Virus record (IMG/VR): IMGVR_UViG_3300042374_001687
Span: 62,001-126,000 of that record
Reading direction: 5' to 3' (one strand)
From: a virus
DNA length: 64,000 nt
The notes below the pieces were generated by a model. That model was not told the origin of the DNA and made no database searches. It saw only the letters and a program-made list of their open reading frames with translations. This document shows positions 1 to 64,000 of the stretch, one piece after another. Positions within the stretch are counted from its first letter, which is position 1. Each line of letters starts with the position of its first letter. Both the position numbers and the translations under genes were made by a program.

Positions 1-2
1 TT

Positions 3-515
3 AGGGCGTTTCCAAAGAATATAAAGCCTGGAAAGTCGGTGAGGTTTCAGAGTTTCTGTGAGGGCGACATAATAAGATATTTGTGGGACTTTGGAGACGG
101 TGGCCAAAGCACAGAGCAAAATCCATCGCACACATACACAAGCGAAGGAACATATACTGTAAAGCTGCATCTTATAACCAGTTCGGGCGCTCAAGGCATA
201 TCCACGAAAAACAACTACATAACAGTTTCAAACAACGAGCAGCAAGCATTCTTTTATGCGGTTAGAACCGGCCCTAAAACTTATATGTTCGTAGATCAAA
301 CTGATGGAGATGTTCTTGAACGATTCTGGGTTTTTGATGGCACGGTCAGTTTGGATGACAAAGAAGTGGACAAGCATGTGGAGCCTGACACAAACAAACA
401 CTTCATAGAAGTTACCTATTTAAAGGCCGGATTGTACCGTCCTTCTTTATTGGTGGGTTTTGCTGGGGATGTGTTAAAAAGGGTGTTTTTGAGCGAATCC
501 TTGGAGGTAACATGA
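3..515 (+). CDS. PKD-domain virion protein, C-terminal part (5' end outside window)
   Basis: The frame is open to the left edge, so this is the end of a longer gene; the GTG at 39 is internal. The visible part holds a PKD (Ig-like) domain, with the hallmark WDFGDG near the start and a closing SEGTYTVKLHL segment about 30 residues later. A second beta-rich segment follows. PKD domains are common in adhesins and phage baseplate or fibre proteins. Its stop overlaps the start of the next PKD protein by four bases (ATGA), so the two are translationally coupled. Role as an extracellular virion protein is inferred from the fold and neighbours. Confidence 0.75.
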   Translation, partial: RAFPKNIKPGKSVRFQSFCEGDIIRYLWDFGDGGQSTEQNPSHTYTSEGTYTVKLHLITSSGAQGISTKNNYITVSNNEQQAFFYAVRTGPKTYMFVDQTDGDVLERFWVFDGTVSLDDKEVDKHVEPDTNKHFIEVTYLKAGLYRPSLLVGFAGDVLKRVFLSESLEVT

Positions 516-2806
516 CCAATATTCCCAAGACAAGTAACTTTCCGAACTCTTTTGACACTGACAATAACCTTTTTTTGGTTCACGACTCTTTGAGGGTAAG
601 ACTGCTGGAGGATTACAATCCTGGCGATAAGAGCATTCTGATTGAGGGAGACACAGAGGTTATAAACAAGTTCCCTCCCACGGGAATAATAACTTTGACA
701 GAACAGTGCAGCGATATAGACAAGCGAGCATTGAGCTTTTACTACAATTCAAGAACTGCGAGTAGTTTTGACGAGTTGGAACTGCTGCCTGAATTTTTGG
801 GCCTTGAGATTGCCAAGCCGAAAAAGGCCACCAATGTGACGATGAATGTCTTGGATCTCCATCATAATCATTTAAAGGACGCCTTGATCTCGGTTGAAAG
901 TTTTTTGGGAACAAAATACTCCCCAAATGAAAACAGCATATCGGGAAGGATAAAGTTTTTAAATGAATTGGTGCTTTCTCCAAAGGCTTGGTTTACCGTT
1001 GAAAGTCAAATTGGACTTTCCTCTCAAGGAAATCCATTCAAGGCCAAATTCAAGGATGAAAGCGTCAGGTTGGGAGACGGCCCCTTCACGCACCACTGGG
1101 ACTTCGGTGACGGATCCACGTTGGAGTTTGTTTCGGAAAGCATGGAAGAGTACAAATCGAGGCTGACGGAAATAGACGGGGTGAATATTTCGGGAGCTGA
1201 ATTAGTCAAGACATATGATTCTCCCGGGCTTTATACCGTCAAGTTGACTGTGAGCAACAAATACGGGGACAGCGATGTGGAATTCAACGATTTGATCAAT
1301 GTAAAAAACGAAGCTCCAGAGGAAGCAGTAATTAGAATAATCCCAAGTGCCTCTCAGAACTACAACCAAGGGGATGTGGCCAACGGCATATATCCGAGGA
1401 TAAGATCCATAGCAAACTCATTCATCAACATAGAGATACCGGAAGGAAACAATCCCGAAAATCCTGGCTATTCTTATGGAGGAGAATTGCTTAATGCCGG
1501 GACTCCTGTTGATCCCATAGAGGAATATACATGGTCTCTCGGCGACGATCTTCCTCATTCCAATTCAAGCTTGGCAAAGGCCTCGTACAGTCTTGGTGGG
1601 TATTACGACATAGTTCTTAGAGTTGATACAAAATACGGATCTTACCGAATAACACAATATAAGGATTCTGTTGATATTATTGAAGCCAAAAACCTATGGA
1701 TGTTTAATTTCAAAACTCTAAATAACAACGGAAGCGGTACGGTTCAGGCCTACGAGTTTTCTCTCGGCAGCGAGACATTCAAAACCTTGGGAAACCAAAC
1801 TCTTTCTGTGCAGAGGAGCGATGCCTTTTTGGATAGCAGTCCGCTTTCCTATAACGATGAGCAGTATTATTCAGACACGCTTGGAAGGGCGGTCAAAGAG
1901 TTCCGCAGAAATGTAGAGTTCACTCTTGCCGGAACGGCCAGTTCGGGAAACAAAGGCAACTCCTTGCTTTTTTGGGCATCTGGTGGCTCTGTCATAGATG
2001 ACAAGAACATAAAGATCGCAAAATACAACGCCTTTGATGACGCTTATGAAAGCGTAAATTCAATAACGAACAGACCATGGAACTGGGCCGCATTGAACTC
2101 ACCCGATAGAACTTATTTTATTTTTGGACAAGGACCAACAACAATTTCGGGTCAAAATCAAACTCTGGCCCAGAGGTTGGATTACAACATACTTACACAA
2201 TCAGCATCCGCTCCAATAGAACTAACGACCTCAAGTTTTGAAAATGGAGCGGACGAATTACTAGAACATCCTTCCTATTTTGATGAAGATGGGCTGGCTA
2301 CCAATGGCTACTTCGCCGTATACAGAACTGCCTGGAAGGATTCTGTCGGATACATACTCAGGAACTCTTCGGTCAATGAGTTCTTCAGACTTTCCGATTT
2401 CTACAAGACGAAAGGCACGGTATCGGATCCCTATGGAACTATAACCAAACTCCCCAGCATGATCGGTTCTGTCAAGTTGGAAGGGCAATTAGTCGCCTTG
2501 TACAATGGAATATTTATGTTCAACAACTCGGGCGAGATATGCGCTTGGAATGACACTTCTTTGACTTGGGAAGTGGGTCGGGCAAACTCATCATCATTGT
2601 CTTTCAGATCCGTCCAAGACACCAGCAAGTCAAACTTTGACGACAAATCAAACACGCTTCTGGCGGCGTCTGATAATGACAGAATCGCTTATTTAAGTTA
2701 TGACTACAGCGTAAAGGCCATGATAAAGTTCAACGGAACGGATCTCACTTTCTCCATGGCGAAAACAAGGCCTTCCGGCACCCAGTTCAAATTGGGAGTT
2801 TATTGA
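512..2806 (+). CDS. PKD-domain tail/baseplate-type protein
   Basis: A 764-residue protein. It has a clear PKD domain at about residues 180-265 (HWDFGDGS, then a long insertion and SPGLYTVKLTVSN) and a weaker one near 335-395 (TWSLGDD and GGYYDIVLRV). The C-terminal half has WD/kelch-like short beta motifs but no domain I can name. It starts with ATG in an ATGA overlap with the upstream PKD gene. The N-terminus (TSNFPNSFDTDNNLFLVHDS) resembles the N-terminus of the next gene (FPPQPTFPLAIDSDRTLFLVYN), so the two probably share an attachment domain and sit on the same virion structure. Confidence 0.75.
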   Translation: MTNIPKTSNFPNSFDTDNNLFLVHDSLRVRLLEDYNPGDKSILIEGDTEVINKFPPTGIITLTEQCSDIDKRALSFYYNSRTASSFDELELLPEFLGLEIAKPKKATNVTMNVLDLHHNHLKDALISVESFLGTKYSPNENSISGRIKFLNELVLSPKAWFTVESQIGLSSQGNPFKAKFKDESVRLGDGPFTHHWDFGDGSTLEFVSESMEEYKSRLTEIDGVNISGAELVKTYDSPGLYTVKLTVSNKYGDSDVEFNDLINVKNEAPEEAVIRIIPSASQNYNQGDVANGIYPRIRSIANSFINIEIPEGNNPENPGYSYGGELLNAGTPVDPIEEYTWSLGDDLPHSNSSLAKASYSLGGYYDIVLRVDTKYGSYRITQYKDSVDIIEAKNLWMFNFKTLNNNGSGTVQAYEFSLGSETFKTLGNQTLSVQRSDAFLDSSPLSYNDEQYYSDTLGRAVKEFRRNVEFTLAGTASSGNKGNSLLFWASGGSVIDDKNIKIAKYNAFDDAYESVNSITNRPWNWAALNSPDRTYFIFGQGPTTISGQNQTLAQRLDYNILTQSASAPIELTTSSFENGADELLEHPSYFDEDGLATNGYFAVYRTAWKDSVGYILRNSSVNEFFRLSDFYKTKGTVSDPYGTITKLPSMIGSVKLEGQLVALYNGIFMFNNSGEICAWNDTSLTWEVGRANSSSLSFRSVQDTSKSNFDDKSNTLLAASDNDRIAYLSYDYSVKAMIKFNGTDLTFSMAKTRPSGTQFKLGVY

Positions 2807-2827
2807 TAGATACCTAAAAGAGACATC

Positions 2828-5800
2828 ATGCCAACAGGATTCCCCCCTCAACCAACATTTCCATTAGCAATAGATTCCGACAGGACTCTATTCCTCGTCT
2901 ACAACACGAGCGAGGCCAAGACCATAAAAGAAAACCCGGCTTGGAGCGAAGAGATAGAAATTGAGCCCGTAAGGCCAGATCAACAAGAGATATGGGCAGA
3001 CAACGGATTTGCCAACATATCGGGGGAGATGTTTTATTATGACGCGGTAGAAAAGAACGAGGTTGTGGGCAGTGGGGCAGTTATTGGGCAAGTGAAGGTA
3101 AATGAAGATGGATCCTTGGTAAGCGTTTCCGTATTGAATGGCGGGTCGGGCTACAAGGTTCCAGCCATAAAGGTACTGGGAGCAGGGACGGGAGCAAAGG
3201 TTAAGGCCAATGTTGTAGATGGGTCGATACGCAGCATAGAGGTGGTCAGGGGAGGTTCCGGCTACAACGAAAATGGATTGACTTTTCAATTTGAGGGAAA
3301 AGTATTCAAACTAAAGAGATGCGCCAGAGGCCTAGGGGGCAAGCCCACAAAGTTCAATCCCGCCGGATCGTGGGTAAGAGGCTTTGTTATAGCAGAACAT
3401 CACAATCAGCTGGTTGATGCCACATTAGCTGTTGAGCAGTATATATTTGAAATAGAAGAAAGCATAACCAAACTTGAGAACGAACCTGTTTGCTTGGATG
3501 ATGCCTATTGCGTAGATGTCGTGCTTGAAACGAACGTGTTGACTGGGGGCTCTCCGAATTGCGAGGGAACCACCATAGAGTATTTCATAACAATAAACGG
3601 AACATTTGACACATTCAATCTTGACTTTGGAGATGGCCAATCCACAACATCCACGCAATCTGGGACTCACACCTATGCGGCAGGGGCGGTTATAGATCCT
3701 ATAGTAACTGTCATAAGTCCAGACTGTACAGTCGTACAGACCCCGATAACAAGATCTACAAGCAAAGTTCCAGAAGTTCCAACAGGACCTGATCCTTTCA
3801 TTGTTCCAATACCGCAAGTTCCTGCATTTCCGAACATAACAATACCCCAAATAAACCAAACCCCCCAGATAGAACTGCCTCAGATCATATTTCCGTGTCT
3901 GGACATAAATCCGATAAGTTTTCCAAGTATTGTCATACCAGCCCCCTCAATAACCATAAATGTTCCTAGTTTCGGACCCTTTCCAGGATTCGTTCCGACG
4001 GTAACATTCGGCCCTGCTCCCCAAGTGGGTCCGGCGAGTTTCACATTCGGCCCTGCTCCCCAAGTGGGTCCGGCGAGTTTCTTTTTCGGCCCGGCGCCAA
4101 GTGTTGGCCCAGCGAGCTTCACCTTCGGCCCAGCACCAAGTGTTGGCCCAGCGAGTTTTGAATTTGGCCCAGCACCAAGTGTTGGCCCAGCGAGTTTCTC
4201 CTTTGGCCCAGCACCAAGCGTAAGCCCAGCGAGTTTCACTTTTGGCCCGGCGCCTAAAATAAGCCCAGCGAGTTTCACCTTTGGCCCGGCGCCTAAAATA
4301 AGCCCAGCGAGTTTTGGCTTTGGACCGGCACCTAAAATGAGCCCAGCGAGTTTTAGTTTCGGGCCCGCACCAAAGATCGCCCCAGCCAGTTTCAATTTTG
4401 GCCCGGCCCCTAAAATAAGTCCGGCCAGTTTCAATTTTGGACCGGCACCTAAAATAAGCCCAGCGAGTTTTGGCTTTGGACCGGCACCTAAAATAAGCCC
4501 AGCGAGTTTTGGCTTTGGACCGGCACCTAAAATAAGCCCAGCGAGTTTTGATTGGGGCAAGGCTCCAAAGGTGGAAGGCGCAAGCTTCAACTGGGGAAAG
4601 GCTCCAAAGGTGGATGCATCCTTCAACTGGGGCAAGGCTCCAAAGGTGGAAGGCGCAAGCTTCTACTGGGGCAAGGCTCCAAAGGTGGAAGGCGCATCCT
4701 TCAACTGGGGAAAGGCTCCAAAGGTGGAAGGCGCAAGCTTCAACTGGGGAAAGGCTCCAAAGGTGGATGCATCCTTCAACTGGGGCAAGGCTCCAAAGGT
4801 GGAAGGCGCAAGCTTCTACTGGGGCAAGGCTCCAAAGGTGGAAGGCGCATCCTTCAACTGGGGAAAGGCTCCAAAGGTGGAAGGCGCATCCTTCAACTGG
4901 GGCAAGGCTCCAAAGGTGGATGCATCCTTCAACTGGGGCACGCCTCCAAAGATTGACGGAGCTAGTTTTAATTGGGGCAAGCCACCAAAAGTCGAAGGAG
5001 GGAGTTTCAACTGGGGGACGCCTCCAAAGATTGACGGAGCTAGTTTTAATTGGGGCAAGCCACCAAAAGTCGAAGGAGGGAGTTTCAACTGGGGGACGCC
5101 TCCAAAGATTGACGGAGCTAGTTTTAATTGGGGGACGCCTCCAAAGATTGACGGAGCTAGTTTTAATTGGGGGACGCCTCCAAAGGTGGAAGGAACTTCT
5201 TTTAATTGGGGAACGCCTCCAAAAATTGAGGGAGCCTCATTTAATTGGGGGACGCCTCCAAAAATTGAGGGATCCTCATTTAATTGGGGAACGCCGCCAA
5301 AGGTTGAGGGAGCCTCATTTAATTGGGGAACGCCGCCAAAGGTTGAGGGAGCCTCATTCAACTGGGGTACGCCGCCCAAGCTTGAGGCGTCATTTAGTTG
5401 GGGGACTCCTCCAAAGGTAGAGGGCGCGTCATTTAGTTGGGGGACTCCTCCAAAGGTAGAGGGCGCGTCATTTAGTTGGGGGACTCCTCCAAAGGTAGAG
5501 GGCGCGTCATTTAGTTGGGGGACTCCTCCAAAGGTAGAGGGCGCGTCATTTAGTTGGGGGACTCCGCCAAAGATTGAAGGGGCTTCTTTTACCTGGGGAA
5601 CTCCGCCTAAGATTGAAGGGGCTTCTTTTACCTGGGGAACTCCGCCTAAGATTGAAGGGGCTTCTTTTACCTGGGGCTCTGCTCCTACGGCTACAGGTAG
5701 TTTCACATGGGGCAACCCTCCCGAAGTCAGCGGAAGCTTCACTTGGGGAAACCCCCCAGAAGTTACAGTTAGTTGGGGAACTGCTCCGACTGTGGAGTGC

Positions 5801-6427
5801 GTGGTTACAGTGCAATGCCCATCGGCCTCCCCCGCCCCCTTCAGGAGAGGCATGACTCTTGATGAAAACTTTGTTGATGACTTTAACTCCCAAGACTATG
5901 ACATAGAAATAAATGATTTGGGAATACCTTCCGAAATCAGAGTCGTAGTTCCAAAGTTCCCCGAAATTCAAGTCAAACACGACATACCGGAATTCATAAA
6001 TATCAAATCGGACTTGCCCGAAAGAATAGAACTTTATCAGTCTGACGCTTTGCCAAAAGAAATAAAGATTGTCAATGAAGCAGTCATACCTCAACAAATT
6101 AAGGTTGACGCAACAGAGATACCTAATTCAATAAAGCTGGACACAAGCTCTTTGCCTGGAGTGATAAGCTTGGTTCCCATAGATTTGCCCTCTGTGATAA
6201 GGATTGACGGATCTGAGATACCGGAAACGATAAAAGTTGTGGGCATACCGGAGTCTATTGAGGTGAGGATGCCCAGCGAGATAGTTGCACGACTTGAAAT
6301 CCCAGAAAACCTAGAAATACCACTCGTTTACAGGGGAGGTCCTGTCCCTGTACAGTTTGACTCATCAAATTTGCTGGGAGGGGACGAACAAGCTTGTTTC
6401 GCCCTTGTTCCTTGCAATAAAAAATGA
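2828..6427 (+). CDS. Giant repeat fibre protein with PKD domain
   Basis: A 1199-residue modular protein. In order: an N-terminal domain shared with the upstream gene; two GGSGY-containing beta repeats (about residues 75-150); a PKD domain with DFGDGQ (about 255-295); a Pro/Ile linker; about 45 tandem copies of a 13-residue repeat (about 393-990); and a C-terminal region of looser IPxxIkV-type repeats (about 1015-1170). There are almost no Cys in the repeats, and aromatic-Gly and Pro positions are strictly periodic, as in extended fibre shafts. A TAGATAC box lies at 2807-2813. A long tail or baseplate fibre is the most likely role; this is inference. Confidence 0.75.
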   Translation: MPTGFPPQPTFPLAIDSDRTLFLVYNTSEAKTIKENPAWSEEIEIEPVRPDQQEIWADNGFANISGEMFYYDAVEKNEVVGSGAVIGQVKVNEDGSLVSVSVLNGGSGYKVPAIKVLGAGTGAKVKANVVDGSIRSIEVVRGGSGYNENGLTFQFEGKVFKLKRCARGLGGKPTKFNPAGSWVRGFVIAEHHNQLVDATLAVEQYIFEIEESITKLENEPVCLDDAYCVDVVLETNVLTGGSPNCEGTTIEYFITINGTFDTFNLDFGDGQSTTSTQSGTHTYAAGAVIDPIVTVISPDCTVVQTPITRSTSKVPEVPTGPDPFIVPIPQVPAFPNITIPQINQTPQIELPQIIFPCLDINPISFPSIVIPAPSITINVPSFGPFPGFVPTVTFGPAPQVGPASFTFGPAPQVGPASFFFGPAPSVGPASFTFGPAPSVGPASFEFGPAPSVGPASFSFGPAPSVSPASFTFGPAPKISPASFTFGPAPKISPASFGFGPAPKMSPASFSFGPAPKIAPASFNFGPAPKISPASFNFGPAPKISPASFGFGPAPKISPASFGFGPAPKISPASFDWGKAPKVEGASFNWGKAPKVDASFNWGKAPKVEGASFYWGKAPKVEGASFNWGKAPKVEGASFNWGKAPKVDASFNWGKAPKVEGASFYWGKAPKVEGASFNWGKAPKVEGASFNWGKAPKVDASFNWGTPPKIDGASFNWGKPPKVEGGSFNWGTPPKIDGASFNWGKPPKVEGGSFNWGTPPKIDGASFNWGTPPKIDGASFNWGTPPKVEGTSFNWGTPPKIEGASFNWGTPPKIEGSSFNWGTPPKVEGASFNWGTPPKVEGASFNWGTPPKLEASFSWGTPPKVEGASFSWGTPPKVEGASFSWGTPPKVEGASFSWGTPPKVEGASFSWGTPPKIEGASFTWGTPPKIEGASFTWGTPPKIEGASFTWGSAPTATGSFTWGNPPEVSGSFTWGNPPEVTVSWGTAPTVECVVTVQCPSASPAPFRRGMTLDENFVDDFNSQDYDIEINDLGIPSEIRVVVPKFPEIQVKHDIPEFINIKSDLPERIELYQSDALPKEIKIVNEAVIPQQIKVDATEIPNSIKLDTSSLPGVISLVPIDLPSVIRIDGSEIPETIKVVGIPESIEVRMPSEIVARLEIPENLEIPLVYRGGPVPVQFDSSNLLGGDEQACFALVPCNKK
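4006..5790 (+). repeat. Tandem 39-bp (13-residue) coding repeat array
   Basis: About 45 in-frame units. The first 14 follow xFGPAPxxxPASF; from about 4549 on they follow xWGKAPKVEGASF and then xWGTPPKxEGASF. A few units are 12 residues long (ending DASF or EASF). Neighbouring units are nearly identical in DNA, with a higher-order block of several units duplicated around 4600-4930, which shows recent unequal exchange. The end of the array is degenerate (SAPTATGSF, NPPEVSGSF). Confidence 0.95.
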
Positions 6428-7284
6428 GAGTTAAAAAATTTAAGAACAATGAGTATGTTTTGGCAGAGGGGGTTTGGGTTAGAAATCTTTGCCTTCCTGC
6501 CAAACCCATAGACATAAATCAACTTGGAAAGAATGAAGTCCGGCTCCTTTTGGAAAATGAATGCTCCAATCAGAGGATTTCGGGCATGGCCACGGACGAC
6601 TTGGATGAGTTGAATTTAGAGAACCTCATTATTTTTTCGGACGGATATGGATGGAAGTCTAGGCAAAAAGTTCTCGCGTCTATTCCAAACACGCTGGTCA
6701 AGACTATAGGAGTGAATGGCAGCCTTGCCAAATGGGATATGGTGGGGGAATCGGCAGAATTAAAAAGGACGATGACATTTTATCTCATTAACAATCCATA
6801 TCCGGAGTCTTTGTCCTTCCTTCCTAGGAGGCACAGATACTATCCCAATATTTTGGCATCAACGAAGACCAATCCTAAATTTCTAGAGGAGTACCGGAAC
6901 CAGCCTTTTTTCTACAAAGCCTCGCCGGATGTGAATTATTCGGGTGTGAAAAGTGAAGAAAACTATATGTGTCTGGATGACTACAGAAACCCCATATGCG
7001 CCGCTATCAGTTTTGCTTGGAGAAAACGGGTCAAGAGGCTTGTGCTTTTTTGCTGTGATGAGGCTTTTGAGGATGAACGGCCAGGCGCGGTCAAAATGAA
7101 AAACGGGCTTTATCAGTACCCTCAGCAGATAATGTGTCAGAAAATAATAGACAAGCAGTTGTACTGGCTGAGAAAATCAGGAGTCGTTGTGGCCGATTGT
7201 TCTTCAGGAGTGGAATATGAAAATGCTGAGTATATAGAAGCAGAAAGATTGTTGTCTTTTTTTAGCAGGAAGAGCGATGAATGA
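6424..7284 (+). CDS. Unknown protein, possible MptE/DUF115-like Rossmann fold
   Basis: A 286-residue protein whose start overlaps the stop of the fibre gene (ATGA). A segment with a hydrophobic strand, GYG and a following TIGVN (about residues 75-100), later KRLVLFCCDEAFE (about 200), suggests a nucleotide- or sugar-binding Rossmann-type domain. It is distantly reminiscent of the DUF115 family, which includes flagellin-modifying proteins. That link is weak and I do not assign a function. Position right after a fibre gene would fit a fibre-modifying or chaperone role. Confidence 0.6.
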   Translation: MRVKKFKNNEYVLAEGVWVRNLCLPAKPIDINQLGKNEVRLLLENECSNQRISGMATDDLDELNLENLIIFSDGYGWKSRQKVLASIPNTLVKTIGVNGSLAKWDMVGESAELKRTMTFYLINNPYPESLSFLPRRHRYYPNILASTKTNPKFLEEYRNQPFFYKASPDVNYSGVKSEENYMCLDDYRNPICAAISFAWRKRVKRLVLFCCDEAFEDERPGAVKMKNGLYQYPQQIMCQKIIDKQLYWLRKSGVVVADCSSGVEYENAEYIEAERLLSFFSRKSDE

Positions 7285-7564
7285 TTTGTCCAATTTGAAT
7301 CCCGACAATTTCAAAAAATGGATGAGATCCCAGAACGACTTTGATGCCAACATGGAGCAAAATCTAGAAGGGGCTTCAGTGGAGACAAGATTTTCGGCAA
7401 AAAGAATAATAGCCCATATGATTCCAGAAGAAGGCAGGGTCTCCAAGATGGCAAAAGAGTTTGTTGAGTCTGGCGGCGCTTTGAGAAAAGTGGACGGAGA
7501 CGAGTATTTGATAGAAGTTGCGTCCGGATCTTTTTATATACACAAGAAATATGTTATCGTTTGA
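7277..7564 (+). CDS. Hypothetical protein
   Basis: A 95-residue protein overlapping the previous gene by eight bases. It is mostly helical at first, then has a short beta-rich C-terminal part (KVDGDEYLIEVASGSFYIHKKYVIV). No known domain was recognised. It converges with the minus-strand gene that ends at 7554, and the two coding ends overlap. Confidence 0.6.
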   Translation: MNDLSNLNPDNFKKWMRSQNDFDANMEQNLEGASVETRFSAKRIIAHMIPEEGRVSKMAKEFVESGGALRKVDGDEYLIEVASGSFYIHKKYVIV

Positions 7565-7922
7565 TGTCGGAATTTCTTCTGAGCATAGTTGAACTTTTTG
7601 TGACAAGAGCCTCTTTGTTTATATATGTAGAGGGCACATAACCAGAGAACTGGCTTATTGGCAAGTGAGAGTATCCTCTTTTTCTCAAGGAAGACTTGAG
7701 ATCGTCAAAGGAGTCGGCGGACTCTATGAATAATTCATATTGCATTCTGTTGTCGTAAGCCTCTTTGGCAATTGCAGAGCCAATCTGGGGGTTGAGGTTT
7801 AATTTATCTACATCGTTGATCCTTGTGGCATAAACCTTTTGGTCAAATGCGAAGGCGCTTATGACTTTTATGCCCTTTTTGTCCAGTCGCGCAAGATACA
7901 CATACAGATTACTTTTTGCCAT
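7554..7922 (-). CDS. Hypothetical protein
   Basis: A 122-residue protein with an N-terminal strand pattern (NLYVYLARLDKKGIKVISAF) and a charged C-terminus. No family was recognised. Its ATG lies inside the end of the upstream small gene (7909-8043), so the pair is translationally coupled. Confidence 0.6.
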   Translation of the reverse strand: MAKSNLYVYLARLDKKGIKVISAFAFDQKVYATRINDVDKLNLNPQIGSAIAKEAYDNRMQYELFIESADSFDDLKSSLRKRGYSHLPISQFSGYVPSTYINKEALVTKSSTMLRRNSDIKR

Positions 7923-8043
7923 TAATTAACTCCGCAAGCAATTCTTCCAAAATTATCTGGGTGTAGATATCCATATCCCCAAATTGCTCCATGAAGTCCT
8001 TCATTGCCTCTCCGACTTCATTTTTTTCAATTTCTTGATTCAT
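7909..8043 (-). CDS. Small acidic helical protein
   Basis: A 44-residue reading frame (starts MNQEIEKNEVGEAMKDF, ends LLAELINGKK). It is acidic and probably helical. It overlaps the start of the downstream gene by 14 bases on the same strand, an arrangement typical of coupled phage genes. Too short to classify. Confidence 0.5.
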   Translation of the reverse strand: MNQEIEKNEVGEAMKDFMEQFGDMDIYTQIILEELLAELINGKK

Positions 8044-8135
8044 AAATCACCTAGAAGGGTCAGACTAAGCGACCCAATTATATTGGCCCGGGAATGCACT
8101 ATATACTATTGCCTTTCACTTAAAAGAGGGAACCC

Positions 8136-8687
8136 ATGAGCGTTTTTAGAGTAAAACTCACAAATACTAGGCAAGGCCTTTTGGATGTTTACGACAATCA
8201 ACGAACAGCCTACATAACAGGCCCCAACAGGATAAACAGAAAGCTCAAGGACGGGGAAACCTTTGTGGATTGCAATTATTGGAAGAGGTTTGCCTATCCA
8301 AATGTGCCCTTGGAGGAGGCCTTCATAGAAGTGGTTGAGGATGACGGCACCATCTACAGTGACAAAATATCCGAAAACACCTATCCCAAGGTTTACGATC
8401 TGATTGCAGTTACAGGATCAACCTATGCGGACAACAAGGCCGACATAGTCAAAGACTCGGGAAGTTGGGCCCTTTTTGCCCAGATAACAAACAAAAGCGA
8501 TTCCGACGGGGTCAAGGTAAGGCTCAATGGATTGAACACGGCAATAATAGATCTTCCTGCCGGTAGCACTCAAGTTTTCAGCGTCGGAGATTTGACAATA
8601 GGCTCAATAGAGGTAGATAACGGCTCTGGATCGGCCGACGTGCAGGTTCAAATACTAGTATCGGTGAGTTCCATCGGAACTTCATGA
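8136..8687 (+). CDS. Probable small virion protein
   Basis: A 183-residue protein. The first half contains charged and aromatic segments (NYWKRFAYP). The second half is a Ser/Gly/Asp-rich beta region ending in alternating hydrophobics (DVQVQILVSVSS), typical of small structural proteins. An AAGAGGGAA Shine-Dalgarno precedes the ATG, and an ACTATATACT promoter-like box is at 8098-8107. It heads a plus-strand run through 10678. No family recognised. Confidence 0.65.
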   Translation: MSVFRVKLTNTRQGLLDVYDNQRTAYITGPNRINRKLKDGETFVDCNYWKRFAYPNVPLEEAFIEVVEDDGTIYSDKISENTYPKVYDLIAVTGSTYADNKADIVKDSGSWALFAQITNKSDSDGVKVRLNGLNTAIIDLPAGSTQVFSVGDLTIGSIEVDNGSGSADVQVQILVSVSSIGTS

Positions 8688-8711
8688 TGCCCCTTAAAAA
8701 CACGAAAGTGT

Positions 8712-8721
8712 GACTATTATA
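8712..8721 (+). promoter_or_regulatory. Putative phage promoter box GACTATTATA
   Basis: Matches the GACTATAATA-type box seen at several other sites in this window. It lies 37 bases before the ATG at 8758, which is one reason to prefer that ATG over the in-frame GTG at 8710. Confidence 0.4.
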
Positions 8722-8757
8722 GACTGGTGCGAATGCACCCAAACAACGGAACGATTC

Positions 8758-8985
8758 ATGCCAAATTTGATCAAACAAGGAGAGGCCAGGGTAATAACAA
8801 AAAACGGCGAGGTTTTTGTGAACATAGCCCTCGAGCTCACGATAAAATTGGACGGGTCGAATCTTCAAGTTCTGTCGGGATCGGGTTCCGGAACCGCCTC
8901 GCACGCGGCGAAGCAAGAAGAGGAAAAGGTCGACTGGGCTATTCAAGACTTTGCCCCTAGTAATAAGATAAAATTCGGCAAATAA
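8758..8985 (+). CDS. Hypothetical protein
   Basis: A 75-residue protein from the ATG at 8758; the frame also has a GTG at 8710. The first part is a compact beta pattern (ARVITKNGEVFVNIALELTIKLDG), followed by a Gly/Ser stretch and an acidic tail. It ends 11 bases before the actin-like gene and may be a partner of it, but nothing in the sequence proves that. Confidence 0.6.
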   Translation: MPNLIKQGEARVITKNGEVFVNIALELTIKLDGSNLQVLSGSGSGTASHAAKQEEEKVDWAIQDFAPSNKIKFGK

Positions 8986-8995
8986 GGAGAAAATT

Positions 8996-10015
8996 ATGTC
9001 AGCACGCGGATTCGATTGCGGTACCTATAATCTGGTTTGTTGTAAGCGTACTGCCGAGAATGAATTTTCGTACAAGAGAGAGGTGAACGCCTTTTTGCAG
9101 ATGCCCTTGGAAAACCGCTTCGTCTTCAATATGATGAAGAACGCCGGCGTGCCCTTGATAGAGCAGCCCGAAGCGAACTTGGCGTATGCCCTCGGCGAGT
9201 CGGCGGTCAACATGGCATACACCATGAACCAAATTGAATTGAAGCGCCCGATGAAGGATGGCTGCCTCAATCCGAAGGAAAGATACGCACAGCAGATCAT
9301 GAATGTGATGTGCCACAGTCTCATAGGAGAGGTGGAGGAGGATGGAACTCCCTTGTACTACTCGGTTCCCGCAAATGCCATAAACCAAGAGACGGACGCG
9401 GATTATCACGGAAAAGTCTTGGAGGCGATGTTCCGTTCCTACAAGAGTGAGAAGGGATACACTGTGGATCCGCATCCGATTAACGAGGCATTGGCTCTCG
9501 TCTATGCGGAACTTTCCAACAAGGCTTGGACCGGCGTGGGAATATCATTCGGTGCAGGAATGGTGAATCTTTGCTACGCGATGTACGGAGCCCCCATCTT
9601 CCAGTTTTCTATAGTAAACAGCGGCGACTGGATCGACAAGATGGCCTCCAAGGCCCTTGGGGAAGATACGACGACATATGTGAACAAAGAAAAAATGCAC
9701 GCGGACTTGACCGTGGAGAATCCCGAAAGCCTTGTGCAGCGAGCCATAAAGTCGCAGTACGAAATCATGATCCAGCATACCGTTTCGGGAATAAAGAAGG
9801 GCGTGGAAGAGGCCGGAAACAAGGCCCGTTCGGAACAGCCCATAGACATAGTGGTGGCGGGCGGAACCAGCATGCCCAAGGGTTTCGATGTCTTGTTCCG
9901 TAAGATTCTAGAGCAATCCAAGATTTCGATGAAGATAGGCGATGTAATCAGGCCCAGCGACCCGCTATACTCGGTGGCTCGTGGTTGCTTGATTGCCGCA
10001 GAAAACGCAAAGTAA
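8996..10015 (+). CDS. Actin/Hsp70-superfamily ATPase
   Basis: A 339-residue protein with the actin-fold signature blocks in the right order: phosphate-1 (FDCGTYN, residues 6-12), connecting-1-like (NEALALVY, 163-170), phosphate-2 (ISFGAGMVN, 183-191) and the adenosine motif (IVVAGGTSMPKG, 286-297). The length suits ParM/MreB-like actins and is far shorter than Hsp70, with no substrate-binding domain. An AAGGAG Shine-Dalgarno precedes the ATG. In phages and plasmids such proteins form filaments that move or segregate DNA, or act at the membrane. Which applies here is unknown. It lies in an operon with small unknown proteins on both sides. Confidence 0.85.
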   Translation: MSARGFDCGTYNLVCCKRTAENEFSYKREVNAFLQMPLENRFVFNMMKNAGVPLIEQPEANLAYALGESAVNMAYTMNQIELKRPMKDGCLNPKERYAQQIMNVMCHSLIGEVEEDGTPLYYSVPANAINQETDADYHGKVLEAMFRSYKSEKGYTVDPHPINEALALVYAELSNKAWTGVGISFGAGMVNLCYAMYGAPIFQFSIVNSGDWIDKMASKALGEDTTTYVNKEKMHADLTVENPESLVQRAIKSQYEIMIQHTVSGIKKGVEEAGNKARSEQPIDIVVAGGTSMPKGFDVLFRKILEQSKISMKIGDVIRPSDPLYSVARGCLIAAENAK

Positions 10016-10034
10016 AAGAAAGAAAGAGAGAAAA

Positions 10035-10253
10035 ATGAAAAAGACAGTAAGTGACCTGGGTGCGGGAGCCTACCTGCTCATGCACGGGCACAAGGTGGTT
10101 GGAAGGCAAGGAAGGGATTTTATATTCGAGGTAGGAGAGCAAGAGGAGACGGAATTCGAGCAAAGAAAGTTAGAATACCTCTCGAGCGAGTTCCATAGAT
10201 TTGACTCTTATATAATGTCTTTGAAGAAGATTGGCGAATACAACCCGAAATGA
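10035..10253 (+). CDS. Small DUF5659-like protein
   Basis: A 72-residue protein starting at the ATG at 10035 after an AAAGAGAG ribosome site; the open frame extends upstream without reason. The pattern LGAGAYLLMHGHKVVGRQGRDFIFEV followed by a charged helix resembles short phage proteins grouped as DUF5659. That comparison is from memory and tentative. It is the gene directly after the actin-like ATPase and overlaps the next gene by four bases. Confidence 0.65.
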   Translation: MKKTVSDLGAGAYLLMHGHKVVGRQGRDFIFEVGEQEETEFEQRKLEYLSSEFHRFDSYIMSLKKIGEYNPK

Positions 10254-10678
10254 AACCAGAGGGACTAGAATATTTTGTCGGGAAAATCTGCACTATTTTT
10301 ACTGTTCCGACGAACAGAGACTTCAAGTCAGAGAACCCCCAGACCTTTCCACAGCCCGTTTTTCACTATTTTGTGGGTAGAGTGCTTGAGGTAAATCAAA
10401 ACGGGATCTGCATAGAGCAGTGGAACAACAGGAAGAAGCTCAGAACTTTTTTCTTTATGGATCATTTGGTCTCTATTTCCGAGGAGGAGATACTTGACCC
10501 CTCAAATCCCGAGGATATAGAAGTAATAGAAGAATACAAAAAGGCGAACCAGCCGATCCACAAGGATCTTGGTTCGGGCGAAAAGGTCAAGGAAAAGATA
10601 GAACCAGCCGAAAGTCAATATGTTGATATAGATTCCTTGTCTAATCTTGCCAAGGAAAATTCAAAAATCAACCAGTAA
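10250..10678 (+). CDS. Hypothetical protein
   Basis: A 142-residue protein coupled by an ATGA overlap to the gene before. The N-terminal half looks like a small beta barrel (YFVGKICTIFTVP ... YFVGRVLEVNQNGICIEQ), similar to Sm-like or SH3-like folds. The C-terminal 50 residues are charged and probably disordered. Function unknown. It converges with the primase gene, and the two 3' ends overlap by 11 bases. Confidence 0.65.
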   Translation: MKPEGLEYFVGKICTIFTVPTNRDFKSENPQTFPQPVFHYFVGRVLEVNQNGICIEQWNNRKKLRTFFFMDHLVSISEEEILDPSNPEDIEVIEEYKKANQPIHKDLGSGEKVKEKIEPAESQYVDIDSLSNLAKENSKINQ

Positions 10679-11723
10679 TGCTGTTTATGGCTATCCTTGT
10701 ACTTTCCCAATCTCCTCCGGCCAGAGAATTATTGTATTGCTTCTCTTGTGCGTTTATGTATCCGCGAAGGATCTTGTCGCCCTTTGCCATCAATAGGCCG
10801 TTCCAGTCCTTGAATTCCTTGCAAGGCCTCACATAATTAACTTTTTTGAATCCTCTGGCGAACAGAAAATTTGCCATTTTGGGAAGGGCTTGACTCCCGG
10901 CCTCGTCCGCATCAAGGCAAAGAACTGGGGTGTATTCTTCTATCATTCTCATTTGATTTTCTGTGATTGACTTTCCGCCTAGGGCGGCGGAATAGAAGCC
11001 GCACTGCGAAAGGGACATTGCGTCAAACTCTCCCTCCGTGATGTATATTTTTTCACTTTTGATTGGCCATTTTTGTACATACAGAACATCTCCCTTGCCA
11101 ATGCCTAGTTCCTTGGGAGGCCCCAAGTACCTCAAATTTGTTCCAGGATCTCCGATATATCTTCCGTTGTAGTAAATCAATGATCCTTTTTTGTCGTAAT
11201 ATGGTATTACTATCCTGTTTTTGTATCTTCCGGAAGTGCATATAAGAAGTCCGTCCGAGTTTATTCGGCGACCCTTGAGATAATCAGAAGCCTCTTTTCT
11301 CAAGTAGTTTGAAGAAGGAAGTTCGTCAAAAAGATAGCATCCAGAAGGTATCTCAAGACGATTCTCGACGGCAAGGGATGGCCGTTCTTGTTGATCATCC
11401 TTTGTCAAAAAAAGCTCGTGAACTTTTCTCTCCAGATCTTCGAGCGTTCCAGTAGACACGGCGTCCAATGTCTCAACGGCTTGCTCATATGAGCACTTGT
11501 CAACAAGCATCACCAATTTGACAAGGCTGCCCTTCTGGTCCGATTTCCAACAATGATACACGCCGTTCTGTATCTTGTTTTTTCCTCCGGAAGGATTGCA
11601 CCAGAGGTGGCGCTTGCGGTCTTCACAAAATATTGAGTTGACAAGCACCTCATCGCCCTTCACGGCGACATCGTCAAATCTGGATTCGGCCCAGGACAAA
11701 AATCTATCAAAATCAATTGACAT
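10668..11723 (-). CDS. DNA primase (DnaG/T4 gp61-like, Toprim)
   Basis: A 351-residue protein. The N-terminus has a probable CHC2-type zinc site (Cys33, Cys42, His57, Cys58) with the usual KGSLVKLVMLV helix after it. The Toprim catalytic core is clear: TEGEFDA at 229-235 supplies the acidic residue, and LDADEAG at 270-276 supplies the metal-binding Asp pair. It would make RNA primers for lagging-strand synthesis. No helicase is fused to it, as in T4, where the gp41 helicase is separate. It is the first clear replication gene in the window, beside the Cas4-like nuclease transcribed the other way. Confidence 0.85.
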   Translation of the reverse strand: MSIDFDRFLSWAESRFDDVAVKGDEVLVNSIFCEDRKRHLWCNPSGGKNKIQNGVYHCWKSDQKGSLVKLVMLVDKCSYEQAVETLDAVSTGTLEDLERKVHELFLTKDDQQERPSLAVENRLEIPSGCYLFDELPSSNYLRKEASDYLKGRRINSDGLLICTSGRYKNRIVIPYYDKKGSLIYYNGRYIGDPGTNLRYLGPPKELGIGKGDVLYVQKWPIKSEKIYITEGEFDAMSLSQCGFYSAALGGKSITENQMRMIEEYTPVLCLDADEAGSQALPKMANFLFARGFKKVNYVRPCKEFKDWNGLLMAKGDKILRGYINAQEKQYNNSLAGGDWESTRIAINSITG

Positions 11724-11792
11724 TAGTCGTTCCTTTTGGAATAATCTTAGACAAAGGGATTGAAAAAATCAATCCCCATCTATGATAAACTT

Positions 11793-12599
11793 ATGAAGAT
11801 TGAGCACATATCTGTTTCCAGGGGTAAATCTTACGACCAGTGTCCCTACTACTACAAATTAAAATACCACGAGAAGATTCCGAATCCGGGCGAAGAGCAG
11901 TTTTATTTTGTTTATGGCAAAATCATACACAAGATCGCTGAGCAACATGTTCAAGAACGAGGAGCAAGAAGCCTCAAAGAGGTTTCTAATGATGTTCTCA
12001 AAGGCGCGATAGAAATAGAAGATGGCAAAAAGGCCCCGCCGTTGCCGGCCGACTATAAGAAAAGAATGCCGCAACACATAAAGGCGATAGACAACCTCAA
12101 TAAGAAGATAGGGTGCGACGGCATAACCGAATATAAATTCAAGTACGACTTGGATCCTCCTCATGGAAAGTTCGTAACGGGCTTCATAGATCGAATAATA
12201 TTAAGGAACTCCAAGGCATGGATATTGGACTACAAGACAACGAAGCCCGGGCCGTTCAGAGAAAACAAGCACACCATAAAGACCGATCCCCAGCTGAGGC
12301 TATACTCAAGGGTTGTTCAAAAAGAATTCGGGATTGATCCTGCGAACATAAAGGCAGCCTTGTATTACCTTGAAGGAGAACATCTGCTGCCCGCTTCATA
12401 TAGCGAAGATTCGCTAGACATGATAGAGAGGGAACTTCTAGAAGTTTATAATTCAATAAGTTCTCACGACCCGGACAAAGCGTTCGGCAAGACCGGTAAC
12501 CACTGCAACAGATGCGAATACAGGGACATGTGTCCATTCTTTAGGAATGGAAGTTCTAAAAAAAGAATAACCTGGGACGGCGACCTCGGAAGTCTCTGA
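11793..12599 (+). CDS. Cas4/RecB-like PD-(D/E)XK nuclease with Fe-S cysteines
   Basis: A 268-residue protein from the ATG at 11793; a TTG at 11760 is an alternative start, but homologous proteins normally begin just before the ISVS segment seen here. The N-terminal Cys17 (QCPYYYKLKY) and C-terminal Cys238, 241 and 247 (CNRCEYRDMC) match the four-Cys iron-sulfur cluster of the AddB/Cas4 family. The nuclease core has GFIDRI and LDYKTTK, the D and E/D-x-K metal positions. Such nucleases process DNA ends in recombination or replication. There is no cas gene nearby, so a CRISPR role is unlikely. Confidence 0.8.
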   Translation: MKIEHISVSRGKSYDQCPYYYKLKYHEKIPNPGEEQFYFVYGKIIHKIAEQHVQERGARSLKEVSNDVLKGAIEIEDGKKAPPLPADYKKRMPQHIKAIDNLNKKIGCDGITEYKFKYDLDPPHGKFVTGFIDRIILRNSKAWILDYKTTKPGPFRENKHTIKTDPQLRLYSRVVQKEFGIDPANIKAALYYLEGEHLLPASYSEDSLDMIERELLEVYNSISSHDPDKAFGKTGNHCNRCEYRDMCPFFRNGSSKKRITWDGDLGSL

Positions 12600-12614
12600 T
12601 GCCGTCCCGGCTGT

Positions 12615-13475
12615 TCAGAACAATAAGAAATTCGGCACTGGGATGAGATTATTGTCGGAAATCTTCTTGAGTCTGTCCCAGTCATAAATGGGTATCAAGT
12701 CTAAGTCCATCTTCTTTTTCAATATCCATTCATGCTTGTTTTTAATAAACACAGCCTTTATTGAATTTAAGGGGGTGAAGAATCCTATGCCCCTGCCGGT
12801 TAATTCAGAGGTTCCCCAGCATATGCCTACAAGCTCTCCATCGTTTGTCAACAGACCTCCTCCGGACCTTCCCGGCCTGGGGCTGTTTTTTTCAGTGACT
12901 ATATCAGGATCTTTATACTCCAAAACTTTGACCTCGTATCTGGCGACCTCCCCTCCTCCGTCACAGCCCAATGAATTCAAAACCATTCCTTTCTTGATTT
13001 CAAAGTGAGGGGCTATAGGGAAAAATTGGGGGCTCCAGTCAGGCTGGAACCTCAAGAGGCTTGAGTCGAACCCTCTGTCGTTGCTCCAAAAAAGAACCTC
13101 TGCCTCATACGATTGAGTTTGCGGCAGTTTAAATCCATTTTTGTACCATACGACAATGCTGGCCTTCTCGGGCCTTTTGGGATCGTAGGACTTGTTCCCG
13201 TCCCACATATGGCCGCACGATATGACATACGCCCAGTTTGACTCTTGGTCATAGTGGCATATGGTTCCCGAACCAGAAGAAGATTTTACAGATATTTTAA
13301 CAGAAGCCGAGAGAAAATTTATATATCGCTTGTCCCTTTCTTCTTTGGGCAGCGAAAAGTCCACAAGCATAGCCGAATCTCTCAAGATCGGATAAAACGG
13401 TTCTTGAGAATATGACTGGTTGATACTTGTGAAGTAAAATGCTATAATACAGAAGACAATTGAAATCCTTTTCAT
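12615..13475 (-). CDS. Secreted trypsin-like serine protease
   Basis: A 286-residue protein starting at the ATG at 13475, which follows a strong GGAGG; the longer frame adds residues with no ribosome site. A signal peptide is evident (KRI then a hydrophobic stretch to residue 20, cleavage near SYSQ). The chymotrypsin-fold triad is visible: His89 (ISCGHMW), Asp137 (RGFDSSLL) and Ser204 (PGRSGGGLL). Secreted trypsin-like proteases are rare in T4-like phages, so this looks like a host-derived gene acting in the periplasm or outside. Substrate unknown. Confidence 0.8.
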   Translation of the reverse strand: MKRISIVFCIIAFYFTSINQSYSQEPFYPILRDSAMLVDFSLPKEERDKRYINFLSASVKISVKSSSGSGTICHYDQESNWAYVISCGHMWDGNKSYDPKRPEKASIVVWYKNGFKLPQTQSYEAEVLFWSNDRGFDSSLLRFQPDWSPQFFPIAPHFEIKKGMVLNSLGCDGGGEVARYEVKVLEYKDPDIVTEKNSPRPGRSGGGLLTNDGELVGICWGTSELTGRGIGFFTPLNSIKAVFIKNKHEWILKKKMDLDLIPIYDWDRLKKISDNNLIPVPNFLLF

Positions 13476-13514
13476 TGTTAGCCTCCATGCTACAAGTATA
13501 TACTTCACAAGGAA

Positions 13515-14030
13515 ATGAATAATTTAGCCCTTTTCGTCACCCACAGTATATTTTTGACCGAAGAACAAATAGAGTCCTTGTTGAGAACTGAAGGATGTCT
13601 GGAGGTCGTGGGTCACTGTGTGCCCGTATGGGTGAATGCAAAAACGGGAGAAACAACGGAGCCGGGAAGCGAAGTTTTCTGTAACTATAAAATTCACAAT
13701 TCAGGAGAGAAGGTTGCTCAAATAAGCAACCTCAGGAAGAAAGGATTTGAAATATTTCTTCCCGGGGTTGGGGATTGGGTGCCTCCTGCTGATCTAGACC
13801 TTGAGCGGATGTCGGTATGGTCTAGTGAAGAAAGAATGTCATTTTTGAAGGAAAGGGACAAGTGGTGGTTCAACAACCCAAGGCCACCGTCGGCAGACCA
13901 ACTTAAGAATGGATACTTAAGGTTTGAAGTGAAAAAAATAAAGCAGAAGACGAAGAAGCATCAATATTCAGCCCAGCATATAGTGGAAATTGCTAATATG
14001 GGACGGCTGGTGGACTCTTTAACAATTTGA
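13515..14030 (+). CDS. Hypothetical protein
   Basis: A 171-residue protein. There is an AAGGAA ribosome site, and a TATATAC box lies upstream in the gap shared with the divergent protease gene. The middle has a Pro/Trp-rich stretch (PGVGDWVPP, DKWWFNNPRPP) and the C-terminus is basic. No family recognised. Confidence 0.6.
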   Translation: MNNLALFVTHSIFLTEEQIESLLRTEGCLEVVGHCVPVWVNAKTGETTEPGSEVFCNYKIHNSGEKVAQISNLRKKGFEIFLPGVGDWVPPADLDLERMSVWSSEERMSFLKERDKWWFNNPRPPSADQLKNGYLRFEVKKIKQKTKKHQYSAQHIVEIANMGRLVDSLTI

Positions 14031-14528
14031 TAGTGCCATTCCCATTTTCATTGTGATTGTCTCTCCATCCGACACTGTTATGTTTCTACTTAATGGGGCG
14101 GATGATATTAGAACATTATTTGTTCCATAACCAAGATTTGTTGTAAGAAAAATATTCTTTACTGGTCCCCATGCTCCGCCGGTAGCCTTGAATAGTATGA
14201 CTGGGCTGTTGGCTTGACGATGTCCCGAATTGGTCGTCACAACATCAAAACTATCCGGCTGTATTTGTTGCCTCTCGTAGGCATTGTCTGTGGGTTCGAA
14301 GCCGAACAAGGATCCTATGCCCACCGAAGGATCCAAAAAGGTTCTAGAGTCTAGTCCGATATAGTATTTTTCAGGCACGGACAATCCGGCGAACAATATC
14401 TTTAAAATCAGTTCTTCGCCCGCGTAATGAAGAATGTTTTTGACATCCTTTTCTATGTGGAGCAATTCTCCATTCTTTGAAAGATGCTTGATCTCAAGAA
14501 CTTTCATTAAGCCGCGCCACTCTTTCAT
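14019..14528 (-). CDS. Probable phage structural (fibre-associated) protein
   Basis: A 169-residue protein starting at the ATG at 14528 after an AAAGGGGAT ribosome site. The long N-terminal extension in the open frame is Pro-rich and antisense to the neighbouring gene, so I dropped it. The sequence has the pattern 'NILHYAGEELILKILFAGL' then 'YYIGLDSRTFLDPS', a layout I associate with phage minor structural or fibre-base proteins. That is recollection, not a search result. The rest is beta-rich and ends with a short VSDGETITMKM strand. Confidence 0.6.
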   Translation of the reverse strand: MKEWRGLMKVLEIKHLSKNGELLHIEKDVKNILHYAGEELILKILFAGLSVPEKYYIGLDSRTFLDPSVGIGSLFGFEPTDNAYERQQIQPDSFDVVTTNSGHRQANSPVILFKATGGAWGPVKNIFLTTNLGYGTNNVLISSAPLSRNITVSDGETITMKMGMALSNC

Positions 14529-14568
14529 TGTATCCCCTTTATTAACTTTGTCCCACATATATACGATC

Positions 14569-14793
14569 ATGGAATTTAAAAGATGGCTGGCTGAGGTGGG
14601 TGGCTCTGGCGGAATCGGGGGAGGATTGACTCCACCCTTGGAAAAAGCCACCGGATACTCCGGGGCATTCGCCGACTATCATGGAAAGGGGGCGAGCGAT
14701 CCCAAAAATCCCAATGGCACTCTTCCGCCCGTACCTCAAAAGGTCTTCCGAAGGGATTTCAAAAAGAAAGCAAAAACCTTGAGAAAGGTCTGA
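14569..14793 (+). CDS. Small capsid-targeted internal protein candidate
   Basis: A 74-residue protein beginning MEFKRWLAE, then VGG. This leader matches the capsid-targeting peptide of T4 internal proteins with a gp21-type cleavage site (L-A-E). The mature part would be Gly/Pro-rich and then strongly basic (RRDFKKKAKTLRKV), suited to binding packaged DNA. There is no Shine-Dalgarno; instead a TATATAC box lies four bases before the ATG. Confidence 0.6.
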   Translation: MEFKRWLAEVGGSGGIGGGLTPPLEKATGYSGAFADYHGKGASDPKNPNGTLPPVPQKVFRRDFKKKAKTLRKV

Positions 14794-14796
14794 TAT

Positions 14797-14972
14797 GTGA
14801 ACTACCCACTCCCCTAAAGGGAGTGGGCTTCCTGCTTCAACCTCGGTTGCCCTTGATTGCTCTCAGGTCTTACACCAAGTCCACAGGCTATTCCCGTAGT
14901 TCCTGCGGTTCTTTTCGCTTCATTAACCGCCATCTATCCCAGCCCCTAAAGGGACTGGGTTTTCTGGCGGCG
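14797..14972 (-). mobile_element. IS200/IS605-family remnant (TnpB 3' end / omegaRNA end)
   Basis: Read on the minus strand, the segment holds the last 38 codons of a TnpB-like gene followed by a hairpin (CCCACTCCC, loop, GGGAGTGGG) and TAGTTCAC, the usual right-end organisation of TnpB elements. A second hairpin of the same design lies at 14945-14968 (CCCAG/CTGGG around CCCTAAAGGG). All of the transposase N-terminus and the RuvC core are missing. It sits cleanly between two phage genes. Confidence 0.6.
14814..14930 (-). pseudogene. TnpB C-terminal fragment
   Basis: An intact 38-codon stretch (TAGTTGIACGLGVRPES in the middle, KQEAHSL at the end) corresponds to the conserved C-terminus of IS605 TnpB, with the stop codon inside the right-end hairpin. 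In TnpB elements this DNA also encodes the omegaRNA scaffold. No catalytic residues remain, so the fragment cannot act as a nuclease. Confidence 0.6.
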
Positions 14973-14989
14973 AGGATATATAAAGAGCC

Positions 14990-16549
14990 ATGACAAAAGA
15001 CCAAATACTAAGACAGATAGACTCCATAATAGACGGTTGGGTCAACGACACAATTTCCAGTTTGACATCCGGCAAGTCAGAGGTTCAACCAAGAGGAATA
15101 TGGGACAGGCTCAAAGGCACATTCTATAACTTAAGGTATGGAAGAAACGACAAGCAAAACAACCCATATTATTGGAAGAACAGATTTGGCGATGAATTGG
15201 GAACAAAGCAAGAGTGCCACAACCCGTCATCCCTCACGCTTTCAGAGTATTGCGTCTTGAAATCTACGGTAAATGAGGCACAGACGATAATAAATGAAGC
15301 GTTAGATCCCGAGACGGAAAAGTTACGGCTTGTTCAACTTATTAGAAAGGCGGCGGAAGACCTTAAGGGTCGACTTCGCTCTGTTCTTTCCGCTTGGGAT
15401 ATGACCCAAGCCTCTTCCGGGAGCGGTATGGAGAAGGCCACCGCGGACAGAAATGTGGGAGGCGCCTCCGCGGGAAATAAAAAAGATCCCGAACCTGTTC
15501 CTAGCAGCGATGTAGACAATTCTCATGCTGGTGAGGAAGCGAAAACAGCAGCCGTGACCGGAGGTGCAGAGACGGCGCCCGTGAGCGGCGGTGTGGAGAC
15601 GGAGCCCGTGACCGGAGGTACGGAGACGGCACAAAGCGCTGCAAAATCAAGTGGCGGAAAATTGCCGACGGTTAGTGCGGCGGATGGCGGAAATGCAGTG
15701 GGGACAAACAAAGGTAAAAAAACAGAGACAGACTTAAAAAAGAGTATTCGAGAAGCTGCAAAAACCAGAAAAGAAAGTCCTAGCAATTTAACTCCTCAAG
15801 TTTCTTGGCTTAATTCTGGGGGGAGGTTAGTCAAAGAAAAAATGCCTTGGGTAATAGCTTGGATTTCTACCATGCCTCATGCTAGCTATGACGACGAAAT
15901 CATAGAGAGGGAATTAAAAAACAAGGATCGAGTTGGAGACAAATTCGCTTCCAAATTCAAAGGTCTGGCGTGGAAAAAGGAAGGTCACAGATCTTTGATC
16001 AGAGGCCTAAGGCAACACTTGGGCTTAATTTCTGACGAGGATTTCAAGAAAATAATTCACGACTTGACAGGTGGCGATACCGTAGATGCTGAAATTTCTA
16101 GATCAAAACAAGAAGTTAAGCCCGGGGCTGAGAAAAAGACCAAACAAAAAGAGGATCCTAAACAATCTGCGGTTTCTTCTAGGGGGGGCGAAAAGGAACA
16201 AGATCAAGATTCACCTAAAAAAGACGAAGAGAAAAAGAAGGATCTCCTCAAAACACTTTATGAGGGGAAGACAACAAAGGAGATACTTGACGGCATAAAA
16301 AGCAGATTGCTTTCGCCCTCGTGGATATTTCTAGGAAAGGACGAATCAATAGGCAGAAAATTCAACACACTCATGGGCAAGCTGAGGGCTCAGTATGGGG
16401 GTGACGACGACAAAACTCCGAACGCTCAAGAAGAAAGCAAGAATGGACTTATCATCAAAATTGCAAGTGGCGATCTATTAAAGGACATCCTGCAGACTGT
16501 TGGCTCGGGAAAGCTTAAAGAATCTGATCTGATTGGATTTTTAGGCTAA
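14990..16549 (+). CDS. Large modular protein with disordered linkers
   Basis: A 519-residue protein. The N-terminal helical domain (about 1-140) is followed by a low-complexity linker with imperfect repeats of the type VTGGAETAP / VSGGVETEP (about 185-215). A second folded region (about 255-360, with SWLNSGGRLV and WVIAWISTMP) leads to a Lys/Glu-rich linker and a C-terminal helical domain. No known domain was recognised. Size and beads-on-a-string layout suggest a structural or packaged protein. A TATATAA box lies six bases upstream of AGAGCC-ATG. Confidence 0.6.
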   Translation: MTKDQILRQIDSIIDGWVNDTISSLTSGKSEVQPRGIWDRLKGTFYNLRYGRNDKQNNPYYWKNRFGDELGTKQECHNPSSLTLSEYCVLKSTVNEAQTIINEALDPETEKLRLVQLIRKAAEDLKGRLRSVLSAWDMTQASSGSGMEKATADRNVGGASAGNKKDPEPVPSSDVDNSHAGEEAKTAAVTGGAETAPVSGGVETEPVTGGTETAQSAAKSSGGKLPTVSAADGGNAVGTNKGKKTETDLKKSIREAAKTRKESPSNLTPQVSWLNSGGRLVKEKMPWVIAWISTMPHASYDDEIIERELKNKDRVGDKFASKFKGLAWKKEGHRSLIRGLRQHLGLISDEDFKKIIHDLTGGDTVDAEISRSKQEVKPGAEKKTKQKEDPKQSAVSSRGGEKEQDQDSPKKDEEKKKDLLKTLYEGKTTKEILDGIKSRLLSPSWIFLGKDESIGRKFNTLMGKLRAQYGGDDDKTPNAQEESKNGLIIKIASGDLLKDILQTVGSGKLKESDLIGFLG

Positions 16550-16938
16550 TCATCCCAGTCATCGTCTTCATCTTCGTCGTCGTCTTCGTCGTCGTCCCAA
16601 TCATCGTCTTCATCTTCGTCGTCGTCGTCCCAATCATCGTCTTCGTCTTCATCTTCGTCGTCGTCCCAATCGCTATCCCAATCGTCGTCATCGTCTTCAT
16701 CGTCGTCATCCCAATCCTCGTCGTCTTCGTCGTCGTCGTCGTCTTCGTCTTCGGAGGCTTCTTTCCACTCCCACTCGGTTATGCCTTCACTATCGTCGTC
16801 GTCGTCATCCTCATCATCTTCTTCTTCATACTGATGATTTTCTTCGTCGTCATCAAGCCTACTGCAGGGGCTTGAGTACTCATCAAACCAGTCATTTCCG
16901 TAAATGTTTTCAACTTGACTCTCAAAATCATCACGCAT
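16546..16938 (-). CDS. Extremely acidic Asp/Glu/Trp repeat protein
   Basis: A 130-residue protein. From residue 29 to the end it is almost only Asp and Glu, punctuated by Trp in a recurring DDDWDDDEDE pattern. The N-terminal 28 residues are ordinary. Such tails mimic nucleic acid or bind basic proteins and divalent metals. A DNA-mimic or histone/HU-binding role is possible but unproven. A GACTATAATA box lies 44 bases upstream on the same strand. Confidence 0.7.
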   Translation of the reverse strand: MRDDFESQVENIYGNDWFDEYSSPCSRLDDDEENHQYEEEDDEDDDDDDSEGITEWEWKEASEDEDDDDDEDDEDWDDDDEDDDDDWDSDWDDDEDEDEDDDWDDDDEDEDDDWDDDEDDDEDEDDDWDD

Positions 16939-16981
16939 GGTTTAAAAGCCTCCTATTAATCGCCATTTTAGATATGGAACT

Positions 16982-16991
16982 TATTATAGTC
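16982..16991 (-). promoter_or_regulatory. Putative phage promoter box GACTATAATA
   Basis: Exact GACTATAATA on the minus strand, preceded by TT (TTGACTATAATA), 44 bases before the start of the acidic protein gene. Confidence 0.45.
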
Positions 16992-17025
16992 AACCCCAAA
17001 AAACTCTCGGCCGATATATATTCAA

Positions 17026-18435
17026 CTAGGACAGAAATCTTCTTTGAAGCTTATTGTTTTCCACATACCACATCTTGCCTTTCCCAATGGAGTCGGATAT
17101 GCCCATGAGGCAAGCCGCGGTGGATTCTTTAATTTGATTTTCATCTGGCTTGATTTCGGCCACAAGTCTACCCTTGTTGTCAAATTCATAATACTCGTCG
17201 GATGGAATATCTATCTCAAAGTCCTCATTAGAGACGGATAGTCCCGAAACCAATGGCAATTCGCTAAATTTAATCGCCTTTTGGCCCTTGACGCAAACCG
17301 TCGTGATTCTGCTATTTTTAAAAACGCTGTCGTTCTTTTTGAGGCTTCTGGCAACATCCTTCCAGGACAAGTTAGACAAGGCCTTTATCTCATTTTGCTT
17401 TATCAAGCCCCATTCTACGAAAACATCCTTTACAATCTTTGAATATGTGGCCCCCTTTGAGGAGGCGACGGCAACCATCGCCATCGCCAAGTTGGAATAG
17501 TAGTCTACCACTCTTCCCGTGTTTGGAATTGCTTGGGCCATTATTGAAAATGAAACATCGCGGGCTGTTTTTGCAGCAGTAAGCTGATCGACCTTCAAAG
17601 ACATTTGTTGTTCGTATATCCGGACGAATATCTCGTACCAGGCGGCCGAAAAAACTCTTCCGAAACTGTGACACTCGGCTGCAAGCTGGTTGTTTGGGGC
17701 ATCTTTCGGGAGTCCGGCAGGATTGACATATTTGAATTTTTCTATGGCCGGATCCCTCAACGAATTGGGGAGGCATGTTCTGTCTTTGGATATTTTGCTT
17801 ATTAATATTCCGATTTCTTCGGCAAGTCTTGAAATTATATTGGAACTCCTCAAATCTCCATTGTTTTCCTTGAGGGCGGCGACCAAGGCCATTTCGTAAT
17901 TCATCATGTTGAACATCGCGACGATGTCCGAAAAAGCCTCGTGAAAAGACCATATCTCCAAGGATTGAACGCTCCAGAAATCGGGCCTCATGGAATCAAG
18001 AATAGCATGACCTAATTCGTGCGTCACTATATCTTGTGAGTCGCCGAAATAATAGTTCTTCCCTGAGTGCCTGTAGTAAAAGAACCTGAGCGAAGCTCTG
18101 TCGTAATAGGCATTCAAATCAGATCCGGCGGCGGGAATCACCTGGAGGAGGTTTGTGGCGGCCCAATTTTTAACCGGCGTCTTAAGATGGCTTTGGACTT
18201 TCTCTATGCAGTTCCCGACGGATATGTGGCAATTGGCGGCTCTTGTTTCATCCTCATTTTTGGGGACGGGATTAAAGCCTTTGACTGCATATTTAAGGAG
18301 TCCCGACTTTGGAAAAGTGAAATTCTCAACGAGGTTGGGAGTGGTCGGATCGTTGATCGTGTATTTTCCCAAAAATCGGGCCACATCAGAATGAATTCTC
18401 TCAAGTGCCGACAACTCAAACAGCTTCTTGAACAT
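17026..18435 (-). CDS. Zinc metalloprotease (gluzincin type)
   Basis: A 469-residue protein starting at the ATG at 18435, which follows GGAGG; the in-frame extension to 18507 has no support. The zinc site is HELGH (139-143), and the third ligand is probably Glu166 in FHEAFSD, a spacing typical of thermolysin- and fungalysin-like gluzincins. A later HSFGRVFSAAWYEIF helix resembles the conserved C-terminal subdomain of that clan. No signal peptide is seen, so it may act in the cell or in the virion. Proteases of this clan are unusual in T4-like phages. Confidence 0.8.
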   Translation of the reverse strand: MFKKLFELSALERIHSDVARFLGKYTINDPTTPNLVENFTFPKSGLLKYAVKGFNPVPKNEDETRAANCHISVGNCIEKVQSHLKTPVKNWAATNLLQVIPAAGSDLNAYYDRASLRFFYYRHSGKNYYFGDSQDIVTHELGHAILDSMRPDFWSVQSLEIWSFHEAFSDIVAMFNMMNYEMALVAALKENNGDLRSSNIISRLAEEIGILISKISKDRTCLPNSLRDPAIEKFKYVNPAGLPKDAPNNQLAAECHSFGRVFSAAWYEIFVRIYEQQMSLKVDQLTAAKTARDVSFSIMAQAIPNTGRVVDYYSNLAMAMVAVASSKGATYSKIVKDVFVEWGLIKQNEIKALSNLSWKDVARSLKKNDSVFKNSRITTVCVKGQKAIKFSELPLVSGLSVSNEDFEIDIPSDEYYEFDNKGRLVAEIKPDENQIKESTAACLMGISDSIGKGKMWYVENNKLQRRFLS

Positions 18436-18485
18436 ACAACCTCCTTGTTTTTGTTCCCAAAGATATCTAGATACTAAGATCAAAA

Positions 18486-19028
18486 ATGTACAATCAATTT
18501 TCAACAATGTGCAAGAATCAAGAAGTAGAGGCGCAGATTAAATCGCTCATAGGAGAGAAGGAACTGCGAGAGTACAGAAACTTTGCCTTCAAGGATGACA
18601 TGTTGAAGTTGTCTGTGGGGATAATACTTGGGAACTCTTTCAATAAGGTTGTGCATGGGATATCGGATTATCTTGTCATGCCTATATTCACATTTTTGGT
18701 TTCAAAGACGGGGGATGGATGGAGGAATTGGACATTCACTCCCGTGAAGGGGCTGAATTTTGAGTTGGGACACCTTTTCGGCGTATTTTTTGACTTTCTG
18801 CTAATATCGATGCTGCTCTATGTCTTCTATATTAAGTTGATTGGGCAGATCGTAAATCGAGAAGTACCGAGCCTTAAGAACTGCCCTCACTGTTGTGGGC
18901 GCATAAATGCGGCTGCGAGAAAATGTCCGTTGTGTACGGGAGACATGATCGTAGAAGGAGATCCAATTGTCAAAACAAGAAGAACTAGAAGCAAGGATAC
19001 GAGAGCAAAGAACCGTAGAGGCAAATAA
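18486..19028 (+). CDS. mscL: MscL-like mechanosensitive channel with zinc ribbon
   Basis: A 180-residue protein. The N-terminal region matches large-conductance mechanosensitive channels: a short amphipathic start, FKDDMLKLSVGIILGNSFNKVV as TM1 with its Gly-spaced pore helix, a periplasmic loop, and LFGVFFDFLLISMLLYVFYI as TM2. After TM2 comes a zinc ribbon (CPHCCGRINAAARKCPLC) and a basic tail, in place of the usual helical bundle. A channel opened by membrane tension could affect lysis timing or osmotic balance of the infected cell. It overlaps the next gene. Confidence 0.75.
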   Translation: MYNQFSTMCKNQEVEAQIKSLIGEKELREYRNFAFKDDMLKLSVGIILGNSFNKVVHGISDYLVMPIFTFLVSKTGDGWRNWTFTPVKGLNFELGHLFGVFFDFLLISMLLYVFYIKLIGQIVNREVPSLKNCPHCCGRINAAARKCPLCTGDMIVEGDPIVKTRRTRSKDTRAKNRRGK

Positions 19029-19581
19029 AAAAGGACTCATCGGTCAGAACGGAAAGATAGGGGTTGTGCTAAAGATGATGGGTCAGCCGATAGTGTCCCA
19101 CTCTGAGGGCGGAGCATATGTGGACACAAACTATCTAGAGTACGAGGAGGAAGCCGGTGAGCCTAGAAGTTCCGCTGAACTTCTAGAAAAAATCCCCATC
19201 ATGAACATTGATGGAAGCTTAAGGCCTGAAACTGCCGAGTGGGCTCAACTAGCCGATCCGGTTTCGTATGGGATATACAATGTGGGGTGGTATTTTGATG
19301 GCCTCAGTCGGGGAATGCACCTTGAAATAAAATACATGGACTCAGAGGCGGAACTTGTTGTCTTGCACAAGGGATATGTGGTGTACAAAGAGATAAAGGG
19401 AGAGATCGTTTCCTATGTTCCAAAAGATGAGTGGGAGGGCTGGGTAAACAATTTGTACAATAAGGCAAAAGACATGCAGAGAAAGATGAAGGAAAATGAA
19501 TTTGAGGAGCAAGTGAGAGAGTCGGAGAGAAAAAAGAAAAGTTGGTGGTCGGAAATGAAATCAAGGTGGGGAATAGAGTGA
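18967..19581 (+). CDS. Hypothetical protein
   Basis: A 204-residue protein with a TTG start that follows GAAGGAGAT, within the end of the MscL-like gene. The core has beta strands (AELVVLHKGYVVYKEIKGEIVSYV), followed by a long charged C-terminal helix. No family recognised. Coupling to the channel gene suggests co-expression. Confidence 0.6.
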   Translation: MSKQEELEARIREQRTVEANKKGLIGQNGKIGVVLKMMGQPIVSHSEGGAYVDTNYLEYEEEAGEPRSSAELLEKIPIMNIDGSLRPETAEWAQLADPVSYGIYNVGWYFDGLSRGMHLEIKYMDSEAELVVLHKGYVVYKEIKGEIVSYVPKDEWEGWVNNLYNKAKDMQRKMKENEFEEQVRESERKKKSWWSEMKSRWGIE

Positions 19582-19585
19582 AACA

Positions 19586-19618
19586 AAAAAGCCCAGATTT
19601 TGAAATCTGGGCTTGAAA
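19586..19618 (+). terminator. Intrinsic terminator hairpin
   Basis: Stem AAGCCCAGATT / AATCTGGGCTT with loop TTGA, just after the stop of the plus-strand gene. It has A-tracts on one side and sits between convergent genes. Confidence 0.6.
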
Positions 19619-19643
19619 TTAAGCTACGGCCGTGCGTTGTAGG

Positions 19644-20036
19644 TCACATGAAAAAAATGATATACGCCAAGACCAAAACTTGTAGTCCCACGATGGCGCC
19701 AAATACATACATATCGTAGCGGGTCTTTGACTTAATCTTATCCTCAACGACTAGTTGCATGGGCGACTTGTGAGAAACCGACGCGGCGGACGAGAGACCT
19801 TCCGATCTGCCTTGGTCGCAGCACACTCTTTCCGAGATTCTGTTGATCACCTCTCCTGTGACCTCATCGAATGTTTCGGTCTCTCTTTCACAGACGCAAT
19901 AGTGCTCGATGACTCTCTGCGCCAGCTTTTTCTGCGGCTTGGGCTCAACAAATACTTCAGTAACCCTAGTCAGCGAATCAGGTGTATTCTCCACCTTCTC
20001 GGCCTTTCTTCCGTCATCAAGCGTGAATTCAGACAT
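19644..20036 (-). CDS. Tail-anchored membrane protein, unknown
   Basis: A 130-residue protein with GGAGG before the ATG. The N-terminus is soluble with two close cysteine pairs (CVCE, CCDQ). One membrane segment sits at the very C-terminus (VFGAIVGLQVLVLAYIIFFM), so it is probably tail-anchored in the inner membrane. A TATAAATA-like box lies about 40 bases upstream (20076-20083). Confidence 0.6.
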   Translation of the reverse strand: MSEFTLDDGRKAEKVENTPDSLTRVTEVFVEPKPQKKLAQRVIEHYCVCERETETFDEVTGEVINRISERVCCDQGRSEGLSSAASVSHKSPMQLVVEDKIKSKTRYDMYVFGAIVGLQVLVLAYIIFFM

Positions 20037-20106
20037 TTAGTCCTCCTTGTTTAATACCCACGCGCCTTCTATGTGTATTTATAATTGATCGTCAAGAAAA
20101 AATTGA

Positions 20107-20150
20107 ATTTTGGTACAAAAAAACCCCCCTGGCCGAAGCCAGGGGGGTTT
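20107..20150 (-). terminator. Intrinsic terminator
   Basis: On the minus strand: ACCCCCCTGGC, loop TTCG, GCCAGGGGGG, then seven T. It lies directly after the minus-strand gene that ends at 20174. Confidence 0.8.
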
Positions 20151-20173
20151 GTAACAATCAAAAAGGAGTCAGA

Positions 20174-20452
20174 TCAAGCACCGTGAACGATGAGATCGGT
20201 CAAGGTGTGCTTGCTGAGCGTGGACTTAACTCCTCCCTTAACCGGAGCAATTTCGCTCTTCTTAAAGGACTTGATGGGAGCATCCTGGAGCCGGGTGCAA
20301 ACCGTGTTGCCCCTGCGAAGGACATATCCCTTCACCACATCGCCCTTGTTCTCAACGACCGCAATGGTCGTGCGAATGGGCTTGCTGTGGGTTCCCTTGT
20401 AAAAGAACTTCCAGACCGGGAGGTTTCTGACCAAACAATAACCTGTCGACAT
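20174..20452 (-). CDS. Hypothetical protein
   Basis: A 92-residue protein starting at the ATG at 20452 after AAAGGAG. It is basic and beta-rich (TIAVVENKGDVVKGYVLRRGNTVCTRL). No family recognised. It has its own strong terminator, so it may be highly expressed. Confidence 0.65.
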   Translation of the reverse strand: MSTGYCLVRNLPVWKFFYKGTHSKPIRTTIAVVENKGDVVKGYVLRRGNTVCTRLQDAPIKSFKKSEIAPVKGGVKSTLSKHTLTDLIVHGA

Positions 20453-20509
20453 TGATTGAACTCCTTTCTTAAAGTTCAGGTATAGAGACATCTTATCAGA
20501 TCTGTTCTG

Positions 20510-20971
20510 CTAGTCAATAGCATTTTCTAGCATTTCAAGAATATTGTCAGCATCGCCCCTGCTGTCCAGGATCTGATCTTCCAGAAACAGGGCGACATAA
20601 GTGGCATCAACATCGCAAGAGCCGATATTTTCAGCCTGGCTATGACGAAGGACATAGTTATTCACCACATCGTTCTCCATTTGCAATGCGGCTTCCAGAA
20701 GAGCCTTCGGGCAAGTCATTCCGGACTTAAAAGATCCGACATCGGACGGGACTCCACCTGCGATGCCTCGCCTGGTCTTCAGGCCAGTGATGAGCCTTCT
20801 GAACTGCTCTATGTGCTTCATTTCGCTGGCGGCTTGCTCCAAGAAGAACTCGCTCAGTTCTTGCCGGTGCAATCCCCGCACATTAGTGGCCGCTTGCATG
20901 TAAAAATGCCAATGTGCATATTCATTAGAAAGATCTAAAGTTAGTAGATCCACGAGTTCTTCAATTGTCAT
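20510..20971 (-). CDS. Ferritin-like diiron protein
   Basis: A 153-residue four-helix protein. Helix 1 has LSNEYAHWHFYMQAA, helix 2 EQAASEMKHIEQF (the ExxH pattern), helix 3 ALQMENDVVNNYVLRH and helix 4 YVALFLEDQILDSRGDAD. The spaced Glu and His residues fit a ferroxidase-type diiron site of the ferritin/bacterioferritin superfamily. It could store iron or protect against oxidative damage during infection. It overlaps the gene upstream by four bases. Confidence 0.75.
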   Translation of the reverse strand: MTIEELVDLLTLDLSNEYAHWHFYMQAATNVRGLHRQELSEFFLEQAASEMKHIEQFRRLITGLKTRRGIAGGVPSDVGSFKSGMTCPKALLEAALQMENDVVNNYVLRHSQAENIGSCDVDATYVALFLEDQILDSRGDADNILEMLENAID

Positions 20972-21252
20972 TGGTCGCCTTTCTTTGTAAACATAGGTTC
21001 GCCATCCACATCGAATCCGCAGATTTCTACGGATCCCATTATGAAGTTTTTAAAAAGTATTTGGCCGATTCGCACATGGCCGCACCAGGCCACAACCTTC
21101 AGAACATCATCTAGTTCGGACATGCCTTGATTGAGACAAGCCGATACTATTTGATTGGTCTCTTCGTCTGAAAGGGACACATACCTTTTTTGATTATCGT
21201 CCCAGTGCAGGTCATCGGCGGGAATCAAATTGTTTAGAATATGATGATACAT
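20968..21252 (-). CDS. Hypothetical protein
   Basis: A 94-residue protein coupled to the ferritin-like gene by an ATGA overlap. It is acidic and mostly helical, with two cysteines near its middle. No family recognised. Confidence 0.6.
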   Translation of the reverse strand: MYHHILNNLIPADDLHWDDNQKRYVSLSDEETNQIVSACLNQGMSELDDVLKVVAWCGHVRIGQILFKNFIMGSVEICGFDVDGEPMFTKKGDQ

Positions 21253-21275
21253 GATTTGGCCTTGTTGCCAATATC

Positions 21276-21470
21276 TTATTGATTCCTTCCGTGCCGGTCA
21301 ATGTCAAAAAATTTAATAGAACGGGCCTTCCACTTTTCCCACCACTGCTTCGTGAAAAATGCCGAAGTTGCATATATCACGCCGCCCATTATGGTTTTAA
21401 TCAGCCAAAATGAAGCACAGGTCACGACGATAAACCTTCTTTTGTCGCCCAAATCGTTTTTGTTTTCCAT
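21276..21470 (-). CDS. Small membrane protein
   Basis: A 64-residue protein from the ATG at 21470. It has one hydrophobic segment (FIVVTCASFWLIKTIMGGVIYA) flanked by basic residues. No Shine-Dalgarno is visible; a TAGATAT box lies four bases before the ATG, the same arrangement as several other genes here. Confidence 0.55.
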   Translation of the reverse strand: MENKNDLGDKRRFIVVTCASFWLIKTIMGGVIYATSAFFTKQWWEKWKARSIKFFDIDRHGRNQ

Positions 21471-21505
21471 ACCAATATCTATTTTGGACACATATAATAG
21501 AATGT

Positions 21506-23320
21506 ATGCAAAATGGAAAAAATCAATTTCCCGAGGGGTTGGCCTATCCCACCGAGCCTTTTGAAGACTTTTATTTCAAATTTCGGAATACAAAGGAGAT
21601 GATCGAACATCCCGAATGGGATGAAATTTATTCAACTTATTACGAACTAGATCCCTACGAAATCGGAATTCCCGTGGGCGAGAAAGTTGAAGATCTTAAT
21701 TCCTTCCCCGCCGAGAAGCAGATAGAAGAGGTCATAAAGTGCGCAAAAAGTTTCTTCTATTTTTGCCACCGCTATGTGAAAATCCTACACCCAAAGTTCG
21801 GAACGATCCCATTTGTGCTCTACAAATACCAGCGGAGGGTCATAAAGGAGTACGAATCCAAAAGATTCAACATGATAAGCAAGTTCCGACAGGGGGGTCT
21901 AAGCACCGTCACGGTTCTCTGGGGACTTTGGAAGTGCATGTTCCAAAAAGACCAGCAGATATACTTTCTGTCAAAGACGGACCGAGAGGCTCTGGCCGCA
22001 GGTGATATAGCCAGAAGGGCCATGGACAACTTTCCTTACTGGATGTATGACAAAAATAACGCAGACATAACAAAGCACGAGAAGAGTTTCAACGATGTAG
22101 GGTCAAAAATATGTTTCTATACGCCCGAGGCGGCTCGAGGCAAGTCTGCCACATACATCATGATAGACGAGGCGGCATTCATAGAAAAAATGGACGAACA
22201 CTGGAAAGCGATGTATCCCGTGATCGCAACGGGAGGACACATAGAGATAATCTCTACCGTCAATGGTTTGGGGAACTGGTATGAGGAGACATACCATGAG
22301 GCCCAGGCCGGGAGAAATTTTTTTAACATCATAGACTTGGACTACTGGGAGCACCCCGTGTATGCGAATCCCGAATGGGCGGCTGCCATGAGGGCGAACT
22401 TGGGGGAAAAGGGGTGGCAACAAGAAGTGCTGCGAGATTTCTTGGGCTCGGGCGATACTTACATATCTTCAAATGTGATAAGCCAATACGACAGAGGAGC
22501 CAGAAGTACGGTTCCTGTCAGGACCGCCTTTTCTAAATGGACAAATGAATCGCAGCAAAAGCAGCAGTGGGATGACGGTGCCTTGTGGATATGGAAAGAG
22601 CCAATGGTGGGGCACGAGTACATAATAGGTGCGGACTGTGCCGAGGGAGTCGGAAAGGACGGCGACAACTCGTGCTTCCAGATAATAGACGCGGTTAGTC
22701 TAGAACAAGTCGCCGAATTCTACAGCAATTTGGTTCCTCCAAATGTATTCGCCCAGATAATAAACCAGATAGGCATATACTACAACACGGCGACCGTGGT
22801 GGTAGAAAACAATTCAGTAGGAGGTGCGGTCTTAAACAGCTTGAGCAACGACATGGGGTACGAAGCTCTCTATTATGAAAGTAGAAAGTCATCCACCAAG
22901 TTGGGAATCAAAATGGGCCCCTCTAACAGACCAATATTCCTGGAGGCTATGCAGAACAGACTCATGAATGGAACGGTCAGGATAAACAGTCATCGTTTAG
23001 TGAACGAGCTGAAGACCTTCATATACAGCCCCCAGAAAAAGCGAGCCGAGGCGATAAAAGGAAAGCACGACGACGCAATCATGGCCTTGTGCCTCGCTCT
23101 GTATGTCAGGGACGAAAGAATAAGGGGATTGCCTCTGGACATTGAGTACGCGGAACAATCTATACTTGCAAAAAACAGACCAGTAGATGACATAAAAAAA
23201 GAGATACTCGAGGGAGGAGTTTCTGACTGGTTTGAGATAAGATCTGGGGAGGACTCTTTTGCCGAGGATAAGCAAGACAGCAGAAAAAACAGTCCTATAC
23301 TCAAGGAATTTGGATGGTAG
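21506..23320 (+). CDS. Terminase large subunit (T4 gp17-like)
   Basis: A 604-residue DNA-packaging motor. The ATPase half has a Walker A-like loop FRQGGLST (127-134), Walker B YIMIDEAAF (217-225) and the coupling motif STVNG (250-254). The nuclease half has the RNase H-type acidic residues: Asp377 in IIGADCAEG, Glu434 in VVVENNS and HDDAIMAL at 521-528. Length and layout match T4 gp17 (610 residues). It would cut concatemeric DNA and pump it into the prohead through the portal. A TATAATA box at 21492-21498 lies very close to the ATG. No small terminase gene was recognised in the window. Confidence 0.93.
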   Translation: MQNGKNQFPEGLAYPTEPFEDFYFKFRNTKEMIEHPEWDEIYSTYYELDPYEIGIPVGEKVEDLNSFPAEKQIEEVIKCAKSFFYFCHRYVKILHPKFGTIPFVLYKYQRRVIKEYESKRFNMISKFRQGGLSTVTVLWGLWKCMFQKDQQIYFLSKTDREALAAGDIARRAMDNFPYWMYDKNNADITKHEKSFNDVGSKICFYTPEAARGKSATYIMIDEAAFIEKMDEHWKAMYPVIATGGHIEIISTVNGLGNWYEETYHEAQAGRNFFNIIDLDYWEHPVYANPEWAAAMRANLGEKGWQQEVLRDFLGSGDTYISSNVISQYDRGARSTVPVRTAFSKWTNESQQKQQWDDGALWIWKEPMVGHEYIIGADCAEGVGKDGDNSCFQIIDAVSLEQVAEFYSNLVPPNVFAQIINQIGIYYNTATVVVENNSVGGAVLNSLSNDMGYEALYYESRKSSTKLGIKMGPSNRPIFLEAMQNRLMNGTVRINSHRLVNELKTFIYSPQKKRAEAIKGKHDDAIMALCLALYVRDERIRGLPLDIEYAEQSILAKNRPVDDIKKEILEGGVSDWFEIRSGEDSFAEDKQDSRKNSPILKEFGW

Positions 23321-23333
23321 AAAGGGGGCTTGA

Positions 23334-23624
23334 TTGAAAAACGAAGAGATGAAGAGAGTGATAGGAAGGGCTATTGAATGTTGCACGGGGCATCACATGC
23401 AAGGGGTGAAGCGAAAGTTGATTGGCGTATTGCATGAAATATCAGAAATAGAAGATAAAAAAGTGCGAAGAAGGTCTGTGGACGATATTTACAAGCAGTG
23501 GACGGCAGAAAAATCCTCATCGGTCGCCAAGATGAGCGAAGTTCAAGCTAAAAACGCTCTCGGCGAAATAGAGAACATGATCAATACAGAGCACAGAAAG
23601 ATCGGGGGGGGCGGAGAGCGATAG
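23334..23624 (+). CDS. Hypothetical protein
   Basis: A 96-residue, mostly helical and charged protein with a probable TTG start after GGGGGC; an in-frame ATG at 23349 is the alternative. It follows the terminase gene by 13 bases. No family recognised. Confidence 0.55.
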   Translation: MKNEEMKRVIGRAIECCTGHHMQGVKRKLIGVLHEISEIEDKKVRRRSVDDIYKQWTAEKSSSVAKMSEVQAKNALGEIENMINTEHRKIGGGGER

Positions 23625-23631
23625 AGGCACG

Positions 23632-23754
23632 CTAATGGACTGAGGCGGCGATCAGCCAGTCCCAGTTCAATCCAATCAAATAGCCCACAAGAAAAGCAAG
23701 AGCACACACAAAGACGACGGCGTTGTTGGCTAAAAATTTAAAAATATGTTCCAT
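23632..23754 (-). CDS. Small membrane protein
   Basis: A 40-residue frame with one membrane helix (NNAVVFVCALAFLVGYLIGL). Its ATG overlaps the end of the upstream minus-strand gene, so the two are probably co-translated. Too short to classify. Confidence 0.5.
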   Translation of the reverse strand: MEHIFKFLANNAVVFVCALAFLVGYLIGLNWDWLIAASVH

Positions 23755-24001
23755 TGATGTCGTTTCCTATTCTTTTGGTCGTAATGTCACGGACCGTTTG
23801 CAACCACAAAATTTCTTTTTCTGACATTTCAACATTTGAAGTCAAGACGAAGTCGGCCCCGATCCATTCGCCTATCTGCTCCTTCGTTCCATCTTTGCGA
23901 CGCTTTAAGAGCACATATTTATCCAATGATTTCATTTGATAGTCTTCCATGAAGTAGTTGGTAGACTCAATATTGCCGAAATCGCACTTGTAGTGGATCA
24001 C
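23738..24001 (-). CDS. Hypothetical protein
   Basis: An 87-residue protein. The second half has alternating strands and a charged helix (GEWIGADFVL ... MSEKEILWLQTVRDI). It resembles short phage regulators in size only. A TGCTATAATT box lies about 30 bases upstream on the same strand. Confidence 0.55.
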   Translation of the reverse strand: MIHYKCDFGNIESTNYFMEDYQMKSLDKYVLLKRRKDGTKEQIGEWIGADFVLTSNVEMSEKEILWLQTVRDITTKRIGNDINGTYF

Positions 24002-24113
24002 ATTTTTTCCTATTCATCTAAAAACGGAATTATAGCAGAGATTGCGGCAATAAACAATGCCCAATCCGATATATATGAATAGAGATGATATCCATTAAAC
24101 AAGGAGGTTTAAA

Positions 24114-24416
24114 ATGGATGCAAGAACAAGACTTGAGATGGCCAGAGGCAAGGTGGCCAATGCAAAAAAAATGCAAGCGGAAATAATTTCCGCCACTCAA
24201 CAGATTCAAGATCTTGAAGACAGAACGATAGAAAACTCTTCTGCTCTCGTGAAATACAGACAAAATTTTACTGTGCCTGCGGTCTGGGTTCCTAAGCAAG
24301 GCATAAGAATATCAAACATACCTCAGATCCCAGCAGAAAAGATATCAAATATTAGTACATACATTCAAGCCAACGTTAAAAGAATTGACGGTGGCGATCT
24401 TGATGAGACTGGGTGA
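24114..24416 (+). CDS. Hypothetical protein preceding tail fibre
   Basis: A 100-residue protein with a strong AAGGAGG. The N-terminal half is a probable coiled coil (MDARTRLEMARGKVANAKK ... QIQDLEDRT). It ends 28 bases before the fibre gene and may be a fibre attachment or assembly protein; that is inference. Confidence 0.6.
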   Translation: MDARTRLEMARGKVANAKKMQAEIISATQQIQDLEDRTIENSSALVKYRQNFTVPAVWVPKQGIRISNIPQIPAEKISNISTYIQANVKRIDGGDLDETG

Positions 24417-24443
24417 TTTGCAATAACCAAGGAGAAAAAGAAG

Positions 24444-26420
24444 ATGGCAGCAGAAACAATTATTCAGATACGCAGAGGTCTTGCGGCAACATGGACGGAG
24501 CTCAATCCGGTCCTGGCGGCTGGCGAGATGGGTCTGGAGACGGACACAAAGAAGGCCAAGATCGGCAACGGCTCGACCGCTTGGAATAGCTTGGCCTATT
24601 CAATCGGCCAAGTTGACAACATCAATTTTAGCGGCAACACGATCAGCTCCACCGACGCGAACGGCGACATAACGCTCGATCCGAACGGAACGGGCGACGT
24701 CAGAATTGCCGACAGTGCTGACCTGTATGTCGGTGGCGATGTCTATGCGAACAACAAGAGACTAGCGACCTTGGAGTATGTTGACGCTGTCAAGCAAGGC
24801 TTGGACGTCAAGGATTCGGTCAGGGTTGCGACGACTGGAAACATCACATTGTCGGGCGAGCAGGAAGTTGACGGCGTATCCTTGGTCGCCGGTAACCGCG
24901 TGCTAGTCAAGAATCAGACCACAGCCAGCCAGAACGGCATTTATGTCGTTGCTGCTGGTTCTTGGACGAGAGCCGACGATGCCAACGCCGATGCCGATGT
25001 TACATCTGGTCTCTTCACATTCGTGGAGCAAGGCACGGTTAATCAGGACAGCGGTTGGGTTTTGACCACAGACGGGGCGATCACAGTCGGAACGACCTCG
25101 CTTGCTTTCGCGCAGTTTAGTGGTGCGGGCTCGGTTACAGCCGGCGCCGGCCTCACAAAGAGTGGAAACACTCTTGATGTTGGCGGCACTGCTGACAGAA
25201 TCACTGTCAATTCCGACAGCGTCGACATTGCCAGCACCTATGCCGGTCAGTCCAGCATCACCACGCTCGGCACGGTGACGACGGGAACTTGGAATGGTAC
25301 AACGGTCGGGCTCAGCTATGGCGGCACGGGAGCTACGGACGCCTCGGGTGCTCGCTCAAACCTCGGCCTCGTGATCGGAACGGATGTTCAGGCGTACGAT
25401 GCTGAGTTGGCGGCTCTTGCCGGCACAACCAGTGCGGCTGACGCTCTTCCGTACTTCACAGGTGCGGGCACAGCGACGACAACAACGATGACGAGCTTTG
25501 CTCGTGGCCTTCTCGACGACACCAGCGCGTCGGACGCCCGCACAACGCTCGGCGTTGTGATCGGCACCGACGTTCAGGCGTACGATGCTGAGTTGGCTGC
25601 TATCGCTGGCCTGACCAGCGCTGCTGACGCTCTCCCGTACTTCACGGGTGCGGGCACAGCTGCGGTGACCACGCTGTCCAGCTTCGGCAGATCGCTTGTT
25701 GACGACGCCAGTGCGTCGGACGCCCGCACAACGCTCGGCGTTGTGATCGGCACCGACGTTCAAGCGTACGATGCTGAGTTGGCTGCTATCGCTGGCCTGA
25801 CCAGCGCTGCTGACGCTCTCCCGTACTTCACGGGTGCGGGCACAGCTGCGGTGACCACGCTGTCCAGCTTCGGCAGATCGCTTGTTGACGACGCCAGTGC
25901 GTCGGACGCCCGCACAACGCTCGGCGTTGTGATCGGCACCGACGTTCAAGCGTACGATGCCGAACTCGCGGCCCTCGCGGGTCTGACAAGTGCTGCTGAC
26001 GCTCTCCCGTACTTCACAGGCACGGGAACAGCGGCGACAACGACGATGACGAGCTTTGCTCGTGGCCTCCTTGATGACGCAAGCGCGTCGGATGCCCGCA
26101 CAACGCTCGGCGTTGTGATCGGCACTGACGTTCAGGCGTACAACAGCACTCTTGCTGCTGTGGCTGCCGGAACCTACACGGGTGACGACAGCATCACGAC
26201 TGTCGGAACCGTGACGGCGGGCACATGGAATGCCAGCGTGGTCGGATCCACCTACGGTGGAACCGGGCTCTCGAGCTACGCTGCTGGCGATATCATCTAC
26301 GCCTCCGCGACGGACACCTTGGCCAAGTTGGCTAAGGGAACCGGCTACCAGTTCTTGAAGATGAACTCGGCCGGCACCGCTCCGGAATGGTCCAGCTCGC
26401 TGGACGGCGGCACCCCGTGA
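24444..26420 (+). CDS. Tail fibre with 62-residue repeats
   Basis: A 658-residue protein. Residues 1-50 match the N-terminal domain common to phage fibres and the major tropism determinant ([32 protein letters not shown]). A beta-rich middle follows. Residues of about 305-570 are four to five copies of a 62-residue repeat ([19 protein letters not shown], then ALPYFTG). The C-terminus ([18 protein letters not shown]) is typical of phage fibre ends. It should bind the host or link to another fibre. Codon use is more GC-rich than neighbouring genes. A terminator follows. Confidence 0.85.
25360..26140 (+). repeat. 186-bp tandem coding repeat in tail fibre
   Basis: The phrase ACGCTCGGCGTTGTGATC recurs at exactly 186-bp spacing (about 25545, 25731, 25917), equal to 62 codons. 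The second and third copies are nearly identical in DNA, which implies recent duplication or gene conversion. Confidence 0.9.
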
Positions 26421-26445
26421 TTTGACTCACGGAGTTGATTCAAAA

Positions 26446-26482
26446 GGCGGCTCGCCCCGAAAGGGGCGGGCCGTTTTTTTTG
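26446..26482 (+). terminator. Intrinsic terminator
   Basis: Stem CGGCTCGCCCC / GGGGCGGGCCG with a GAAA-type loop, then eight T, right after the fibre gene. Confidence 0.85.
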
Positions 26483-26542
26483 CTAGATAACCAAAGCAAT
26501 GGAGTGTTGTAAAACTAAATATGTTACACGAACAATCCAAGG

Positions 26543-26917
26543 ATGCAAATGTTTGAATACGAATATAATACAAAGATAAGGATCGTAGGTTGTGCTGAGA
26601 TAAAGTTAAAGAAAAACTTTTTGGCTTTGTTTCAAGTCGGATCAAAAGTTTATATTAAGAAAAATGCGAGGATCGGAGAAATGAGGTCGGTGGTCATAAA
26701 AAGATTCTCCAAGTCTCTGGCTCACAGTCTTAATGTGGAAAGCAATCCACAAATCATGTACACAGACACATTCAACAGGGTGTGGGCGGAGAATGAATTG
26801 TTATCAGAAGAAAACGCTGCGGATCAGGCGCTGTTGTATTTAAAGAACATACAAGAAGAAGGAAGGAGGCTATTTGAAGAAAATGGATGCTTCCCAATTA
26901 ACCCAGAAAACTGCTAG
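26543..26917 (+). CDS. Hypothetical protein
   Basis: A 124-residue protein after an AAGGA ribosome site. It is basic in the first half (VGSKVYIKKNARIGEM) and acidic in the second. No family recognised. It converges with the glycosyltransferase gene and their ends overlap by four bases. Confidence 0.6.
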   Translation: MQMFEYEYNTKIRIVGCAEIKLKKNFLALFQVGSKVYIKKNARIGEMRSVVIKRFSKSLAHSLNVESNPQIMYTDTFNRVWAENELLSEENAADQALLYLKNIQEEGRRLFEENGCFPINPENC

Positions 26918-27657
26918 ATCAAAAAGCTTTCTTTGAAATTCTTGGTTATGTTCGCACGACCCCATTCTATGGAAGAATTGGCGACATAGTTTTTGCTAGT
27001 CGCAGCGTCTTCGCATATATTCATGCTCAAGTCTCTGGTGACCTCTATCTGCTTGAGTTGGCAGTTTTTTGTTCTAATTTCATTGGGATGGGGTATGCAC
27101 GAACAAATTTTCGGTGGGGTAAAAAGTTCTAGATTGTTTTGCATTCTCACCCTGAACTGATAGTTCATGTCGTCATAGCCCCAACCGAGATGAATACTTT
27201 CATCGTAGCCGTTGACTGAGTAGAAGTCCTTCCTTGTCGCAGCGACGAGGCCGGCACAACCATTATTTCCATACATATCCTCACTTTCAAAAGCCATCAC
27301 CATTCTTTTGCCCGAAGAAAATGCAGAATCCAAGTATTCGCAAAAACCTTCTGGGATGAATATGTCGCAGTCCAAATTCATAAGAATGTCGCCCGTGGCG
27401 ACCTTGTGGGCTATGTTCTTTGCATGAGCCGCCACCCAGTACCTCGGCTCTTTTGTTTGAACAAAAACTACTCTTCCTGATTCAATATATCCAGAAAGAT
27501 TTTCTTTTACCCAGTCTTCTAGCCCGTCTTTGCTATTATAGTCGAGAAGGACGAACTCCACATTTGATAACGATTTGGAACTTTCTATGTTGTGAACATA
27601 AGTCTGTTCCAGATGAAACAGCCTGTCCATGGATGTGGTGCAGAATGATATCTTCAT
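26914..27657 (-). CDS. GT-A (family 2-like) glycosyltransferase
   Basis: A 247-residue protein with a GT-A fold: N-terminal strand KISFCTTSMDR, sugar-nucleotide site near FVLLDYNSKDG, metal-binding NLDCDIFIPEG (the DxD motif) and a C-terminal GWGYDDMNYQFR, typical of the acceptor side. It would transfer a sugar from a nucleotide donor in the cytoplasm. Its start overlaps the oxygenase gene by four bases, making a three-gene unit with the sulfotransferase. Confidence 0.8.
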   Translation of the reverse strand: MKISFCTTSMDRLFHLEQTYVHNIESSKSLSNVEFVLLDYNSKDGLEDWVKENLSGYIESGRVVFVQTKEPRYWVAAHAKNIAHKVATGDILMNLDCDIFIPEGFCEYLDSAFSSGKRMVMAFESEDMYGNNGCAGLVAATRKDFYSVNGYDESIHLGWGYDDMNYQFRVRMQNNLELFTPPKICSCIPHPNEIRTKNCQLKQIEVTRDLSMNICEDAATSKNYVANSSIEWGRANITKNFKESFLI

Positions 27658-28283
27658 TTTTGCTTAAAAAATCCAACGACTGTCGCTCTGCAATGGTCGC
27701 CGGCATCGTTATCTACTCTGTTTATGGAGTGCCAAACGCCGGGTCTGGTGAGGACAAGCCTGTTGGGCTTGCAAGTTATGTATGTTCCGGCTCCAAAATG
27801 GGACAAGAAAACATCCTCGTTCTTGTGGTCCAAATGAGGGGGGCTCACGCTGAATCCGGAAGGGGTCCTGGCCAGCATCAGTTCTCCGCCCCATGTGGAG
27901 GCCCATTCGGGATGGGCGTAAAAGATCGCGGCCCCAGAATACCCGAGGTCATTGTGCCAGTTCAATTTTGTTCCGCGCGGGTAAAGGTATGATCTCAAGA
28001 CAAGTTCGTCGCAACTCAATATTATTTGGGGATGCATCTTGGCAGCCTCCATGATAATAAACTTCATTAAGTCCATGTAGTTGCCAAATGAATCCGGACC
28101 CACATTGTAATCCCTAGTGCCCACCGGAGATCCGTCCGTTATTCTCCAAACCTTGGACCAGTTATTGATGTGCGGGATTAGAAATTCGTCGGACTGTATG
28201 GCCATCCATACCTTTTCAAACTGTTCGTTGTCCAGAACTTCGTCGTATATTGCGTAGTCGTTCGTTTCTTCAACTCTTATCAT
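27654..28283 (-). CDS. 2-oxoglutarate/Fe(II)-dependent oxygenase (prolyl-4-hydroxylase type)
   Basis: A 209-residue protein from the ATG at 28283, which overlaps the upstream gene by four bases. The iron facial triad is visible: His110 and Asp112 (LNWHNDLGY) and His185 (GVWHSINRV). Arg199 (HCRATVVGFF) is placed to bind 2-oxoglutarate. The fold matches phage prolyl-4-hydroxylase-like enzymes. It may hydroxylate a fibre residue as an acceptor for the neighbouring glycosyltransferase; this link is inferred from the operon. Confidence 0.8.
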   Translation of the reverse strand: MIRVEETNDYAIYDEVLDNEQFEKVWMAIQSDEFLIPHINNWSKVWRITDGSPVGTRDYNVGPDSFGNYMDLMKFIIMEAAKMHPQIILSCDELVLRSYLYPRGTKLNWHNDLGYSGAAIFYAHPEWASTWGGELMLARTPSGFSVSPPHLDHKNEDVFLSHFGAGTYITCKPNRLVLTRPGVWHSINRVDNDAGDHCRATVVGFFKQK

Positions 28284-28879
28284 AATGATCTTCTTAGTTT
28301 TAGCCTGTTCAAATAATAATAGTATCTCTCGTAAGCGTCTTGGCACTCCTCTATCAGATTTTCCTTAAATATGTCATTCATCCCAGAGGAAAAATGATTA
28401 AATTCGGTCTTTAATTGCGTGGACAGCCCCAAGTAATGTTCTATTATAGGAAATGCCGTTCCTTTCGCAAGATCATCCCAAGTGAGAAGCACCGAATCTG
28501 GGGATCGTTTGGCCATCTCGCAGATTCTTCTGAGCCTAAACCTATAGTATTTTGCCGCATCTTCTTGTGTGTACTTCTTGTCTCTAAGCGTCATTATCTC
28601 GTTTAATGACGCTCTGGCGGGCCTTATCACATATATGAACTTGCAAAAATCAAAGAAGGACTTGTGAGAAAGGGACATGTTAAAGAGGAGGTGATCCCCG
28701 TAAACGGCCGAACTGTCGCGGCACTTGTGTCCTGCGGCAAACATCCACTCCAGCGAAGAGGGATTGTTGTACTGGGCTTCGGAATCGTGTATTTGGCATC
28801 TCGGGTTTTTATTGAGCACATCCACCAGATCAGCAGATCCGGATCCGAGATGGCTGACGATAAAACAGACTCTTTTCAT
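28280..28879 (-). CDS. Sulfotransferase-like protein
   Basis: A 199-residue protein. The N-terminal strand-loop-helix (CFIVSHLGSGSADLVDVLNKNP) resembles the PAPS phosphosulfate-binding loop, and FIYVIRPARASLNEIM resembles the 3'-phosphate motif (strand, then R-x-x-x-x-S). The length fits small sulfotransferases. It would move sulfate from PAPS to a glycan or protein. It is the first gene of a sulfotransferase, oxygenase and glycosyltransferase unit. Confidence 0.7.
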   Translation of the reverse strand: MKRVCFIVSHLGSGSADLVDVLNKNPRCQIHDSEAQYNNPSSLEWMFAAGHKCRDSSAVYGDHLLFNMSLSHKSFFDFCKFIYVIRPARASLNEIMTLRDKKYTQEDAAKYYRFRLRRICEMAKRSPDSVLLTWDDLAKGTAFPIIEHYLGLSTQLKTEFNHFSSGMNDIFKENLIEECQDAYERYYYYLNRLKLRRSL

Positions 28880-28920
28880 GGCGCGATGGCTTAGTATTTA
28901 AGCCTTTTTGGGGCGGGTTC

Positions 28921-28930
28921 GACTATAATA
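28921..28930 (+). promoter_or_regulatory. Putative phage promoter box GACTATAATA
   Basis: Exact GACTATAATA, 40 bases before the portal ATG. Probably drives the head operon. Confidence 0.5.
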
Positions 28931-28969
28931 GTAGAGTCGGCGTATAGATAAACCAAAAGAGAGGTGTCG

Positions 28970-31459
28970 ATGGCTTGGTGGGATTTTTACAAGTTGTGGA
29001 CTTATCAATTTGAGAAAGGTCCCATAGAAAGAATGGACACCGCCCAAATAACCGGGGCGGGCGTTGTGGTTCCGGACGCCATGCCGGATCTGCGGGGGGA
29101 TTCCTTTGGCCTGACTCAGTCACAGATCAGGCTGTATGACAGCAACGACTTTATAGACCTGTCTACTGTTACCAACAGGCAATCCAGGTACAAGGAATAC
29201 GAAAGGCTCAGAAGCGTGGCTGAGATGGAAATGGCCATGACCGTGATCAGCGACGAGGCTTGCGTATCCGGCGATACAAAGATAGCCACACTTTTTGACG
29301 GCCAAAAAAGTATCAAGTGGCTGACCGAGAGATGGAGGAAGGATCCTAGTCCCTTCCTTGTTTACTGTTGGGATTTTGAAAAAGAAGATTATTCCTTGGG
29401 CTGGGCGTACGATCCTAGGGTTGTAAAGACAGAAAAGACGATCAGGGTGCTTCTTGACGACGGAAGCAGTTTCGTAGTGACGCCCGACCACAGAATACTG
29501 ACGAGGGATCAGGAATGGGTTCATGCAGAAGATCTTGAGGTTGGGAGCGAACTGATGCCGTTCTACCGAATGGATCCGAACAAGAAGATAAATAGCTTCA
29601 AGTCAAGGCAATTCCCCAGAATATTCACATTTGACGGATGGAAGCACGAGCGCCAGTTCATAGACGAGTGGAGGGACGGAAAGTCAAAATACAAGAGGGT
29701 GAGCGAAGCATCCAGGCTTATAGCTGCGGGTGCCACATGTCGCTCCGTGGAAAGCATGATGAAGCACTCATGGAAGAGCATAGATTCATGGATCAGAAAA
29801 GAAGGGTTTTGCACCAAAGAACTCAAGTGGCTGGGGAAGAGGAAGGACAGGCGGAGAGTGGTCGGAATACTACCCCATAAGGAAATGGAGGTTTTTGATC
29901 TTAGCGTAAAAGACCACGAGAATTTCTGTACTGACAGCGTTGTGATGCACAACTGCCAGAAGAACGAAAAGGGAAATGTTCTGACAATAACGGTGGAGAA
30001 CGAGCAGATAAAGAAAGAACTTGAATTCTTATGCTTCAACAGGAAGATGCTCAATCTTAACCGTAAGGCTTGGCAGATGGTAAAGAAGCTCTGCATATTT
30101 GGCGACGGCTTCTATGAACTCATAACCGACCCTAAGAATCCAAAGTACGGAGTGCTCAAGATCCAAGAACTACCCCCTGACAGCATGTACAAGATAGTAA
30201 CAACTAAGGGAAGGGTGGTGGAATTCCAGCAGAGTAAAGAGGGGCCGGACTATCAAGCCCTGACACGCAGCGAAGTCTCAAAAGCAACTGACCAGGAGTT
30301 GATGCAGTCCACGGCGATCAGGTTCGCCCCCACACAAGTAATCCACATGTACCTGGGTGACGACAGAAGGACGTTTTATCCATACGGACAAAGCCTTATG
30401 GAGCCGGCCAGAGGGCCTGCCCACCAGTTGAGACTTATGGAGGACGCGATGATGGTATATCGCCTCTCCAGAGCTCCCGAGCGTAGGGTTTTCTACATAG
30501 ATGTCGGACAGTTGCCGCCATTCAAAGCCGAGGCGTTTGTGGAAAGGATGAAAGATCAATTCCGGAAAAAGAAGGTTCCGGCCGCAAGGGGAGCGGGAGC
30601 AAATGCGGTCGAGGAAAGATGGCACGCACCGGCGGCTGACGAGGACTACTGGATTCCGATCCGACCGAGTGCGAATACTAGGATAGAAACCCTCCCCGGA
30701 GCCCAGAACCTTGGCGAGATCGATGATGCCCTATATTTCAGGAACAAGCTTTTCACAGCACTCAACTTCCCAAAGAACTACCTGAGCAATGAGGATGTGG
30801 GGGCGACAAGAATAACGCTGAGCGCCCAAGACGCAAGGTTTGCAAGGATGGTAGAAAGAATACAATCAAGCATGGAGGATGCAATACTTGAAATATGTGA
30901 GCGTCACCTTGAAATGAGAGGGTTCCCATCAGAGGCCTATGAAGACCTTAAGATAGAGATGACGCCACCGAGCAGCTGGAGGGAACTGAGCGAGGCCGAG
31001 ATCATGAACAACAGGATCAACGCGGTAACGACGCTGAAGTCCTCCATGCTCATGAGCGATTTTGACTTGCTTACTAAATTCCTCAAGATCAGCGAGGAGG
31101 AGGCCGTTAGAATAATATCAAGGAACAAGATTCAGAAACTAGAAGACCTCAAGATCCAGATAATAGGACAAAACCCGCAGCTTTTGGGAGTAGGTACGCC
31201 AGGAATTCCAACCGGGGAGCCTGAAATTGGAGCCGAACGAGGCGGCCCCACGCCAAACCTAGAGGCACCCGAAGAGTCCGAAAGCGAAATAAACCAGACG
31301 GAAGAGGAAAGTCCCGAGGCGGAAACGGGAGAAGGCCAAGAAATAACGGCCGAACTCCCAGACCCCAGCGAAGAGGACATCAAAAAGTACGATTTGGGCA
31401 TAGAGAACTACAGCAAGGATATAGACAACGAGGACATAGACTGGAGCGAAGAGGGATGA
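28970..31459 (+). CDS. Portal protein (T4 gp20-like) interrupted by an intein
   Basis: An 829-residue precursor; I start at the ATG at 28970, five bases after AGAGG, rather than the GTG at 28964. Residues 1-97 and 329-829 form the portal extein (about 598 residues), with the T4-type pattern of an ELEFLCFNRKMLN helix, KKLCIFGDGFYELI, FRNKLFTALNFPKNYL and a C-terminal acidic tail. Residues 98-328 are an intein whose removal would join ISDEA to CQKNEKG. The dodecameric portal forms the DNA channel and prohead nucleation site. It is followed by two tiny overlapping genes. Confidence 0.9.
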   Translation: MAWWDFYKLWTYQFEKGPIERMDTAQITGAGVVVPDAMPDLRGDSFGLTQSQIRLYDSNDFIDLSTVTNRQSRYKEYERLRSVAEMEMAMTVISDEACVSGDTKIATLFDGQKSIKWLTERWRKDPSPFLVYCWDFEKEDYSLGWAYDPRVVKTEKTIRVLLDDGSSFVVTPDHRILTRDQEWVHAEDLEVGSELMPFYRMDPNKKINSFKSRQFPRIFTFDGWKHERQFIDEWRDGKSKYKRVSEASRLIAAGATCRSVESMMKHSWKSIDSWIRKEGFCTKELKWLGKRKDRRRVVGILPHKEMEVFDLSVKDHENFCTDSVVMHNCQKNEKGNVLTITVENEQIKKELEFLCFNRKMLNLNRKAWQMVKKLCIFGDGFYELITDPKNPKYGVLKIQELPPDSMYKIVTTKGRVVEFQQSKEGPDYQALTRSEVSKATDQELMQSTAIRFAPTQVIHMYLGDDRRTFYPYGQSLMEPARGPAHQLRLMEDAMMVYRLSRAPERRVFYIDVGQLPPFKAEAFVERMKDQFRKKKVPAARGAGANAVEERWHAPAADEDYWIPIRPSANTRIETLPGAQNLGEIDDALYFRNKLFTALNFPKNYLSNEDVGATRITLSAQDARFARMVERIQSSMEDAILEICERHLEMRGFPSEAYEDLKIEMTPPSSWRELSEAEIMNNRINAVTTLKSSMLMSDFDLLTKFLKISEEEAVRIISRNKIQKLEDLKIQIIGQNPQLLGVGTPGIPTGEPEIGAERGGPTPNLEAPEESESEINQTEEESPEAETGEGQEITAELPDPSEEDIKKYDLGIENYSKDIDNEDIDWSEEG
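29261..29953 (+). other. Intein (231 residues) within portal
   Basis: It begins with the nucleophile Cys (CVSGDTKI), has block B SFVVTPDHRIL with the T-x-x-H motif, block F VFDLSVKDHENF and ends VMHN before the +1 Cys. All splicing residues are intact. Between blocks B and F is an insert of about 110 residues without LAGLIDADG motifs; it contains a helix-turn-helix-like stretch (SRLIAAGATCRSVESMMKH then WIRKEG). Confidence 0.9.
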
Positions 31460-31632
31460 CGGAACACGAAATAAGGAACAAGCTTAATGAAATACGGGAG
31501 TATGTGTGCTCCAAGTACTTCACGACAGATCAAGCCAAAGCCCTTTATGCCGAAAAAGAGAAACTGGAAAAGATGCTGGAGGTTTTGTCAAATGATAAAG
31601 AGAAAGCCCGGGATAAGCGCAAAGAAGATTGA
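31456..31632 (+). CDS. Small charged helical protein
   Basis: A 58-residue frame whose ATG overlaps the portal stop (ATGA). It is Lys/Glu-rich and helical. T4-like phages often carry a tiny gene after gp20, but no specific match was recognised. Confidence 0.55.
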   Translation: MTEHEIRNKLNEIREYVCSKYFTTDQAKALYAEKEKLEKMLEVLSNDKEKARDKRKED

Positions 31633-31786
31633 AAAGCTCGCAAAGCAAGGCCGGCTGAGGGATAATTTTGAAATTTGGGTTGACAAGCACAACCACAAGA
31701 TGGAACTTATTAGAACCTTAACAAGCGTTATGGGTCTCATAGTTTCTTCAATCGTGATGCTTAAGGTTTTCGGGCTGATTAAATAG
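31592..31786 (+). CDS. Small membrane protein
   Basis: A 64-residue protein from the ATG at 31592, which follows GGAGG. It overlaps the previous gene. The N-terminal half is basic; the C-terminal half is one membrane helix (LTSVMGLIVSSIVMLKVFGLI). It might help anchor the portal initiation complex to the membrane, as T4 proheads assemble there; that is speculation. Confidence 0.6.
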   Translation: MIKRKPGISAKKIEKLAKQGRLRDNFEIWVDKHNHKMELIRTLTSVMGLIVSSIVMLKVFGLIK

Positions 31787-31793
31787 ATATAGC

Positions 31794-32420
31794 ATGACCA
31801 ATTTCAAAGAATGGCTCATCTCTGAGGCCGCCATAGTGCCGGAGAAGATCCAGTATGACGAAAAAGGAAGACCCAACTTCCGCGTGTACTTCATGAATGA
31901 AGGCCAGACGATAGGGCTGGAGGTGCTGCAAGGGGGAGGATACAAATTTGCAGGCGATCTCATAAGCGATGTGTTTGGAAACACGCAAATTCTACAAGGC
32001 TACAAGTTGTTTAATTGGCACAACGATCTACCCAAGGACGGAGGCTACAGCCCGATGTTCTACGACATCGCCATGGAACTCGCGACAAAGAAGGGCGGAT
32101 ATCTGGTGTCCGCAACCTTGGTCAACAGGCTTGTCGGAGCAAAGAACGCAAAGGAAAACAAGGGCTACGCGGGAGGAGACACCAGCGATGGAGCAGAGGC
32201 CATCTACAAGTTCTACTACGAAAGAAGAGGCGATGTTGAGAAGGTGCAGCCCAATCTGATTTTGATGAACGAACCAGACCAAGCCAACAAACCATATCTG
32301 TACGAACTCTATAAGAAAAGCCCGACAGTCATACCCAAACTGATCCAGATGAATTCAAAAGGACAGCCTGTGCTAGTGTCGGGGATGGGCATACATGCGA
32401 AGCCCATCATGAGCCTTTAG
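31794..32420 (+). CDS. Capsid-targeted internal protein candidate
   Basis: A 208-residue protein starting MTNFKEWLISE, then AA. The leader and I-S-E site match the T4 capsid-targeting and cleavage signal. The mature part has beta-alpha elements (NFRVYFMNEGQTIGLEVL) with no family I can name. A TAGATAT box lies three bases before the ATG and there is no Shine-Dalgarno. It is encoded inside the head operon between portal and prohead genes, so it would be made when proheads assemble. Confidence 0.65.
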   Translation: MTNFKEWLISEAAIVPEKIQYDEKGRPNFRVYFMNEGQTIGLEVLQGGGYKFAGDLISDVFGNTQILQGYKLFNWHNDLPKDGGYSPMFYDIAMELATKKGGYLVSATLVNRLVGAKNAKENKGYAGGDTSDGAEAIYKFYYERRGDVEKVQPNLILMNEPDQANKPYLYELYKKSPTVIPKLIQMNSKGQPVLVSGMGIHAKPIMSL

Positions 32421-33538
32421 AATCCGACCTTTCTCTTCTCTTCCTCCTCGTGGAAGTTGTCGTCGTCATTGTATATTTCGGCAAGGGTCATGGGAGAATC
32501 TGTCCTTCTCGAGGATCCCATGGACTCCAACACTCGGTTCGCATCCTCGGCGGACAAGGCTTTGAAGCAGTGCTCAAAAAGGAGCCTCCCCTTCCTAACA
32601 AGCGCCGAGTCTATGTTCTCGCGCTCTATGTTGAAGGTTGCGATGATCATGATGTTGAGGCAGTCGCCCAGTATGCCGTCGGTGATGTTTAGTATGTTGC
32701 TGACAGCACCGTTGTCTCCCGAGTCCCGGCTCCTTATTACCTTCTCGGCGTCCTCCAGCAAGAGTATGGAATTCCTGTGTCCCATCATAAAACTCAAAAA
32801 ATCGGGACTTGTGAGCTGCTCGGCGGCGGCGGAGGAAAGATATATCACCTTCCTGTTGGTCTTAGTTGTGAGATACTTTATGAATGTGCTCTTGCCAGTG
32901 CCGGGGTCTCCTGAAAAAAGAACAAGGCCGTTCTTGTTTTTGGACAGAAGATCCACGACCCTTCCGAGTTTCTCGGAATAATCGCGGCCATAGTTGAGTT
33001 CAATGTCCACGGAGGGAGGAAGCTTTATATTAAATCTCTGGAGCGATAGCATCCCGTCAGAGGCGCAAAGCAGATAAACATTACTGTGCTTCCTGGGTTC
33101 GGGTTCCAATTCAAAACAGCCCTTGACCTTTTCTAGGGTCTCGGAAGAAGCATAAAGTATGCGACCTCTGTAATTGGTGAAATCTTTGTCCTCTTCCTCC
33201 TCCTCGTCGTCGGCCTCGTCAATGTGAAAATAATTCCTTCTCAAGAGGCTTTCTTTTCTGTATATCAGGATCATGGAGTCCTCGTACTCGTAGCAAATTT
33301 CCGTGTTGTCCACGAGTTTTTTGCCGTCTATAAGCGTCTCCAGTTCGCACTGAAAAAACCTCTTGGCGCCCATCTTTTCAAGGTTTTCCAGCGTGGAAAC
33401 GCTTATGGGCGACTGGTACTCGTAGACCGATGGCTGTTTGGAGTGACGGTCCACATAGTTGTAGAAAAAATTAAGGTATGTTCCGTAGTCGCCCGAGTTA
33501 GTCTTGCGACCGTAAGGATTGGAATTTAGGTCTTTCAT
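32417..33538 (-). CDS. AAA+ ATPase (BCS1/ClpX-like core)
   Basis: A 373-residue protein from the ATG at 33538; a TTG at 33601 would add 21 residues. The C-terminal AAA+ core has Walker A SGDPGTGKST (from about 209), Walker B SILLLEDAE, sensor 1 IMIIATFN and an arginine-finger-type DSALVRKGR. The N-terminal 180 residues are unknown, with an acidic stretch (DDEEEEEDKD). It is on the opposite strand within the head operon. AAA+ proteins of this type remodel protein complexes; the target here is unknown. Confidence 0.8.
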   Translation of the reverse strand: MKDLNSNPYGRKTNSGDYGTYLNFFYNYVDRHSKQPSVYEYQSPISVSTLENLEKMGAKRFFQCELETLIDGKKLVDNTEICYEYEDSMILIYRKESLLRRNYFHIDEADDEEEEEDKDFTNYRGRILYASSETLEKVKGCFELEPEPRKHSNVYLLCASDGMLSLQRFNIKLPPSVDIELNYGRDYSEKLGRVVDLLSKNKNGLVLFSGDPGTGKSTFIKYLTTKTNRKVIYLSSAAAEQLTSPDFLSFMMGHRNSILLLEDAEKVIRSRDSGDNGAVSNILNITDGILGDCLNIMIIATFNIERENIDSALVRKGRLLFEHCFKALSAEDANRVLESMGSSRRTDSPMTLAEIYNDDDNFHEEEEKRKVGF

Positions 33539-33660
33539 TCCATTATCATAATCCCGACTGTTAAAAAAATCAAGGCCTTTCAGGGATTTTTGAGTTATCA
33601 AGCATACTATACAGATGACGTTGGGTCGCTATGCCAATTCGTCGAAAAAAAGGCCTGCCC

Positions 33661-33670
33661 GACTATATAG
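33661..33670 (+). promoter_or_regulatory. Putative phage promoter box GACTATATAG
   Basis: A GACTATATAG box 50 bases before the ATG at 33721, in the gap left by the divergent AAA+ gene. Confidence 0.45.
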
Positions 33671-33720
33671 AACTATGTGCCACGGTTTTTAGGGCTGAAA
33701 AAGACTAGGAGTATATTGAC

Positions 33721-35517
33721 ATGAAAAGAAAACTCATCGAGTACGATGCATTCAACAAAATAAAGACGGAGTCGCTGTCGAACGCCCAGAAGGAATTGGA
33801 GGCGGCGTCCAACCTTCTGGCCGTGGCTCTGGAGATGGAAGGACTTTCCTTGGACTCATTCGGGCCCAATGAAGTACTGTTCGAATCGCTGGACGGTGAT
33901 TTCGTCCACGCAAACTATGAAATAAAGAATGGTTATGTGCAGTTTGACAATGTCGAGCAGCTCGTGATCAACGAGGAGAGTGAGGCTGCCAAGTCGAAGG
34001 AAGTTATATCGCGCATGATCGACTCGCTCATCGAGAGCGACGAGGCCAAGGCCAACGAGATCTTCGCGGAGTGGATGAACCTCCCAAGAACAAAGAGAAT
34101 ATTCACCGAGACCAAGAAGCTCCGCGTAGTCCCGATCCGAAAGAGGGTCGGCGGCAAAACAAAGATCGTCGGCTACAGAAAGGCGCGCTGGAGTGTCACT
34201 CCCCACTCGCACGAGAGCGGAAGCAAGACGGCCAAGAGAATGCGCATGAAGAGGGCCAGCCAGAGAAAAATGCCACTCGGCCTAAAGAAGTTCCTCGCCG
34301 CGAGGCGCGACAGGGTCAAGAAGACAATCGGCGAGTGGAATGTGATCGCCGAAAACGTGCTGAACTACCTTGATCTAACACAGAACGGCCCGGTTGTTGA
34401 CCAGTGCGGCGTCTTGAGGAAAGAGAACGAGATCGTTTCGGTCAGGGTTCCGACCATGAAACTCAGGAACGAGGCCAAACTCCTCAAGTTCAACTGGGAC
34501 ACTATGAACACCGATGTCGTTGTCAAGAGAAGCAACGCCAAGAAGATGAATGAGAACAGCGAATTCGTCAAGGAAATCGCCGAACTCAAGAGAGCCAACG
34601 CCCTCTCCGACACCAAGTCGTTTGAGGAGTCACTCGAGAGCATCTCCACAAAGTATGCCGACTGCATCTATCTGACCGAGGGAGAACTCGCCAGACAGAT
34701 AAAGCTGTGCCTAGAGTCCGCTGCGGCCAGCAACTACGACGATGAAACATGCCAGTTCCTGGCTGAGGGCATCATCAGGACGATCCACGAAAACTTCGTG
34801 GAGCGTGTCGCGAAGATCGTAAAGCTCGCCGGATCCAAGATCAACGAGGAAGCCGCCGACAAGTATGCCGAGTTCAAGGCCATCGCCGAAACCTATTTCA
34901 AGAAGTTGGACGAGTCCAGAATGCTTGAGATGCAGGCCTTCGTCGATGTGTATGAAGCCCTGAGACAAGTTCACGAACTAGCTAAGGAAGAGAACAACGA
35001 GATAGTTGCCGAGGAAGCCGCCGCTCAACTGGACAGCTTGCTGCCCATCGTGAAGGGCGAGGCTGAACTTTCGGCCGAAGTTCTCGGCGAGGCCGCCGAA
35101 CTCCTATATGACATCGTGGAAGGCACGATGCCCGAGGAGTGGAAGGTTTCGGAGCCGGTCGTCAGCGCCGAGGGCGAGCACCCCGAAGTCGCCAAGAAGG
35201 GCAAGACTAGCCAGTCGCCCGCCGAGATGCAGGGCAGAACGCCCGAAGCTCAGCACACAAGCGACGGAAAGGAATGCGACGGTGACGCGGCCCGCGAACT
35301 TGAAGGCGAGGGCTGGAGCAACCTGGGCGGCGAGGGAGTCTACCCCGAGCTTGATAACCCGTACGTACTCAAGGCCGGAGAATACAAGATTGCCAACGAG
35401 AAGGACATTGATTCCGACTCCGATCAGCTAGCGCACTGGGGAGACGCCGACACATGGCCGAACCTCCAGAATCCTTATTCCAAGGCCAGCGTCACGCCGA
35501 AGTCTGTCAAAGAGTAA
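33721..35517 (+). CDS. Large prohead-region protein, unknown
   Basis: A 598-residue protein directly upstream of the prohead protease. Residues of about 110-210 are very basic (KKLRVVPIRKRVGG, KRMRMKRASQRK). The middle is helical, and the C-terminal 180 residues are acidic and low complexity. T4 has small prohead core genes (67 and 68) in this position; this one is much larger and I cannot confirm homology. A core or packaged DNA-binding head protein is likely from its position and charge pattern. Confidence 0.65.
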   Translation: MKRKLIEYDAFNKIKTESLSNAQKELEAASNLLAVALEMEGLSLDSFGPNEVLFESLDGDFVHANYEIKNGYVQFDNVEQLVINEESEAAKSKEVISRMIDSLIESDEAKANEIFAEWMNLPRTKRIFTETKKLRVVPIRKRVGGKTKIVGYRKARWSVTPHSHESGSKTAKRMRMKRASQRKMPLGLKKFLAARRDRVKKTIGEWNVIAENVLNYLDLTQNGPVVDQCGVLRKENEIVSVRVPTMKLRNEAKLLKFNWDTMNTDVVVKRSNAKKMNENSEFVKEIAELKRANALSDTKSFEESLESISTKYADCIYLTEGELARQIKLCLESAAASNYDDETCQFLAEGIIRTIHENFVERVAKIVKLAGSKINEEAADKYAEFKAIAETYFKKLDESRMLEMQAFVDVYEALRQVHELAKEENNEIVAEEAAAQLDSLLPIVKGEAELSAEVLGEAAELLYDIVEGTMPEEWKVSEPVVSAEGEHPEVAKKGKTSQSPAEMQGRTPEAQHTSDGKECDGDAARELEGEGWSNLGGEGVYPELDNPYVLKAGEYKIANEKDIDSDSDQLAHWGDADTWPNLQNPYSKASVTPKSVKE

Positions 35518-35535
35518 CAAATAGGAGGGACCCAC

Positions 35536-36255
35536 ATGAATCTGTTGCTAGAGCATGACCAGACGCCGGGCACTGTTTACGAGAATAGACTTATTCTCGG
35601 AGGCGGATGCTGCGCCGTACTAAACGAGATGGACTTGCACGAGTCCGCCGGAACCGGCGGGAATGTCGTCAAGTTCAGGGGCAAGTTTCAAGAAGCCGAC
35701 GCGATCAACAAGAACAAGAGGACATACCCGTTCAGTGTTCTGGACGATAATGTCAAGAGCCTCATGGAGACCATTTCCAGCGGCGGCCTCATCGGCGAGC
35801 TGGACCACCCCACGGACAGCATAGTCCACTTCACGAACGCCTCCCACAAGATCACAAAACTCTGGTGGGAGGGTAAGACCCTCATGGGTGAAGGGGTAAT
35901 ACTGAACACTCCCCACGGCAAGATACTCAAGGCGCTCATCAACGACGGCGTCCGAGTGGGAATCAGCAGCCGCGGGGTTGGTAACGGAAAGGTGAACGAG
36001 AACGGAATACTTGTCATCGGCGAGAGCTACAAGCTCATAACCTTTGATGCTGTCGCCGACCCGAGCACCAGCCAGGCTTTCCAGGAAAAAGTGGTTTCCA
36101 AAGAGAGCGTGACCCCCAAGACAGTCCAGCAGGAAGTTCATTCGGTTAAAAATGAAACCAGCAGCATACATACTCTGAGCAAAGAGCTCATTCTTGCTGC
36201 TTTCGGCGGGATTGTTCAACAACAAGCCAGAGTTATTAAAGAGAGGACAAACTAA
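35536..36255 (+). CDS. Prohead protease (T4 gp21-like)
   Basis: A 239-residue serine protease of the herpesvirus-assemblin/gp21 type. His91 lies in GELDHPTD, and the nucleophile Ser144 or Ser145 in VGISSRGVG, followed by the FDAVADPST motif. In T4 it matures inside the prohead and cleaves scaffold, capsid protein and internal proteins after L/I-x-E. Several proteins in this window carry such sites. It has AGGAGG and overlaps the scaffold gene by one base. Confidence 0.92.
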   Translation: MNLLLEHDQTPGTVYENRLILGGGCCAVLNEMDLHESAGTGGNVVKFRGKFQEADAINKNKRTYPFSVLDDNVKSLMETISSGGLIGELDHPTDSIVHFTNASHKITKLWWEGKTLMGEGVILNTPHGKILKALINDGVRVGISSRGVGNGKVNENGILVIGESYKLITFDAVADPSTSQAFQEKVVSKESVTPKTVQQEVHSVKNETSSIHTLSKELILAAFGGIVQQQARVIKERTN

Positions 36256-37169
36256 TGGAAAAAATTGTAGAGGCTTTGACCAAACTGCTCCCCGAGGACG
36301 CCGTCACGGAAGTCACCGAGGCAGTCAAGAACGAACTGGAAGGTGCCAAGCAGGCGTACGAGCAAGAGTTCAACTCCAAGCTCGAGGAAGCCTATGCAGA
36401 ACTTTCCGAGGAACTGAAGACCGCCGAGGAGACCGCCATCCAAGGCTATAAGGAAGCGTACGCGATCATCCAGGATCTCCGCAGCCGCCTTGAGACGCAG
36501 CAGAAGGAATTCGAGGCCTCGATGGAAGAGGGCTACGAGGAGGCCTACCAGATGCTGCTCGCCGAGAAGGGCAAGAACGAGAACCTCGAGGTAGAGATGT
36601 ACGAGCAGTTCAATACAAAACTCCAGGAGATGAAGGAGTACATGGTCGACAAGGTCGACGCCTTCCTCCAGTACAAGGGCGCCGAGATATACGAATCGGC
36701 CCACAAGGAAATCACGAGCGATCCGAGACTGGTGGAGCACAAGTCCGCCCTCGACAAGGTCGTGGAATGCGTTGCCAACTACATCGGGGACGAAGAGTTC
36801 GCCGGTGTCAACAACGCGAAGGTTGAAGAAATCGCCCGCAAGGCTGAGGAACTCAAGAGCCAGGTCAAGATCCTGGAGGCTAGGAACATCAGACTGAGCG
36901 CCGAGAACACGAAACTCACCGAGGCCGTCAGGGAGACCCAGAAGGTCATCACCGAATCGGTCGAGGCCGAGAAGAAAGAAAGAGCAGAAAAGGCAAAGAA
37001 TGTGCAGGGGAGAGGACGTGCCGTCAACGACTCTGAGCTTGTTGCCGAATGGAATAACAATAAGTCCGAAGAAAAGAAGCCAAACGTTGACACAACATTG
37101 GTCGAAAGTCTCGATCCTGACTTGCTTCGTCAAATGCAGGTCCTAGCCGGAACGAAAAACAACGACTGA
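36255..37169 (+). CDS. Prohead core scaffold (T4 gp22-like)
   Basis: A 304-residue, almost wholly helical and highly charged protein with long heptad stretches (about 20-90 and 190-260), as in T4 gp22. It lies between the protease and the capsid gene. Inside the prohead it would form the inner scaffold, then be degraded by the protease. Several L-x-E sites are present (for example in SEELKTAEE and LLAEKG). Confidence 0.85.
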   Translation: MEKIVEALTKLLPEDAVTEVTEAVKNELEGAKQAYEQEFNSKLEEAYAELSEELKTAEETAIQGYKEAYAIIQDLRSRLETQQKEFEASMEEGYEEAYQMLLAEKGKNENLEVEMYEQFNTKLQEMKEYMVDKVDAFLQYKGAEIYESAHKEITSDPRLVEHKSALDKVVECVANYIGDEEFAGVNNAKVEEIARKAEELKSQVKILEARNIRLSAENTKLTEAVRETQKVITESVEAEKKERAEKAKNVQGRGRAVNDSELVAEWNNNKSEEKKPNVDTTLVESLDPDLLRQMQVLAGTKNND

Positions 37170-37205
37170 TCAGAATCTTTAGTATAACCAAGGAGAAAAC
37201 CAAAA

Positions 37206-38633
37206 ATGCAAGCAAATGCAAAGTTCCTAAATGAAGCAAGGGAGCTGGAATCTCGTTGGGCGCAAACAGGTTTGCTAGAGAACATAAGCGACAAGTACAC
37301 ACGTTCTTGCACTGCCGTTCTCCTCGAAAACCAGCGTCTCATCAACGAGAACTCGACCGACTCGGGCGACGTCGCCCAGTTCAAGAGGATCTCGATTCCG
37401 CTCGTCCGTAGAATTTACCCCCAGCTGATCGCCAACAAGGTGGTCTCGGTTCAGCCGTTGCTCGGCCCGACCGGCCTCGTCTATTACCTCCGTTTTAGAT
37501 ACGGCAGCAACAAGGGCAGCGTCCGTGGAGCCACCAAGAGCGGCTTCCCCACAGACGACGCCAACTCGCTCCAGCAGCTCGCCAGCGGCGATGCCAACCT
37601 GAGCGTCTACTACTCGCACCAGTTCGTTGAGAACGAGACGAGTGCCACAGACGCCGGCGGCACCAGCACCAGCGTGACGCTTGAGCACACCCCGGTTCTC
37701 GCCGGAACCGTGACCGGCACCGTCTATGACGGTGACGTCGCCGTCCAGACCTTCGTGGTCTCGGAAAGCGGCTCGTTCACGTTCCACGACATCGGATCGC
37801 CCTCGGCCAAGGTCACCAGCGCCACGCTGAACCTGACCACAGGCGAGATGGGCCTGACTTGGAACAGCGACCCGGGTGCCAACCATGTTACCGTCTCGTA
37901 CGAGTACAACATGGAATGCAACCAGGACCTCCCCGAAATCAACCTCGTTGTTGAGTCGGAAGAGATCGCCGCCAAGACCCGCAAGTTGAAGGCCGTGTGG
38001 AGCTACGAGGCCCAGCAGGACCTCCGCAGTCAGCACAACCTCGACGCCGAGGCCGAGCTCACAGCCGTTCTGGCTCAAGAGATCAACCTCGAGATCGACC
38101 GTGAAGTTCTCAGCGACCTCCGCAACAACGCGGGCACAGTCGCCTCGTGGGACTTCAATACCGCCCTTGGTGATACCATCAAGGAAAAGTATGAGTCGCT
38201 CTACGTCAAGGTCGTCGAAGTCAGCAACGTGGTGCATCGCAAGACGCTCCGCGGCGGCTGCAACTGGCTCGTCACCAGCCCCGAAGTTGCCTCGATCTTC
38301 GAGACAGCCACCGCTGGTTTCGCTCCGGCCCCCTCGGAAGGCTTCACATCGTCGCTCGGCATCCAGTATGTCGGCACCGTGAACAACCGTTGGAGACTCT
38401 ACAAGGATCCGCTGTTCCCGACGGGACAGATCCTCATGGGTTACAAGGGTGACTCGTACATGGACAGTGGTTACTTCTACTGCCCGTACGTGCCGCTTAC
38501 CCAGACGCCAGTCGTGCTCGATCCCGAGTCCTTCTGCCCGCGTAAGGGAATACTTACCCGCTATGGTAAGAAGCTCCTCCGCGAAGGCGCGAAGTTCTAC
38601 GCCAGACTCAGCGTTGCTAATTTTGTGATTTAG
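37206..38633 (+). CDS. Major capsid protein (T4 gp23-like)
   Basis: A 475-residue capsid protein. The segment RISIPLVRRIYPQLIANKVVSVQPLLGPTG matches the start of mature gp23, and an upstream L-I-N-E at about residues 45-48 is a likely maturation site. An insertion of about 100 beta-rich residues (about 140-240, from TSATDAGG to the YEYNMECN segment) sits where gp23 relatives carry variable surface domains. Codon use is the most GC-rich in the window, suggesting strong expression. AAGGAG precedes the ATG and a terminator follows. Confidence 0.93.
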   Translation: MQANAKFLNEARELESRWAQTGLLENISDKYTRSCTAVLLENQRLINENSTDSGDVAQFKRISIPLVRRIYPQLIANKVVSVQPLLGPTGLVYYLRFRYGSNKGSVRGATKSGFPTDDANSLQQLASGDANLSVYYSHQFVENETSATDAGGTSTSVTLEHTPVLAGTVTGTVYDGDVAVQTFVVSESGSFTFHDIGSPSAKVTSATLNLTTGEMGLTWNSDPGANHVTVSYEYNMECNQDLPEINLVVESEEIAAKTRKLKAVWSYEAQQDLRSQHNLDAEAELTAVLAQEINLEIDREVLSDLRNNAGTVASWDFNTALGDTIKEKYESLYVKVVEVSNVVHRKTLRGGCNWLVTSPEVASIFETATAGFAPAPSEGFTSSLGIQYVGTVNNRWRLYKDPLFPTGQILMGYKGDSYMDSGYFYCPYVPLTQTPVVLDPESFCPRKGILTRYGKKLLREGAKFYARLSVANFVI

Positions 38634-38668
38634 CGGAAACCCTTGCTGAACGCAAAGAGTTACGAACA

Positions 38669-38703
38669 GAAACCCTCGGCAGAAATGCTGGGGGTTTTTT
38701 GTT
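38669..38703 (+). terminator. Intrinsic terminator after capsid gene
   Basis: Stem AACCCTCGGCA / TGCTGGGGGTT with loop GAAA, then a T-tract. It closes the head operon just before the convergent homing-endonuclease-like gene. Confidence 0.8.
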
Positions 38704-38704
38704 T

Positions 38705-39883
38705 TCATTCATATGGTTTGTGCGTAACCACGACTTCCTTTTTGCCCAATATGTCAAGAAGATTGATGCCTAGAGCATGGATGTCTTTCTTCAAAAAAAT
38801 ATTGTACTCAATATTAGGATTATTTTTGACATATTCTCTTGCGCAATCGTACTTCATCTGGGTCTCCAGACTATCGTGAAGATAATCCGCTTTGATTTCG
38901 CAAAGAGACAAAACTGAATTGTTTTGATACTTGACCAAGAAGTCAGGAAAATAAAGACCGATATTGCCATTGTCTTTCTTGTAGGGAATACAGAAGGGTT
39001 CATAATCGTACCATTCAACCAATTCTGAATGATCCAAGTGCCAATGGTAAATCAATTCAAATCCAGACCTGAACATGGGATTGGACTTCTTGCACTTTAT
39101 AGAATCGTAATTACCCCGCCAAGTGTTCTTGTGCCCAGCATTCCATTTTCCTTGAAGTATTAGTTCAGTTATGGTTTCCCTCTGCTTCTGGTTCCACTCC
39201 TCCGGCCTGACGATACCCTTTGCCCAAGGGTTCGCCCACGACTCGGCCAGCCACTCCTTGCAGTTCTCACGGAGGTAGTCCTTCATCTCCGGCAATTGGT
39301 TGTAGTGTTCTACTCCGTAGCGCTGGAGGGTGGTCTGAGCCATCTTTACCCTGACCTCGGGGGCTTGGGCGGCGTTCTCGACCCCATAGCGCTCTAAGTT
39401 GGTCTTCCTTGCTTTCTTCTTAATCTCCTCGGCTTGCATGGGATTGTCTACGCCGTATTTATCTTGCACGGTTTGTCGCTGACGCTCCTTGGTCTCGTCA
39501 AGGTGCATGGGGTGTTCCACCCCGTACCTCTCCAAGGATGTCTGCCGGTGCTTCTCCACCCACTGCTTCTTAAAGTCCTCATCCTTGAACTTCGCTTTCC
39601 TTTTTTCCACAAGTTCCTTCTTGTTCATGGGCATTTCCGTGCCGTACTTCTTGAGGCAGGTCTTCTTGGCCTTCTCCTTGATTTCCTTTTTTTTCATGGG
39701 ATTCTTGCTCTTGAGGAAGCACTTGCGACATATGTGCTTTCCCTCGTTATCCCTGAAGTTCTTCTCGGCGTAGCGGAGTTTGAGCATCCGTTCACGCCCG
39801 CATTCATCAAAGCCCCCGTCGCAGTCATACTTGATCTTGACCTCGTGGCCCGGCAGTTTGCCCTCAATTTTTTCTAAATACAT
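38705..39883 (-). CDS. Homing-endonuclease-like protein with NUMOD-type repeats and PD-(D/E)XK end
   Basis: A 392-residue protein. A Cys-containing N-terminus is followed by at least five copies of a unit like ERYGVEHPMQ...K.. (about residues 80-200), a DNA-binding repeat common in phage homing enzymes. The C-terminus has YFPDFLVKY ... LCEIKADYL, a PD-(D/E)XK-type nuclease core. It lies immediately after the capsid gene terminator on the opposite strand, a classic place for a selfish gene. Confidence 0.75.
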   Translation of the reverse strand: MYLEKIEGKLPGHEVKIKYDCDGGFDECGRERMLKLRYAEKNFRDNEGKHICRKCFLKSKNPMKKKEIKEKAKKTCLKKYGTEMPMNKKELVEKRKAKFKDEDFKKQWVEKHRQTSLERYGVEHPMHLDETKERQRQTVQDKYGVDNPMQAEEIKKKARKTNLERYGVENAAQAPEVRVKMAQTTLQRYGVEHYNQLPEMKDYLRENCKEWLAESWANPWAKGIVRPEEWNQKQRETITELILQGKWNAGHKNTWRGNYDSIKCKKSNPMFRSGFELIYHWHLDHSELVEWYDYEPFCIPYKKDNGNIGLYFPDFLVKYQNNSVLSLCEIKADYLHDSLETQMKYDCAREYVKNNPNIEYNIFLKKDIHALGINLLDILGKKEVVVTHKPYE

Positions 39884-39903
39884 ATTGATTTCTCCGATTG
39901 ATT

Positions 39904-39913
39904 GACTATTATA
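39904..39913 (+). promoter_or_regulatory. Putative phage promoter box GACTATTATA
   Basis: TTGACTATTATATATG ends five bases before the ATG at 39922, combining the GACTATAATA type and the start-proximal TATATA type of box. Confidence 0.4.
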
Positions 39914-39921
39914 TATGTAGT

Positions 39922-41466
39922 ATGACAGACATAAAAAATCAATATCAAATGGCCAATATAATAGTGCTTGATGAAATCAAGGAACCTACATGGATGAAAA
40001 GGACGCTGGCGGCCGAGAGGGTAGCGAATCCGAATACATTCATCTTTTTCAGGCACGAATGGAACGAGCGTTCGGAGCATATACTTTCACACATCAATTC
40101 CTATTCGCAGGATCGGTTCAAAATACATGCACGAAAGTGCACCGTCAAAAAGATCAGGTCTAAGCAGCATAGGGATTTTTGCGACCTCCACCACATCCAA
40201 GGATCAAACAAACTAACCCTCTCTGCGTTCGGGATATTTTTAGGCGACGATCTTCTGGGCGTTCTGTCGCTCGGAAGGCATAACAGAGACAGCAAGGCGA
40301 CTGTGCTTGATCGTCTGTGTTTTAAGGCGGGGTGGCGGGTTGTGGGTGGAGCCAGCAGACTTTTCTCCGCCGCCAAGAAATGGGCCTTGGAGAACGGCAT
40401 CTATTCCATAGTCAGTTTCAGCGACAACAGAATGAGCCTGGGTACGGTTTACGAAAGGCTAGGTTTTGAGATTGATTGCGAACTGCCTCCCGATTACATC
40501 TACATCAAGGCTGACGACCCCGGCGTCGCCTTCAGCAAACAGAGCCAGCGCAAGAAAGTCACCGGATGTCCTTCCGATGTGACCGAGAAGGAGTGGGCAA
40601 GCAGGCAGGGCCTTGTTCAGGCTTTCGACGCCGGAAAGAAGAGGTGGTTGCTCAAACTCCGATTGCACAAAGAAGTGCCGTTGAAGAGCAGGAGGCAGGG
40701 ATATTACGAGACGAAAAAGGCCAACCCTAGGGTTTTGTACTACCAGTCCAGCTACGAACTGAAAGCGGCAACCATATTGGACGAGATGGACGATGTGAAT
40801 TCTTACATTAGCCAGCACACTTTCACGATGGACGGAAGGGAGAGGGTAACTGATTTCATAGTAACATGGAAGGACGGATCAAAAACCATACTTGAAATCA
40901 AGCCGGAAAGGAGGATTGAACAGTTCAGAGAGCAGATAGGGGACAACAAGGAGTACGCTAGGCGGAACGGGTGGAAGTTCCAAATATGGACGGAGAAAGA
41001 ACTCGGATTCCAAACCGAGTATTTCGCGACCAAGTGGGCCGACGAGTTCATATCAAAGATCACCAAAGTAGACTTCGTTCAAGAGAGAAAGGACAGAAAT
41101 CTCACCAAGTCAAAGAAATACTATGCCGAGAAGATCGCCACCAACAAGGTCTCCGTCTTCTGCGAGTACTGCCAGACGACGCATGAGGCTCTTAGATTGA
41201 CTCACGACAAGAACATAGCCCGCAACGGCCGGTACATTTGTGAACGCGAGGGAGGGCATATAGCGGGCAGCAAGCCCAAGCTCCATCTCAGAAAGGACAA
41301 CCCCCATGCCGCCGATGGGAAGAAGCAGTGCTTGGGTTGCAAGCAAGTTCTATCCTTTGATAATTTCGGCACGGACAAGGTTCGTGCGGACGGGTACGCC
41401 AGCAAGTGCAAGGAGTGCAGGAGGAAGGCGGCGAACGAGAAATATGCCAAGAAGAAGGCTACTTGA
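39922..41466 (+). CDS. Homing-endonuclease-like protein: GNAT/Mom-like domain plus PD-(D/E)XK
   Basis: A 514-residue protein from the ATG at 39922. Residues of about 60-200 form a GNAT-like domain of the type seen in phage Mom-like proteins (GIFLGDDLLGVLSLG ... SRLFSAAKKWALENG ... YERLGFEIDCE). A nuclease core follows (VTDFIVTWKDGSKTILEIKPE), then two Cys-rich zinc-finger-like parts (CEYCQTTHE; CLGCKQVLSF ... CKECRRKA). The layout resembles large phage homing endonucleases. It is divergent from the other endonuclease-like gene. Confidence 0.7.
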   Translation: MTDIKNQYQMANIIVLDEIKEPTWMKRTLAAERVANPNTFIFFRHEWNERSEHILSHINSYSQDRFKIHARKCTVKKIRSKQHRDFCDLHHIQGSNKLTLSAFGIFLGDDLLGVLSLGRHNRDSKATVLDRLCFKAGWRVVGGASRLFSAAKKWALENGIYSIVSFSDNRMSLGTVYERLGFEIDCELPPDYIYIKADDPGVAFSKQSQRKKVTGCPSDVTEKEWASRQGLVQAFDAGKKRWLLKLRLHKEVPLKSRRQGYYETKKANPRVLYYQSSYELKAATILDEMDDVNSYISQHTFTMDGRERVTDFIVTWKDGSKTILEIKPERRIEQFREQIGDNKEYARRNGWKFQIWTEKELGFQTEYFATKWADEFISKITKVDFVQERKDRNLTKSKKYYAEKIATNKVSVFCEYCQTTHEALRLTHDKNIARNGRYICEREGGHIAGSKPKLHLRKDNPHAADGKKQCLGCKQVLSFDNFGTDKVRADGYASKCKECRRKAANEKYAKKKAT

Positions 41467-41504
41467 TGGCCCCTACAAACTCCTCAATCAACTTTGGTAT
41501 ATTT

Positions 41505-41714
41505 TCATAGTCCCAGTAGGTGCCATATCAATTTTTTACCTGATCCAGCAGTGACTTTTTCCGGAGTTAAATCTCCATTTTGAATCAAAATGCACGCCAA
41601 ATTGACAACTGGGAGATCTTTCAGATTTACAATCTTGTATAGATGCTTATACTTATTCTTTTGGTGAAGAGTTTGCAGATAATTTTTGTAATCAGTGTGT
41701 TTGATTTTATACAT
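41505..41714 (-). CDS. Short unknown protein at end of glycan cluster
   Basis: A 69-residue, basic, Lys/Tyr/Leu-rich protein (NYLQTLHQKNKYKHLYKIVN), 13 bases after the glycosyltransferase gene and with the same AT-rich composition. It could be the remnant of a larger gene. No function can be given. Confidence 0.45.
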   Translation of the reverse strand: MYKIKHTDYKNYLQTLHQKNKYKHLYKIVNLKDLPVVNLACILIQNGDLTPEKVTAGSGKKLIWHLLGL

Positions 41715-41727
41715 GGGGTAGGAGTAT

Positions 41728-43974
41728 TCACATTAAACTTCTTATAATTTGAGAACAATAAGATTCATAAGACAACAATTGTTGTGAAATAAACTCAACC
41801 CTGTCGCCCACAGTTTTACCTTGCCCTTCAAATATTGGGTTGTAAAAAATAGGATTATTAAATTGTAAGTTTAAAATTTCTTTGTGGAAAACTCTAAGAT
41901 TTTCAAATATATTGATCCAATTAAACTTAAAATCGTCTTTTATGAATTTATCTATCGAGCTTACAAGTTCCTTTGAATTAAAATTAATACTTCTAAAATC
42001 TCTTCTTATATCAAAGTGATAGGAAGGCTCAAGATTTAAGTGATAATCACCACCACCATCACCAGAATTTAAATTATAAAAACAACCACTATTTTGATAT
42101 CTGTATATTTTTGTCATTGGATTTATCGGACCATAAATTATAAAACTAGGTGTGTTTAGTAGTTGTGCAATATGAGAAGGCCCAGAGTCTATGCCTATAA
42201 AAAGAAATGCATTATTTATAAAAACAAACATATCTTTTATAGATCCAACATCCCTTTGATCGAATAAAATATTTTTGTTTTTATATTCTTCTATTTTTTT
42301 TTCATACTCATTACAATAAAATTTATTTTCTTTTTTGAGTCTTTGTCCAATTAAAACAATTTTATAATCCCCAGAAAGATAATCTATCAGATCTATAAAC
42401 TTATCTTGCTTTGGCATCCTTCCTTCAAAACCTACTCTTTGAGAATCCAGATGTAGCACCACATATTTTTCTTCGATAGGATTAAAGTTAGAATCAAATT
42501 TTTCTATAAATTGCTTGATCAAGTAAGGGTTTGTATCTGTTTCAACAACATTTAGTTTTGCACATATCAAATCAATAGTGTGCATTGGGTATGAATAATT
42601 TAAACTAGTCAAATTGTAAATTGTATCATAATTTGCTTGATCAAAATCATTTACGATTTTTATTTTTGGTAGAAGTTCGTATAGAAAATTAAGTTTATTT
42701 GTGGACAAAGATATGTCAACATTATTTAATTTATGTTGCATTAAGCAACTAGAGACAGGGTATAGTGCATCTACCATATCTCCAAAACCATCTACATTCA
42801 AATTTATCAATATTCTGTTTTTAAATTCTTTTGATTTTAATGATAAATATTTTCGCCATCTACAAAGAAATTTAGATCTATTTAATTCAACAATAGAGTT
42901 TTTAATTGATTCTGGTATTTTATTTGAGCTTTGTGCTCTTTTATGATAAATTTTTATATTTATGTTTTCTTGCTCAAATCCAATTTGTTTTGCCCGTAGA
43001 CAAAAATCTACATCCTCGAAATAAAAATATCTATATAGGTTATCAAAACCGGACAATTGTTTAAAAACACAAGATCTTATGAATAAAACAGAGCCTTCGC
43101 TATAGTCTGGTGTTTGTTTATATTGAGTTTTAATATCGTGTCCACATCCAAATTCATTTACAAATTGAGGCAGATTAGATGAACCTACTATAGCGACATT
43201 TGGTCTTGATTCGAAAATATAAACCGCCTCATTCAGCCAATTAAAATCTTCTATTTCAATGTCATCGTTTAAACACAAAAACAAATCGCTTTCTTGTTGA
43301 TCAAAGTTTTTGTTGTGCCCTTTGCCATAACCTATATTATAGTTGTTGTAAAAACAAACTGATAGATATTTAAGTTCTGATTTAATTTGAAGGCAAGCGT
43401 CTTTTATAATTTCTTGATTACAATCAAAAGAATTATTTCTAATAAATAGTGTTATACTCTCACACCCCATTAGCTCCAATTGCTTGAAAATTCCATAACA
43501 TGTTTTTTTAATGAAATCTACTACAGATTGTTCTGGCTGGTATAGCAAAACGGATACTAACACTTTGGTTTTTGGTGACATTTTATACAGCTTGTTTTGA
43601 ACGTAGTGCTCTGTTGGTAAATCGAGCATGGATTTTTTGTATATCCTTTTTTCTTTTGAACCGTGTAGTAGAAAATGTTGTGCTGCTTTTTCTTTTGAGT
43701 CTAAGTGTTTTAACTCCTTGTATCTTTCAACATATGAGATCCAATCAAAATCTTTTGGTATCAAATTCTCTAGCTGGCTTTTATTTTTAAAATTATTGGG
43801 TGCATAAGTTTTATAATGATAAAATAACCTGTGTTTGTCGTCATAGTTATTCTCCGTGCAATAAGGCTGATAAAAATTTTTGGTTTCGGGATTTTGAGTT
43901 TGATAAAACGCTTCATCGAAATCTTCATCAATAGAATTGACTTCATAAAATTCTTTTATGTTTAAAATTTTCAT
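41728..43974 (-). CDS. Bifunctional glycosyltransferase (GT-A plus GT9-like GT-B)
   Basis: A 748-residue, AT-rich gene. N-terminal residues of about 12-70 form a module shared with the first gene of the cluster (FYQPYC, RLFYHY). Residues of about 135-330 are a GT2-type domain with LCLNDDIEIED as the metal-binding motif and YFYFEDVDFCLRA on the acceptor side. Residues of about 390-680 resemble heptosyltransferase-like GT9 proteins, with FIGIDSGPSHIAQLLNTPSFIIYG as the donor-binding motif. It would add at least two sugars to a surface glycan. Its start overlaps the sulfotransferase gene by four bases. Confidence 0.8.
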   Translation of the reverse strand: MKILNIKEFYEVNSIDEDFDEAFYQTQNPETKNFYQPYCTENNYDDKHRLFYHYKTYAPNNFKNKSQLENLIPKDFDWISYVERYKELKHLDSKEKAAQHFLLHGSKEKRIYKKSMLDLPTEHYVQNKLYKMSPKTKVLVSVLLYQPEQSVVDFIKKTCYGIFKQLELMGCESITLFIRNNSFDCNQEIIKDACLQIKSELKYLSVCFYNNYNIGYGKGHNKNFDQQESDLFLCLNDDIEIEDFNWLNEAVYIFESRPNVAIVGSSNLPQFVNEFGCGHDIKTQYKQTPDYSEGSVLFIRSCVFKQLSGFDNLYRYFYFEDVDFCLRAKQIGFEQENINIKIYHKRAQSSNKIPESIKNSIVELNRSKFLCRWRKYLSLKSKEFKNRILINLNVDGFGDMVDALYPVSSCLMQHKLNNVDISLSTNKLNFLYELLPKIKIVNDFDQANYDTIYNLTSLNYSYPMHTIDLICAKLNVVETDTNPYLIKQFIEKFDSNFNPIEEKYVVLHLDSQRVGFEGRMPKQDKFIDLIDYLSGDYKIVLIGQRLKKENKFYCNEYEKKIEEYKNKNILFDQRDVGSIKDMFVFINNAFLFIGIDSGPSHIAQLLNTPSFIIYGPINPMTKIYRYQNSGCFYNLNSGDGGGDYHLNLEPSYHFDIRRDFRSINFNSKELVSSIDKFIKDDFKFNWINIFENLRVFHKEILNLQFNNPIFYNPIFEGQGKTVGDRVEFISQQLLSYESYCSQIIRSLM

Positions 43975-44675
43975 AAGTAAAAATTCTCTATAAGATCTAA
44001 TTCTAATTTAAGTTTTTTTTCCAGATAGTTTTTTAAATTTTCGTTAATTTTTAAATCTTCTTTTTTGTTTTTGATATTGTTATATACATTTTTTAATTTT
44101 AGCGAAAAGGGATTAATTTGGTTAAATCTATCAATACAAGTCTGCATTTTTTCTTGGATAAAAATAAAGTTATATTTTTTAATTTCTTCTTTTGCTATTT
44201 CAAATTTTTCTTCTAAGCTTTTATCCTCATAGCCACAAAGCATATTCATTGTTTCGTGCCCAAATTTTGATATAAAACTATTTAATTCGTCTATTTTTAA
44301 ATCTTTTGGATGCTTTTTTTCAAAAAACAAACAGTGACTTATAAATCTGCTTATAGGATTTCTTATGGTAAAAATTCTATAGGTCTCCTCTTGTTTTAAA
44401 TTAAATTGATCTTCTATAAAGTTCGCGTAACTATGATCTATAAAAGCCTTTGTTCCTTTGTGTATTGCTTTTATGCAACACATATCTCTATGAAGACTTA
44501 TATTCCCATGTGTTAGCATAGAAATATAAGTCGGATTGTTTGAAAAATATTCGTTTTCTTTAAAAGCATCATGAAATGAATGCCTTAGGCTGCTCCCTGC
44601 ACATTTTGCCACATGATTTAATACTAAGTATCTAAACACTAGTAAATCCTTGTATATCCAAAACCTTGTTTCCAT
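43971..44675 (-). CDS. Carbohydrate sulfotransferase
   Basis: A 234-residue, AT-rich gene. NHVAKCAGSSLRHSF (about 20-34) is the PAPS 5'-phosphosulfate loop (K-x-x-G-S-S) and FTIRNPISRFIS (about 100-112) is the 3'-phosphate-binding motif (R-N-P-x-x-R-x-x-S) of sulfotransferase family 2. It would sulfate a sugar, probably a product of the flanking transferases. One-base overlap with the gene upstream and four-base overlap downstream show a tight operon. Confidence 0.8.
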   Translation of the reverse strand: METRFWIYKDLLVFRYLVLNHVAKCAGSSLRHSFHDAFKENEYFSNNPTYISMLTHGNISLHRDMCCIKAIHKGTKAFIDHSYANFIEDQFNLKQEETYRIFTIRNPISRFISHCLFFEKKHPKDLKIDELNSFISKFGHETMNMLCGYEDKSLEEKFEIAKEEIKKYNFIFIQEKMQTCIDRFNQINPFSLKLKNVYNNIKNKKEDLKINENLKNYLEKKLKLELDLIENFYL

Positions 44676-45982
44676 TATTCTCCATAAGATTTCTCCTCCA
44701 CTATTTGCGACTTGTAATGTAAATTTACATCTTTCTTTATTTTTGCTCTTATATCATTAAATTGATATACCTGTCTTGCGGTTTGTGTAAACTCATCATC
44801 AAATCGACCAGTAGATTCTATGTGTCTTATCTTATCTTCTACTTCCCAAAGTTTTTTGTTTATGTTTATCAATTTATCGAAAAATAATAAATAATTTTTA
44901 TCATAATTGATTTTTTTTGACTCTAATACAAGTTCTAAAGATTTAAGTTCTTTGCAAATGTTTTTGCTTTTTTTTTCATCGTTTATTTTTATTTTTTTAA
45001 TTGTTAATATCGTTACTTTATCAATCAAATCGCCAACAGATGTCGGGACAAATAATTTAGATTCTTCGTTTTTTTCTCCAAGAACATAAATTCTTTTGTT
45101 AAATTCCCTTATCATATTTCCAAACAATCTCTCAAAAGCGTGGGCAATTGTACCATCTGATTTGTGTCTTTTTTCAAAAATATCAACATTTAAATTTGTT
45201 AAAAAATAATTGATAATGTCATATCTAACAACAAACATGGTGCCATAAATAAAGTCTATAGTATTATCTTCAATCTTTAGAAGCTTTCTAATTTTATTAA
45301 AATTTTTTTCATTGATAAAATCTTGCTCATGAGTTAACGACAACCTTGTGTTTGGAGAGCCGATCATTCCAATCGATTCTTCAACCTCAAGAAGCAATAC
45401 TATAGAGCTTAAGTTTTTACAAAGATTTTTATAAACACTATTTCTAAAACAGTGTGTCCAAAATTCATTGGTTTGCGAAGACTTTTTAGTATGAAGTTTT
45501 AGGATATATTTATATTTTTTCCCAGTAGAGTTAATGTGTTGAATAGTTTTTACAAACGGAGCAATATCAGCTCCTGAATTTTTTAATAAAATTATATTCG
45601 ACTCTGGAATTTGTTCTTTAATTGTTTTTTCGTACTCTTTATTGTTTATTGTAATGTAGATATCTCTTGGAACATCTAAGTTTTTAATTAACGGTTTTAT
45701 TTCTTGCTCCCACACTTCAAAATAATGCACATGAACTATTATGCATATTTTATCCTTTATTGGACAGAAATCATAATCATAATAATTTAATAACTCTTTT
45801 CTATTTTTAAACCGCCCTATTCCTTCGTTTTTATAAAGACTATAATGATAAAACAACCTTCTTCTATCATCTATGTTGTTTTCTTGACAATAAGGCTGAT
45901 AAAAACAAATAGTCTCTGGGTATAGGGAGGAGTAGAAGTTTTCATCAAAATCAATGTCTATTGATATTTCTTTGATATCCAT
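44675..45982 (-). CDS. RgpF-like glycosyltransferase with DUF6165-like C-terminus
   Basis: A 435-residue, AT-rich gene. It starts with the same module as the 748-residue transferase (FDENFYSSLYPET, FYQPYC, RRRLFYHYSLY). The middle (about 80-300) resembles rhamnan-synthesis F proteins (IVHVHYFEVWEQEI, NSGADIAPFVKTI, LKLHTKKS, FIYGTMFVVR). The C-terminus (about 315-420, SVGDLIDKVTILTIKKIKI) matches DUF6165-type domains. It heads the cluster, with no phage promoter box recognised. Confidence 0.75.
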   Translation of the reverse strand: MDIKEISIDIDFDENFYSSLYPETICFYQPYCQENNIDDRRRLFYHYSLYKNEGIGRFKNRKELLNYYDYDFCPIKDKICIIVHVHYFEVWEQEIKPLIKNLDVPRDIYITINNKEYEKTIKEQIPESNIILLKNSGADIAPFVKTIQHINSTGKKYKYILKLHTKKSSQTNEFWTHCFRNSVYKNLCKNLSSIVLLLEVEESIGMIGSPNTRLSLTHEQDFINEKNFNKIRKLLKIEDNTIDFIYGTMFVVRYDIINYFLTNLNVDIFEKRHKSDGTIAHAFERLFGNMIREFNKRIYVLGEKNEESKLFVPTSVGDLIDKVTILTIKKIKINDEKKSKNICKELKSLELVLESKKINYDKNYLLFFDKLININKKLWEVEDKIRHIESTGRFDDEFTQTARQVYQFNDIRAKIKKDVNLHYKSQIVEEKSYGE

Positions 45983-46029
45983 ATTTTTATTTTACTTTAG
46001 ATCTGGGTCATCACCAAGTCATAAAAATA

Positions 46030-46146
46030 TTGACTCTCCCATTTGCGAAGGTGATAGTAAAAGGATTTAAATACGGCGGAAGGACGGTGAAAGCCGTGGT
46101 CAGCATAGATGCTTTTAAAAGAGATAGAGGCATAGATAAGGCATGA
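46030..46146 (+). CDS. Possible short gene or remnant
   Basis: A 38-residue frame with a TTG (or internal GTG) start, ending in an ATGA overlap with the next small gene. The sequence (VIVKGFKYGGRTVKAVVSIDAF) looks like protein, but without a good start it may be the tail of a gene lost when the glycan cluster inserted. Confidence 0.3.
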   Translation: MTLPFAKVIVKGFKYGGRTVKAVVSIDAFKRDRGIDKA

Positions 46147-46214
46147 AAACATTTAATGAATGGTTAGAATTGAGGGAGGCCGGTTTCTTCTCAAAAATTT
46201 CACGAATGGCTTGA
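46143..46214 (+). CDS. Minimal capsid-targeting peptide gene
   Basis: A 23-residue frame, MKTFNEWLELRE then AGFF, which is almost only the capsid-targeting leader. A TAGATAA box lies three bases before the ATG. It runs out of frame into a second copy of the same leader. Confidence 0.45.
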   Translation: MKTFNEWLELREAGFFSKISRMA

Positions 46215-46299
46215 ATTGAAAGAGGCTGGGTTCTTCTCCGGTTTGTTCGGGAAGAAACCCGCTCCAGCGCCGGTCACGCAAGTCGGATCGGTGACATGA
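46198..46299 (+). pseudogene. Second, start-less copy of a capsid-targeting leader gene
   Basis: The frame reads FHEWLELKEAGFFSGLFGKK to a stop at 46299. It repeats the leader just upstream (FNEWLELREAGFF) but lies in the +1 frame and has no start codon between the preceding in-frame stop at 46171 and the leader. A one-base deletion in a tandem duplication explains this; programmed frameshifting or a sequencing indel are alternatives. Confidence 0.5.
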
Positions 46300-46375
46300 T
46301 CGTAAAGGTTGTTGCGAAGGGCTTCTTTAGACGTTCCGAAATAATGGTCCCTGCCTATGTTGAAAAAATAATCAA

Positions 46376-46768
46376 ATGAAACAACTACCCAGAAAGAAAC
46401 TTCCAAAAGAATTGGCTGTCATAAACGCAGATAATTGCACTGGGTGCGAGGCTTGCTTGGAGGTTTGCCCTGTTGATTGCATTATCAAGATTCAGCAACA
46501 TGACAAGTTCCATAATCTACAGAGTTGGTGCCAGATTGATTTGGACAGGTGTGTTGGCTGCGAGGTTTGTGTACATATTCCCGGAAAGAAGACCAATCCC
46601 TATGATCTGAAGGTTTGTCCTTGGGATGCGATTGAGATGGTTCCGACGGAAAAAGCAGCCGAAGTTGTTGCCCAGATTGGCGGTCCTCCCGAGTACATCG
46701 AGAAGAATTGGGATAATCTTGTAGGAATTGCGTATAATTTGGCGAAATTGAAGGCGGAGAATAAGTAG
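46376..46768 (+). CDS. Two-cluster [4Fe-4S] ferredoxin
   Basis: A 130-residue protein. Cluster I is Cys21, 24, 27 and 31 (CTGCEACLEVCP). Cluster II is Cys59, 62, 65 and 81 (CVGCEVC ... VCP), with an 11-residue insertion in the second loop (HIPGKKTNPYD). The C-terminal 45 residues are a helical extension. It should carry electrons in the cytoplasm. The long second loop and C-terminal extension recall ferredoxins from planctomycetes, from memory only. It is an auxiliary metabolic gene with its own terminator. Confidence 0.85.
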   Translation: MKQLPRKKLPKELAVINADNCTGCEACLEVCPVDCIIKIQQHDKFHNLQSWCQIDLDRCVGCEVCVHIPGKKTNPYDLKVCPWDAIEMVPTEKAAEVVAQIGGPPEYIEKNWDNLVGIAYNLAKLKAENK

Positions 46769-46785
46769 AAATGCCTACCAATTAA

Positions 46786-46818
46786 AAAACGGCCCCCGAG
46801 TTTCCCCGGGGGCCGTTC
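46786..46818. terminator. Bidirectional intrinsic terminator
   Basis: Perfect stem ACGGCCCCCG / CGGGGGCCGT with A- and T-rich flanks, between the convergent ferredoxin and collar-fibre genes. Confidence 0.8.
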
Positions 46819-46829
46819 TATTAAATCAA

Positions 46830-47405
46830 TTAATACTTGATTATGTAGTTTAGGACTGCGAACGGTTGCATGTTGTTGTGCGCTTGGCCGCTGCCGACGC
46901 TAGTTGAAGCTGTGGAAACGGTAGTGACGGTGTCAATTTCATTTCCGCCATTATCCAAACTGCCTGGGGTGTTGAATCCGCTTTTCTGCACGGTGTTTGA
47001 GACATCGTGGGAGTGGCTTGGCATTTCACCGGCGGTCAAGGTGTGGGTTTCGGCTCCGCCCGTGGCGCCCATGCTCCTGGCGGTGAGTCCTGATCCGCTT
47101 CCTTGTCCGACGACCACTCTGCCCGCTAGGTTGGGCAGGTTGAATGTCGTGCTTCCGTCTCCCGCGCCGTATGTGGTTCCGATCACCGCGAATAGGTTGG
47201 GGTAATCTCCTCTGTAGAGTTCTTGACCTTGGCAGTTCAGCCAGCCGTTCGGGGCGTTGCTTGAGCTGTAGGCGAGCACCACGCCGACAGGCATGAGCAT
47301 CTCTGGGGGGAAGATATTTTCCTCTCTTACGACAGAGTTTTGTATTTTTCTTCTAATTTCCTCGACCGAACCTGGTCCTGTTCCTTCCGTAGTTGTTGCG
47401 GGCAT
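46830..47405 (-). CDS. Tail collar-domain fibre protein
   Basis: A 191-residue protein. Residues of about 38-95 match the phage tail-collar domain (GVVLAYSSSNAPNGWLNCQGQ, then YPNLFAVIGTTYGAG and FNLPNLAGRVVVG). The C-terminus has the TAGEMPSHSHD and MQPFAVLNYIIK motifs typical of this family. It should be a short fibre or a fibre tip on the virion. AAGGAGG precedes the ATG. Confidence 0.85.
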   Translation of the reverse strand: MPATTTEGTGPGSVEEIRRKIQNSVVREENIFPPEMLMPVGVVLAYSSSNAPNGWLNCQGQELYRGDYPNLFAVIGTTYGAGDGSTTFNLPNLAGRVVVGQGSGSGLTARSMGATGGAETHTLTAGEMPSHSHDVSNTVQKSGFNTPGSLDNGGNEIDTVTTVSTASTSVGSGQAHNNMQPFAVLNYIIKY

Positions 47406-47615
47406 GTTTTCCTCCTTGATATTAGGATGCCTTCACAATTATCTACTATTTGACTGGGAGAAAACTGGGTTGGTTCTTTAGAAAAATTATTCCGCGTGCG
47501 TTTGGAGAGCCGATCAAGCACTCTAATTTTGTGGTTAAGAGCGAAGTTCTGCGTTCTAATATAGTATTAAATATTGGCGATAAGAGCATAGATAATGAAA
47601 ACAAAAAGAGGCTTC

Positions 47616-48146
47616 ATGAAGACATTTTACGAGATGTTGCAGATATTGAGCGAGGAGGAATACGATGCGGAGAAAGACGCTCGTGCCATGGGATACAGTG
47701 GTGCGGCGGACGCTGACAGGAACAATTGGGGCAGCCCTGTCCGCCGAGATCCGAATGCCAAGATGACCCAGCAGGAAAAGAGCGAAATGTATCGGGACGC
47801 TGCGGAAAATCCCAAGACGATTGAAGAATTCGTGAAGTTCGTGAATGGAATGAAGAATCCTGTAGTTCTGAAGTGGAGGAAGGACGATACTTGGATTTCC
47901 GGCAATTTCTTGAGCGATCCCAGCAACTACATTGATCTAAAAGAACTTATCAATGGAATAGAAAAATACAGAAGTTTTAAAGAGTTTTGGAGGAGTCTGG
48001 ATCTTTCTCCCAAGGATCATATGATAATTGCAAACACGATAACGGGCTTGCTGCGTCAGGGTCTTCCAATGAGCGTCAGGGACGCCTTTGCGAGCGGGGA
48101 GTTGCGTTCCGGGGCTCCTTTCAGGAGCGGTAGCGGATGGGCATGA
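47616..48146 (+). CDS. Capsid-targeted internal protein candidate
   Basis: A 176-residue protein from the ATG at 47616 (AGAGG upstream); an in-frame ATG at 47595 would hide the leader. It starts MKTFYEMLQILSE, then E, the capsid-targeting pattern with an L-S-E site. The mature part is helical, with PKTIEEFVKFVNGM and YRSFKEFWRSLDLSPKD. No family recognised. A TAGATA box is at 47589-47594. It overlaps the next leader-bearing gene by four bases. Confidence 0.65.
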   Translation: MKTFYEMLQILSEEEYDAEKDARAMGYSGAADADRNNWGSPVRRDPNAKMTQQEKSEMYRDAAENPKTIEEFVKFVNGMKNPVVLKWRKDDTWISGNFLSDPSNYIDLKELINGIEKYRSFKEFWRSLDLSPKDHMIIANTITGLLRQGLPMSVRDAFASGELRSGAPFRSGSGWA

Positions 48147-48451
48147 TTAATTTTTACGGGTGGCTAGAATTGGCCGAGGCTCGGGCTCCAAAAGGCAGCC
48201 CCACCAGCCTTAACATATGGGTGATGTTTGACTCTCTGGAGAAGGGTGGCGGGGTGATATCCGACCGCGTGGAACCGACCAGCTTGAGTCATCTTCGGAG
48301 GTGTTTGGAGGCGGGTCTTCTAGAGCGTGGGGCTTCGGGAGGTTTTGTACCAACCCAGAATGGTATAGAGGCGATGGAGAAGGATCTCGCCGTCAAGATG
48401 TCGCGGGATCCTAATTACAAGAGGCCTGCGTGGATGGGTCCTGGCTCTTAA
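48143..48451 (+). CDS. Capsid-targeted winged-helix-like protein candidate
   Basis: A 102-residue protein starting MINFYGWLELAE, then ARAP, an L-A-E capsid-targeting site. The mature part resembles a winged helix (LNIWVMFDSLEKGGGV, SLSHLRRCLEAGLLERG, then GGFVPTQNGIEAME), so it could bind DNA in the capsid or host DNA after injection. It is coupled by ATGA to the gene before. Confidence 0.65.
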   Translation: MINFYGWLELAEARAPKGSPTSLNIWVMFDSLEKGGGVISDRVEPTSLSHLRRCLEAGLLERGASGGFVPTQNGIEAMEKDLAVKMSRDPNYKRPAWMGPGS

Positions 48452-48462
48452 AAAAATACAAT

Positions 48463-48798
48463 ATGAAAACTTTTAATGAATGGCTGGAAAAGAAGGCTGA
48501 GTCTTGGGATCCCGAGACCCAAAGGTACCTGGACTGGCGCAAGCAGTTCACTGCGAAGTTCCCGGTTGGAGAATACAACCCTAGGAACGGCATGGACAGG
48601 GACAACCTTTTCGCCGGGCGTATATCTTGGGTTCTTGACGAGTTTGGTGGCGGGGAGCATGGCAAAATATGGGATTACATCGGAGGCGTCAATCAGTCCG
48701 AAAACAACTACTACATGCTTCTGGAGAAGCTTGTGGAAAGGGAATTCCCGGAAATGCTAGTTCAGTGGAAGGAGGATGGCGGAGGACGGGACGGCTGA
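48463..48798 (+). CDS. Capsid-targeted internal protein candidate
   Basis: A 111-residue protein from the ATG at 48463, starting MKTFNEWLEKKAE. The leader DNA is close to that at 46143, but the L-x-E site is imperfect. The remainder is Trp/Tyr-rich (WDPETQRYLDWRKQF, GKIWDYIGGVNQSENNYYMLL). No family recognised. It follows the winged-helix-like gene by 11 bases. Confidence 0.6.
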   Translation: MKTFNEWLEKKAESWDPETQRYLDWRKQFTAKFPVGEYNPRNGMDRDNLFAGRISWVLDEFGGGEHGKIWDYIGGVNQSENNYYMLLEKLVEREFPEMLVQWKEDGGGRDG

Positions 48799-48860
48799 AT
48801 TTATTTTTTGATCGTAGATTATGACAAATGGCCTTGTGAGTCGCCGGATACTTATCCATT

Positions 48861-48953
48861 ATGTCTAAAAATCATGTCAATTGTGACAGAATTGAAAGGC
48901 AGCGTGACGAGTACGAAAGAGCTCAAGATCGCTATGATTACCGAGGATACTAG
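48861..48953 (+). CDS. Possible very short protein
   Basis: A 30-residue charged frame (ERQRDEYERAQDRYDYRG) in a gap of about 170 bases. No clear ribosome site. Coding status is uncertain. Confidence 0.25.
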   Translation: MSKNHVNCDRIERQRDEYERAQDRYDYRGY

Positions 48954-48965
48954 TCTTTCAAGTAA

Positions 48966-49550
48966 TTGAAAACGAACTACCCGGACGCGGCTGGTGGCGA
49001 TCCTTCTGTTAATCACTTGATAATAGTCCCAGGAAATTCTGATGGGCTCACGCAATTGATAAACGAAGATGGAGATGAATATGATGATCATTGTGTTAAA
49101 GGACTATCTGGTAGGGGTGCGATCGCGTTCCTGGTGATTGCAAGGGACGAAGCCCAGTATCTTTCTAATGAGGACGCAGAAGCCGTTGCCTTGAAGTTCT
49201 TGGAGGTCACGGGCGGATTTTCTTCGGTTCAAAACTACTCCGCGACCGGCGACAGTGCCTATGACTTGTCCCCGCAAGTTGTGAAGCAGGTCGGCGAAGG
49301 ATCCTTGGACGCGGCAATCGTGATGGTTGAAGGGGAGAGAGTTTCTCTCCAGAGAACAGGATATTACGAAGTCGTCAATTCTGAGGGCGGCAGAAAGGTC
49401 GTCGCGGTCAACGACGGAGAAACTTGGGACGACGCTCCCGAGACGCCGGAGGTGACGGACAATCCGAACGGACACCCCAGTTTCGGCGAGAACGACGTCT
49501 ACTCAATAACCGAGATGGTCATCCCCGTCGGCAATCCGCTGGCCAGGTGA
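48966..49550 (+). CDS. Virion-type protein with shared C-terminal module
   Basis: A 194-residue protein with a TTG start as the only option near the 5' end. The last 80 residues (SLQRTGYY, GGRKVVAVNDGETWDDAPE, NGHPSFGEND, IPVGNPL) are homologous to the C-terminus of the next gene and more weakly to the gene at 62129. This repeated C-terminal module probably docks to a common virion site. A terminator follows. Confidence 0.6.
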   Translation: MKTNYPDAAGGDPSVNHLIIVPGNSDGLTQLINEDGDEYDDHCVKGLSGRGAIAFLVIARDEAQYLSNEDAEAVALKFLEVTGGFSSVQNYSATGDSAYDLSPQVVKQVGEGSLDAAIVMVEGERVSLQRTGYYEVVNSEGGRKVVAVNDGETWDDAPETPEVTDNPNGHPSFGENDVYSITEMVIPVGNPLAR

Positions 49551-49566
49551 TTTTTAAATATTGAAA

Positions 49567-49606
49567 AAGAAGGGCCGGGGGATTTTCCTCCGGCCCTTTT
49601 CTTTTT
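49567..49606 (+). terminator. Intrinsic terminator
   Basis: Stem AGGGCCGG / CCGGCCCT extended by GGA/TCC, followed by a T-rich run. Confidence 0.8.
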
Positions 49607-49676
49607 GATGGTGGGCTGCGCATTAAAACAATTTGCAGTTAGGTATATATCATGGAATATCAATTAAGGAGAAGAC

Positions 49677-51350
49677 ATGAGTTTGTATATTGTAGCCAAC
49701 ATAGATGGTAATGTTATTAGTTCTACTAACGGGATAGAGTGGTCTGCTCCTTTTGATACGGGAATTAGTATAGGGAAGGTGGCGGTAGGTCCAAATAAGA
49801 TAGTTTATGCGGCGACTAGCGGCGAGGGTGGCGAGGGTGGCGAGGGTGTTTCGTCTGGCTTGTTTTATGCGTCTAGTTGGAACTCAACGCCAATACAAGC
49901 AGAGGGAACAGAAAGTTATAGATTTAATGAAGTTCGTTATTTGGGAAATAAATTTGTAGCGGTGGGTCATACAACATCATCCCCAACAACTCCGGCGTTT
50001 GCATACAGCGAAGATGGAGAAAATTGGACAATAGGCGATATAGACCCAGCATATATTGCATTAGTAGGAAATGGAAATGATCTAGAATTTACGGATGTTG
50101 GCTACAATGGAGTGGGGTATTTTATAATTGGAATATTGGCGGGCGAGGGCGGAGAAAATGACAAGGCCGGGGGTTTCTACACAACGGATTTGACACAAGG
50201 GTTAAATGAAAGCAATTATGTAACCCCGGAAAATTTTCCAACCGACGCTAGACAACTCGTATTTGCTCAGTACGAGGGTGGCGAAAATTTCGGAGCATGG
50301 AGTGCATTTGCCGATGATAGTAAAACTTGGTGGTCAACATTTGATCAAGATCCCTCTCAACCTTGGAATTTCATACCGGGAGTTGATTTAAGTGAAACTC
50401 TTTTTGACAACGTAGGATTGCAAAATTTATCAATAGCCGAGGCGACAATTGGAACCCTAAATCATGAAGGAAGCTCATACGTAGTTTGGATGGTAAGCAC
50501 AACCAACGGTCAAATTATTTGGTGGCCTCACGTTCCTGCTGGACCTTTTGTTAGCGTTCCAAACCCTTATACCACTTCAATAGCCACTATAGAAAATTTA
50601 AATCCTTTGCAGATTACTTTTACAAGTAACGAAGAAACCGATAATAATGAAAAAATAACAGTTTCAAACTCTTCGGGACTCACAGATTTAGATGGAGTGT
50701 ATTTTATAAAAGAAATGGGTAGCGGAGTATATGAACTTCATGAAACCAAAGAACTAAATTCTCCAATTGATGCATCTGGTTGGGCCGGATCTTATGTCAA
50801 TAGTAGTGCAACTGCAACTTTGAGTCATGGAACTTATATAGATGCACTTGGTTATGGAGATGGTAAATTTTTTGCCGGCAATGATGACGAAGAGGTTTTT
50901 GTATGCTCGGAATTTAATGTTGGTGGAGAAAGTATTGGAGAATTAGTGTGGGTAGAAGTAGAAGATTTGAATGATAGTCTAGTGTATTGGAATGATATTG
51001 AATATGGAGATTTTGAAGGATGTGTAACAACTTATACTTACGACTTAAGCCCAGACAATCCGGAAACAATCCCTAATTATCGATATGGCGGAGAAGGAAA
51101 TATGGATACCGCAATCGTAGTTGGTGAAGACGGAACAAGAAGATCAATTCAAAGAACCGGATATTTTGATTACTTGGACGCTTGTGGAAATAGAAAAGTT
51201 ATGAGTGTTGATGACGGAGAAACGGTAACAGATGCCCCAGAAATTCCTGAGGCGGCGCCTAATTCAATTGGCCATCCTACTTTTGGACAAAACGACAATC
51301 CTTCCGTAACTAATCAGACCATCCCGACAGGCAATCCGCTCATGAATTAA
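49677..51350 (+). CDS. Beta-propeller-like virion protein with shared C-terminal module
   Basis: A 557-residue protein after AAGGAGA. The first 430 residues hold repeated blade-like units (GNVISSTNGIEWSAP, AFAYSEDGENWTIGD, AAFADDSKTWWSTFD, GYGDGKFFAGND) in the style of sialidase/BNR or photosystem-repair-like propellers. The last 80 residues repeat the module of the gene before (SIQRTGYF, GNRKVMSVDDGET, IGHPTFGQND, IPTGNPL). A glycan-binding receptor protein is a reasonable inference. Confidence 0.65.
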   Translation: MSLYIVANIDGNVISSTNGIEWSAPFDTGISIGKVAVGPNKIVYAATSGEGGEGGEGVSSGLFYASSWNSTPIQAEGTESYRFNEVRYLGNKFVAVGHTTSSPTTPAFAYSEDGENWTIGDIDPAYIALVGNGNDLEFTDVGYNGVGYFIIGILAGEGGENDKAGGFYTTDLTQGLNESNYVTPENFPTDARQLVFAQYEGGENFGAWSAFADDSKTWWSTFDQDPSQPWNFIPGVDLSETLFDNVGLQNLSIAEATIGTLNHEGSSYVVWMVSTTNGQIIWWPHVPAGPFVSVPNPYTTSIATIENLNPLQITFTSNEETDNNEKITVSNSSGLTDLDGVYFIKEMGSGVYELHETKELNSPIDASGWAGSYVNSSATATLSHGTYIDALGYGDGKFFAGNDDEEVFVCSEFNVGGESIGELVWVEVEDLNDSLVYWNDIEYGDFEGCVTTYTYDLSPDNPETIPNYRYGGEGNMDTAIVVGEDGTRRSIQRTGYFDYLDACGNRKVMSVDDGETVTDAPEIPEAAPNSIGHPTFGQNDNPSVTNQTIPTGNPLMN

Positions 51351-52072
51351 TGTAGGATAATGGTTGATTGGCTAGTTTTAATCAAATCAACATAGGTTAA
51401 ATTCCAATTCAAAATACATTTTTCTTTATTTTCATAGCCAACAAAATCATTCAAAGCATCAAGTATTTGTTTGTCCTCAACATTTTTCAAATCAAATAAA
51501 AGCCTACAGTACTCTGCCATTTGTTGCTCTGATTCAAACACCCAAGGGCAAGGGCGATTTTCTATGCCAACCACTTCTAGATTGGCTGGGTAATTCACAT
51601 CGTTCCAATCGTAATAGTTGCCATGGTGTGAGCCAGTAGAGGTATTTGAGCCTACAAATTCATCAAGAAATTTTGAAATTGAACTGTCCAATGCCACATC
51701 TGCCAAATGGATAGTTCCATTTTCAAGCAAATGATCGTTCATATTGTGCAAAAATAGATAAAGGTCGTCAATGTGATGGGCCGCGGCCAAACAAACTATT
51801 CGGTTGACCGGTTTGACCGGCCATTTTTCATATGGGGAAACAACATCAATTCCGTTAATTGATTTTGAAAAGTCCAAACAAATAACGGTGTTTTCAACGC
51901 AATATTTTTGCAAATAGCCACCCAAAGCAGGAATGTCCAATATCGTTTCATTCATACCTAATGGAACTTTTGAAAAAAGTTGTAGAAACTCCATGTCGCG
52001 CACCCAAGGAAACCTTTTCATGGCGGAATCATATGATTCGCCTCTGTGTCTGAATATGCTCTCGTAGTTCAT
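51347..52072 (-). CDS. SAM-dependent methyltransferase-like protein
   Basis: A 241-residue protein from the ATG at 52072, in an ATGA overlap with the PP-loop gene upstream. It has a class I methyltransferase layout: NETILDIPALGGYLQKY for motif I (with ALGG in place of the usual GxGxG), VICLDFS for motif II, and RIVCLAAAHHIDDLYLFL for motif IV/V. The altered motif I makes activity uncertain. Pairing with a QueC-like enzyme suggests nucleotide or nucleic acid modification. Confidence 0.65.
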   Translation of the reverse strand: MNYESIFRHRGESYDSAMKRFPWVRDMEFLQLFSKVPLGMNETILDIPALGGYLQKYCVENTVICLDFSKSINGIDVVSPYEKWPVKPVNRIVCLAAAHHIDDLYLFLHNMNDHLLENGTIHLADVALDSSISKFLDEFVGSNTSTGSHHGNYYDWNDVNYPANLEVVGIENRPCPWVFESEQQMAEYCRLLFDLKNVEDKQILDALNDFVGYENKEKCILNWNLTYVDLIKTSQSTIILH

Positions 52073-52677
52073 GTATTGCCTTTTATTTTTTTGATTTCCA
52101 TGCATGTTCTGCATCTTCCGCACTTCTTAATTTCATCTCCATAAATTGGGGTTCTACAACTCCAAGTCATTTTTATTAGTTCTTCTGGGAGCATTTCATA
52201 TATTTCTTCTTTAGTCATATCTCCAACGGGATATGTTTTTTCAACCCAAGGGGACAATGTTTTGAGTATTTTTGTCCCCCTATCGGCACGATCTAGTCCG
52301 CCGTCTGATTTGGTTCTTCCGATTGCCACCAATTCAATACTCTTAATGCTGAGGCATATTGTTCCTGCGATAAAGTTATACAAGTCACTATCCCACATAA
52401 AGTTGCCATCATGGCATGGGTATTCATGAAAACTATCGCTATAGGCAAAGTCTCTAATTTTTTTCATATATTTGACTATGTCTAAAACCGCTTTACTCTC
52501 TGCTTCGGCTCGATTTTCTTTGTTTTGCAAATGAAGATGATGAACATGGAGTGGTTCTTTGGTGTTCATTATTAGTTTCCAAAACGCACCGGTAGAATCC
52601 AATCCCCCTGAGAACATGATCAATATTTTTGGCTTCAAGATAATGCCCCTCGGAGCGTGGGTCAATTTTTCGTCCAT
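52069..52677 (-). CDS. QueC-like PP-loop enzyme (paralogue A)
   Basis: A 202-residue protein from the ATG at 52677. The ATP-pyrophosphatase loop is SGGLDST (23-29), and the C-terminus has a zinc-type Cys set (SCRTPI, then CGRCRTC), as in 7-cyano-7-deazaguanine synthase. QueC makes preQ0 from CDG for queuosine or for deazaguanine in phage DNA. No QueD, QueE, FolE or DNA-transglycosylase gene was seen nearby, so the exact reaction is open. A TATATAC box lies four bases before the ATG. Confidence 0.75.
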   Translation of the reverse strand: MDEKLTHAPRGIILKPKILIMFSGGLDSTGAFWKLIMNTKEPLHVHHLHLQNKENRAEAESKAVLDIVKYMKKIRDFAYSDSFHEYPCHDGNFMWDSDLYNFIAGTICLSIKSIELVAIGRTKSDGGLDRADRGTKILKTLSPWVEKTYPVGDMTKEEIYEMLPEELIKMTWSCRTPIYGDEIKKCGRCRTCMEIKKIKGNT

Positions 52678-52767
52678 GGAGGTATATATCCACAACGAAT
52701 CAAGGGAGTAAGCCGGCTGGCAATGCGAACATAAAAGATTTGAGAAGCACCATTTGGAAACATTGGA

Positions 52768-53397
52768 ATGGAAAGACCTGACACGCTGATCATGTTCTCC
52801 GGCGGACTTGACTCCACCGGGGTCTTCTGGAAGCTCATAAAATCAACAAAAAAACTCCATGTTCATCATCTGTATCTGGTCAACAAGGAGAACAGGGCGA
52901 AGGCCGAAGACAGAGCCGTTAGTGCTATCGTCGCCTACATGAAGAACATAAGGGAATTCGGATACTCGGAAAGCTATCACGAGTATCCTTCCTATAACGG
53001 CAACTTCATCTTTGACAGCGACATCTTCTCATTCATGGCGGGCTCCATATGCCTCAGCACGAAGACCATCAGAGAAGTGGCAATAGGCATGACCGCGTCC
53101 GACATGGGGTCTGGTCTGTCGGAGCGGGTGAATAGGGCGAACAAGATATTTGAGTCGTTCGGGACGAAGGCCCAAAAGGTCTATCCTCTGATGGACATGA
53201 CAAAGAAACAGATATATGAAATGCTCCCCGAGGACCTCCGCAACATGAGTTGGAGCTGTCGTACGCCGATCTACGAAGGTGATGAAATCAAGGAATGCGG
53301 AAGGTGCAGGACATGCAGGGAAATTAAGTTAATTGTCCCACACGACGATGGCAATGTCGGCTTGGGTGGGGATGACCCTACTCGCCCCGGGGAATGA
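52768..53397 (+). CDS. QueC-like PP-loop enzyme (paralogue B)
   Basis: A 209-residue protein with SGGLDST at 11-17 and the same C-terminal Cys set (SCRTPIY, CGRCRTC). It is clearly homologous along its length to the divergent gene 90 bases away, with many shared stretches (HEYP, NKENRA, ICLS, MLPE), but it is much more GC-rich in codon use. The last 20 residues overlap the opposite-strand gene and may be extra. Confidence 0.75.
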   Translation: MERPDTLIMFSGGLDSTGVFWKLIKSTKKLHVHHLYLVNKENRAKAEDRAVSAIVAYMKNIREFGYSESYHEYPSYNGNFIFDSDIFSFMAGSICLSTKTIREVAIGMTASDMGSGLSERVNRANKIFESFGTKAQKVYPLMDMTKKQIYEMLPEDLRNMSWSCRTPIYEGDEIKECGRCRTCREIKLIVPHDDGNVGLGGDDPTRPGE

Positions 53398-53772
53398 GGT
53401 CGGAAAGTGGGTCGCGTACTTCATGCCGCACATTTTTTTCAGAAAGACCCTACACACGAGCAGATCGCACTTATCCAGCAGCTTGGGCACTACTTCCATT
53501 CCGGCAAGGTTGAGGATTCCGTCGCCGATTATGGCTTCGGCAAGACACTCGAAGCTGTACCAGTCCGACTTAATGACCGGCTTTGGCTGGGGTATGGGGT
53601 TTAGATCCACCATGTAGTCGCAGATGTGTATGAGTTGCTTGGTCATGCCTAAGAGGCACACGGGCCCTTTGTCCTTCACGATGGACTCGTACAGCTCCAC
53701 CTCGTTAGGGTTCGGGCACAAGGGAGGCTCAAGATTCTGCCAGTGGTTGGTATCTTCAATCAGTTTGTTCAT
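53329..53772 (-). CDS. Methyltransferase-like small protein
   Basis: A 147-residue protein from the ATG at 53772; an upstream in-frame ATG at 53817 overlaps the previous gene. The pattern PVCLLGMTKQLIHICDYMVDLNP, SDWYSFECL and FVYD-like strands (LLVCRVFLKKM) suggests a small class I methyltransferase or a Rossmann fold. Assignment is weak. It converges with and overlaps the end of paralogue B by about 70 bases. Confidence 0.5.
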   Translation of the reverse strand: MNKLIEDTNHWQNLEPPLCPNPNEVELYESIVKDKGPVCLLGMTKQLIHICDYMVDLNPIPQPKPVIKSDWYSFECLAEAIIGDGILNLAGMEVVPKLLDKCDLLVCRVFLKKMCGMKYATHFPTSFPGASRVIPTQADIAIVVWDN

Positions 53773-53795
53773 TTTGTTTTGGCCTTGTGTTTGGG

Positions 53796-54170
53796 CTAGG
53801 AAACTTTTCCTTTCCATACGGCTCCGAGCGAGGACAGATCCTTGGAGTGGGCTATTGATTCAAATCCTTGCCTAGCACGGTCGAGAAGGCTCCTTGCCAA
53901 GCCCTGTTTCCTGTATTCCGGTAAAGTGTAAACATTTGCTATTTGTCCGTTGATTCCGTCCTTGGATACGATCTGGAGGGCGCTGACAGGCTTGCCGTCA
54001 ATGTAGTGGACATACCGGTACGAGCCGTGAGGCGAAAGGAACTTGACGGATCCGTCGGCCTCCCTCCCGACTTGTTTTTCTGGGCCGATCTGAGGTATGG
54101 TTCCGGCCGGGCCGAGGAGATATAACAGATCCGGCTCGCCAGATTCTGCAAGCCATATTTTAAAATTCAT
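53796..54170 (-). CDS. Capsid-targeted GNAT acetyltransferase candidate
   Basis: A 124-residue protein starting MNFKIWLAE, then SGEP, a capsid-targeting leader with an L-A-E site. The body is a GNAT domain: YVHYIDGKPVSALQIV, then IANVYTLPEYRKQGLARSLLDRA with the acetyl-CoA motif R-x-x-G-x-A (R-K-Q-G-L-A). If injected, it could acetylate host proteins or a toxin-like target. A TAGATAC box lies four bases before the ATG, with no Shine-Dalgarno. Confidence 0.75.
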   Translation of the reverse strand: MNFKIWLAESGEPDLLYLLGPAGTIPQIGPEKQVGREADGSVKFLSPHGSYRYVHYIDGKPVSALQIVSKDGINGQIANVYTLPEYRKQGLARSLLDRARQGFESIAHSKDLSSLGAVWKGKVS

Positions 54171-54174
54171 GAAG

Positions 54175-54181
54175 GTATCTA
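54175..54181 (-). promoter_or_regulatory. Start-proximal TAGATAC box
   Basis: TAGATAC, four bases before the ATG at 54170. It is part of ATATCTAGATAC, also present on the plus strand at 18464-18475 in another divergent gap. Confidence 0.35.
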
Positions 54182-54224
54182 GATATTTGATTTTTAAAAC
54201 CTAGATATGGTCTGGAGGTTGAAT

Positions 54225-54593
54225 ATGAAGAGTTTTTACGAAATGATGAAGTTGATAGAGGAGGATCTGGGTCTGGGCGATCAGCAAGCCCCAATGGTGG
54301 CACAAGACCAGCCGGCTCCCGAGGCGGCCGGACAAGAGGGCCAAGAGACACCCGACCAAGCCGCCGCTCAACCTTCGGATCAAGAAAAGCCTAAGCACTA
54401 CATGTTCTTTTCCAACTTGAAGGTCATAAAGAACATGGCAGAAGAGATGCTTTCCATGGATCCCTCTCAAGTTGACGCCCTCCTAGACGACGGTCACGAC
54501 TGGGCTTCGGATCATGTTGCGACGAGCAAGGATGATGTGGAAGAAGTTTGCAATTGGCTCAAAAGCAACATGGAAGGCTCTAATCAAGGATGA
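54225..54593 (+). CDS. Capsid-targeted internal protein candidate
   Basis: A 122-residue protein starting MKSFYEMMKLIEE, then D, after GGAGG. The leader fits the capsid-targeting pattern with L-I-E or I-E-E. A Gln/Pro/Ala-rich acidic linker (about 18-55) leads to a helical C-terminal domain (FFSNLKVIKNMAEEML, DWASDHVATSKDDVEEV). No family recognised. ATGA overlap with the P-loop kinase gene means the two are made together. Confidence 0.65.
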   Translation: MKSFYEMMKLIEEDLGLGDQQAPMVAQDQPAPEAAGQEGQETPDQAAAQPSDQEKPKHYMFFSNLKVIKNMAEEMLSMDPSQVDALLDDGHDWASDHVATSKDDVEEVCNWLKSNMEGSNQG

Positions 54594-55291
54594 AAAGTTT
54601 CAAGAGTTGGCTGCTGGAGGTCGTGACCCAGGAAGAATTCGGCGAGGAAAACAACAGCAGCAAGAAGGAGATGGTAGTTCTAGTCGGACCGCCGGCGGTT
54701 GGGAAAAGCACATTCATCAAGAGCAAATTTCCTCCGGGAGATGTTTTCTTGGTGAGCCGCGACGACATCGTGGACGATGTCGCGGGTTCCTTGGGTATGA
54801 CCTACGATGATATGTTTGAAATGCCCCCAGAGAGCTCGGCAATTGGGTCCATGGTTCCCGGCAAGGAAAAGTTCGGAGTCGTCTTGGCCGCTCCGCAATG
54901 GATGAGGTGGACGACAAAGGTTTACTCTAAAATCCAAGAGGCAAACAATTCCATAAATGGAAGGCTGGAGGAGCGCTTCAAAAGGGCGGTAGATTCGGGA
55001 AAACATGTGGTCGTGGATATGACCAACATGACAGTCGGCGCCAGACGGGGGGCTTTGAAATATATACACGGAAAGGATTTCTTTAGGAGAGCAGTCGTCT
55101 TTACCCTCCAAGAGTCGGACATTCCCGAACTCTTGCGCAGGATGAGATCAAGAAGCGATCAGATCAAGGCTAACGGCGGATCCAAGACCATAGGCGACGA
55201 TGTAGTGGCCAGGATGATCAAGAGTTTTCAGAAAATAGGCCCCGAAGAGGGATTTGACAAGGTAGATACTTTTAATTCATTCTCGCCTTGA
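54590..55291 (+). CDS. Capsid-targeted P-loop kinase (polynucleotide-kinase/zeta-like)
   Basis: A 233-residue protein starting MKSFKSWLLE, then VV, a capsid-targeting leader with an L-L-E site. The body is a P-loop kinase: Walker A GPPAVGKST (33-41), VSRDDI (56-61), then HVVVDMTNMTVGARRGAL and a C-terminal LLRRMRSRSDQIK lid region, as in T4 polynucleotide kinase and zeta-toxin-like kinases. A packaged and injected kinase could repair RNA or DNA ends or phosphorylate nucleotides at the start of infection. Substrate unknown. Confidence 0.75.
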   Translation: MKSFKSWLLEVVTQEEFGEENNSSKKEMVVLVGPPAVGKSTFIKSKFPPGDVFLVSRDDIVDDVAGSLGMTYDDMFEMPPESSAIGSMVPGKEKFGVVLAAPQWMRWTTKVYSKIQEANNSINGRLEERFKRAVDSGKHVVVDMTNMTVGARRGALKYIHGKDFFRRAVVFTLQESDIPELLRRMRSRSDQIKANGGSKTIGDDVVARMIKSFQKIGPEEGFDKVDTFNSFSP

Positions 55292-55325
55292 TTTATTTTA
55301 AAGTTCATGGTATATTTTTGCTACT

Positions 55326-56213
55326 ATGAACACTATAAAATTAGAAAATCGGATGTTCGGCCATGTTGAATCGGCGGAAGATGTGGAAAAGGGCGCTCAC
55401 CTCAACCATTTCTTGAATGTCCGCACCACGAATGGCTTCTTGTCCGTCAAGTACTGGAACATGAAGAATCGCGATCTTTTTCCGGTCGTCGGAGATCTAG
55501 TGGAGCTCAAGATGAAGGATCTTGAGGAGGCCCAGGCTGAGCTGGACAAATGGAGGAGTTTGAGCTTGGACTCCAAGAGCGGGCGGTCTTATTTTTGCGA
55601 CATATCCATACTGAATGAGGAGGATGTTCCAGAGGATGTTAGAAAAAAGATAAAGAGGGACAGGACAAAGCAGAAAATTCGGGCGTTGGAGATCATCAAG
55701 GACGATTCTTATTGGAAGGACAAGAACCTCCATAGTTTCTTGATGAACTTCTTCAAGAAAGAGATGGAGAGGTTCGCGAGCGTCCCTGCGGCGATCAAGA
55801 ATCATCACGCGTACAAAAGCGGTCTTTTTATACATACTGCTCATGTGTTTAGTTTGTGCCAAGGTGTAGTGAACAATCCCATGAAGGAATTTGACGAGGT
55901 GGATTCGGATGTTCTTTACATGGCAGCTTGGTTCCACGACATGGGAAAGATGGATGTTTATTCCATGGATGGAGAGGCTCCCAAGATGAATTTTGACAAG
56001 GAGAACATGTTCGGCCACATCGTGTTGTCCGACCGCATTTTCAGGAAGGCGGCCGAGGAAGCCGGTTTGGATTCAAAGTTTATCGATGCCGTTAGCCACT
56101 GCATTCTTTCACACCACCAGATGAGGGAGTGGAATGCGGTCGTCGAGCCGGTTACGAACGAGGCGCACATTCTCTGCAGGGCTGATGGAATTAGTTCAAG
56201 AATATCGGAATAG
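55326..56213 (+). CDS. YhaM-like 3'-5' exoribonuclease (OB plus HD domain)
   Basis: A 295-residue protein. Residues 1-100 look like an OB-fold (HLNHFLNVRTTNGFLSVKYW, VVGDLVELKM). Residues of about 150-295 are an HD domain with metal ligands His170 and His173 (FIHTAHV), His204-Asp205 (WFHDMGK), His231 and a SHHQ motif at 262-265. The layout matches YhaM/CBF1-type exoribonucleases, which degrade RNA from the 3' end. It is adjacent to the kinase gene and could act in the same RNA pathway. A terminator follows. Confidence 0.8.
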   Translation: MNTIKLENRMFGHVESAEDVEKGAHLNHFLNVRTTNGFLSVKYWNMKNRDLFPVVGDLVELKMKDLEEAQAELDKWRSLSLDSKSGRSYFCDISILNEEDVPEDVRKKIKRDRTKQKIRALEIIKDDSYWKDKNLHSFLMNFFKKEMERFASVPAAIKNHHAYKSGLFIHTAHVFSLCQGVVNNPMKEFDEVDSDVLYMAAWFHDMGKMDVYSMDGEAPKMNFDKENMFGHIVLSDRIFRKAAEEAGLDSKFIDAVSHCILSHHQMREWNAVVEPVTNEAHILCRADGISSRISE

Positions 56214-56229
56214 CCGAGGTCAACTAATA

Positions 56230-56266
56230 AAAAACAGCACGGGCCGCGTTTCCGCGGCCCGTGCAT
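56230..56266. terminator. Bidirectional intrinsic terminator
   Basis: Stem GCACGGGCCGCG / CGCGGCCCGTGC with loop TTTC, between the convergent HD-protein and Hsp20 genes. Confidence 0.75.
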
Positions 56267-56274
56267 CTGGAAGA

Positions 56275-56754
56275 TCACTCGGACTTTATTTTTAACTTCT
56301 TAGTTTGAACTAGTTCTTGCTTTTGCTGGGTGGTCTTGAAGGACAGCCGCAGCACGCCGTCTTTAAGTGTAGCCTCAGGCTCTTCCTCGGTGACGTCCTC
56401 CGGGAGGCGTATCACCCTTCTGAACTCCCTGCTGGAGAGCTCTCTGATGGCGTAACTGTCTTCTTGGTGGGTGTATTCCTCAGAGAGCCTTCCCGAAACG
56501 GTGAGTATTCTCCCTTGGTCGTCGCGTGTCACCTCCACATCAAGGTCGTCCAGTTTGACGCCGGGCACGGTATATTGCAGCGTTAGAACTCCGTCGCCTT
56601 GGATGGCGTCCATGAGTGGGTAGCCCTTGGACTTTTTGCCGGCAAAGAACGGCGCAGCAAATACCTCATTGAACATTTGATCAAGTTCCCTACTTACTTC
56701 AGAGAACAGATCTACCCTTCTCGGAGAAAGAGCGTTGGTTCTTATCAAATTCAT
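56275..56754 (-). CDS. Small heat-shock protein (Hsp20/alpha-crystallin)
   Basis: A 159-residue protein. The alpha-crystallin domain spans about 45-150 (LQYTVPGVKLDDLDVEV, LTVSGRLSEE, then the A-x-x-x-n-G-V-L motif ATLKDGVLRLSF). The N-terminal arm has VDLFSEVSRELDQMFNEVF. Hsp20 proteins are found in T4-like cyanophages and hold unfolding proteins. An AGGAGG is placed before the ATG. With the DnaJ-like protein, it is one of two chaperones in the region. Confidence 0.88.
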   Translation of the reverse strand: MNLIRTNALSPRRVDLFSEVSRELDQMFNEVFAAPFFAGKKSKGYPLMDAIQGDGVLTLQYTVPGVKLDDLDVEVTRDDQGRILTVSGRLSEEYTHQEDSYAIRELSSREFRRVIRLPEDVTEEEPEATLKDGVLRLSFKTTQQKQELVQTKKLKIKSE

Positions 56755-56900
56755 ATATCCTCCTGTTACAACTTTTAAAGTTTAACAACTATCAACATTT
56801 GGCCCGCCAACGAGGCGGCGTCAAATTGGCCTTCCGTGAGTGGACTGGCCGAAAATATTATAGTAAAATCAAAGCCGCATTTTATGGCATAAATATTCGG

Positions 56901-57356
56901 ATGATTGAAATAAGACCCATTAAGCCGGATGAGATCGAGGCCGTGGAGGAGATTGGCACGGCGTCGTATCCGATGAATTACTACGAGGGAAGCGATTCTT
57001 TCCGATCCAAGATACACGGAAGTCCGGAGGGGTGTTTCGCGGGCTTCGTAGGAGGGGAACTAGCGGGGTATGTAATAACCTTCCCTTATTTTTCGGGAAA
57101 GCCCTATCCTATAGACGAGGTCTATGTGCCCGTATTCGGAGCCGACTGCCGGTATGTGCATGACTTGTGCGTTGCTGACTGGGCCAGAGGGGCGGGGCTG
57201 GGAGAGGCTATGGCGGAGGTTGTCTTGAGGAAGCCTGGGGTCGTGGCGTTGACGACGGTGATGGGCTCGGAGAGCTTCTGGGAGAACTTCGGATTCGAGC
57301 GGATTTTTGAATTTGATTATTATGGGAGAGGCGCGACCTACATGGTGCGCCCTTGA
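56901..57356 (+). CDS. GNAT-family acetyltransferase
   Basis: A 151-residue protein from the ATG at 56901; the frame upstream is noncoding extension. Motif A is VHDLCVADWARGAGLGEAMAE, with the acetyl-CoA loop R-G-A-G-L-G, and motif B is SFWENFGFERIFEFDYYGRG. It looks like a complete small GNAT without a capsid-targeting leader. Substrate unknown. A TATTATAG box is about 40 bases upstream. Confidence 0.8.
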   Translation: MIEIRPIKPDEIEAVEEIGTASYPMNYYEGSDSFRSKIHGSPEGCFAGFVGGELAGYVITFPYFSGKPYPIDEVYVPVFGADCRYVHDLCVADWARGAGLGEAMAEVVLRKPGVVALTTVMGSESFWENFGFERIFEFDYYGRGATYMVRP

Positions 57357-57997
57357 CGGATTATGGTGAGTTGAGGTTTGTGGCCGGTCGTGTTCATGAT
57401 GTTGCTCTTTAGTTGTTCGAGATCTTTCTTGTTTGACCGAGCAACTCGTTCGTCCATCATCTTTCCAAAGAAGAAGGGTATGGTCTTCCTTACCTTGAGT
57501 TCGCTTTTTATTGAAACATGCGTTCTTTCGGCCAATCCGCCTTGCTCCACGGACGGACTGACTTCTATCGTTCTTTGGCAAGATGCAATATGTTCTTGAG
57601 GAGAGACAAGTCTGGTGTTTATGGACAAGATTTGATCGTCCAAGTGCATCTCTTGAACGAACGGAAGTTCAAGATGGCCAAGGTCGGGATCCTTTTTCTC
57701 CACCGTGAACTTCATTGTCCCCTCTAGCTTGTATTCTCGGATCCTCAGTATCCTTCTGGGGACTTCCACTTGAAAACTATCCCAGTTCTTATTCTTCACC
57801 ACGCCGTCATTTTCCTCAACGATCTTTTCCAGAGAGTTTTTAGAAGCCAGCCCTTTAATTACGAGGAGGTATGGGCTTTCAATGACAAAATCCGAGGTCT
57901 CCACACTTTCGGACTCGTGAACCTTCAAGCAAAAATATCCTGCTGTGAATAGCAGAGCGATCAATGCGGCCAATCCAACTGCGATTTTTTTCATCAT
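57338..57997 (-). CDS. Membrane-anchored hypothetical protein
   Basis: A 219-residue protein. One N-terminal membrane segment or signal (IAVGLAALIALLFTAGYFCL) is followed by a beta-rich extracytoplasmic domain (FQVEVPRRILRI, EGTMKFTVEKKDP) and a basic C-terminus. The strand pattern resembles SRPBCC/START-type folds, but this is weak. It converges with the GNAT gene. Confidence 0.6.
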   Translation of the reverse strand: MMKKIAVGLAALIALLFTAGYFCLKVHESESVETSDFVIESPYLLVIKGLASKNSLEKIVEENDGVVKNKNWDSFQVEVPRRILRIREYKLEGTMKFTVEKKDPDLGHLELPFVQEMHLDDQILSINTRLVSPQEHIASCQRTIEVSPSVEQGGLAERTHVSIKSELKVRKTIPFFFGKMMDERVARSNKKDLEQLKSNIMNTTGHKPQLTIIRQGRTM

Positions 57998-58125
57998 GGT
58001 TTAACTTAGTGTCCTGTTGGAATTGTTTGCGACAAGGCGGCTTTGGGCCGTTTTGGGCGGAAAAACAAGGCAGCGCCGGATTTCAAGGGCCGTTTTCGTT
58101 TCTGGTTTACAGTCGGGAAAAGTCG

Positions 58126-58135
58126 GACTACAATC
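58126..58135 (+). promoter_or_regulatory. Putative promoter box GACTACAATC
   Basis: A variant of the GACTATAATA box, 20 bases before the ATG at 58156. Confidence 0.3.
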
Positions 58136-58155
58136 TTCCAGAAGGAGAAACATCC

Positions 58156-58311
58156 ATGCAAAATGAACTCTGGGAAGTCTTGAAGAATGACCCCATGATG
58201 CTCAGGGAGTTCGTGGATATCCATAAAAACATGACACTCTGGCAGAGGTTCTCTTACGGCATTTCCTTGGGCTGGTGGAGATTCAAAATGAAGTTTGGAC
58301 TCACTAGATAG
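58156..58311 (+). CDS. Small hypothetical protein
   Basis: A 51-residue protein from the ATG at 58156 after AAGGAG. It is helical, with an aromatic-rich amphipathic C-terminus (LWQRFSYGISLGWWRFKMKFG) that could lie on a membrane. It ends three bases before the next gene, making a three-gene unit. Confidence 0.6.
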   Translation: MQNELWEVLKNDPMMLREFVDIHKNMTLWQRFSYGISLGWWRFKMKFGLTR

Positions 58312-58314
58312 TGC

Positions 58315-59052
58315 ATGGAATTTAGGGAGTTTCTTGAAGAACAAGAGTTCAAGGCATTTGACGAGCAGATGGCTCTTGAAGTCAATCTGTTGACCGTGCC
58401 GAAATTTGTGGCCGGGGCGGCTGCAAATGCTGTGACGCAAGCTGGCAGAGGGGTCGGCAACATCGTCGGCGGGGCGGCAAAGAGTGCCCTTGGTGCAGCC
58501 CGCATGGGTCTTGGCGGCCTCCAGATGATTGGAGGCGGTGTAGAGCCGGGCTGGGATAATGTTAAGGCGGGATGGGGTGCTGCTCAGGATGCTGGCCTCC
58601 AAATTGGAAAAGGCGTCCTTCAAGGGGCCGGCGTCGTTACCGGGGCCACCCCGCTTCTAAGAGGGGCTCAGGCTGCGAGCGAAAAGATAACCGATATAAG
58701 CGGGATTTATTCGCCCAAAGGAAAGAATTCTTGGCAAGACATCTTCGGAATGAATTCTTGGAAAAAAGATTCAAGTGAGTCTGGGGTCAAGAATTTAGAG
58801 CGTGCCAAAGCTGCCGGAAAGGCTGTTCCCTCTGAGAGGAGGAGTGGAGTAAGCTCAAAAGTTTCAGCCGAGGCAAGAGAGAAGGCTCTTGAAAGACAGC
58901 AGCTCTGGCTGCATTTGGTCGCCGCCTATAAGTCTTCTAGAAGTTTGGCCGAGAAGAAGAAACTCCAAGACACGATAAGAAAGGTGTTTCCGGAAAAGTA
59001 CGCAGAGATAATGGCGCGGCAAGAAACCAAGAAGATAATGGACAAAAAATGA
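58315..59052 (+). CDS. Capsid-targeted, glycine/alanine-rich internal protein candidate
   Basis: A 245-residue protein starting MEFREFLEE, then Q, resembling the capsid-targeting leader with L-E-E. Residues of about 30-115 are Gly/Ala-rich with an 11-residue-type periodicity (GAAANAVTQAGRGVGNIVGG and similar), as in amphipathic helices that insert into membranes. The C-terminal third is Lys/Glu-rich (LWLHLVAAYKSSRSLAEKKKL). An internal protein that inserts in the host membrane at ejection is one possibility. ATGA overlap with the next gene. Confidence 0.6.
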   Translation: MEFREFLEEQEFKAFDEQMALEVNLLTVPKFVAGAAANAVTQAGRGVGNIVGGAAKSALGAARMGLGGLQMIGGGVEPGWDNVKAGWGAAQDAGLQIGKGVLQGAGVVTGATPLLRGAQAASEKITDISGIYSPKGKNSWQDIFGMNSWKKDSSESGVKNLERAKAAGKAVPSERRSGVSSKVSAEAREKALERQQLWLHLVAAYKSSRSLAEKKKLQDTIRKVFPEKYAEIMARQETKKIMDKK

Positions 59053-59186
59053 AAAAGAAGAAGAAAAAGAGCAAAAGTGGCGGACTGAAGATGGTGCTGA
59101 ACTCCAGCGGACAGCCGGTGTTTATCGGTTTCAAGGACTGGCTGGTCGCTCGGGGCAAGCTTGTTGAAGGCCAAGTCCAGACTTAA
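59049..59186 (+). CDS. Small basic protein
   Basis: A 45-residue frame coupled by ATGA to the gene before. It starts with a run of lysines and has an internal FKDWLVARGKLVEG that echoes the capsid-targeting leader. It overlaps the 3' end of the DnaJ-like gene by 56 bases on the other strand. Confidence 0.5.
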   Translation: MKKKKKKSKSGGLKMVLNSSGQPVFIGFKDWLVARGKLVEGQVQT

Positions 59187-59985
59187 TTTTTGCTGCCGTG
59201 CTTTCGTTTTCAAAAAGAAGGGCGTCTTCGGACTCTACCTCGCTCCTCCAGTTTTCGTTCATTTCTTTGTACTTCTCGGAAAGTTCCTCTGGGGCCGGCA
59301 TCTTTAGTCCGGATATCTCGACAAGCAAAGACCCCAATTCCCCGTGACCCTTGATTTCGTAAATATCGCCCACGCTTGTTCCGGGCTTTATGTGAAGTTT
59401 CCTAGGGCCGTAGAGTGTTTCCACCTCTATTATGCCGCCTTGAAGAGCTACAATTACCGGTATGGCTTCGTTGACAAGAAGCAGTCCGGCATCCTTGTTG
59501 GGCGAAGGCTTGTAACGCTCATGTTCCTTTATGGAATAGTGAACCTTTATGTCCTTTATGGATCCGCCTATCCTCTGTGCTTTGTGCAACTTAGAAACTG
59601 GTGACGCTTTTAAAAGCAACATTGGGGGTATCTTCTCCACCACCGTCAGGACATGAATGTTTGCCTTGGATGAAATATTCCTTTTGTCTGATATCATGGG
59701 AACGCTGGATATAACCTCTTGCCTCAGGTGTGTCTCCAAGGTCGTTCCGAATATTGCCTCCTCAAGAGATACTTGAACATGAAACTCAATCTTGTCTTCT
59801 TTTGGGGTTTCGTCTTCTTGCAAGGATGTAAGAAGTTTGTATGCCTCGTGTATCTTCAAGAATTTCTCAGGATCGCCGCCCTTGTCGGGGTGGTTCTCCT
59901 TGCTCATCTTCAGATATGCCTTTTTTATAGTCTCCTTGGGGTCGGAACTTATTCCTAGGATTTCATACGCTTCTTCAATAGTCAT
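59131..59985 (-). CDS. DnaJ-like co-chaperone
   Basis: A 284-residue protein. The J-domain covers residues 1-60 with HPD at 32-34 (ENHPDKGGDPEKF). There is no Gly/Phe region or zinc domain. The C-terminal region of about 65-235 has the DnaJ substrate-binding style (VSLEEAIFGTTLETHLRQEV, LYGPRKLHIKPGTSVGDIYEIKGHG). It would recruit host DnaK to phage proteins. The ATG has no Shine-Dalgarno and is preceded by TATATAAGAT. Confidence 0.88.
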   Translation of the reverse strand: MTIEEAYEILGISSDPKETIKKAYLKMSKENHPDKGGDPEKFLKIHEAYKLLTSLQEDETPKEDKIEFHVQVSLEEAIFGTTLETHLRQEVISSVPMISDKRNISSKANIHVLTVVEKIPPMLLLKASPVSKLHKAQRIGGSIKDIKVHYSIKEHERYKPSPNKDAGLLLVNEAIPVIVALQGGIIEVETLYGPRKLHIKPGTSVGDIYEIKGHGELGSLLVEISGLKMPAPEELSEKYKEMNENWRSEVESEDALLFENESTAAKIKSGLGLQQACPERPASP

Positions 59986-60002
59986 ATCTTATATATGATT
60001 GC

Positions 60003-60045
60003 ATAAAAAAAGCCGGCCAGGTCATTTCTGACTCTGGCCGGCTTG
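60003..60045 (-). terminator. Intrinsic terminator of the ncRNA
   Basis: Minus strand: AAGCCGGCCAG / CTGGCCGGCTT with an inner GTCA-GAAA-TGAC tip, then seven T. It lies upstream of the DnaJ gene, so it ends transcription entering from 60.9 kb. Confidence 0.85.
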
Positions 60046-60877
60046 ATTTGGCGAAAGGATTTTGATCCACTCGTGGTTTAACAGAGGAATGAATCAATCA
60101 TTGAAGTCCGTCACTTAAAGCAGATCCCACAGGTTCCTTCCGCCTTTGGGCATTTTTAACCCACCGCGTTTGACCTGTGTGTGACAGTCGTGGTCTGTCC
60201 GTAAACTTGCTGACGGCCATGGATTTAGCCTTTCGCGCCAGATTCCGCCTGTAACCAGCGGTTGCCCTAGCGTGGAGGCGTATGTCCAACATGCTGACGA
60301 CTCGTTCCGTGCATTTGCCGCGACATTCCTGTTTTTTAACGTGTTCAGGCACCACGTCGTTTCTGGGGATTTTTTATCCCGGGCTCAACATCACTATGTT
60401 CCGTCGCCACGGATGCTCTGTGTTCACAGAGGGATTTCCATGAGAGACTGCTGGTTCAAATGGCTATCCCGTGATGCTCAAGGACCGTTACTCCGTTTTA
60501 TTTTGGGCTTGCCCACAAGGAGCAAGTGCGTTCCCGAACTGTGCGGAGGCGTTTTGAAAACATTTGGGCGAGTCTTCATTTCTGTCGGCTCGTCCTATCT
60601 GCCTTCTCATCCTTTCTACGAAGCCCGCCTTAGAGTTCCGAGTCCGACTCCTCCTTTTACGGTTTTGTCGGATCGTATGTGGTTCAGATGCACCTTTCGG
60701 AGCAGGAGCCACATCCCGGCCCATTCTGCGGGTTGGGCTTTTGTCAACGTGGAGATCTTTTGGACTCCATCGTATGACCCTAAGGCTTCATTTTTCACCG
60801 ATACCTTTTCGGTATCGGCAAGGACTTGGCTTAATTGTCAATGATCAGCTCAGCCATCGCGTTTCCGTGCGGCTGAT
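60003..60877 (-). ncRNA. Candidate giant structured noncoding RNA (about 0.9 kb)
   Basis: No convincing gene is seen in this span on either strand. On the minus strand there is a sigma-70-type promoter just upstream, at least three hairpins capped by GAAA-type loops, and a strong terminator at the end. The first hairpin begins at the predicted start (CAGCCGCACG, GAAA, CGCGATGGCTG). Another is CCGATACC / GGTATCGG with a GAAAA loop at 60797-60818. The terminator itself has GTCA-GAAA-TGAC at its tip. Length and phage setting are like the GOLLD and ROOL RNA classes. Class membership is a hypothesis. Confidence 0.55.
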
Positions 60878-60883
60878 GGGCTC

Positions 60884-60911
60884 AGTATACAAAGATCGGC
60901 ACGCGTTGCAA
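60884..60911 (-). promoter_or_regulatory. Sigma-70-type promoter for the ncRNA
   Basis: Minus strand: -35 TTGCAA (60906-60911), 16-base spacer, -10 TATACT (60884-60889). This puts the start of transcription near 60877. Confidence 0.5.
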
Positions 60912-60966
60912 GGGCCGGACGAAATTTTTTTTCGGATTGGTCGCAAACCCTTTTGGCAAAAGAAGA

Positions 60967-61257
60967 TCAGTCCTTATAGGGTATCCAGTGCTTCCGGGTA
61001 AATAGGAGGTTTGCGAAAAATCCACAAAATGCGCTCATGATATTGCTCGCATACGGAAGGGTGACATCCTGCATCGGGTTGATGAGGAAGCTCAGTCCCA
61101 AACTGATCCAGAAACTCGAGCATTCGTGGCAGAGGAGCATCCTTCTGATGTAGGGCACTCTTGCCACAAGGTTTCTAAACGGAACACTGGCCTCGGTGTC
61201 GCTCCACGCGTAGCACACCCCGAGGCTCGTGATGAGAAATAAAACGAGAGTGTTCAT
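60967..61257 (-). CDS. Small multi-pass membrane protein
   Basis: A 96-residue protein with three hydrophobic segments and a conserved-looking CHECSSFWISLGLSF motif. This resembles short phage and bacterial membrane proteins of the DUF1360 type (C-x-x-C-x-S-F-W). The family assignment is tentative. Its start overlaps the stop of the upstream gene by four bases. Confidence 0.65.
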   Translation of the reverse strand: MNTLVLFLITSLGVCYAWSDTEASVPFRNLVARVPYIRRMLLCHECSSFWISLGLSFLINPMQDVTLPYASNIMSAFCGFFANLLFTRKHWIPYKD

Positions 61258-61658
61258 AGGAAGTACACCGCGACCGAATTCTCCCTTTCCACAACGCTGA
61301 ATGCCCTAAAGGCCTTTCCGGCAAGCGATTGCGAGAAGGTCAACCAAGCCTCGTCGCCCTTCTGGACCTCAAACACCCTGCCGGAATAGTTGTTGGCAGC
61401 ACGCTGGCTGACCAGCTGATTGATCTCGGCTTGGAGGCCAGCAGGATCCTTGACATACTTTTCAAGCACATCCTTGTTCTGCTCCAACTGCTCGGTGAAG
61501 AACTTTATCACCCTGCCCCTGCAGGTGCAGTTGGGATTGTTCTTGAAGGTCACCAGGTCAGCTAGAATTGCTGGGAAGTCCGCCTTGAGTTGTTCAAATA
61601 CAGAATCATCTTTGATGAGTATGGGAAGCGCATCGCCCAGATTTGCTATTGTTATCAT
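61254..61658 (-). CDS. Hypothetical protein
   Basis: A 134-residue protein after AAGGAGAA. It is helical in the first two thirds (DSVFEQLKADFPAILADL, KFFTEQLEQNKDVLEKY), with a CTCR motif, and ends in strands (RAFSVVERENSVAVYFL). No family recognised. It is translationally coupled to the membrane protein gene. Confidence 0.65.
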   Translation of the reverse strand: MITIANLGDALPILIKDDSVFEQLKADFPAILADLVTFKNNPNCTCRGRVIKFFTEQLEQNKDVLEKYVKDPAGLQAEINQLVSQRAANNYSGRVFEVQKGDEAWLTFSQSLAGKAFRAFSVVERENSVAVYFL

Positions 61659-61704
61659 GATTTCTCCTTGTTTATTATTCTAGTACCGATTGGTAAAAAA
61701 TTTT

Positions 61705-61947
61705 TTAACGGTTTATGTGGCAAAAAACAGCGTAAATGAAGCACATGGCAAAATGAAGCATCATGCACAGGACAATGAACTTTGCGGCCGTCGCCAGAGG
61801 ATCCGCCTTCTCAAGAAACGACACCAAATTTTGCATTTTCTTCTTGTCCATGCCTCCTTGATGGATTAGGTAGTTGAATTGAACTTCCGTGCATTCGCCG
61901 CTCATGTGCTTCCTGGCGAGCGCTAGTTCGTCTTCCGTGTATTCCAT
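61705..61947 (-). CDS. Tail-anchored small membrane protein
   Basis: An 80-residue protein. The N-terminal 50 residues are helical and charged; the C-terminus is one membrane helix (KFIVLCMMLHFAMCFIYAVF). An upstream IS605-like hairpin lies in its 5' gap. Function unknown. Confidence 0.55.
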   Translation of the reverse strand: MEYTEDELALARKHMSGECTEVQFNYLIHQGGMDKKKMQNLVSFLEKADPLATAAKFIVLCMMLHFAMCFIYAVFCHINR

Positions 61948-61969
61948 TTGTGACGCTTTCTTTGATGCG

Positions 61970-62008
61970 AACTGCCCAACTCCTAAAGGGATTGGGTTTT
62001 CTGGCGGG
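61970..62008 (-). mobile_element. Second IS605-type right-end hairpin
   Basis: Minus strand: GCCAGAAAACCCAATCCC, TTTAGG, AGTTGGGCAGTTCGC. It has the same design as the hairpins at 14.8 and 14.95 kb, and the same 'CAGAAAACCCA(G/A)TCCCTTTAGG' core as the one at 14945-14968. No transposase coding remains. Confidence 0.4.
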
Positions 62009-62128
62009 AGTCGTATAAATCATAGAGTATGTCTTGGAGCAAATAAGCAATGGGTTGGGGCCGTTAGTTTTGTTAATTTTGACTGGGTGTTAAGATATAT
62101 ACTTTTGGGCTCTAGCACAGGAGAAAAA

Positions 62129-62443
62129 ATGGCAGTATACACAGTTGATCTTACACCCGTCGTTGTGACGAACTCATCGGAAGGCAGCTTGGACACCTCG
62201 GTTGTGGGTGGACTTTCTATTCAAAGAACATTCAATGACCACATGGTGGTGAACGGATCGGATCGCAAGATTGTCGGCAGACTTGCGGACGGATCTACCT
62301 ACGACGACACCACGTTCGAGACGGTCTCTTCAGACCTTCCCATCGGAAACCCGACAGTTTCCGAAGGAAATCCGGTAATAAGCGAAAACAATGTTACAGC
62401 CGGACACCCGACAGCCAGCAGCGCTTCGGGAAGCACAATCTGA
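62129..62443 (+). CDS. Small virion-type protein related to the shared C-terminal module
   Basis: A 104-residue protein after AGGAGA. It contains LSIQRTF, DRKIVGRLADGSTYDD and PIGNP, the same ordered motifs as the C-terminal module of the proteins at 48966 and 49677, and ends in a Ser/Gly tail. It may be a free version of that docking module. A TATATAC box is at 62094-62100 and a terminator follows. Confidence 0.65.
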   Translation: MAVYTVDLTPVVVTNSSEGSLDTSVVGGLSIQRTFNDHMVVNGSDRKIVGRLADGSTYDDTTFETVSSDLPIGNPTVSEGNPVISENNVTAGHPTASSASGSTI

Positions 62444-62461
62444 TTTGTTTATTTTAATTGT

Positions 62462-62498
62462 GGACGGCCGCTCAAATGGGCGGCCGTCTTTTTTTATG
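62462..62498 (+). terminator. Intrinsic terminator
   Basis: Stem GACGGCCGC / GCGGCCGTC, loop TCAAATGG, then seven T. Confidence 0.88.
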
Positions 62499-62544
62499 TA
62501 TTTTGGAATAGATACTGCTGAGCTTTTATGAGGCGGGAGGAAGA

Positions 62545-62925
62545 ATGCTATCGATGCAAGAATACAGGCAGTCCAAGAGTGTCAAAGGGCTCGTGCAGAA
62601 ACTTTTTGAAGCCAGGCAAGTGATTCACACTTGTCATCTGAAGTCGAAGAGTTTCAGCGAACACAAGGCTTTGGACGATTTCTACAGCGGAATATTGGAT
62701 CTTGCGGACGAGTTCGTCGAAACCTATCAGGGTCAATACGGAATACTCTCGGACTACGAGATACAGACCCAGCCGGTAAGCAATCCTTTGGAATATTTGG
62801 AGGATTGCGTGAAGATGTTCGTATTGGGTAGGGATTCCATTAAGGATTCCCATCTTCAAAACATCATGGACGAGATAGTTGCCATGACTTACAGAACCAT
62901 ATACAAGTTGAAAAATTTGAAGTGA
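62545..62925 (+). CDS. Helical hypothetical protein, possibly Dps/DUF5856-like
   Basis: A 126-residue, all-helical protein after GGGAGGAAG. VQKLFEARQVIHTCHLKSKSFSEHKALDDFY and LDLADEFVETYQGQY form long helices with spaced His, Asp and Glu, somewhat like Dps/ferritin folds. I recall similar phage proteins under DUF5856, without certainty. A terminator follows. Confidence 0.65.
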   Translation: MLSMQEYRQSKSVKGLVQKLFEARQVIHTCHLKSKSFSEHKALDDFYSGILDLADEFVETYQGQYGILSDYEIQTQPVSNPLEYLEDCVKMFVLGRDSIKDSHLQNIMDEIVAMTYRTIYKLKNLK

Positions 62926-62931
62926 TAAAAA

Positions 62932-62966
62932 AGAAGGGCACAGGAATTCCTGTGCCCTTCTTGCCT
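62932..62966. terminator. Bidirectional intrinsic terminator
   Basis: A perfect palindrome around GGCACAGGAATTCCTGTGCC with A- and T-tracts on either side, between convergent genes. Confidence 0.8.
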
Positions 62967-62989
62967 TTTTCAAAAAAGACGATGTTGCT

Positions 62990-63382
62990 TTACTTGCAGC
63001 AGCAGTCGCACTTCTTGACCTTTGACTCTACGACAAGAGTCTTGGGCTTCTTGCGACATTCGCAGCCGCTGTTGCAGCAGTCGCAGCAATTACGGCTTTC
63101 TCGAGCCTCCTGCCTGTCTGCAATCCGGTTCAAGCGGCGTGTATGCCAAGGCGAAAGCTTGACAGAGCGAGCCTCTTCGCAACAAGCGACTGTCTGCACA
63201 GCAACGGGCTGAGCGGCGACTGTCTGCACAGCAACGGGCTGAGCGGCAGCTTGTGTTGTCTGTGTCGCAGGGGCTGCGGCTGGGGTGGGGGTGCTCGTCT
63301 TGAGGACGCTGACCGTGCCGTCATCCGAACGGGCGGTCGAGGCAAGAGCAAGCAAGCAAAGTGCGGCAAAAATAATCTTCAT
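62990..63382 (-). CDS. Secreted Cys-rich protein
   Basis: A 130-residue protein. It has a signal peptide (KIIFAALCLLALASTARS) and an Ala/Pro/Val linker with two copies of AAQPVAVQTV. The basic domain ends in clustered cysteines (CCDCCNSGCEC ... CDCCC). It should be exported and may bind metal or be disulfide-linked. The style resembles short secreted proteins of planctomycetes, so a host origin is possible. A GACTATAATG box lies 43 bases upstream. Confidence 0.7.
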   Translation of the reverse strand: MKIIFAALCLLALASTARSDDGTVSVLKTSTPTPAAAPATQTTQAAAQPVAVQTVAAQPVAVQTVACCEEARSVKLSPWHTRRLNRIADRQEARESRNCCDCCNSGCECRKKPKTLVVESKVKKCDCCCK

Positions 63383-63424
63383 ATTAACTCCTTTGTGTTT
63401 TCGCCGAAGAATTCGGCGACAAGG

Positions 63425-63435
63425 TCATTATAGTC
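63425..63435 (-). promoter_or_regulatory. Putative phage promoter box GACTATAATG
   Basis: Minus-strand GACTATAATG, 43 bases before the ATG of the Cys-rich protein gene. Confidence 0.4.
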
Positions 63436-63523
63436 GCTCGGCGGAGAAAAGTAAAATTTGACGGGGAAGCTGCCGGTTTTGAAAATATAGGTAATGTAGG
63501 CAACAATGTGGGAGATGTGGGAG

Positions 63524-63946
63524 CTATATTTTTTGGCTGGGGACCACAACGCCCAAGTGAACCGTTCCCGAGCCGGATTGAATGTCGATACAGACCTCTC
63601 TCTTGGATGCATCAAAGCTTGTTATTCTCCAAGGAACCTCCAGCCCTTCCAGATACCTTCTAGTGCTTCCAACACTGCGGGGCTCATCTTGTGCAGCCGT
63701 TCCAGGATCGGCGTCAAGGCGGCGAAGTAGGCTTGCCATAGATATCCCGAGGCTCGCGGCGGCGGCCTTGTAGTTGCCGTCAAATTGCTCAAGAACTTCT
63801 GCGGTGGATGCCTTTTTCTGGTATTGTACGCCGGAAAACGGGCTGAAGTTTTTTGGCCTTGTGTACCTGGGCGGGCCGATCATTGAAAGCAGCGCTTTCT
63901 TGTTGAGTCTGTCCGTCCCTTTGCAAGCGCCGCGTATTATGCCCAT
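63524..63946 (-). CDS. Helix-turn-helix protein
   Basis: A 140-residue protein. Residues of about 45-70 (STAEVLEQFDGNYKAAAASLGISMASLLRRL) form a Fis/homeodomain-like helix-turn-helix, so it probably binds DNA. The ATG has no Shine-Dalgarno but is preceded by GACTATATAA and four bases, which supports this start. A regulator or NUMOD-like DNA-binding protein is likely. Confidence 0.6.
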   Translation of the reverse strand: MGIIRGACKGTDRLNKKALLSMIGPPRYTRPKNFSPFSGVQYQKKASTAEVLEQFDGNYKAAAASLGISMASLLRRLDADPGTAAQDEPRSVGSTRRYLEGLEVPWRITSFDASKREVCIDIQSGSGTVHLGVVVPSQKI

Positions 63947-63950
63947 GAAC

Positions 63951-63960
63951 TTATATAGTC
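63951..63960 (-). promoter_or_regulatory. Putative phage promoter box GACTATATAA
   Basis: Minus-strand GACTATATAA, four bases before the ATG at 63946. It links the two promoter-like patterns seen in the window. Confidence 0.4.
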
Positions 63961-64000
63961 TTTCTGGGCTAGTTTGACCCGATGGTTACTATCTTATCTT

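Follow-up and report, generated by a model that had tools for sequence, protein, structure and literature searches.

GOLLD and ROOL are large RNAs of phages for which no protein partners are known; they were reported in 2025 to form RNA-only cages, the GOLLD cage being a 14-mer (PMC12286853). The cages are held by kissing loops and A-minor contacts, and interactions in these RNAs that were first found by covariation turned out to be intermolecular; both RNAs are often encoded near tRNA islands (PMC12286853). Other large structured RNAs with which a new candidate can be compared are OLE RNA, which is reported to act within a ribonucleoprotein (PMC9723947), the group II introns reported from phages (PMC12350094), and HEARO, an RNA adjoining a nuclease ORF (PMC9755519). 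The locus described here lies in a 64,000-nucleotide stretch of DNA (the whole of which is called the window) from a 143.6-kb IMG/VR virus record. On the minus strand of the window, a gene-free region at 60003–60881 very probably represents a real structured RNA gene of a class that is absent from Rfam 15.

The gene-free region, its homologues and its ends

The region is flanked upstream by a gene for a 96-aa protein with no assigned function (60967–61257) and downstream by a gene for a J-domain protein with DnaJ and DnaJ_C domains (59131–59985), and all three lie on the minus strand. A first-pass annotation, made from the letters of the window, had described about 900 bases without a convincing gene on this strand and had read them as a structured noncoding RNA of 0.9 kb equipped with a promoter and a terminator of its own. 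A DNA pattern built from the window alone gave no match. Among 50 records searched at the DNA level, almost all of them major-capsid-protein relatives, a 251-kb phage record yielded the first colinear homologue; the alignment reaches from the promoter region as far as the U tract, with 62% identity in 994 columns. Three later DNA patterns, built from different conserved parts of the first or later alignments, were run on IMG/VR; two of them returned all six contigs, and the third returned five contigs with full-length copies that were already known. Covariance models R1 and R2 were built from part of the central domain (a 156-position model, short calibration), and one such model recovered the known members and a divergent one in a 343-kb phage record (E 3.5e-21), in which the terminator, the invariant blocks and the full length then became visible.

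The resulting set comprises eight full-length members of 879–928 nt, namely the window and seven other IMG/VR phage records, all of them metagenomic contigs from one viral contig collection. Identity between lineages is 46–68% (falling to 46–51%), and three members are mutually 94–98% alike. Several matches were rejected: the pattern matches L112–L116 showed no homology to the RNA, nine pattern matches in bacterial genomes were due to chance, with no colinear homology, and a covariance-model match of 29.4 bits in a single genome among 395 from one phylum was taken as chance because it sits at the end of a protein gene without the flanking motifs. Searching three members against GenBank phages by blastn gave nothing credible, and model R2 found no match among seven huge-phage records of 462–735 kb.

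The program-made ORF list contains a plus-strand ORF of 190 aa within the region (60272–60844). The alignment showed that stops interrupt all six frames in all eight homologues and that no frame is conserved. The absence of a gene noted in the first-pass annotation was thus borne out, and a coding signal, which it had named as evidence against its own reading, was looked for and no open frame conserved among the eight homologues was found.

The promoter-like pair proposed in that annotation consists of a −35 element, TTGCAA (60906–60911), and a −10 element, TATACT (60884–60889), separated by a 16-nt spacer, with a predicted start near 60877. A sigma-70-like pair occupies the same place as 60911–60884 in every homologue; each has a TTG-containing −35-like hexamer at the equivalent position, and the −10 versions are TATACT, TACAAT, TAGACT and TAAAAG. 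At the other end, the U-tailed intrinsic terminator (60003–60045; helix 35) comprises a hairpin at 60045–60008, with a stem of up to 17 pairs and an AGAAAU loop, followed by a U tract that runs down to 60003. It is recognisable in all eight homologues, its A-GAAA-U loop is invariant, and 10 pairs of its helix show changes on both sides in the eight-member alignment. The RNA gene itself can be delimited by this alignment and by covariation as running from a conserved GCCCATCA start through the whole terminator, a length of about 875–879 nt. At the sequence level, promoter and terminator thus accompany the RNA in all eight copies, as the annotation had proposed for the window, and independent transcription of the RNA is predicted from them.

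Consensus structure and covariation

The region 60003–60880 folded more stably than shuffled sequences on the minus strand (z = −7.2). The plus strand also folded fairly well (z = −4.2), so that folding alone is insufficient to settle the strand or the function. Once the last 70 nt, which contain the terminator, had been removed, the RNA strand was still more stable than its shuffled versions in each of seven members (z from −2.5 to −9.0), and in every one of them its z was below that of the opposite strand (−0.3 to −4.1).

In the eight-member consensus, including two pseudoknots, 92.0% of cells are paired, compared with 38–45% when the 3′ partners were slid by 1–3 columns. Changes on both sides were found at 131 pairs, compared with 34–45 in the slid controls and 62 ± 5 in the shuffled ones (0 of 500 shuffles reaching the observed number), and a six-member alignment gave a similar picture. 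Covariation analysis of homologues, one of the checks suggested in the first-pass annotation, gave a signal far above both controls, and together with the homologues themselves it strongly supports the 0.9-kb structured noncoding RNA. Comparative evidence also supports the structure, strand, boundaries and non-coding nature assigned to the RNA, and shows it, as a consensus prediction, to be a closed multi-domain fold in which about 35 helices are accompanied by numerous GNRA tetraloops and by two pseudoknots.

Read 5′ to 3′ on the minus strand, the structure begins with a hairpin (60850–60876) whose stem sequence varies by lineage and whose GNRA loop is GAAA in the window and GAGA in others. 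It is followed by an invariant block, UUGACAA (60835–60841), which the eight-member consensus predicts to be single-stranded. Helix 1, a long-range closing helix (60826–60822 with 60109–60105), encloses the multi-domain core (60105–60826); 95% of its cells are paired, and three of its five pairs show changes on both sides. Helix 2 is a hairpin with a GAAA or GAAAA loop (60796–60821) and six pairs changed on both sides. Consensus and covariation then define a 5′ domain of helices 3–9 (60627–60786), in which the GNRA loop of one hairpin swaps between GAAA, GCAA, GAGA and GUAA in seven of the eight members, and a central domain of helices 10–21 (60381–60626). The latter contains a hairpin capped by an invariant AGAAAU loop (60593–60568) and another with an invariant UGGCGA tip (60413–60400). 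The A-GAAA-U loop is therefore invariant in two hairpins, the terminator being the other one. Hairpin tips retain GNRA loops despite change in the stem sequences, and the GNRA-capped hairpins that had been remarked on in the window are indeed present on this strand.

The H-type pseudoknot PK1 (60328–60358) is formed by a hairpin at 60358–60338, whose loop nucleotides 60349–60346 pair with 60331–60328. In PK1, 97% of cells are paired and each of the four pairs has changed on both sides, the pairings being CCUG/CAGG, CUCA/UGAG and UCUG/CAGA, with CUCCUC/GAGGAG in G032. It is followed by a domain of helices 25–29 (60187–60324), whose tip loop is GUAA in five of the eight members, and by a domain of helices 30–32 (60110–60185) defined by consensus and covariation. 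The long-range pseudoknot PK2 (60050–60144) pairs 60144–60137 with 60057–60050, either within one molecule or between molecules; 89% of its cells are paired, but the changes are mostly one-sided, and PK2 is therefore less certain than PK1. Ahead of the terminator lies helix 34 (60063–60098), a hairpin of about 12 pairs with 96% pairing and six pairs changed on both sides. A candidate helix joining the 5′ and 3′ ends in the six-member consensus was dropped, as it disappeared with eight members, and a few further complementary segments showed too little covariation to be claimed.

Occurrence and genomic context

IMG/VR contains 384 relatives of the T4-like major capsid protein of the window (37206–38633, plus strand), which shares 78% identity with its counterpart in the 595-kb uncultured phage LR756511; the window is thereby placed in a large, widespread clade of huge phages. 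The T4-like major capsid proteins of three other large RNA-carrying records are 83–85% identical to that of the window, so that a single huge-phage clade accounts for at least four of the members. In the four shorter RNA-carrying contigs there is no major capsid protein gene, which may be only an effect of their being fragments. The RNA is patchily distributed: models R1 and R2 found no match in two records of the clade, of 532 and 595 kb.

The neighbours of the RNA differ between lineages and include the J-domain protein, DUF5122 beta-propeller proteins, a TnsA-like nuclease and an RNA ligase, implying that the RNA is not part of any single gene. A single close relative of the J-domain protein was found, in the syntenic record L002, where the gene order is that of the window and the body of the RNA is missing. 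In L002 the terminator and some 26 nt ahead of it are still present (5884–5990); the absent stretch of about 900 nt corresponds to 60066–60964 of the window, with a GATC word at both borders. This state is consistent with a deletion between short GATC words, and L002 would represent a natural loss (or pre-gain) state. As the terminator stands there without the RNA body between the same two genes, it can also end the upstream operon at this place. Absence from L002 and from the 532- and 595-kb clade records suggests that the RNA is not essential in general, and its behaviour is that of a dispensable gene complete in itself (a 'moron').

In two lineages, an ORF resembling TnsA and phage endonuclease I is situated upstream of the RNA in divergent orientation (L145, 6623–7354, minus strand; L144, 7685–8347, plus strand). 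It could be a mobility partner or could be there by chance, the latter because similar ORFs occur elsewhere in the window. Two neighbouring divergent ORFs of the window carry TnsA-like domains (38705–39883, minus strand; 39898–41466, plus strand), one of which also matches DUF7487 and the other Mom/acetyltransferase-like models. In the most divergent member, L143, an RNA ligase gene (7766–8485, plus strand) divergently adjoins the RNA.

Relation to known RNA families and possible roles

A cmscan search against all Rfam 15 families gave no match at curated thresholds and chance matches alone up to E = 10; the same search did detect a tRNA in L110. The GOLLD model RF02032, run on the eight records, reached at best 9.3 bits against a gathering threshold of 150, with no match at the RNA and no control genome above the cut-off, and the ROOL model RF03087 gave nothing at E ≤ 10 in the eight records or in the control genomes. 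The first-pass annotation had suggested that the RNA is either a GOLLD/ROOL member or a new class. Membership gained no support from the two Infernal models, neither of which matched at the RNA in a comparison that had no positive control, whereas a new class is supported by the lack of any Rfam 15 match beyond chance. No earlier description of the RNA class was found in the open-access literature, which was the literature covered, and the RNA would be the first representative of a class that Rfam lacks. It has the general features of a giant ornate phage RNA, being long, phage-encoded and noncoding, with extensive structure that covariation supports.

Like GOLLD, the RNA is phage-borne, about 0.8–0.9 kb long and rich in helices, with a conserved GAAA loop and a pseudoknot that joins a hairpin loop to a nearby linker (PMC12286853). 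Unlike GOLLD, it has no RF02032 match and no tRNA array, and its conserved blocks extend over the whole length, whereas in GOLLD the 3′ region is universally conserved and the 5′ region less so. No tRNA gene was found across the 143.6-kb record of the window or near five other members; a tRNA-Gly lies about 3.3 kb from the L110 member, the sole RNA copy examined with a tRNA within a few kb. With ROOL it shares large size, phage or prophage carriage, pseudoknots and the lack of an associated protein, but it is longer (879–928 nt, compared with 659 nt in one ROOL example and 574 positions in the model) and has neither an RF03087 match, in a search without a positive control, nor a tRNA island. 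OLE RNA is likewise large and ornate with conserved blocks, but is bacterial and has protein partners, and the present RNA has no Rfam match. Phage group II introns (PMC12350094) are also large structured RNAs in phage genomes; the present RNA differs in being intergenic, with its own promoter and terminator and no intron-model match. A likeness to HEARO is the nuclease-like ORF that adjoins the RNA in two lineages, but its product is a TnsA-like nuclease, no such neighbour was found in the other lineages, and there is no Rfam match.

The features above can be read in several ways. The reading that we tentatively favour, though we give it somewhat less than an even chance, is by analogy with GOLLD and ROOL an architectural, possibly self-assembling RNA scaffold that acts during infection. 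It is favoured by the multi-domain fold, the pseudoknots, the many GNRA loops and invariant A-rich blocks, the lack of a partner gene and the likeness to GOLLD and ROOL. A freestanding phage gene very probably encodes a large structured noncoding RNA of about 880–930 nt, with host-type sigma-70 transcription predicted to begin near 60877 and to stop at the hairpin at 60045–60003. On the favoured reading, during infection the RNA would act through its own three-dimensional architecture, like GOLLD and ROOL, by assembling itself into a scaffold or compartment, rather than serving as a message, cis-regulator or short antisense RNA. We prefer this scaffold to a reading, itself a substantial possibility of slightly lower standing, in which the same RNA class acts in trans as an RNA–protein particle or a ribozyme on a host or phage protein or on ribosomes, for example as a sponge, an inhibitor or a packaging RNA. 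The conserved single-stranded or lightly paired blocks (UUGACAA, GAACGC and GAAACGAC) and the twin invariant AGAAAU loops could be protein or ligand sites, and OLE RNA works within a ribonucleoprotein (PMC9723947), but across the lineages the RNA is not accompanied by any gene for a protein partner.

The remaining explanations are far less probable. A very divergent GOLLD or ROOL, beyond the reach of the Rfam covariance models and forming the same cage, would account for the comparable length, the presence in phages, the wealth of helices, the pseudoknots and the conserved A-rich loops (PMC12286853); the negative searches with the two models and cmscan, the full-length spread of conserved blocks and the single copy with a nearby tRNA make it improbable. 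Still less credible is a mobile catalytic RNA, such as a group I or II intron that lacks an ORF or some intron-like element, inserted between the 96-aa and J-domain genes. The body missing between two otherwise syntenic genes in L002, the lineage-specific neighbours, the TnsA-like nuclease adjoining the RNA in two lineages and the reported occurrence of group II introns in phages (PMC12350094) fit such an element. However, no Rfam group I or II intron model matched, the group II D1–D4 model RF01998 giving only sub-threshold matches away from the RNA; promoter and terminator are conserved at the ends of all eight copies, which lie between genes and not within one; and L002 retains the 3′ end of the RNA itself, which fits loss better than a clean insertion site. 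That both window neighbours are co-directional with the RNA would suit a cis-acting leader or untranslated region of these genes, a reading made very unlikely by the strong terminator before the J-domain gene and by the unrelated neighbours, often in other orientation, in other lineages. A degenerate protein gene, to which the 190-aa ORF might point, or chance folding is contradicted by the stops in six frames and by the 131 covarying pairs, and we regard it as scarcely credible.

To our knowledge, few noncoding RNAs near 0.9 kb have so much conserved structure, and those borne by phages have no known function. Returning to the architectural scaffold, we consider it conceivable, again at rather less than an even chance, that the RNA represents a third class of phage-borne RNA-only assembly, unrelated to GOLLD and ROOL in sequence and secondary structure. 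If so, several independent self-assembling RNA designs have been evolved or acquired by phages, and a third class in huge T4-like phages that seems unrelated to the other two would raise the question of whether phages have turned repeatedly to large RNAs that assemble themselves. The eight members, ranging from near-identical to 46% identity, with domains and pseudoknots mapped, are sufficient for the design of constructs for cryo-EM or probing.

Two other observations were made in the window. Two similar proteins with an SGGLDST motif (PP-loop, QueC-like) are encoded side by side on opposite strands (52069–52695, minus; 52768–53397, plus), as if duplicated, judging from their translations alone. 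In addition, the product of the ORF at 8996–10015 (plus strand) strongly matches the Pfam actin-like family Volactin (E 1.7e-64), here in a phage.
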